From positions 19,875 to 43,892 of the IMG/VR virus record IMGVR_UViG_3300030108_001605: 24,018 bases of DNA; one strand, given 5' to 3'. The stretch is from a virus. The notes beneath the pieces were generated by a model. It saw nothing but the letters and a program-made list of their open reading frames with translations. It was not told where the DNA came from and searched no databases. Position 1 is the stretch's first letter; each line of letters starts with the position of its first letter. Position numbers and translations under genes: made by a program. Shown piece after piece: positions 1-24,018 of this stretch.

Positions 1-11
1 CTCGAGGTCAA

Positions 12-218
12 ATGGGAAGTTTACCCGCTGACCAGGAACAATATATGATGATTGAAGATTTGTATAAACAAGTTGATAAACTTCAAAAAACTATTGAGGC
101 TGGAATGCACAATAAAGTAAACATAGAATTTTTAACTAAACAAATGACTAAAGTTTTATCTGATATTGAAAAACTTAAAGATAAACAAAGAACTTTTTCT
201 AATGGAGATCATCAATGA
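12..218 (+). CDS. Small coiled-coil phage protein (possibly 5'-truncated)
   Basis: A 68-residue, charged, helix-forming protein with heptad-like spacing of Leu, Ile and Val from about residue 12 to 60, so a short coiled coil is likely. The frame stays open to the left edge of the window, so the true start could lie upstream. ATG 12 is chosen because GAGG at 4-7 can serve as a ribosome binding site. The stop overlaps the next start by four bases (ATGA), which places it in the late operon. I do not recognise the family. By context it may be a small virion or assembly protein. Confidence 0.6.
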   Translation: MGSLPADQEQYMMIEDLYKQVDKLQKTIEAGMHNKVNIEFLTKQMTKVLSDIEKLKDKQRTFSNGDHQ

Positions 219-520
219 GAACATATTATAAATCAGGTGGTAGAACAGAAAACCCAATAGCAAGAAATAAAAAGAATTACAGATCTACAAAGTCAGGTGC
301 TGGTATGACAAGAGCTGGCGTAGCTGCATATAGAAGAGCTAACCCAGGATCTAAATTAAAAACAGCTGTAACTGGTAAAGTTAAAAAAGGATCTAAAGCA
401 GCTAAAAGAAGAAAGTCATATTGTGCAAGATCTTTAGGACAATTAAAAAGATCATCTGCAAAAACTAGAAACGATCCTAACTCTAGAATAAGACAAGCTC
501 GTAGAAGGTGGAAGTGCTAA
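215..520 (+). CDS. DUF6321-like small basic phage protein
   Basis: A 101-residue, very basic protein rich in Lys, Arg, Ser and Gly, with a central stretch containing KSGAGMTRAGVAAYRRANPG and the words SKLKTAVTGKVK and RRKSYCARS, and ending in RQARRRWKC. This pattern matches, from memory, the DUF6321 family common in marine tailed phages, whose function I do not know. The charge suggests nucleic acid or virion-DNA contact (inference). It overlaps the preceding gene by four bases and its stop overlaps the next ATG by one base. Family assignment is from recall, not a search. Confidence 0.8.
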   Translation: MRTYYKSGGRTENPIARNKKNYRSTKSGAGMTRAGVAAYRRANPGSKLKTAVTGKVKKGSKAAKRRKSYCARSLGQLKRSSAKTRNDPNSRIRQARRRWKC

Positions 521-1146
521 TGGCAATAACTAGATCAAAAATAGCAAGACAATTATTCTCTCTAGGTGGAATGAGTGATGATAATCTAAGATCTTTAGGA
601 ATAGGAATATTAGGAGCGCCAATAACAAGCACTGTTCCAACAGGAATATTGGGAACAGATTCTATGATGGCAGGAAATATCAATCGTCCTACAAGTGGTT
701 ACGAAACAAAAGAAAAAAAAGAAGAAATAGATAAAGCTTACGAACAATATGAAAAAGAAGGTCTTTTTAAAGATTTAGGTATTAATTTAGATGATTTTAG
801 ATCTCAACAGATGAAAGAGATAGAAAATCAATTAGCTCTTAATCCAATAAGTATTGGAGGAATTTATGGAGCAGTTAAACAAGCTGGAGGAATAGAAGCG
901 TTTTTAAGAAACATGACAAAACAAAAAGTAGGTAGAGAGATAACTAAAAAAACTATAGCAGCGATGATAGCAGCTCAAGAGGCAAAAGCATTAGCTGAAG
1001 CACAAGCAGGTCAACGTGCTCGTGATAGAGCTAGATCAGAAGCAGCTTATAGAAATGAAACAGGAGAAGACTCTGGATATTCAGGAGGTTTTGATCCATC
1101 TACAGGAAACTATGATGATCCTTTTTCTCCAGGAGATACAGAATAA
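520..1146 (+). CDS. Hypothetical structural-region protein, 208 aa
   Basis: A 208-residue protein with no family I can name. The N-terminal third is Gly/Ile rich (LRSLGIGILGAPITS), the middle is charged and helical, an Ala-rich helix with AAMIAAQEAKALAEAQAG follows at roughly residues 145-165, and the C-terminus is Gly/Asp/Ser/Tyr rich and probably disordered. The GTG at 508 would extend it by four residues, but ATG 520 is preferred because it overlaps the upstream TAA as TAATG and has AGAAGGTGG just upstream. A virion or assembly role is inferred from position only. Confidence 0.75.
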   Translation: MAITRSKIARQLFSLGGMSDDNLRSLGIGILGAPITSTVPTGILGTDSMMAGNINRPTSGYETKEKKEEIDKAYEQYEKEGLFKDLGINLDDFRSQQMKEIENQLALNPISIGGIYGAVKQAGGIEAFLRNMTKQKVGREITKKTIAAMIAAQEAKALAEAQAGQRARDRARSEAAYRNETGEDSGYSGGFDPSTGNYDDPFSPGDTE

Positions 1147-1310
1147 TGGCAAAAATAAATGTTAAAGTACCAGAACCAAAAACAGAATATGATTTTTCTA
1201 ACCAAAAACAAATCAACAGAGTTATTACAACTATAACTGAACAATTAAACTCTACGTTTCTCGATGAGATAAAACAAGAACAAGAGAGATTTTCATACTT
1301 TATTAAATAA
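1146..1310 (+). CDS. Small conserved phage protein, 54 aa
   Basis: A 54-residue ORF starting at the ATG that overlaps the previous stop (TAATG), its own stop overlapping the next ATG in the same way. It begins MAKINVKVPEPKTEYDF, followed by a charged helix containing NQKQINRVITTITEQLN. The perfect start/stop tiling on both sides is the main evidence that it is real. Similar short proteins sit before beta-rich virion proteins in marine phages (recall). No function can be given; a structural accessory role is inference. Confidence 0.75.
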   Translation: MAKINVKVPEPKTEYDFSNQKQINRVITTITEQLNSTFLDEIKQEQERFSYFIK

Positions 1311-1639
1311 TGGCTAATATATATAAGAACACAAAAACAGATCTAACATCAGCATCAGCTACTACAGTATATACTGTGCCTTCTGACTCTAGATCTATAG
1401 TTAAATCTATATTAGTTAACGACGATTCGGGAAGCGGGGATACTATTACTCTAACCCTTACTAATGCAGCGGGGACCGTGTTTAGTTTATTTAAAGTAAA
1501 GGCTGTTGCTGCAAACGCAACTGTAGAATTATTAACAAATCCATTAATTATGATGGAAAGCGAGATATTGAAAGCAACCCCTGCAACTGGAAACAGATTG
1601 CATATTGTGATATCAATGCTAGAAATGAATAGGAGCTAA
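1310..1639 (+). CDS. Beta-rich putative virion protein, 109 aa
   Basis: A 109-residue protein dominated by alternating hydrophobic and Thr/Ser residues, typical of a beta-sandwich: TTVYTVPSDSRSIVKSILV, a SGSGDTITLTLT turn-strand and a C-terminal strand LHIVISMLEMN. Comparable proteins in marine phages are virion associated, possibly on the tail, collar or capsid surface (recall). The bases around 1425-1490 are visibly richer in G+C than the rest. It overlaps the upstream stop by one base and carries the next gene's ribosome binding site (AGGAG, 1631-1635) at its 3' end. Confidence 0.75.
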   Translation: MANIYKNTKTDLTSASATTVYTVPSDSRSIVKSILVNDDSGSGDTITLTLTNAAGTVFSLFKVKAVAANATVELLTNPLIMMESEILKATPATGNRLHIVISMLEMNRS

Positions 1640-1640
1640 T

Positions 1641-1883
1641 ATGTTTATAGAAAAAGGTGGTGTCGAATACGTAACAATAGATGGTAAACAGGTACCAATT
1701 GTTAAATGTGAGGCAGAAATAGTACTAAGAAACAAGAAAACTAACAAAGAATATGCCTCTGATAAAGAAGCAGAAGACGATATTAATAACCCAGATACAG
1801 ACACTGTTAAAGAGGATATAACTAGATCTGTTAAAATAAAGGTAGCAAAAATGCCTCCTTTAGGTACATCAACTAAGGAATAG
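1641..1883 (+). CDS. Small conserved phage protein, 80 aa
   Basis: An 80-residue acidic/basic mixed protein starting MFIEKGGVEYVTIDGKQVPI. It has a probable N-terminal beta sheet, a charged DKEAEDDINNPDTDT middle and a beta-like C-terminal strand (RSVKIKVAKMPPLG). AGGAG at 1631-1635, five bases before the ATG, is a clear ribosome binding site. I recall similar sequences among marine phage proteins but not a function. Its place before the large virion genes suggests a structural or assembly role (inference). It is followed by a 92-base gap, unusual in this operon. Confidence 0.72.
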   Translation: MFIEKGGVEYVTIDGKQVPIVKCEAEIVLRNKKTNKEYASDKEAEDDINNPDTDTVKEDITRSVKIKVAKMPPLGTSTKE

Positions 1884-1887
1884 TATA

Positions 1888-1916
1888 TTGACTGTTATAG
1901 GAAAAGGTAATAAATT
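1888..1916 (+). promoter_or_regulatory. Candidate internal late promoter
   Basis: TTGACT (1888-1893) and TAAATT (1911-1916) are separated by 17 bases, a sigma70-like layout with 5/6 and 4/6 matches. It lies in the only gap of the late operon before 5356 and just upstream of the large virion genes. The same -10 sequence with a 17-base spacer recurs upstream of the RHH gene at 22460-22488. In such AT-rich DNA chance matches are common. The stretch could instead encode a 26-residue peptide. Confidence 0.35.
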
Positions 1917-1968
1917 AGATAGATTGGGCATAACTCTACAAGCAGCCCACTTGCTATCATCAAAATAG
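1888..1968 (+). CDS. Possible TTG-start micro-ORF, 26 aa
   Basis: Reading from TTG 1888 gives a 26-residue ORF beginning LTVIGKGNKLDRLG and ending in AAHLLSSK, stopping at TAG 1966-1968. AAGGA at 1875-1879, inside the end of the preceding gene, would be a well-spaced ribosome binding site. There is no ATG or GTG. The peptide is not low complexity, and it would fill a gap in an operon that otherwise has almost none. Equally, the stretch may be an untranslated leader or promoter. Confidence 0.3.
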   Translation: MTVIGKGNKLDRLGITLQAAHLLSSK

Positions 1969-1975
1969 GAATATC

Positions 1976-3511
1976 ATGGGATTAAGAAGAATATTTAGAA
2001 AAATAACTCGTCCAATTCAAAAGCTTATACCAAGAGAAATAAAACCTTTTGCTCCGTATATAGCTGCGGCTATGATTCCTGGTGGAGGAATACTTGGTGG
2101 ATTAGGTGGTCAAGGATTACAAAGAGCTGTAATTGCAGGTCTTACTAGAGGCGCTATAGATAATGAAGCTGATTTTAGAGATGTATTAAGAACAGGAGTA
2201 ACCGCTGCATTACCAAATATAATTAAAAGTGGAAGTAATATGTTAGCTGCAAAATTAGATCCACAATTAGCAGCAGATATAGCTGGAAATATTGATGAAG
2301 CTAGTGCCATATATGCTAATAAAGGTAATGTAGTAGAAGGTGCTAGTTTAAAAGAAAAGCTAGCCTCAGGACTATCTAAAATTGGACAAAGTAAAACTTT
2401 AGGAGCATTAACTGATGGTGGAATTAATAAAGAAACAGTAGGTGCAGTAATAACAGCAGGATCTATGGATGAAGCTAGAAAATTAATTGATGAATACGAA
2501 GATGGTCTTGATGGTCCTTACGATAGAAAAAATGACAGAGGAGCTTTATTTAAAATATTTCAAAATGCTCAATGGGGCACAGATGATGAGATTAATGACA
2601 TGTTAGATAGATACGGATACATGGGAGGCGGTAGTGTTATGCCAATGCAAACTGGTATAGCAGGAGCATTACCAATGTCAAATACAAGACCTGGATATGA
2701 TAAGGGTGGTATTCTAATGGCATCAGCTGTATTAGGTGGTGAAGAAGATGATATATCTTATTCATTATTTGGTAAACCATATAAAGAGTTAACTCCAGAT
2801 GAAATACGAGAGTTTCAAGAAGAAATGGATAGACTACAAAAGAAATTTATGAAGAGAGACTCTAAAGAAAATATGTTAATGGCATCTGCACCAGACCCAG
2901 CTTCTGAAAGAAATGACATGTTAGAAGAAATGTCACTTAAATATTATAAAAAACCTTTAAAAGAGTTAAGCCCTGATCAGTTTTTTGACTTAGAAGAAGC
3001 TTTAGATGATATGGGTAGTTTAGATAAAAAAGGAGATAAAGGGTTAATGGCAAATATGGATATAATAGCTTTAGAGTTTATGCAAAAATTTGGATACGAT
3101 ATAATGTTAGCTACACCCGACGTTAGAGAAAATTTTATAAAAGAATGGAAAGATAAAAATTTCTATAATAAATCTGAAGCACCAACAGAAAAAAGAGTTA
3201 TGGCTGCTAAAGGTGGTATTATGGATCTTGGTGGTATGGAAAAAGACTATAGAAATGAAGGTGGCTTTGTACCAATAGGAGAAAAAGAAAGAGCTGATGA
3301 TGTACCAGCTAGATTAAGTTTAAATGAATTTGTAATGACAGCAGATGCTGTTAGAAACGCCGGCGATGGAGACATTGACAAAGGTGCAGAAGTAATGGAA
3401 AATGTGATGAAAAATCTAGAAGAAGGTGGTAGTATATCCGAGGAATCACAAGGTAAAGAAGGTGCTAGAAGAATGTTCAATACCATGGAAGGAATGGAAG
3501 CAGTAATATAA
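1976..3511 (+). CDS. Gly-rich virion-associated protein with internal repeat, 511 aa
   Basis: A 511-residue protein. Residues 1-25 are basic, 26-60 are Gly/Ala/Ile rich (PYIAAAMIPGGGILGGLGG) and could contact membrane, and residues 215-250 are Gly/Met rich. Two related units follow (KPYKELTPDEIREFQEEMD at 267-285 and KPLKELSPDQFFDLEEALD at 326-344, each preceded by LMASA). Residues 428-460 carry GGFVPIGEKERADD and VPARLSLNEFVMTADAV, a signature I recall in large virion proteins of many marine phages. AGGA at 1967-1970 supports the ATG. Its place directly before three ejection-type genes suggests an internal virion or tail-associated protein (inference). Confidence 0.75.
   Translation: MGLRRIFRKITRPIQKLIPREIKPFAPYIAAAMIPGGGILGGLGGQGLQRAVIAGLTRGAIDNEADFRDVLRTGVTAALPNIIKSGSNMLAAKLDPQLAADIAGNIDEASAIYANKGNVVEGASLKEKLASGLSKIGQSKTLGALTDGGINKETVGAVITAGSMDEARKLIDEYEDGLDGPYDRKNDRGALFKIFQNAQWGTDDEINDMLDRYGYMGGGSVMPMQTGIAGALPMSNTRPGYDKGGILMASAVLGGEEDDISYSLFGKPYKELTPDEIREFQEEMDRLQKKFMKRDSKENMLMASAPDPASERNDMLEEMSLKYYKKPLKELSPDQFFDLEEALDDMGSLDKKGDKGLMANMDIIALEFMQKFGYDIMLATPDVRENFIKEWKDKNFYNKSEAPTEKRVMAAKGGIMDLGGMEKDYRNEGGFVPIGEKERADDVPARLSLNEFVMTADAVRNAGDGDIDKGAEVMENVMKNLEEGGSISEESQGKEGARRMFNTMEGMEAVI
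2714..3010 (+). repeat. Diverged tandem repeat inside the 511-aa virion protein
   Basis: Two units of about 45-54 codons, beginning at 2714 and 2876. Both start LMASA and contain the element K-P-x-K-E-L-x-P-D followed by an acidic helix. Nine of the nineteen aligned core residues are identical by eye. They probably form two copies of a short helical module created by duplication. Confidence 0.55.
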
Positions 3512-4254
3512 TGGCAACAACAACACAGATTTCACAAAGAGAACCGTTTATACAAGCAGCGGGAATGGGTATTACGGAAGCAGGTCTTCCGCTATTAAAA
3601 ACAGCACTAACACCACAAGATTATACAGGTAGAGAATTTGTTGCTGACCGTTCACAATTAGAAAAAGATGTAGCTACTAGAGGAGCTGCATTAACTTATG
3701 GTCCAGATGCATATCAAGAATTTATGTCCCCTTATCAAAGGGAAGTTATTGATGCAACAACTGCTGCATTAGATAGACAACAGCAACAAGGTATAGCAGC
3801 ATTACGACAAAGAGCACAACAAGCAGGTGCTTTTGGTGGTGGTAGAGAAGCTGCAATGTTAGGTGAGTATCAAGCTGTTGGAGATATACAAAGAGCATTA
3901 GCTGAAGCACAATTATTACAACAAGGATTTCAACAAGCACAAGCTGGTGCATTAAGTAATTTACAAGCACAACAAGGTTTAGGACAATATCAAGCTTCAT
4001 TAGGTGGTCAAGAAAGAGCGATTGACCAAGCACAATTAACTGCAGATGCACAAGAAGCAAGAGAAATGCAACTAGAACCATTTACTAGATTAGGTTTAGT
4101 TACACCTCAACTAGCTTCTGTAATCGGTGGATTCCCGGCGCAAACAATTCAAACAACAACACCACCTCCTAGTTTTGGTCAACAAGCATTAGGACTTGGT
4201 ATTGGAGCTGCTGGATTAGCGGGAGCTGCTAAAAAATTTGGATTGCTTACATAA
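3511..4254 (+). CDS. Ala/Gln-rich putative internal virion (ejection) protein, gp14-like position
   Basis: A 247-residue protein. The conserved-looking part is residues 65-125 (FMSPYQREVIDATTAALDRQ, then GAFGGGREAAMLGEYQ). A long Ala/Gln-rich amphipathic helix runs through about residue 195, and the C-terminal Gly/Ala hydrophobic segment (ALGLGIGAAGLAGAAKKF) could insert in a membrane. Podovirus ejection proteins are often Ala/Gln-rich and helical. In T7 the first of the three internal core proteins, gp14, is 196 aa and is followed by gp15 and gp16; the same small-medium-large order is seen here. No sequence homology to T7 is claimed. Start and stop both use TAATG overlaps. Confidence 0.65.
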   Translation: MATTTQISQREPFIQAAGMGITEAGLPLLKTALTPQDYTGREFVADRSQLEKDVATRGAALTYGPDAYQEFMSPYQREVIDATTAALDRQQQQGIAALRQRAQQAGAFGGGREAAMLGEYQAVGDIQRALAEAQLLQQGFQQAQAGALSNLQAQQGLGQYQASLGGQERAIDQAQLTADAQEAREMQLEPFTRLGLVTPQLASVIGGFPAQTIQTTTPPPSFGQQALGLGIGAAGLAGAAKKFGLLT

Positions 4255-5354
4255 TGAGTAACATATTAAGAAGACCAATGTTTAGACGAGGCGGAGCTGT
4301 AAACAGTTCAGGCACAGGTATTACATCAGGATTAGATACACCTAAAAGAGGTTTAGTAGATGAGCCTGGTAAATATTCACAACCATCATCAATTGATCAA
4401 GCAATAAGTATGTATAGTGATACTGCAAAAGCTATGCCTTTTGATTTTAAACCAGAATTATCTATTGGAGATTATTTAAAAATAGCATCTAGAGGCGCAG
4501 AAATAATAGGAGCACCTAGCGAAGGATCAGGATTAGGTGGAGTGTTAGCAACTGCATCTAAACCTTTAGCTAAATTAGGTATGGAATTAGGAACAGATAT
4601 AGATAAAAGACAAGCACTAGCTAAAAAAACATATCAAGATAGAGTAGGTGCTGTAGCTAAATTAGCAGGTGGTCTTGAAGAAGAAAAAATTAAAGCAAAC
4701 AGAACGTTTGCAAAAAAACAAAACCTTGAATTATTTGAAAATAGAATGGATGCAAGAATTGCATCATTAACAGAAAAAAGAGATGCTCTTGAAAAATCAG
4801 ATCCTGAATATTTAAAATTAGATAAAATAATAAAAATTGAAGAACAAAATAAAAAAGATGGTATGGACGCAATTCTTACTGGTAGTAAAACAGAACAACA
4901 AATGAAAAGAGAATTATTACAAATATTTATTAAAAATGCTACTGCTCAAGGAGATACTATTGATTCAGCTATTTCATCATATATGAAAGCATTTCCAGGT
5001 GATGAAATGGATAGTATTTATTCTGGATTTACTGCGCCAGTTGAAAAAGAAACAAAAAAACCTAAACTCGCACAAGGTGGTAGAGCAGGATATAATACAG
5101 GTATGTTGGTTGAGGAAGAACAAGATATGGTTGAAGAAGAACCTGTAAAACAAGCAGAAAAACAACAAGCAATGCCTTTAACTTATGATCAACTTAGAGC
5201 TAGATTACCACGATCAATTGGTGATGACATCGTAAGATTATTAGCAGACAACTATGATGCATTAGGTGACTTTGCAGCAATTCAAACACAAGCAGACGTA
5301 GATAATTTTAATTTAAAATATCAAGTAAATCTCGTATTACCTCAGGAGGCATAA
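4254..5354 (+). CDS. Putative internal virion protein, 366 aa
   Basis: A 366-residue protein beginning with RRPMFRRGGAV, a start I recall in marine phage virion proteins. A Gly/Ser/Pro-rich linker follows, then a helical Lys/Glu-rich core (about residues 85-260, e.g. LEEEKIKANRTFAKKQNLEL), a GG motif AQGGRAGYNTG near 275-285, and a C-terminal acidic/Gln-rich tail. It lies between the Ala/Gln-rich protein and the 1395-aa protein, the place of gp15 in a T7-type ejection cassette (order only). The 3' end carries the next gene's strong ribosome binding site AGGAGG at 5344-5349. Confidence 0.65.
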   Translation: MSNILRRPMFRRGGAVNSSGTGITSGLDTPKRGLVDEPGKYSQPSSIDQAISMYSDTAKAMPFDFKPELSIGDYLKIASRGAEIIGAPSEGSGLGGVLATASKPLAKLGMELGTDIDKRQALAKKTYQDRVGAVAKLAGGLEEEKIKANRTFAKKQNLELFENRMDARIASLTEKRDALEKSDPEYLKLDKIIKIEEQNKKDGMDAILTGSKTEQQMKRELLQIFIKNATAQGDTIDSAISSYMKAFPGDEMDSIYSGFTAPVEKETKKPKLAQGGRAGYNTGMLVEEEQDMVEEEPVKQAEKQQAMPLTYDQLRARLPRSIGDDIVRLLADNYDALGDFAAIQTQADVDNFNLKYQVNLVLPQEA

Positions 5355-5355
5355 C

Positions 5356-8300
5356 ATGCCAATAACAAAATCTGACGTACTGAGTTTAATTCAAGACGCG
5401 GAAGAAAGAAATTTATTAATAGAAAGATCAGAAGATAAAGAAGTAGTTAACAATCCTTTATCATACTTAAGGTTTGATCCTTTCTTAATGCCTTTTGTAA
5501 AGTATCAAGAAAAAGTAAAAGAAGATCCTAAGTTTGGTTTTGAAGAAGAAGGTCAAGTAGATATAGCTAAAGACATAGAAAGAATGGTAGTAGGTGGTGG
5601 TACTAAACTTTTAAAAAGTATTGGAGAATTTATAACAGCAGGTGTTGATTTTACTTTTGATACAAACGCCACAAAAAAATTAGATGAGATTACAAATAAT
5701 TTTTTAAACAAACATGGTGATCCAAAATTATTATCAACTCAAATAGGTGAGTTTGTATTACAACTTGGTGGTGGTTATAAAGTAGCTGCTAGCATGATTG
5801 CTAATGTAGGTAAACTTAAAAACATAAAAAAATTACAAACAGATTTACTTAAAAAATTTCCTACATTAACAACAGGAAAATATTTAGCACCTACTTTTCA
5901 ATTTTCTAAAAAAATAGGTACAGGTGCATTATCTTTAGGGGCTGCTGATATGTTAGCAATGGATTCTGAAAGAGAAACTTTTGCTATAGAAAAAACTCCT
6001 GAAGAAGGAAAAACTGGTAGAGATCTTGCTATAGCTAGATTAGCTAATAAAATTAAATTTGGTCAAGAGGGAGCTGTACTAGGTGGTGGTATACCTTTAG
6101 TAGGAAAAGGATTAAGTGTTGGATTTAGATATGGTATTTGGAAGCCTGCTAAATTTACAGGTAAAATGGGATTAAGAGGACTTAACTTTGCAGTCGTAAA
6201 TCCATTATCAAAAGGTTTAGCAAGAGTGCCTTATTTAGAACAAGGTGTAGGTATTGTAAAAAATTTACCAGCAAAAGCTTTTGACAAAACTGGATTACCT
6301 CCATTTAAACAATGGAATTTATTTACTGTTAACGACAATATTGCATTAAGAAGATTTTTAAAAAGATCAGATAATGTTTTATCTGCACTTAAATCTATTG
6401 GTAGACAAACTCCTGAACAAGCTGACGTAGCATTTAAAGGAGAAAAATTAATAAAAGAAAGAGCAAGAACAATAGAAAAACTTTTAGATAGTTTAGAAGC
6501 TAGAGCTTACGCAATGGTTAAATCTCAAAAGAAAATGTATGATACTAAAACAACTTCTCCTGCATCTATGGAAAAATATTTAGGTGAAACTATGGAATAT
6601 TTAAGAGGTCAAAGATCATTAGAAAAAATACAAGCACCACTTAGACCTGTAGCAAAAGAAATTTTAAAAGTAACTGACGACCTTAAAAAAGAATTTAGAG
6701 AAGTATTACCTAAAGATAGTGAGCTACTACCTAATTTATTAGGTAATGCATTAAGAGGATATTGGAGAAAGTCTTTTGGTATATTTACAAATCCAAATTA
6801 TTCTGTACCAGAAAATTCTAAAGTATTTAAAGACGCTGTTAACTTTGTTAAAAAAATAAAAAGTTTAGATGTTGATGATATGGTTAAAGAAATAGCAAAA
6901 AGAGATGGTATATCAAAAACAGCTGCTAAAGAACAAGTCGCTAAAGATATGATTAACAATATATTAAGAACTGCAAAAACAGATAACAAAGATCCTATAC
7001 AAATACTTACAAGAATATCTAAAGAACAATTAGATAGTGATAAATTTATTGCAACTGGTAAAGAACTACCACCAGAAATATTAAAACTATTAGGTGATGA
7101 GAACAATGCAAGAAGTATTATTTTACAAACTGTATCTAATTTATCTACACAAACTGCATACAAACGTATGTTTGATAGATTAGGAGAAGTATTATCTAAA
7201 CCTGTTAGAGGTGCAGAAAACATACCTGGTAAAGGTCAACAATTATTTAAAACTAGAAGAGAAGCGGAGCTAGGATTAAATGTTGCAAAAGGAGATCCAA
7301 GCATTGTTCAAGTTGGAGAAATAGGTGGACTAGGTTTATTAAGAAGTAGTGCAAGTAAATTATATGGTTCTGCAGATAGAGTTAATAGATTAAAAAGTTT
7401 AAGAGGACCTTTAGATGTTATTGCTAATATACCAATATACAAACAAGTAATTTTATATCCTAAGATTGCTGCTCAATATGGTAAAACAGTATTATCACCA
7501 GCTACACAAACTAGAAACTTTTCTTCTGCAAGTTTTTTTGTAGGAAACAGAGGATTATTAGGTAACAGAGCATCAGTAACAGAATCATTTAAAATGATGG
7601 TAGATGACATATTTAGTGTTGGTAAAGGTAAAGCTGATGAAGAATTAAAACTTATAGAAAATATAAGAGAAGGAATTAAATATGGAGCTCTTGACGAAAA
7701 CATTGTAGCTGCAGAGCTTGGCGCTGTTCTTAAAGCAATGAATAAAAAAGGAATAAAAAGCACAGATGAACTTACCGCTATGTTAACAAAAGGCACAGGA
7801 GGTCAAGCACTATTAAGTAAGATGGGTGGTAAAGCAAGTAGAGTATATGCAGGCGGTGATAACGTTTGGAAATGGTATGCATACAACTGGTACAAATCTT
7901 TTTTAGGTGATTATGCAGGAAAAGATTTAGGAAAAATGAAAAGATGGTTTAGAGAAATTACAGGTAAAGAATTAGATCTTAAACAATTAGGCCGTAAACA
8001 ATTAACAACAAATGCAGAAAAAGTAGAAGAAGCAATTAAACAAGCTTCTGGTTGGTATGTAAGAAATACTATGCCAACATATAGTATGGTTCCTGATCTT
8101 ATTAAAGCAATTAGGGTTACACCATTTGGTAACTTCGTAGCTTTCCCTGCAGAAATGATTAGAACTTCTGCTAAAACATTACAAGTAAATATGAGAGAAA
8201 TGGCTTCTAGTGATGTTGTTATGAGAGAGATGGGATATAGAGGAGCCCTTGGACAATTTTTTGCATTAGGTGGAGCAAGCATAGCTACAAAAGAAACATT

Positions 8301-9543
8301 TGCAGCATTAACAGGAGTATCTACAGCATTGATGAATGCATATAAAGCATATGTAGCACCAGAGTTTCAAAGAAATGCTAACTTAATAGCAGTATCCAAA
8401 CCTGAAAATGGTGTATTTAAAGTTGTAGACTTATCTACTTTCTTTCCATACGACGCTGTAACAAGACCTGTTCAAGCAGCTATAAATAAATATCATAAAC
8501 AACAAATAGAACCACAATCTATTAATAGATTTTTAATGGATATGTTCTTTAGCGCTGATGGTCCAATCGGAGAACTTATTGCTCCGTTTGTTAACAGATC
8601 AATTGCATTAGAAACAATTACAGAGGTATTAAATAATAAGAAAAAAGAAGGCGGTCAAATTTATAGTGAACTAGATGGTTTTCCAGAAATATTTAATAAA
8701 TCATTAGCACACATATTTAGATCTGCAGAACCTGGAGCTGTTACTACTGGTAGACAATTGTATTATGGTTTCCAAGAAACTCTTACGCCTACAGGTGGCA
8801 CGTATGATATAGGTGATGTGTTAATAGGATTAGGAACTGGTATAAAACCATTAAGAATAGATTTAAAAAGATCAATGGATTTTATATTAGGTGATCTAAC
8901 TAAAATTAGAACAGAGGCACCTAAGACAAGTAAACTTTATAGACAGAATCAAACTAAACGAGAAATATTAGAAGAGTTTATAAAAATACAAAGAAATGCT
9001 TGGAACGAACAAAGAAGAATTTACAAAGCTCTTGCTGTTATGGAAATGTTAACTCTACCTAGACAATCAATAATTAAAGAAGGTAAAGAAAGAAAACTTT
9101 CTATGAAACTATTAAGAGCAGTTATGAGAGGGGAATACTATCCAGTTAATTTTTCTAAAGCTAGATTTAAAGGTAAAATAAAAGATATAGAATCTGAAGC
9201 TGGTAGAAGAGATTATGATCCTAGTGAAAGATTTAATAGAGATGATATTTATCCTAAAAAAGAAATGAGAGAAATTATTAATTATTTAAAAAGACAAGAT
9301 CTTAATGGAACTTTTCCTTTTGACATTACAACAGATCCAGAACCAAACATACCACAAGATCAAATTATACAACAAGATCAAAAACAAAGTTCTATACAAA
9401 CACAACCGTTAGAAAACACACCAACTCCTGTAGTTAGTAATACAAATGTGGCACAAATAAACCCACAAACTGGCTTGACATCAACAGAGACAGCTTTATT
9501 ATCCCCAGAGGAACAAGCAATAAGGATTAGACAAAGAACATAA
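5356..9543 (+). CDS. Giant internal virion / DNA-ejection protein candidate, 1395 aa
   Basis: The largest gene in the window: 1395 residues, Lys-rich and mainly helical. There is no recognisable transglycosylase motif at the N-terminus, unlike T7 gp16. Segments with hydrophobic or Gly-rich character occur around residues 130-160 and 205-240, and again near 970-1010 (LGQFFALGGASIATKETFAA), fitting a protein that crosses or lines membranes during ejection. The last 70 or so residues are Gln/Pro/Thr-rich and probably disordered. Size (T7 gp16 is 1318 aa), position at the end of the virion block and the two preceding genes support an ejection-protein role by analogy. AGGAGG six bases before the ATG is among the strongest ribosome binding sites here. 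Confidence 0.65.
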   Translation: MPITKSDVLSLIQDAEERNLLIERSEDKEVVNNPLSYLRFDPFLMPFVKYQEKVKEDPKFGFEEEGQVDIAKDIERMVVGGGTKLLKSIGEFITAGVDFTFDTNATKKLDEITNNFLNKHGDPKLLSTQIGEFVLQLGGGYKVAASMIANVGKLKNIKKLQTDLLKKFPTLTTGKYLAPTFQFSKKIGTGALSLGAADMLAMDSERETFAIEKTPEEGKTGRDLAIARLANKIKFGQEGAVLGGGIPLVGKGLSVGFRYGIWKPAKFTGKMGLRGLNFAVVNPLSKGLARVPYLEQGVGIVKNLPAKAFDKTGLPPFKQWNLFTVNDNIALRRFLKRSDNVLSALKSIGRQTPEQADVAFKGEKLIKERARTIEKLLDSLEARAYAMVKSQKKMYDTKTTSPASMEKYLGETMEYLRGQRSLEKIQAPLRPVAKEILKVTDDLKKEFREVLPKDSELLPNLLGNALRGYWRKSFGIFTNPNYSVPENSKVFKDAVNFVKKIKSLDVDDMVKEIAKRDGISKTAAKEQVAKDMINNILRTAKTDNKDPIQILTRISKEQLDSDKFIATGKELPPEILKLLGDENNARSIILQTVSNLSTQTAYKRMFDRLGEVLSKPVRGAENIPGKGQQLFKTRREAELGLNVAKGDPSIVQVGEIGGLGLLRSSASKLYGSADRVNRLKSLRGPLDVIANIPIYKQVILYPKIAAQYGKTVLSPATQTRNFSSASFFVGNRGLLGNRASVTESFKMMVDDIFSVGKGKADEELKLIENIREGIKYGALDENIVAAELGAVLKAMNKKGIKSTDELTAMLTKGTGGQALLSKMGGKASRVYAGGDNVWKWYAYNWYKSFLGDYAGKDLGKMKRWFREITGKELDLKQLGRKQLTTNAEKVEEAIKQASGWYVRNTMPTYSMVPDLIKAIRVTPFGNFVAFPAEMIRTSAKTLQVNMREMASSDVVMREMGYRGALGQFFALGGASIATKETFAALTGVSTALMNAYKAYVAPEFQRNANLIAVSKPENGVFKVVDLSTFFPYDAVTRPVQAAINKYHKQQIEPQSINRFLMDMFFSADGPIGELIAPFVNRSIALETITEVLNNKKKEGGQIYSELDGFPEIFNKSLAHIFRSAEPGAVTTGRQLYYGFQETLTPTGGTYDIGDVLIGLGTGIKPLRIDLKRSMDFILGDLTKIRTEAPKTSKLYRQNQTKREILEEFIKIQRNAWNEQRRIYKALAVMEMLTLPRQSIIKEGKERKLSMKLLRAVMRGEYYPVNFSKARFKGKIKDIESEAGRRDYDPSERFNRDDIYPKKEMREIINYLKRQDLNGTFPFDITTDPEPNIPQDQIIQQDQKQSSIQTQPLENTPTPVVSNTNVAQINPQTGLTSTETALLSPEEQAIRIRQRT

Positions 9544-9737
9544 TGGCCATTGAACCTAAAACAACTAGAGAACATATTGTATCCCTGTATGGACACATAT
9601 CAGGTGTTAAAAAAAATATAAATCATATGCACAAAGGTATTCACGAATTGGGCGGCAAGATAGATAAAATCTATTGGGTTCTTTTAGCAACGGTGGGGGC
9701 TGTTGCACTTCAATTATTAAACTATTTAATAGGATGA
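9543..9737 (+). CDS. Small single-TM protein, XhlA/holin-like
   Basis: A 64-residue protein: a charged helical N-terminal part (residues 8-42, TTREHIVSLYGHISGVKKNI) followed by one hydrophobic segment at about 44-63 (YWVLLATVGAVALQLLNYLI). This coiled-coil-then-helix layout is that of haemolysin XhlA-type lysis accessory proteins, and the gene directly precedes and overlaps (ATGA) the endolysin. A holin or holin-partner role is therefore likely by context. The start overlaps the preceding stop as TAATG. It could alternatively be an unrelated membrane protein. Confidence 0.65.
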   Translation: MAIEPKTTREHIVSLYGHISGVKKNINHMHKGIHELGGKIDKIYWVLLATVGAVALQLLNYLIG

Positions 9738-10204
9738 AACTAACAGCTAACATAACTCTTGACGAATTAACAAAGTCTCAGGTTGCGGAGAGAAAAGGTA
9801 TCAATAACAATCCTAATCCAAAACAGATTGAAAATCTAAAAGCATTGGCTACAAATATTTTGCAACCGGTACGCTCACACTATGACAAACCTTTAATCAT
9901 ATCCAGCGGATTTAGATGTGCAGAATTATGTATAGCAATCGGTAGTTCAATTAATTCACAACACGTAGCAGATGACAATGCAGCTGCAGCAGACTTCGAG
10001 ATACCTGGTGTAGATAATAGAGAATTAGCAAAGTGGATTAGATCAGAATTAGAATTTGACCAACTTATACTTGAGTTTTACAAAGACAACGAACCAACAT
10101 CAGGCTGGATACATTGTTCGTATTCTACTAACAGCAACAGAAACCAATCTTTAAGAGCTCTTAGAGAAGATGGTAAAGTAATTTACAAACCTTGGATAGA
10201 ATAA
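9734..10204 (+). CDS. Endolysin, M15-type D-Ala-D-Ala carboxypeptidase-like (peptidase M15_3 family)
   Basis: A 156-residue zinc peptidase predicted to cut peptidoglycan cross-peptides at host lysis. Family motifs are visible: SGFR (58-61), SQH with candidate zinc ligand His77, AADFEI with Asp87, and GWIHCSY with His127. The His-to-Asp spacing is ten residues, where the common HxxGxAxD pattern has seven, so the active-site loop is longer than usual. ATG 9734 overlaps the previous stop. An upstream TTG at 9674 would add twenty residues that lie over the upstream membrane segment and is rejected. No signal peptide is present, so export needs a holin. Confidence 0.85.
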   Translation: MKLTANITLDELTKSQVAERKGINNNPNPKQIENLKALATNILQPVRSHYDKPLIISSGFRCAELCIAIGSSINSQHVADDNAAAADFEIPGVDNRELAKWIRSELEFDQLILEFYKDNEPTSGWIHCSYSTNSNRNQSLRALREDGKVIYKPWIE

Positions 10205-10483
10205 TTATTTAATGTATTCGTGGCCACCACAAATATAACCAACAACTTTTTTACCATTCCATTCATGATAATAATGATTTTGAAATGGTCTTCGTTTTTT
10301 TCTTTCTCCTACTTTTACGTTTCTTTCATACCAACTACTACAAACAATAGCGTTAGAATCACTCCAACTCATACCATCTAAACCGTGATAGTCTTCTCTT
10401 GTGTTTGGTATTTCAAATGTTTTGTACTCAATTTTGCCAAACAAAGTTAATATTAATAATGTTATAGTCACAATATTTTCCAC
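10205..10483 (-). CDS. Membrane-anchored small protein, 92 aa, inverted island
   Basis: Read on the minus strand, a 92-residue protein with an N-terminal hydrophobic stretch (ENIVTITLLILTLFG) then a soluble part rich in aromatic, His and Cys residues (MSWSDSNAIVCSSWYERN, NHYYHEWNGKKVVGYICGG). I do not recognise the family. GTG 10483 is preferred because it overlaps the stop of the 28-aa gene as TAGTG; a TTG at 10519 would add twelve residues. Its stop abuts the endolysin stop with no spacer. It probably shares a transcript with the SNF2 helicase gene. A one-helix membrane or exported location is likely; function unknown. Confidence 0.6.
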   Translation of the reverse strand: MENIVTITLLILTLFGKIEYKTFEIPNTREDYHGLDGMSWSDSNAIVCSSWYERNVKVGERKKRRPFQNHYYHEWNGKKVVGYICGGHEYIK

Positions 10484-10569
10484 TACATCCAACCAAAAAG
10501 TTTGAAGCCAATGTAACAAACTAAAATTATTACAATTATATAGAGAAATTCATCTTCTTCTAGATCCAT
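10483..10569 (-). CDS. 28-aa transmembrane mini-protein
   Basis: A minus-strand ORF of 28 residues: an acidic start MDLEEDEF, then a hydrophobic helix (LYIIVIILVCYIGFKLF) and GWM at the end. The complementary strand has AGGAG seven bases before the ATG, a strong ribosome binding site. It overlaps the helicase stop by ten bases and its own stop overlaps the GTG of the next gene, so it is coupled on both sides. A single-span membrane peptide is clear; function unknown. Such peptides in phages can be holin-like, exclusion or membrane-disrupting proteins (inference). Confidence 0.6.
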   Translation of the reverse strand: MDLEEDEFLYIIVIILVCYIGFKLFGWM

Positions 10570-11993
10570 TCTCTAAGCTCCTCACCCATGATTTCTGATG
10601 CGATATCTATTTTTTTACGTAAAGATTTAACTATCTTTTCGTCAACTGTTTTTTCTGCCATCAGATCGATATATGTTACAGACTTCTTTTGTCCAATCCT
10701 ATGCGCTCTATCCTCTGATTGCAATCTTTTTTCTAAGTCATATCCATTAGAATAATATATGACTGTATTAGCCGCAGTTAATGTTAAACCATACCCGGCT
10801 GTCTGTGGGTTACCCACAAAAAATCTAACCTTGGAGCGCGGATCTTGAAATTCATTTACATTCTTTTGTCTTTGCTCTGATGCTATTGCACCATAAAAAT
10901 CTACAACTGATTCTTCTCCGTATTCTTTAATTATAGTTTTAACTATCTTTTCTATGTCATGTATGTAATTAGCCCATATAATTACTTTACCTTCTACTTC
11001 TTCTAATAGATCCATTAGTTCATCTAATCTTTTATTTTTTATATCTTCTATTGTGCCATCATCTAACTTTACAAACCCACAAGATATTTGATGTAGTTTT
11101 ATAAGTTGTGGTAATACATGTGCAGCAGATACTGTTTTACCTTTTAGTGCAGTAAGTGCTAATGACTTCATAGAAGAATAATGTTTTTGTTGTTCAGGTG
11201 TAAGTTCTATTGTTCTTTTCATATAAATTTTAGCTGGTAAATCTAAACAATCTTCTTTTAATACTCTGTATGAAAATGGTTTTATATTGTCTGATAGTTC
11301 ATCAAGTCTTCTATAACTACCTACAATCTGTACTTGTCTACCACCAAAGTTTCTACTGACCATATGTGCATATCTTTGTCTAAATGCATAATAACTTTGG
11401 AAACCTAATAGTTCTGGTTCTAAAAAATTACATTGACTATATAAATCTAGAGGTGATCTAGTGACTGGAGACCCTGTCAAAATACGTCTATAACGGGCCA
11501 TAGAAGCCATTTGAGTGATGGCTTTTGTTCTTTTGGCACCTGGGTTCTTAATTGTTGTAGATTCATCTACAGCGACCAGACACTTTCTAGCAGTCATAAA
11601 CTTTGTGGCAAAAAGGTGTCCTTTTTTTGTCGAAAAAGCCTCAACATTCATAATAAGGATGTGAAGGTCATAATTTATTTCAAACAATTTTTGGTACTCT
11701 TTATCCTTTGCTTTGGATGTCGAAGCAGTCCATAGTACTGTTTTATAAGGTACATGACTAGGCATATGTGTTGGAATTTCTTGAGAATACCAGTTGCGAT
11801 ATACACCTTTAGGAGCTATAATTATTGCCGAATTTATTTTACCTTTGTCATATAGCATAGCAATATTATCAATAAGCACTTTAGATTTACCTGTACCCAT
11901 TTCCATAAACAAAGCATACTCATCTTTATCCCACGATTTTTCTAACGCAGTTAATTGATGTTTATAAGGTTTAGTCCTAAATTTATATTTCAT
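10560..11993 (-). CDS. SNF2-family helicase/ATPase
   Basis: A 477-residue superfamily 2 ATPase of the SNF2 type, expected to translocate on DNA using ATP. Motifs in order: Walker A GTGKS (33-37), motif II VDESTTIKN with DES at 143-145, motif III LTGSP (172-176), a C-terminal RecA-like lobe with VIIWANYIHD, the GYGLTLTAA region, and motif VI QSEDRAHRIGQ (425-435). The length fits a bare catalytic core without accessory domains. It is the only large gene on the minus strand and its ATG faces the divergent promoter at 12012-12050. Likely roles are replication, recombination or displacing host proteins from DNA (inference). Confidence 0.9.
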   Translation of the reverse strand: MKYKFRTKPYKHQLTALEKSWDKDEYALFMEMGTGKSKVLIDNIAMLYDKGKINSAIIIAPKGVYRNWYSQEIPTHMPSHVPYKTVLWTASTSKAKDKEYQKLFEINYDLHILIMNVEAFSTKKGHLFATKFMTARKCLVAVDESTTIKNPGAKRTKAITQMASMARYRRILTGSPVTRSPLDLYSQCNFLEPELLGFQSYYAFRQRYAHMVSRNFGGRQVQIVGSYRRLDELSDNIKPFSYRVLKEDCLDLPAKIYMKRTIELTPEQQKHYSSMKSLALTALKGKTVSAAHVLPQLIKLHQISCGFVKLDDGTIEDIKNKRLDELMDLLEEVEGKVIIWANYIHDIEKIVKTIIKEYGEESVVDFYGAIASEQRQKNVNEFQDPRSKVRFFVGNPQTAGYGLTLTAANTVIYYSNGYDLEKRLQSEDRAHRIGQKKSVTYIDLMAEKTVDEKIVKSLRKKIDIASEIMGEELREWI

Positions 11994-12012
11994 AATTTTT
12001 TATTCTTTCTAC

Positions 12013-12042
12013 TTGACAAGTATATAGATATTCCCATATAAG
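12013..12042 (+). promoter_or_regulatory. Rightward early promoter (sigma70-like)
   Basis: TTGACA (12013-12018), a perfect -35, is followed by TATAAG at 12037-12042 with an 18-base spacer (or ATATAA with 17). Transcription would begin near 12048-12050, just before the first replication-block gene at 12062. No comparably strong promoter is visible elsewhere on the plus strand, so it probably starts the early/replication transcript using host RNA polymerase. Confidence 0.7.
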
Positions 12043-12049
12043 AAGTCAA
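12021..12049 (-). promoter_or_regulatory. Leftward promoter for the SNF2 island (sigma70-like)
   Basis: On the complementary strand, TTGACT (12044-12049) and TATATA (12021-12026) are separated by 17 bases. Transcription would begin near 12014 and read into the SNF2 helicase gene starting at 11993. Its -10 lies just inside the -35 of the rightward promoter and the reverse also holds, so both cannot be occupied at the same time. Confidence 0.68.
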
Positions 12050-12061
12050 GAGCAAAAAAGA

Positions 12062-12469
12062 ATGAAGAATAAAATATTTGAATTATATAAACCAAAGTCT
12101 CTAGAAGAGTTCTTAAAGTTTCATAAAGAGAACCCAGACGAAAGTTTTGTATATGTACTGCAGCATCCACCTGCAAACATAAATATATTAAGTGCATCCG
12201 ATTATGGATACTTAGTTATTTGTTTGCCTTTGTATGGTCCAGAATCACAAGTTGTATTTTCTTCATCACCTTTTGTTTTTAAAATGAGAAAAAATCTTAG
12301 GGATTTTAGAGAACAAGATTATATCTTGTTAACGGGAGATCCTGCAATCATTGGTATATCCACGGCAATAGTTAGTGATAAAACCAATGGAGTATTTAAC
12401 CTCTTGAAATGGGATCGAAGAGAGGCTAAATATTATCCAATATCATTCGATCTCAATCAGAAAGGATAA
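12062..12469 (+). CDS. Conserved phage early protein, 135 aa
   Basis: First gene of the rightward replication block, 135 residues. The N-terminal third is helical and charged (KPKSLEEFLKFHKENPDES). The rest looks like an alpha/beta fold with VYVLQHPPANINIL, YLVICLPLYG, LLTGDPAIIGISTAIVSD and a C-terminal LLKWDRREAKYYPI. I recall related proteins in marine phages near replication genes, without a known function. The ATG is about a dozen bases past the predicted transcription start, so the leader is very short and the ribosome binding site is weak (AAAAAAG). Confidence 0.75.
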   Translation: MKNKIFELYKPKSLEEFLKFHKENPDESFVYVLQHPPANINILSASDYGYLVICLPLYGPESQVVFSSSPFVFKMRKNLRDFREQDYILLTGDPAIIGISTAIVSDKTNGVFNLLKWDRREAKYYPISFDLNQKG

Positions 12470-12471
12470 TA

Positions 12472-13032
12472 ATGAGTAAAGGAAATGGAATAGACTTTGA
12501 AGCAGATAAATCAAATGAGTTTGAATCTACAGATTTAGATTCTTTGTCTGTGCATATAAGTCAAATGCAAGAACTACAGATACAAATAGAAGTATCTGAG
12601 AAACAAACTAAAGCATTAAAAGAAAAATTTAACAAAATTAATTCAGAGGTCATACCTAATATATTAGCAGAACAAGGTTTGAAATCTTTGAAATTAGCTG
12701 ACGGCACAACTATAGAGGTTAATAAAAAATATAGTTGTACTCTACCGAAAGATCCGGAAAAGAAAGCTGCAGCTTATAAATGGCTTCGAGACCAGGGGTT
12801 AGGTGACATCATTAAAAATGAGGTTGCTGTTACTTTTGGTAAAGGCGAAGATAACAAGGCGAAGCAACTGCTGGACCTTGCGGTCGGCAATGGTTATGAA
12901 CCCAGCCAACGAGAGAAGGTTGAGCCAATGACATTGAAGGCCCTATACAGGGAGCGTGTTGAGTCCGGACTTGACATGCCTTCCGACGTCTTTCACTTAT
13001 TTGTGAAGGATGAAACAAAAATGAAACGTTAA
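12472..13032 (+). CDS. Conserved phage replication-region protein, 186 aa
   Basis: A 186-residue protein. Residues 25-60 form a likely coiled coil (ISQMQELQIQIEVSEKQ then KALKEKF), followed by a compact C-terminal domain with YKWLRDQGLGDIIKNEV and KVEPMTLKALYRERVESG. The latter pattern recurs in phage proteins next to ssDNA-binding or recombination genes (recall), so a DNA-metabolism accessory role is plausible. The last third of the gene (12841-13020) is about 49% G+C by hand count, far above its surroundings. AAAGGA at 12461-12466 supports the ATG. Confidence 0.72.
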   Translation: MSKGNGIDFEADKSNEFESTDLDSLSVHISQMQELQIQIEVSEKQTKALKEKFNKINSEVIPNILAEQGLKSLKLADGTTIEVNKKYSCTLPKDPEKKAAAYKWLRDQGLGDIIKNEVAVTFGKGEDNKAKQLLDLAVGNGYEPSQREKVEPMTLKALYRERVESGLDMPSDVFHLFVKDETKMKR

Positions 13033-13055
13033 ACGTGAATAGCGAAAGGAGAAAC

Positions 13056-13838
13056 ATGAAAAGCGAAACGGCAAACGTAACAAAGATGAAAGAGAATCTA
13101 CCAAGTGTAGATCTTTTTGAAGCTGACGCAAAAGTAGGACAAGATAATATAGGTTCACAAGACCTAGCATTACCTTTTCTTAGAATCTTGGGTCAGTTAT
13201 CTCCACAAGTAAATGAAAGAGATGCAAAATTTGTAGAAGGTGCCAAACCAGGTATGATCTACAATACTGTAACTAATGAACTTTACGATGGAGTTAAAGG
13301 AATCAATGTAATTCCTTGTGCATACAAGAGAGAATACATTGAATGGAAAGATAGAGGTGAAGGTGGTGGTGCGCCAGTGGCAATCCATGCTGGAACTAGT
13401 CCTATTATCAATGAGGCAACTCGTGATTCTATTGGTAAAGATAGATTAAAGAATGGGAACTATCTAGAAAATACTGCTTCATATTATGTAGTAGTTGTGC
13501 AAGGTAAATCTGCATCAACAGCATTGATAACAATGAAATCTACACAATTAAAAGTAAGTAGAACTTGGAACTCGTTAATGAAATCAATACAGTTGCAAGG
13601 TAAAGATGGGTCAATGTTCAATCCAAGAATGTTTTCACATATGTACCATTTAAAAACTGTACAACAATCAAATGACAAGGGAACTTGGTTTGGTTGGAAT
13701 GTATCATTAGTAGGTCCGGTACAAGCCAGACCACTTTACGAGCAAGCAAAAGGTTTTGGTGAAAGCGTCATGAAAGGCGCAGTCAATGCAAAACACTCTA
13801 AAGAAGAGAGAAGTACAGCGAGCGATACGCCGTACTAA
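13056..13838 (+). CDS. Putative ssDNA-binding / recombination-type protein, 260 aa
   Basis: A 260-residue protein with LALPFLRILGQLSPQV, a GAKPGMIYNTVTNEL loop-strand, NVIPCAYKREYIEW, a Gly-rich loop, and strands YYVVVVQG and TALITMKSTQLKVSRTWN. Predominantly beta structure plus position between the coiled-coil protein and the primase suggests a single-strand DNA-binding or annealing role (inference; no named family claimed). The C-terminus ends SDTPY, an aromatic tip loosely like SSB tails but without a clear acidic run. ATG 13056 is chosen over an in-frame GTG at 13035 because AAAGGAG lies just upstream of it. Confidence 0.65.
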   Translation: MKSETANVTKMKENLPSVDLFEADAKVGQDNIGSQDLALPFLRILGQLSPQVNERDAKFVEGAKPGMIYNTVTNELYDGVKGINVIPCAYKREYIEWKDRGEGGGAPVAIHAGTSPIINEATRDSIGKDRLKNGNYLENTASYYVVVVQGKSASTALITMKSTQLKVSRTWNSLMKSIQLQGKDGSMFNPRMFSHMYHLKTVQQSNDKGTWFGWNVSLVGPVQARPLYEQAKGFGESVMKGAVNAKHSKEERSTASDTPY

Positions 13839-13841
13839 AAG

Positions 13842-13892
13842 TTTCATCGGCTGGTGAAAATAGGGGCAAATACGGGAGACTGGATTTGCCCC
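13842..13892 (+). promoter_or_regulatory. Two tandem RNA hairpins before the primase gene
   Basis: The 76-base gap 13839-13914 holds two hairpins. The first is TTTCATC (13842-13848) with GGTGAAA (13853-13859): seven pairs including one G-U, loop of four. The second is GGGGCAAAT (13863-13871) with ATTTGCCCC (13884-13892): nine perfect pairs, loop of twelve. No U-run follows either, so an intrinsic terminator is unlikely. mRNA processing, stability or attenuation of primase expression are possibilities. Confidence 0.6.
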
Positions 13893-13914
13893 GCAAGAAT
13901 AAAGGAATTATAGA

Positions 13915-15426
13915 ATGAAGTTTAAAAATATATTTGAAGGATTAAAAATCGCTTATGGTCAATATCAGAAAGGAGACCGAGAAGAAAATGGAAAACAAAA
14001 AGGAAAAGCATTTATCGTTAGAAAACAAGTTACAGATGATTTATGGAAAAATCATATCGAAGGTAAAGGACCTGCTCTTGGCATTATTCCTATTACCGAG
14101 TCCAATGATTGTAAGTGGGGTTGCATTGATATCGATGAGTATAATCTCAATCATTATGATCTTATATCTCGCATAAGAAATTTAAAATTACCTCTAGTTG
14201 TATGTCGCTCCAAATCTGGTGGCGCGCACGTGTTTTTATTTACTAAAGACTTTGTGCCTGCCATCAGAATGCAAAAGACATTAAAGAAAATGGCTAAGAG
14301 TCTTGGTCATGAAGGTTGTGAAATATTTCCAAAACAAACAGAAATTTTAGTTGAACGTGGAGATACAGGAAACTTTTTAAATCTACCATATTATAATGGC
14401 ACAAGTGGTTTACGTTATGCTTTAGATGATGATGGTAAAGCAGCTAGTTTAGAATCATTCTATTCTATGTATGACAAGTATGCACAAGATAAATTAGAAG
14501 AAATAAAAGTAGAAGAAACAAAAGTATTAGATGCATTCCCTGATGGCCCACCTTGTTTAAATAAATTAGCAATACAAGGTTTTGGAGAAGGAGCTAGAAA
14601 CAATGCATTATTTAATATTGCAGTATATTATAAACAAGCAAAACCAGATTCTTGGCAAGATGAATTAGTAAAAGCAAATCAAAATTATGTTAATCCACCA
14701 CTTAGTAATAGTGAAGTACAACAATTAATTAAATCAGTAAGTAGAAAAGGTTATGATAAATATAGATGCAAAGATGCACCTATAAATGCAGTATGTCAAT
14801 CAGGTTTATGTAGAACTAAACGATTTGGTGTTGGTTATGGAGAAGAAGAAATGCCTGTACTAGGTAGTCTTACAAAATATACATCTAAACCACCACAATG
14901 GTTTTTAAATGTAAACGAAGATAGAATAGAATTAAAATCAGAACAACTTTATAGTGCACCACTATTTGCACTTGCATGTCTTGATCAAGCTAATCTAGTT
15001 ATACCTGTACCTAAACCAAAAGATTGGAAACAATATTATTTAAAACCATTACTACAATCAATACAAGAAGTAGAACCATTACAATCACTAGATCCTGTAA
15101 ACGAAATAATGGATCTATTACAAGACTGGACAACTAACAGACAAAACGCAAGAACGTTAGATGATATATTTAATAAATTACCTTACACAGATGATAAAAG
15201 AGAGTACACATATTTTAGAATGGATGACTTTTTTAATTTTTGTAAAAAGAATAATTGGGAATTAGATAAAACAAAGACAGGTAATCTAATAAAGCAACTT
15301 AATGTATTTGTAGATGAGGTTCGTCTAGAAATTAAAAAACAACATCCAAGGTTAATACAAATAAAAGCAATGAAGAAAGTGGATGCGAGTGTGTCTACTG
15401 TTAAATATCAGGAGGATAATTTTTAA
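13915..15426 (+). CDS. AEP-type DNA primase, TOTE-like, with PriCT and Cys cluster
   Basis: A 503-residue archaeo-eukaryotic primase predicted to make primers at the phage fork. Catalytic signatures: DID in WGCIDIDEYN (Asp72 and Asp74, metal ligands), SKSGGAHVFLF with His105, and NLPYYNG (156-162). Residues about 210-280 resemble a PriCT module (GEGARNNALFNIAVYYK), followed by a cysteine cluster C285-C294-C299 (YRCKDAPINAVCQSGLC) that may bind a metal. The C-terminal 200 residues have no Walker motifs, so it is not a primase-helicase fusion; helicase activity must come from another gene. It follows the tandem hairpins and carries AGGAGG for the next gene at its end. Confidence 0.82.
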   Translation: MKFKNIFEGLKIAYGQYQKGDREENGKQKGKAFIVRKQVTDDLWKNHIEGKGPALGIIPITESNDCKWGCIDIDEYNLNHYDLISRIRNLKLPLVVCRSKSGGAHVFLFTKDFVPAIRMQKTLKKMAKSLGHEGCEIFPKQTEILVERGDTGNFLNLPYYNGTSGLRYALDDDGKAASLESFYSMYDKYAQDKLEEIKVEETKVLDAFPDGPPCLNKLAIQGFGEGARNNALFNIAVYYKQAKPDSWQDELVKANQNYVNPPLSNSEVQQLIKSVSRKGYDKYRCKDAPINAVCQSGLCRTKRFGVGYGEEEMPVLGSLTKYTSKPPQWFLNVNEDRIELKSEQLYSAPLFALACLDQANLVIPVPKPKDWKQYYLKPLLQSIQEVEPLQSLDPVNEIMDLLQDWTTNRQNARTLDDIFNKLPYTDDKREYTYFRMDDFFNFCKKNNWELDKTKTGNLIKQLNVFVDEVRLEIKKQHPRLIQIKAMKKVDASVSTVKYQEDNF

Positions 15427-15620
15427 TGAACAAGATAGGTATCAATTGGAAATACAAGTGGTTATTACTCAGAGATGCAAATGAAATACTAGAAGCTAGA
15501 GTAAAAAGATTAGAAAGGAAGTTAAAAAAATATGAAAACAATAATACTAGGTCCACCAGGAACAGGAAAAACAACAACATTGTTGAACTTAGTGGACGAA
15601 TTTATACAAGACGGAATTAG
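15426..15620 (+). CDS. Small basic coiled-coil protein overlapping the helicase gene
   Basis: A 64-residue ORF with ATG overlapping the primase stop (TAATG) and a strong ribosome binding site AGGAGG at 15410-15415. Residues 16-37 form a basic helix (EILEARVKRLERKLKK); the rest is Asn/Arg-rich and comes from reading the first 89 bases of the helicase gene in another frame. The strong start signal says translation begins here. The long overlap is unusual, so the C-terminal part may be incidental and the ORF may mainly couple translation to the helicase. Confidence 0.5.
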   Translation: MNKIGINWKYKWLLLRDANEILEARVKRLERKLKKYENNNTRSTRNRKNNNIVELSGRIYTRRN

Positions 15621-17040
15621 ACCAAAACAAATTGGTTATTTTTCTTTTACAAGAAAGGCAGCTAATGAAGCTGCAGAGAGAGCTGCAAAAAAATTTGAGT
15701 TAGATGTAGATAATGATTTAGAAAATTTTAGAACACTACACTCTTACGCATTTCAAAAGTTATCAACAACAAAAGAAAAGATGATGTCTCCTTCTGACTA
15801 CAAAGAGTTTGGAGAAAAGTGTGGAATACCAATTAAAACAGCTAAGTATTCGAACGAAGATGGAACATTTAATTCTGACAACGAGTATTTAACAATCATA
15901 AATACAGCACGAGTTAAACGTATGGATCTATTAGATTACTATGACTCACGTACTAATATAATAGATGTTGAAAGAAATACACTTTATCTACTGAGCGAGG
16001 AACTAAAAAAATTTAAACAGCAAAAAGGACTCAAAGATTTTACAGATTTAATAGAAGAGTTTATAGAAAAGAAAATTAAATCTACATTTAAAGTTTTGTT
16101 TATTGATGAAGCACAAGACTTATCTAAAATACAATGGGAGATGGTTAGACAGATATGGCAAGATGTAGAGAAAACATATATCGCCGGCGATGATGATCAA
16201 GCTATATTTAAATGGGCTGGTGCAGATGTTGATCACTTTATATCTCTTAAAAAAGAAGTTGATAAAATAGAAACATTAGATCAATCATACAGAATACCAG
16301 GTGGTCCTATACATGAATTATCACAAAAAATAATAAGCAAAGTGTTAAACAGATTTGACAAGGGTTACAAACCGAGAGAAGAGGAAGGAGTGTTGAGAAG
16401 ATATTCGGATGTAACTCAGGTTGATATGTCTAAAGGAAATTGGTTAGTGCTGGCTTCAGCAAACCATTTCCTTGATGACATAAAAGAATTATGTGAATTA
16501 CGTGGTTGGTATTATCAACACAAAGGTAGAAATTCTATTGATGTAAAATTGTTAATGGCTTTGCAAAATTGGGAGCATTGGAGAAAAGGTGCAATGCTTA
16601 CACATATTGAGGTCAAGAACATATATCAATATTTAGGCACAAATGTGGCAGATGGATTTAGAGAGGGTAAATTATTACACTCAGAAGATAAATATAGAAT
16701 AGAAGATTGTAAAAGAGACTATGGATTATTAACAGATAAGGTTTGGTATGAATCGTTTGAAGGGCTTGATAATTTTACAGAAAACTATATAAGAAACATG
16801 AGGGCTAACGGTGAGAAGATAAACGCTAATCCTCGTATAAAAATGTCAACAATACATGGAGCAAAAGGAGGCGAAGCGGAGAAAGTATTAATTTTACAAG
16901 ACCTAACTAATGCAGCACTAGAAACTTTTAGTTATGATCCTGATGAATTACACAGATTGTTTTACACAGGCACTACAAGAACTAGAAAAGAATTGCATAT
17001 AGTAGATCCTAAAAATTTTGACCGTGCGTATATAATATAA
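15532..17040 (+). CDS. UvrD/Rep-family superfamily 1 DNA helicase
   Basis: A 502-residue ATP-dependent SF1A helicase expected to unwind DNA 3' to 5' during replication or recombination. Motifs: I GPPGTGKTT (7-15), Ia FSFTRKAANEAAER, II DEAQD (192-196), III GDDDQAIFKWAGA (219-231), IV QSYRIP (251-256), V STIHGAKGGEAEKV, VI YTGTTRTRKEL near the C-terminus. It is about 200 residues shorter than UvrD or Rep, so the 1B/2B insertions are reduced. It sits between primase and polymerase genes and overlaps the previous ORF by 89 bases and the next by one, so it probably supplies fork helicase activity. Confidence 0.92.
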   Translation: MKTIILGPPGTGKTTTLLNLVDEFIQDGIRPKQIGYFSFTRKAANEAAERAAKKFELDVDNDLENFRTLHSYAFQKLSTTKEKMMSPSDYKEFGEKCGIPIKTAKYSNEDGTFNSDNEYLTIINTARVKRMDLLDYYDSRTNIIDVERNTLYLLSEELKKFKQQKGLKDFTDLIEEFIEKKIKSTFKVLFIDEAQDLSKIQWEMVRQIWQDVEKTYIAGDDDQAIFKWAGADVDHFISLKKEVDKIETLDQSYRIPGGPIHELSQKIISKVLNRFDKGYKPREEEGVLRRYSDVTQVDMSKGNWLVLASANHFLDDIKELCELRGWYYQHKGRNSIDVKLLMALQNWEHWRKGAMLTHIEVKNIYQYLGTNVADGFREGKLLHSEDKYRIEDCKRDYGLLTDKVWYESFEGLDNFTENYIRNMRANGEKINANPRIKMSTIHGAKGGEAEKVLILQDLTNAALETFSYDPDELHRLFYTGTTRTRKELHIVDPKNFDRAYII

Positions 17041-17609
17041 TGGACCCAAGAACAGAATTACCTTTAGAAGATGCAGATCCAAGAGTTAGAAAAGGAAAAT
17101 ACACATTATACAAAACAGGTGGTTATCATCCGCTAGCAGGGATAGGTGATATAGAAATATATAATCAACCTGTTTGGCCATACATAGCAATAACAGGTAA
17201 CACTCGAATAAGTTTAAAAGGTTCTGTAGGTAGAGATGATGAAAAAGCAAAAGAATATAAATACAGAAAACATCCACAATGTGCTGGATGTATATCTATA
17301 ACAAAACCTTACGTTAACTACACCGTAGATTCTGAAGAAGGATTAGATGGTGTAAAACAAATAAGAAGAAAAAGAATTAAAATATATTTCCACGTCGTGG
17401 TAGGTAAGTTGTGGGGACTGAACCCAAACAATTTAACTTATCAACCTGGTAAAGTCGTTGTTGATCATATCAACGGAAAAAAATGTGATTATAGACCAGA
17501 AAATTTAAGATTGGCGACTGTGTCTGAAAATTCTATTGGATATCCAAAAGAAAAAATGATGCCAAGAAATATTCTGTATTTAAAATTAATAGAAAGCGGG
17601 GACTTATGA
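17040..17609 (+). CDS. HNH endonuclease (HNH_3-like), free-standing
   Basis: A 189-residue protein with the HNH_3-type core: FHVVVGKLWGLNP with His118, VVDHINGKKCD with Asp142-His143, and YRPENLRLAT with Asn155, followed by SEN. A CAGC pair (Cys81, Cys84) lies upstream. The N-terminal half (residues 1-75) has no recognised domain. Free-standing HNH genes in phage replication operons are often homing endonucleases near polymerase genes, and this one sits two genes before polA. It could also act in host DNA breakdown. Start and stop overlap its neighbours (TAATG and ATGA), so it is well integrated into the operon. Confidence 0.85.
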   Translation: MDPRTELPLEDADPRVRKGKYTLYKTGGYHPLAGIGDIEIYNQPVWPYIAITGNTRISLKGSVGRDDEKAKEYKYRKHPQCAGCISITKPYVNYTVDSEEGLDGVKQIRRKRIKIYFHVVVGKLWGLNPNNLTYQPGKVVVDHINGKKCDYRPENLRLATVSENSIGYPKEKMMPRNILYLKLIESGDL

Positions 17610-17890
17610 AAAAGAATCTAACAAAAGAATATTTAGAAACAGCAATAAAATTAATAACAGGACCAAGAGCTAAAGACTATGGTGATAAGATACAAAACCA
17701 TGCAAACATTGCTAAACTTTGGTCTGCTTATTTAGATAAAGAAATCACAGCACACGATGCTGCTATCTTATTAGGATTGTTAAAAGTAGCGAGAGCTAAG
17801 TTTGGTAATCCTCATCCTGATACATACATTGATGCTGCAGCTTACATGGCCATCGCCGGCGAATGTAAATTTGAAGGCGACGATAAATGA
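17606..17890 (+). CDS. DUF6378-like phage protein, 94 aa
   Basis: A 94-residue all-helical protein with GPRAKDYGDKIQNHANIAKLW, DAAILLGLLKVARAKFG and DTYIDAAAYMAIAGE (written as separate segments). This matches the DUF6378 pattern from memory. The arrangement of acidic and His residues on helices is reminiscent of MazG-like NTP pyrophosphohydrolases, so a nucleotide-pool role is possible but unproven. It overlaps both neighbours by four bases and is directly upstream of the DNA polymerase, consistent with a replication-support function. Confidence 0.75.
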   Translation: MKKNLTKEYLETAIKLITGPRAKDYGDKIQNHANIAKLWSAYLDKEITAHDAAILLGLLKVARAKFGNPHPDTYIDAAAYMAIAGECKFEGDDK

Positions 17891-19749
17891 GAACTGTTCA
17901 ACCACCATTATTTACTCCTGAAACAGAATGGGTAATGCCGGATGAACTAAAAGATCTTACACAGTACAAAGAGATAGCTGTAGACTTAGAGACCAACGAC
18001 CCGCAACTAACTACACTTGGAGCGGGGAACGTGGTTGGTCGAGGTCATATTGCAGGTGTCGCTTTGGCTGTAGAGGGTTGGTCAGGTTATTTTCCAATAG
18101 GTCATGAGAATGGTGGCAACATGGATGCAACGTTAGTATTTAGTTGGCTAAGAGATATATTTAAAGATCCAAACAAAACATTTATTTTTCACAATGCAAT
18201 GTATGATGTGTGTTGGTTAAGATCAGTAGGTATAATAATTAAAGGTAAGATTGTAGATACAATGATAGCTGCATCATTAATAAATGAAAATAGATTATCA
18301 TATAGATTAGACTCACTAGCAAAAGAATATGTTGGTAGAGGTAAAGATGAGAAAGTATTACAAACAGCAGCAAAGGCATGGGAAGTAGATGCTAAAAAAG
18401 ATTTATGGAAACTTCCTGCAATGTTTGTAGGTCAGTATGCAGAACAAGATGCTGAGTCTACACTAAACTTGTGGCAAAGACTAGAAGTAGAATTATACTC
18501 ACAAGAACTTATGTCTATATTTAATCTAGAGTTAAGATTATTTCCTTGTCTTGTAGACATGAGATTTAAAGGTGTACGTGTAGATATAAATAGAGCAAAT
18601 GAAATTAAACAAAATCTTATAAAACAAGAAAAAGATATACTACATAAAATAAAACAAATAACTGATGTAGATGTAGAGATTTGGGCTGCAGCTTCTATTG
18701 CAAAAGTGTTTGATAAATTAAAACTACCATATGATAGAACACAAAAAACAGGTGCACCTAGTTTTACAAAAAACTTTTTAGCTAATCATCCACATGAAAT
18801 AGCAAAAGATATAGCAAACTGTAGAGAAATAAATAAAGCCAATACCACATTTATAGAAACAATAATGAAGCATGAACACAAAGGTAGAATACATGCAGAT
18901 ATAAATCAAATTAGATCAGATGCTGGTGGTACAGTTACAGGTAGATTTAGTATGTCGAATCCAAATCTACAGCAGATACCTGCAAGACATAAAGAATTAG
19001 GACCAATGATAAGATCTATATTTATACCTGAAAAAGATACGAAATGGGGTACGTTTGACTACTCACAACAAGAACCTAGAATTTTGGTACATTACGCAAA
19101 ACTGCAAAATTTGCCTGGTGTTGACGAAATTGTAGCCTCATACAAGGCCGGAGACGCTGATTTCCATCAGGTCGTGGCCGACATGGCAGGCATAGAACGG
19201 AAGCAAGCCAAGACGATTAATTTAGGTCTAATGTATGGCATGGGTAAAAATAAATTGATGGCAGAGTTAGGATTGATGAAAGACTCTGCAGAGAAACTAA
19301 TAGCACAATATCATAGAAAAGCACCATTTGTTAAAAGACTTATGGATGATGTTATGCGTAAAGCAAATGATAGAGGTAAGATAAGAACATTATTAGGTAG
19401 AGCATGTCATTTTGAATTATGGCAACCTGTACAATTTGGTGTCTACAAACCTTTACCACTAGAAGCAGCAAGAAAAGAATACGGAGATCATTTGCGAAGA
19501 GCTTTCACATACAAAGCATTGAACAGATTGATACAAGGTTCTGCTGCCGACATGACAAAAAAATCTATGGTATCACTTTACGAAAATGGTATAGTGCCAC
19601 ATATACAAATACATGACGAAGTAGATATATCTGTGGAGTCAGATAAAAAAGCTGAAGAGATTACAAAGATAATGGAATCAGCTGTTGAGTTAAAAGTTCC
19701 AAATAAAGTAGACTATGATAGTGGAAATAATTGGGGCGAAATAAAATGA
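17887..19749 (+). CDS. polA: DNA polymerase I (family A) with 3'-5' exonuclease, Leu762-type
   Basis: A 620-residue replicative polymerase. Exonuclease motifs: VDLETN (Asp33, Glu35), FHNAMYD (Asn103, Asp107), YAEQDAES (Tyr184, Asp188). Polymerase motifs: A FDYSQQEPR (Asp391), B RKQAKTINLGLMYG (Arg438 to Gly451), C IHDEVD (His576, Asp577, Glu578). There is no 5'-3' exonuclease domain and no DnaJ-like insertion. The residue aligned with E. coli Phe762 is Leu446, a variant associated with slower, more accurate synthesis and proposed to correlate with temperate or slow phage lifestyles. Bases 19130-19215, just before motif B, are much richer in G+C than the rest. It overlaps the upstream gene by four bases. 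Confidence 0.95.
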   Translation: MRTVQPPLFTPETEWVMPDELKDLTQYKEIAVDLETNDPQLTTLGAGNVVGRGHIAGVALAVEGWSGYFPIGHENGGNMDATLVFSWLRDIFKDPNKTFIFHNAMYDVCWLRSVGIIIKGKIVDTMIAASLINENRLSYRLDSLAKEYVGRGKDEKVLQTAAKAWEVDAKKDLWKLPAMFVGQYAEQDAESTLNLWQRLEVELYSQELMSIFNLELRLFPCLVDMRFKGVRVDINRANEIKQNLIKQEKDILHKIKQITDVDVEIWAAASIAKVFDKLKLPYDRTQKTGAPSFTKNFLANHPHEIAKDIANCREINKANTTFIETIMKHEHKGRIHADINQIRSDAGGTVTGRFSMSNPNLQQIPARHKELGPMIRSIFIPEKDTKWGTFDYSQQEPRILVHYAKLQNLPGVDEIVASYKAGDADFHQVVADMAGIERKQAKTINLGLMYGMGKNKLMAELGLMKDSAEKLIAQYHRKAPFVKRLMDDVMRKANDRGKIRTLLGRACHFELWQPVQFGVYKPLPLEAARKEYGDHLRRAFTYKALNRLIQGSAADMTKKSMVSLYENGIVPHIQIHDEVDISVESDKKAEEITKIMESAVELKVPNKVDYDSGNNWGEIK

Positions 19750-19758
19750 GGATTTACT

Positions 19759-20403
19759 ATGTCTTATTTAAATGCAAACATTCCTGTACAGTATGCACAA
19801 ATACGAAGGGAATATCTTTATGACCTCAAGAAACACCACGGAGAAGTGGAAGATTGCATTATCTTTGGCATCACATCACTTACAGGGCATGCTATATTGT
19901 TTCATGCAATTATGGAAAATGGTGCTGTCTTCTATAGGTTGCCGATTAATGCCTTTATTCAAAGAGGTTTCAAACCACAAGATGTTCCAAAGTATAGACT
20001 GGACGAGCTTCAGTTATGGAATTGTTTTAGTTATTATCCTGCAATTACTGTTTGGGATCTTTTAGGCGGAGTTTCCGGTAAATTTTGGGGTAAAGACAAA
20101 AAATGGCACAAAGGAAAATATCTTTTTACAGTTGACTTTGGTCATCCCGAAGCTAATATACTAGATTCTGATCACTCAGAGATACCGCATGAACATAAAT
20201 GCGCACACATCATAGGCCTAAACGACGGTAACTATGCAGCACAACCAAACAACAGATGTATATGGGACTTACCATCTTTTACAGTAAAAGAAGAAGTACC
20301 AGATTGGAAAGTACAGACTAATGAATGGAGTGTTGAAAATACAAGTGAATGGGTAACAGAAGATTCTGATAGATTCTTCTATGACATTAAGGAGAAAAAA
20401 TGA
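19759..20403 (+). CDS. Conserved phage protein, 214 aa, downstream of polA
   Basis: A 214-residue protein rich in Trp, Tyr, His and Asp, with EYLYDLKKHHGEVEDCIIFG, ILFHAIMENGAVFYRLPI, DVPKYRLDELQLWNCFSYYP and HEHKCAHIIGLNDGNYAAQ. The mixed alpha/beta character and conserved-looking aromatic blocks suggest a compact globular protein. I recall relatives just after replication genes in marine phages, with no function known. GAGGA at 19748-19752 is the ribosome binding site, nine bases after the polymerase stop, so it is co-transcribed with polA. The last 50 residues are acidic and Trp-containing. Confidence 0.75.
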   Translation: MSYLNANIPVQYAQIRREYLYDLKKHHGEVEDCIIFGITSLTGHAILFHAIMENGAVFYRLPINAFIQRGFKPQDVPKYRLDELQLWNCFSYYPAITVWDLLGGVSGKFWGKDKKWHKGKYLFTVDFGHPEANILDSDHSEIPHEHKCAHIIGLNDGNYAAQPNNRCIWDLPSFTVKEEVPDWKVQTNEWSVENTSEWVTEDSDRFFYDIKEKK

Positions 20404-20519
20404 AAAGTATTTGGTTAAACATTAAAAGAAAAATAATCTTAATTAAAAATAAGATTGTGCAAACTGTTAAAAATATTCTTAATTGGATATGTGAACAGTA
20501 CGACAATTTTAATAAATAA
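20400..20519 (+). CDS. Small basic protein, 39 aa
   Basis: A 39-residue ORF starting at an ATG that overlaps the previous stop (ATGA), with AAGGAG at 20389-20394 as a strong ribosome binding site. It is an amphipathic basic helix (SIWLNIKRKIILIKNKIVQT) ending ICEQYDNFNK. The alternating Lys/Ile pattern suggests association with a membrane surface or nucleic acid. No family recognised. Confidence 0.6.
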   Translation: MKSIWLNIKRKIILIKNKIVQTVKNILNWICEQYDNFNK

Positions 20520-20540
20520 TCATAAACAAAGGGGGCTGTT

Positions 20541-20678
20541 ATGAAATACAGAACCTTAAAAAGACTTAAAGTCGCTCGACAAATTAGGGAGAGAAGATTA
20601 AAGTTTATAAAAACTATGAACTATATAATTATAACTTTAATATTAATAATAATTTATGTTGGATTAACTAATGGCTAA
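20541..20678 (+). CDS. Small basic single-TM protein, 45 aa
   Basis: A 45-residue ORF: a strongly basic N-terminal half (RTLKRLKVARQIRERRLKF) and a C-terminal membrane helix at about 27-44 (NYIIITLILIIIYVGL). By the positive-inside rule the N-terminus should be cytoplasmic. GGGGG at 20531-20535 is the likely ribosome binding site. Its stop lies eight bases inside the next gene. A membrane tether for DNA or another protein is conceivable; function unknown. Confidence 0.6.
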   Translation: MKYRTLKRLKVARQIRERRLKFIKTMNYIIITLILIIIYVGLTNG

Positions 20679-20988
20679 TAAAAAACCTAAAAGTAAATTA
20701 GAATGGTTTAAAAAAAATATAGTAATTGTACCGGTTGTAGGAGCAATCTTAGCCGGGACTTTTACATCTGTTAGGTATGTATTGACTATGACAGATACTA
20801 TTCAGATTAACAAAGAGATACTTACACAAGTAACTCAAGATCTAGAAATACAAAAAGAAATGGTTAATGATATTAAACAAAGATTAGCCAGAGCAGAAGC
20901 AACATGGGATATGGCAGAAAATATATTCCAACAACTAGCAGATCAAGTAAGACAACATGAATACGATATTAAAGATCTTAGCCGTTAG
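20671..20988 (+). CDS. Membrane-anchored coiled-coil protein, 105 aa
   Basis: A 105-residue protein: basic N-terminus, one membrane helix at about 17-38 (IVIVPVVGAILAGTFTSVRY), then a long coiled coil (45-100) ending QVRQHEYDIKDLSR. The layout is like an inner-membrane spanin or an XhlA-type accessory protein, and the next gene, overlapping by 32 bases in another frame, encodes a secreted protein. That resembles overlapping spanin pairs, but the partner lacks a lipobox. The 17-base word at its 3' end is repeated 145 bases downstream and encodes VRQHEY in both genes. Confidence 0.68.
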   Translation: MANKKPKSKLEWFKKNIVIVPVVGAILAGTFTSVRYVLTMTDTIQINKEILTQVTQDLEIQKEMVNDIKQRLARAEATWDMAENIFQQLADQVRQHEYDIKDLSR

Positions 20989-21108
20989 TATAGTTATTGC
21001 TTTGTTTTCTACAACAGCACAAGCACGTAACGAATACTTAAACGATGGTACAAACAGCTGCGATCAAGGCAGTTGGGAAGCATATACAGAGGTAAGACAG
21101 CATGAATA
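20947..21108 (+). repeat. 17-bp direct repeat pair encoding VRQHEY in two genes
   Basis: GTAAGACAACATGAATA at 20947-20963 and GTAAGACAGCATGAATA at 21092-21108 match at 16 of 17 bases. The first copy is read as VRQHEY in the 105-aa membrane protein and also contains the start ATG of the next gene. The second is read as VRQHEY inside that next gene. The offset of 145 bases equals the frame difference, so a deletion between copies would fuse the two genes in frame. Confidence 0.75.
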
Positions 21109-21445
21109 TAAAAGTGGTAATAATGATGAATCACAAAACCAAACACTAGGTTTTAGATTTAGAAAATCTATTGGTCCTGTGTGTGATGAAGAGTTTGCTA
21201 AAGAACAAAGATTAAAACAGAAGTTAAAAACACAATTAGAACTTGTAAAAGAGTGTAAAAGAGTGCCTAGAATTAACCCACCACCAGTGGAATTTGCTGA
21301 ATTAATCAATATGTGTATGAAATTAGGGGTTATGTCTACTGCTAGTTTTGATGATAGGCCTGATGCTAGCGTTAGTTACTGGACTGTGTTAAAAGATGAT
21401 TGGAAAAAAGAAAACCCGGATAGGCCGGTATTTGAAGGACAATAA
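20957..21445 (+). CDS. Secreted (signal-peptide) protein, 162 aa
   Basis: A 162-residue protein with a clear Sec signal peptide: hydrophobic core ILKILAVSIVIALF and a likely signal peptidase I site after Ala-Gln-Ala at residues 21-23. The mature part has Cys residues near 34, 75, 99 and 118 suited to disulfides, a beta-like region (QTLGFRFRKSIGPVCDEEF), a charged coiled coil and an acidic C-terminus. No lipobox Cys is present, so it is periplasmic rather than a lipoprotein. It overlaps the coiled-coil membrane protein gene by 32 bases, hinting that the two act together across the envelope. Function unknown. Confidence 0.7.
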   Translation: MNTILKILAVSIVIALFSTTAQARNEYLNDGTNSCDQGSWEAYTEVRQHEYKSGNNDESQNQTLGFRFRKSIGPVCDEEFAKEQRLKQKLKTQLELVKECKRVPRINPPPVEFAELINMCMKLGVMSTASFDDRPDASVSYWTVLKDDWKKENPDRPVFEGQ

Positions 21446-21447
21446 AA

Positions 21448-21657
21448 ATGGTAGAAACTGTAATAGCACTCTTAATGTTTATTAACGGAGAGATTAAAGA
21501 ACATAGAATACAAGACAATATGGCAACTTGCTTACGTGGTAAAAGAGTTGCAGAAAGAGATTACAACCCAAGCGTTACTTACAAATGTATAAAAGCTAAA
21601 GCAGAAACAGAAATATACATGGGTCAAAAAAGTATTAAGAAAATAATATTGGAGTAA
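21448..21657 (+). CDS. Small Cys-pair protein, 69 aa
   Basis: A 69-residue protein with a short hydrophobic start (VETVIALLMFINGEI), two cysteines (28 and 47) and a basic C-terminus (GQKSIKKIILE). The pattern M-x-x-C-L, then K-R, then S-V-x-Y-x-C is one I recall from short marine phage proteins of unknown role. GAAGGA at 21434-21439 supports the ATG. The hydrophobic stretch is too short to be sure of export. Confidence 0.65.
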   Translation: MVETVIALLMFINGEIKEHRIQDNMATCLRGKRVAERDYNPSVTYKCIKAKAETEIYMGQKSIKKIILE

Positions 21658-21658
21658 T

Positions 21659-21727
21659 ATGATAAAAAAATTATGGCACAAATTGATCGATAAGATCTTT
21701 GGCAAAAGATGTAGATGCAATGACTAA
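21659..21727 (+). CDS. 22-aa basic peptide with Cys-Arg-Cys end
   Basis: A 22-residue ORF that starts at ATG 21659, just after the previous stop, with GGAG at 21651-21654. It reads MIKKLWHKLIDKIFGK then RCRCND: an amphipathic basic helix with a C-terminal Cys pair. Its TAA overlaps the ATG of the zinc-ribbon gene (ATGACTAA), which supports translational coupling. It is very short, so evidence is limited to start signal and tiling. Confidence 0.45.
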   Translation: MIKKLWHKLIDKIFGKRCRCND

Positions 21728-21950
21728 AGATTGGTCTAAAATCTACAAGTTTTTTAATAACATTGAAACAGTTAATGGTTTATGTCCTGAGTGTAATGAG
21801 GATGTTATACTAATTTCTTTAGTTTCTGATTATTATAGATGTACAAATTGCGGTGAGAATATCAAACAATACATTAACGGAAGAATAAGATACTTGACGT
21901 TAGATGATAGAGACCGACAATGGCTAAAAGAAAACCCCTCTTCGGAGTAA
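21720..21950 (+). CDS. Zinc-ribbon protein, 76 aa
   Basis: A 76-residue protein with two CxxC knuckles: CPEC (Cys22, Cys25) and CTNC (Cys41, Cys44), 15 residues apart, the pattern of a zinc ribbon. The flanks are charged and helical, with a C-terminal RIRYLTLDDRDRQWLKEN. Zinc ribbons of this size bind nucleic acid or RNA polymerase, so a host-takeover or transcription role is possible (inference). ATG 21720 is preferred over a TTG at 21699 because it overlaps the stop of the upstream 22-aa peptide. Confidence 0.7.
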   Translation: MTKDWSKIYKFFNNIETVNGLCPECNEDVILISLVSDYYRCTNCGENIKQYINGRIRYLTLDDRDRQWLKENPSSE

Positions 21951-22057
21951 ACACCTACGTTCGTAGAACTAAGAAGAAACATGGTCGTCATTCTAAACGG
22001 ATGAACAAACATAAAAAACGTACGTACAAGCCATATGTGGGACAAGGTCGCGGCTAG
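21920..22057 (+). CDS. Conserved tiny basic protein, 45 aa
   Basis: A 45-residue, Lys/Arg-rich protein starting MAKRKPLFGVNTYVRR and ending YKPYVGQGRG. I recall this start and end from a tiny protein found in many marine T4-like and T7-like phages, function unknown. It overlaps the zinc-ribbon gene by 31 bases in another frame. The net charge suggests nucleic acid binding. Absence of any hydrophobic stretch distinguishes it from its neighbours. Confidence 0.72.
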   Translation: MAKRKPLFGVNTYVRRTKKKHGRHSKRMNKHKKRTYKPYVGQGRG

Positions 22058-22146
22058 TGTTCTGGAATTTTATTATATTCTTGTTTATAATTGATATAAT
22101 ATTATTTTTAATTTTAGGGATAGGAATTCTAATTTTTTTTATATGA
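22057..22146 (+). CDS. 29-aa hydrophobic membrane peptide, GTG start
   Basis: Reading from GTG 22057, which overlaps the previous stop as TAGTG, gives a 29-residue almost wholly hydrophobic peptide (for example FLFIIDIILFLILGIGIL) ending at TGA 22144-22146, which overlaps the next ATG as ATGA. AAGG at 22044-22047 may be the ribosome binding site. Tiling on both sides is the evidence for reality. T-rich DNA gives hydrophobic frames by chance, so confidence is limited. Confidence 0.45.
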   Translation: MFWNFIIFLFIIDIILFLILGIGILIFFI

Positions 22147-22355
22147 AATTTATACTGATACTACAGGTGTGTTCTTTTTTAACTGGTGAGTGTAGACCAC
22201 CGGTACAACCACCAAATGTATATGCAGATTGGGCCGAATGTGCTGTTGATGCATCAGTCAAAAGTGTAGAATTATTACGAAAAGAAGGTAAAGAAGTTGT
22301 TAATCAAGAGAGATTAGCAGTTAAATTCGGTTGTTATCAGATAAACGACGTGTGA
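22143..22355 (+). CDS. Small secreted-type Cys protein, 70 aa
   Basis: A 70-residue protein starting MKFILILQVCSFLTGEC, a short hydrophobic lead that could direct export, with cysteines at 10, 17, 33 and 64 and a helical, charged second half (ELLRKEGKEVVNQERLAVKF). Proteins of this layout recur in marine phages (recall). The Cys spacing allows two disulfides if exported. It is the last gene before the regulatory gap at 22356-22530. Confidence 0.65.
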   Translation: MKFILILQVCSFLTGECRPPVQPPNVYADWAECAVDASVKSVELLRKEGKEVVNQERLAVKFGCYQINDV

Positions 22356-22380
22356 TATTTTTGCAACACTAGATTAATTG

Positions 22381-22410
22381 TGCTCTCCGGGATAGAACTC
22401 CCAGAGAGCA
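22381..22410 (+). other. Strong RNA hairpin in the gap before the RHH gene
   Basis: TGCTCTCCGGGA (22381-22392) pairs with TCCCAGAGAGCA (22399-22410): twelve positions with one mismatch, and a six-base loop TAGAAC. It is the most GC-rich part of the 175-base gap between the 70-aa gene and the RHH gene. No U-run follows directly. It may act with the terminator-like element at 22419-22441, or as an RNA processing or stability element. Confidence 0.6.
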
Positions 22411-22418
22411 AACAAAAG

Positions 22419-22441
22419 GTGTGAGAAGAGATCTTCTTTTT
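22419..22441 (+). terminator. Possible weak intrinsic terminator
   Basis: AGAAG (22424-22428) pairs with CTTCT (22433-22437) around a four-base loop, and T bases run through 22441. GTGT upstream and ACAC downstream could extend pairing. The stem is short, so termination would be weak. Its place at the end of one transcript and ahead of a candidate promoter is what makes it credible. Confidence 0.35.
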
Positions 22442-22459
22442 ACACTAAAAAAATAACCC

Positions 22460-22488
22460 TTGCAAGCATTGATTTATTATTGTAAATT
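22460..22488 (+). promoter_or_regulatory. Candidate promoter for the RHH regulator gene
   Basis: TTGCAA (22460-22465) and TAAATT (22483-22488) lie 17 bases apart, weak sigma70-like elements preceded by TGTA. Directly overlapping the -10 is ATTCCCATAT (22486-22495), the same decamer found at the centre of the divergent promoter at 12030-12039. AAAGGAA ahead of the RHH ATG at 22531 is a good ribosome binding site. Confidence 0.4.
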
Positions 22489-22530
22489 CCCATATTCCTA
22501 TGAAAATAATTATTAAGAAAGGAACGATAA

Positions 22531-22710
22531 ATGGCAAACACTAAGCTATATAAGTCGTTATCTGTTGGTATAGAAGACTATAAAAAACTTACTATACTTG
22601 CACAAAAGACTAATAGAACTAGATCAAAGATGATTGGTAGACTACTTAGATTTTTTGAAGATAACAAAGGAACGAAAGCGAATGGTAAGGCTAATGGAAA
22701 AGGCAAATAA
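22531..22710 (+). CDS. Ribbon-helix-helix (CopG/Arc-like) DNA-binding protein, 59 aa
   Basis: A 59-residue protein whose first 43 residues fit the RHH fold: a short beta strand (KLYKSLSVGI), helix A (DYKKLTILAQKT) and, after the NRTRS turn, helix B (KMIGRLLRFFEDN). RHH proteins dimerise and insert paired strands into the major groove of palindromic operators. The last 15 residues form a Lys/Gly/Asn basic tail. It follows a non-coding gap with a possible terminator and promoter, so it may be transcribed separately. A phage repressor or early/late switch protein is a reasonable inference; a plasmid-type antitoxin is less likely as no toxin gene is adjacent. Confidence 0.72.
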   Translation: MANTKLYKSLSVGIEDYKKLTILAQKTNRTRSKMIGRLLRFFEDNKGTKANGKANGKGK

Positions 22711-22876
22711 AATCATATGCCCAAAATGTAAGGGCAATGGGTTCATTAGAATACCATATCATTTGGCTAAAGAAGAGATGCATGCCCAGTGTTCAGACTG
22801 TGATTCTCAAGGAGAATTATATATTCAGGATACTGGCTCATTCTCAAGTGATTTAAAACACCATGACAATACCTGA
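22682..22876 (+). CDS. DnaJ-type zinc-finger small protein, 64 aa
   Basis: A 64-residue protein with CPKCKGNGF (Cys13, Cys16) and CSDCDSQGE (Cys37, Cys40), the CxxCxGxG-like pattern of half a DnaJ central zinc domain. It may support chaperone-like or nucleic acid contacts in the infected cell (inference). ATG 22682 is chosen, with AAAGGA ten or so bases upstream; ATG 22694 is an alternative. It overlaps the RHH gene's 3' end by 29 bases and the next gene by 14. Confidence 0.65.
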   Translation: MVRLMEKANKIICPKCKGNGFIRIPYHLAKEEMHAQCSDCDSQGELYIQDTGSFSSDLKHHDNT

Positions 22877-23048
22877 TACAATAGATTTGATAAAATATAA
22901 GTGGAAAGTAATTAAAGATTATCCTCTTAGTTGGATAGAATCTATTGGATCTCGTATGAGTGTCTATGCGTGGAATAAAAGATGGAAAAACAGAAAGGAC
23001 GGTACCGGTTATGCAAAAGAATCCTATAGCAAAAGATTTGATGACTAA
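22863..23048 (+). CDS. Small Trp/Tyr-rich protein, 61 aa
   Basis: A 61-residue protein with IDLIKYKWKVIKDYPLSWI and SVYAWNKRWKNRKDGTGYA. It is basic and aromatic-rich, with no signal peptide or membrane helix. The start overlaps the zinc-finger gene by 14 bases. The dense Trp/Arg/Lys pattern suggests nucleic acid or protein contact. Function unknown. Confidence 0.65.
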   Translation: MTIPDTIDLIKYKWKVIKDYPLSWIESIGSRMSVYAWNKRWKNRKDGTGYAKESYSKRFDD

Positions 23049-23148
23049 TAAGTATCGTCAACGGATTAAAAAAAATAAAAAGAAGGAGCGAGACAAAAGA
23101 AGATTAAAAAGTATGAAACTTTTGTATAAATTAGAATTTATGAGGTGA
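23011..23148 (+). CDS. Small highly basic protein, 45 aa
   Basis: A 45-residue protein starting MQKNPIAKDLMTNKYRQR, followed by a Lys/Arg run and ending KLLYKLEFMR. The MQKNPIAKDL...YRQR opening is one I recall from widespread short marine phage proteins, function unknown. ATG 23011 is used because AAAGGAC lies upstream; an earlier ATG at 22966 (in frame) would give a longer overlap with the previous gene. The candidate structured RNA begins at its stop codon. Confidence 0.65.
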   Translation: MQKNPIAKDLMTNKYRQRIKKNKKKERDKRRLKSMKLLYKLEFMR

Positions 23149-23249
23149 GGTAAGTAAGGGGACCTATGTAATGCTTCGCGCTAGCCTCTAACCCCAAGTC
23201 TTACCAGTAGTACCCACTGCGTTCTACGGCCGAGATGGTGTGTACTACT
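23149..23249 (+). ncRNA. Candidate structured RNA (two adjacent stem-loops)
   Basis: The 103-base stretch between the basic protein and the next membrane-protein gene has no ORF and is richer in G+C than its flanks. GGTAAG (23149-23154) pairs with CTTACC (23200-23205), enclosing GGGG (23158-23161) with CCCC (23192-23195). The next base starts a second arm, AGTAGTAC (23206-23213) with GTACTACT (23242-23249), eight perfect pairs, enclosing weaker inner pairing near 23215-23240. The second arm ends three bases before the ATG at 23252, so it may be a translated-gene leader (riboswitch or RNA-binding-protein site) or a separate RNA. I could not match it to tRNA or to known ribozyme cores. Confidence 0.55.
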
Positions 23250-23251
23250 AT

Positions 23252-23368
23252 ATGAAAAATAAAATTATGAAAAAATATATAGACAAATTTCATTTATGGC
23301 ATCTGATGTACAGAACTGAAATAGTGTGTTTTATTTTAGGTTTTGTAGTAGGTGCTATAATACTGTGA
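23252..23368 (+). CDS. Small single-TM protein, 38 aa
   Basis: A 38-residue protein: basic/aromatic N-terminus (KNKIMKKYIDKFHLWHLMYR) and a C-terminal membrane helix at about 25-38 (VCFILGFVVGAIIL). No clear AGGAG-type ribosome binding site precedes ATG 23252; the upstream bases are in the second RNA arm, so initiation may be controlled by structure. ATG 23267 is an alternative. Its stop overlaps the next GTG (GTGA). Confidence 0.6.
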   Translation: MKNKIMKKYIDKFHLWHLMYRTEIVCFILGFVVGAIIL

Positions 23369-23571
23369 AGCGACCACCTTTTTATATAAGAATGGTTATA
23401 TTGGTCCTTGTTGGTGGTTGTGGTCCGGTTTTGATTACAACGATATTAAACCAATTTTTTGGTTATAGTGTACAAAGATCTATGGAACTAACTTTTATAT
23501 TATGTTTACCGCTGGCGGCCTGGATGGCTTGGGCAATAAACGAAAGATGGCACGATGATAGAGAGGATTAA
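23365..23571 (+). CDS. Two-TM small membrane protein, 68 aa (possible holin)
   Basis: A 68-residue protein from GTG 23365, overlapping the previous stop. It has two hydrophobic segments at about 10-29 (MVILVLVGGCGPVLITTIL) and 42-58 (LTFILCLPLAAWMAWAI), a short loop NQFFGYSVQRSME between them, and a charged tail INERWHDDRED. Two-helix topology with a charged C-terminus is shared with class II holins, but its distance from the endolysin makes this uncertain. The longer frame starting at 23326 lies in the upstream gene and is not preferred. Confidence 0.6.
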   Translation: MKRPPFYIRMVILVLVGGCGPVLITTILNQFFGYSVQRSMELTFILCLPLAAWMAWAINERWHDDRED

Positions 23572-23722
23572 TAATTTTGTATTACAACTATTGTTTTTTA
23601 TCCTGTGGACGATAGGTGTAAGTTTTATATTAATAATAACAGGTATACTATATCTAATAGATATGAGAACATGGAGGACAGATGAGAATAAAGATGATAG
23701 ACGCACTCGAGAAAAGGTATGA
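23555..23722 (+). CDS. Small single- or double-span membrane protein, 55 aa
   Basis: A 55-residue ORF starting at ATG 23555, overlapping the preceding gene by 17 bases: hydrophobic from about residue 8 to 35 (VLQLLFFILWTIGVSFILI, then ITGILYLI) and a strongly charged tail RTWRTDENKDDRRTREKV. The hydrophobic region is long enough for one helix or a tight hairpin. It contains the strong ribosome binding site of the next gene (GGAGGA, 23673-23678) and overlaps it by 41 bases. Function unknown. Confidence 0.55.
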   Translation: MIERINNFVLQLLFFILWTIGVSFILIITGILYLIDMRTWRTDENKDDRRTREKV

Positions 23723-23882
23723 AGCTATTATAGCTGAATCCTTTGCGACTATAGAAATCTATATGGACAAGCCGGTAGCGATTGGTGAACACCCGCAGCA
23801 TTTAGATGAGATAGATAAACTTCTATCTAAAATATGTGAAGCCGAGCATAAGTTAGAGATTTTACTTCGTATGAAACACTGA
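23682..23882 (+). CDS. Conserved small helical phage protein, 66 aa
   Basis: A 66-residue protein with DALEKRYEAIIAESFATIEI, then GEHPQHLDEIDKLLSKICEA and a final helix EHKLEILLRMKH. I recall close relatives in cyanophages and other marine phages, function unknown. The fold should be a helical pair around the GEHPQH turn. GGAGGA sits three bases before ATG 23682; ATG 23694 is an alternative too far from it. Its stop overlaps the next ATG. Confidence 0.72.
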   Translation: MRIKMIDALEKRYEAIIAESFATIEIYMDKPVAIGEHPQHLDEIDKLLSKICEAEHKLEILLRMKH

Positions 23883-24018
23883 TGAGTAAAGAAAAAGAAA
23901 AAGGTAGAAAACATGATGGCAAGTCGCGTGTGTCTAATGATTTGTATAGAAAAAGGTGGGACGAAATTTTTGGTAAACCGAAAGGTGTGGTTATAACCGA
24001 AGAGTCGTTTAAGAGTAG
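23882..24018 (+). CDS. Small charged phage protein, 3'-truncated by the window
   Basis: An open frame from ATG 23882 (overlapping the previous TGA) to the window edge, 45 codons so far. It begins MSKEKEKGRKHDGKSRVSND, then LYRKRWDEIFGKPKG. The GRKHDGKSR...Y...DEIFG pattern is one I recall from a short marine phage protein, often near the start of the structural block. Function unknown. The end is outside the window. Confidence 0.6.
   Translation, partial: MSKEKEKGRKHDGKSRVSNDLYRKRWDEIFGKPKGVVITEESFKS

Follow-up and report, generated by a model that had tools for sequence, protein, structure and literature searches.

A structured non-coding RNA of pelagiphages related to Flavobacterium-1 RNA and a proposed kissing-dimer loop

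Here, we analysed a 24,018-nucleotide stretch of viral DNA (the window), which makes up the final 24 kb of a viral record of 43.9 kb, and comparison between sequences confirmed that it encodes a genuine structured non-coding RNA of about 100 nt and not a chance fold. Including its boundary motifs, the element occupies positions 23146–23255, while the first-described stretch covers 23149–23251. On the comparative evidence, it is a minimal member, lacking the P3 hairpin, of a superfamily that contains the Flavobacterium-1 RNA (Rfam RF02976). This superfamily comprises type I (RF02976-like, 89 distinct sequences) and type II (carrying the window-type core, 54 distinct sequences including the window). 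The viral record is related to phage 023Pt_psg01 and to Pelagibacter phage HTVC027P, so the source of the window is a pelagiphage. The explanation that accounts best for the whole, and which we regard as moderately probable, is a structured pelagiphage RNA of this superfamily that forms a kissing homodimer and acts in trans.

Fold of the element and comparison with its close homologues

The element consists of two domains between short boundary motifs. L014 and L005 are its close homologues and, together with the window, make up the trio referred to below.

23146–23148, plus strand: TGA, 5′ boundary, which doubles as the stop codon of the upstream ORF 22960–23148.
23149–23205, plus strand: domain 1, P1 around P2 and the core loop; pairing kept in L014 and L005 via two double changes.
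23149–23154 (GGTAAG) with 23200–23205 (CTTACC), plus strand: P1, from the fold and the trio comparison.
23158–23195, plus strand: P2, GGGG (23158–23161) with CCCC (23192–23195); one double change.
23165–23166 (TA) with 23189–23190 (TA), plus strand: inner pairs of P2; CA/TG in the homologues.
23164–23191, plus strand: conserved core loop CTATGTAATGCTTCGCGCTAGCCTCTAA, common to type II RNAs; matched at 19.4 bits by R1, a covariance model made from 26 type II sequences with the window left out.
23206–23249, plus strand: P4 hairpin, AGTAGTAC (23206–23213) with GTACTACT (23242–23249).
23215–23217 (CAC) with 23238–23240 (GTG), and 23223–23225 (TCT) with 23233–23235 (AGA), plus strand: inner stems of P4.
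23227–23232, plus strand: self-complementary P4 apical loop CGGCCG (CAGCTG in L014 and L005); proposed kissing-dimer contact.
23250–23255, plus strand: ATATGA, 3′ boundary; its ATG at 23252 is the start of the downstream ORF MKNKIMKKYIDK...

Both arms lie where the original prediction had placed them, GGTAAG/CTTACC enclosing GGGG/CCCC and AGTAGTAC/GTACTACT with the inner CAC/GTG stem, and the G+C content is above background as claimed (50.5% vs 33.3% for the window; equally high values occur in 0.8% of 103-base stretches). These 103 bases, which had been described as free of ORFs, directly follow a TGA at the left edge, and at the right the GTG-started ORF 23240–23368 covers the last 12 bases; this is the only listed ORF of at least 40 amino acids that touches 23149–23251. 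The second arm ends two bases before the ATG at 23252, and not three as had been stated.

The folding stability of the window element does not exceed what chance would give (z −0.93; 37 of 200 shuffled sequences are as stable), which would fit a chance fold or a degraded gene. Because the stability is ordinary, comparison between sequences had to decide, and the proof is comparative, not energetic. Single-sequence folding was rejected as proof of structure, since it is significant neither in the window nor in its relatives.

A search with the protein encoded at 22531–22710 yielded 80 loci, two of which (L014 and L005) contain the element in the same gene order with 82–84% identity over 97 bases. 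In L004, the flanking genes are joined without the element and the region is about 118 bases shorter. As a route to homologues, the neighbour proteins led to the RNA only in L014 and L005, and besides these to empty contigs. One small gene downstream of the empty site, L004 possesses a recombination endonuclease VII-type gene (PF02945; 1657–2199).

The trio was aligned by hand because neither RNAalifold, run on a mixed alignment, nor MAFFT, run on these three sequences, placed P1 and P4 correctly. In this hand alignment, GGTAAG/CTTACC of the window is replaced by GGTAGA/TCTACC in L014 and L005 and P1 is still paired, an inner P2 pair changes from T-A to C-G, and both homologues have a U-G pair where the window has a C-U mismatch. 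An extra GNRA-type hairpin adjoins P2 in L014 and L005 (GAGAC-GCAA-GTCTC and GGGAC-GAAA-GTCTC, respectively), and the P3 hairpin between P2 and P1′ is absent in all three sequences. The predicted structured RNA is thus borne out by compensatory change in two pairs of P1 and one of P2. Of the two observations that would have spoken against it, neither was made: the pairing of the trio has a single flaw, one bulged base in P4, which is also the only break in the two homologues, and there is no indication of a degraded gene.

The same conclusion was reached for type II as a whole. In the type II alignment, 95.3% of cells are paired and 15 of 33 pairs show double changes, which occur in all nine P4 helix pairs, in three of four P3 pairs and in both apical pairs. 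None of 500 shuffles paired as well, and no slid register comes near. Against these compensatory changes and a large conserved family, a chance fold or degraded gene is refuted by covariation and keeps only a negligible probability.

Relation to the Flavobacterium-1 RNA family

Rfam and ARAGORN gave no match in the window to known ribozymes, riboswitches or tRNA; the segment had earlier been described as not assignable to tRNA, glnA or hammerhead-type motifs. RF02976 did not match 23120–23280 even at E up to 10, nor any part of the record. An exact 21-base pattern found no match and a loose 14-base pattern was swamped by chance matches. The window core ATGTAATGCTTCGCGCTAGCCTCT brought up about 50 additional sequences from marine viruses (type II). 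Among chance matches, the pattern GCTTCGCGCTN{0,2}AGCCTCT retrieved eight loci of marine viruses in which this core sits in a P2-like context. One of these, L213, matches RF02976 over its full length at 35.1 bits, under the gathering cut-off of 58.9 bits, and another sequence, L223, reaches 47.3 bits. Type II scores against RF02976 lie at 30–47 bits and type I scores at 88–115 bits, the latter over the cut-off in 28 of 28 records. Scans with RF02976-core patterns gave at least 120 viral contigs (type I), and the window-type core retrieved 74 stretches, of which about 55 are true elements.

R1 finds the window at 23164–23191, in the core loop only (E 8.6e-4 in 24 kb), as its sole match in the 43.9-kb record. 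It also finds the type I sequence L244 over the whole length (E 2.3e-14) and, judged by this match, types I and II are homologous. R1 gave no match to L014 and L005, whose core loop has one extra base. The window is linked to type II by the P2 loop (the 19.4-bit match, which is not full-length), by the style of the P4 loop and by the boundaries. By score (at least 58.9 bits), the window element falls outside RF02976; in architecture, it has P1 enclosing P2, the inner two pairs, the 26-nt loop and the small inner stem. The missing P3 hairpin sets it apart from RF02976, and P3 is also shortened away in the type II sequence L427. With the superfamily, it shares the R1 match, the CGGCCG loop of P4, and the TGA and ATATGA ends. 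The RNA had been called new, which holds insofar as it has no Rfam match of its own, but it is a relative of RF02976 that has diverged and lacks P3.

Among bacterial and archaeal genomes (257 Gb), RF02976-core patterns gave three matches, one of them real, and the window-type core pattern gave none in the same collection. The real copy (L241) lies on scaffold KB911123.1, which belongs to the single-cell genome Flavobacterium sp. SCGC AAA160-P02 and is the apparent source of the name Flavobacterium-1 RNA. This scaffold is itself pelagiphage DNA resembling HTVC027P: it and Pelagibacter phage HTVC027P are collinear (56% covered, 75% identity), and the HTVC027P isolate itself carries the RNA at 17,747–17,873 on the minus strand (RF02976, 90.2 bits, over the cut-off). 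Therefore, the name would reflect a virus in, or mixed with, the sorted cell, and the family appears to be misnamed and essentially confined to marine SAR11-type phages. The RNA was absent from eight other marine phage records tested, and 023Pt_psg01 and HTVC023P gave no match to it. The RNA is not essential, since some related phages lack it (L004 at this site; 023Pt_psg01 and HTVC023P).

An orphan Rfam family is hereby moved from a bacterium to phages and its sequence range considerably widened; Rfam covers one half (type I) under a bacterial name, with type II and the window out of its reach. Phages of SAR11 rank with the most abundant viruses on the planet, and knowledge of their RNAs is very scant.

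The P4 loop, genomic setting and proposed mode of action

The members were all identified by their P2 core, which makes P4 an independent observation. The P4 loop is self-complementary in nearly all members while the sequence differs (CGGCCG, CAGCTG, GTGCAC, GTCGAC, GATGCATC, TGATCA, TGGCCA). A palindrome of at least 4 nt is present in 36 of 37 distinct P4 apical regions, and one of at least 8 nt in 25 of 37 vs about 3.5% of shuffled regions, a count in which related sequences enter separately and which serves as a guide, not as a probability. Different palindromes also occur in near-identical contexts: GTACGTGCACGGAA vs GTACGTCGACGGAA, TTCCCTGATCAGGA vs TTCCCTGGCCAGGA, and TTCTACGGCCGAGA (window) vs TTCTACAGCTGAGA (L014). 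The letters that differ sit on the two-fold axis or beside it and are unable to pair within one loop, which makes intermolecular pairing the natural reading. It is likely that the P4 loops of two copies kiss and that the RNA works as a homodimer. A few type I members possess a GACG tetraloop in place of the palindrome. A protein dimer reading the P4 palindrome as DNA would hardly put up with such a variety of sequences. A dimer formed through interchangeable palindromic loops is a testable physical prediction, for which HTVC027P on HTCC1062 offers a cultured phage-host pair.

The RNA occurs once per RNA-bearing record (28 of 28 by RF02976; with R1, 21 of 27 records have one match each). The insertion sites vary, and at several of them empty relatives exist. 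According to crude ORF calls, the RNA most commonly follows a gene on its own strand and precedes a convergent one (39 of 87). From the single copy and the varying site, strand context and neighbour gene, we propose action in trans from a processed transcript, to which we give an even chance.

Several side observations concern the surroundings of the element. The window stretch 22356–22530 is non-coding and contains a strong inverted repeat, GCTCTCCGGGA...TCCCAGAGAGC, together with the motif GTGAGAAGA; its right part and the following gene are 73.5% conserved in 023Pt_psg01. In other phages, the RNA is commonly situated in intergenic regions of this GTGAGAAGA style. In L282, L303, L359 and their kin, tandem hairpin modules (ATTATTTGCTGGACCA...TGGTCCTGCTAATAAT, TTTAGAATGATT...AATCATTCTAAA and CAAGC repeats) share one intergenic region with the RNA, and their order relative to it changes.

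A cis-acting 5′ leader, with P4 situated between 2 and about 9 nt upstream of an ATG and controlling downstream translation in the manner of a riboswitch or thermosensor, would fit the position of ATATGA, which immediately follows P4 in 109 of 143 members. The ATG of this motif starts a gene in the window and a dozen others, and in about a dozen it opens a sizeable gene (helicase, exonuclease-like, peptide-deformylase-like or LAGLIDADG). Several type II loci, L389 and L370 among them, have AGGAGGG as the 3′ arm of P4, a few bases upstream of the ATG, which resembles a sequestered ribosome-binding site. However, no such arm is found in the window or in type I, whose P4 is without a ribosome-binding site; the downstream genes are unrelated, and most elements have no gene there, the convergent downstream gene being commonest. 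As a general role, a translation leader was rejected, since the downstream genes are unrelated or missing, and we consider the cis-acting explanation unlikely.

A mobile or selfish insertion element of the IS200/IS605 or HEARO kind, in which the RNA would be a guide scaffold or the hairpins transposition ends, is about equally doubtful. Sites that may be either occupied or empty, the occurrence of different subtypes at a single site and the TGA...ATATGA boundaries (TGA left of the element in 44 of 50 anchored type II cases) agree with it, as do LAGLIDADG homing endonuclease genes starting at the ATG of the element's ATATGA in L219, L382 and, by eye, L381 (Pfam confirms L382). Yet there is one copy per contig, the 27 carrier records contain no Y1 transposase (PF01797) and only sub-threshold TnpB/Cas12f-type (PF07282) matches, HEARO is not among the matches of L213 at E up to 10, and the covariation indicates an RNA fold under selection.

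Often, the element has a stop codon on one side and a terminator-like inverted repeat on the other, as might be expected of a stabilising or processing structure in the phage operon transcript (an RNase site or 3′-end protector). The 26-nt loop with its invariant letters and the self-complementary loops exceed the needs of such a role, and a single copy per genome also speaks against it, making this explanation improbable.

According to the preferred reading of a trans-acting homodimer, the RNA would be made within longer operon transcripts, often in the 3′ UTR, and probably be trimmed out of them. Two copies would then join via their P4 loops, and the conserved P2 loop may serve as the functional face, with a host or phage partner as the likely contact. 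Only tentatively do we extend this to a widespread family of single-copy, homodimeric, trans-acting SAR11-phage RNAs with a conserved functional loop and a drifting self-complementary dimer loop; if true, this would be a type of phage RNA machine undescribed so far among RNAs this small.

Comparison with known systems

Flavobacterium-1 RNA (classified in Rfam as 'sRNA') resembles the window element in having P1 enclosing P2 with a bulge, a 26-nt loop and an inner small stem, as well as a P4 hairpin with an apical tetraloop, TGA and ATATGA ends, and a single copy in marine phages. The two differ in the loop (TGTAATGCTTCGCGCTAGCCTC in the window vs NATCTTGCCNNTGGCATTTCCC in Flavobacterium-1), and the window element is without P3 and without an RF02976 match at E up to 10.

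The GACG tetraloop seen in some type I members is a motif of retroviral dimer hairpins. The topic of these hairpins is reviewed in PMC5874298 and PMC516450. In contrast to the phage RNA (100–135 nt), the retroviral dimerisation initiation site, a kissing loop, is part of a genomic RNA leader, and there is no homology between them.

The packaging RNA (pRNA) of phage phi29 is a small phage RNA of similar size which forms a multimer by loop-loop pairing. However, pRNA pairs two different loops while the loops of the element are self-complementary, and host and phage type differ. The Rfam pRNA family had no match in the window, and none is listed for the element at E up to 10.

HK022 put RNA likewise consists of two adjacent hairpins in a phage transcript. 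No homology between the two is apparent and, unlike put RNA, the element is not tied to early promoters and combines a large conserved P2 loop with a dimer loop.
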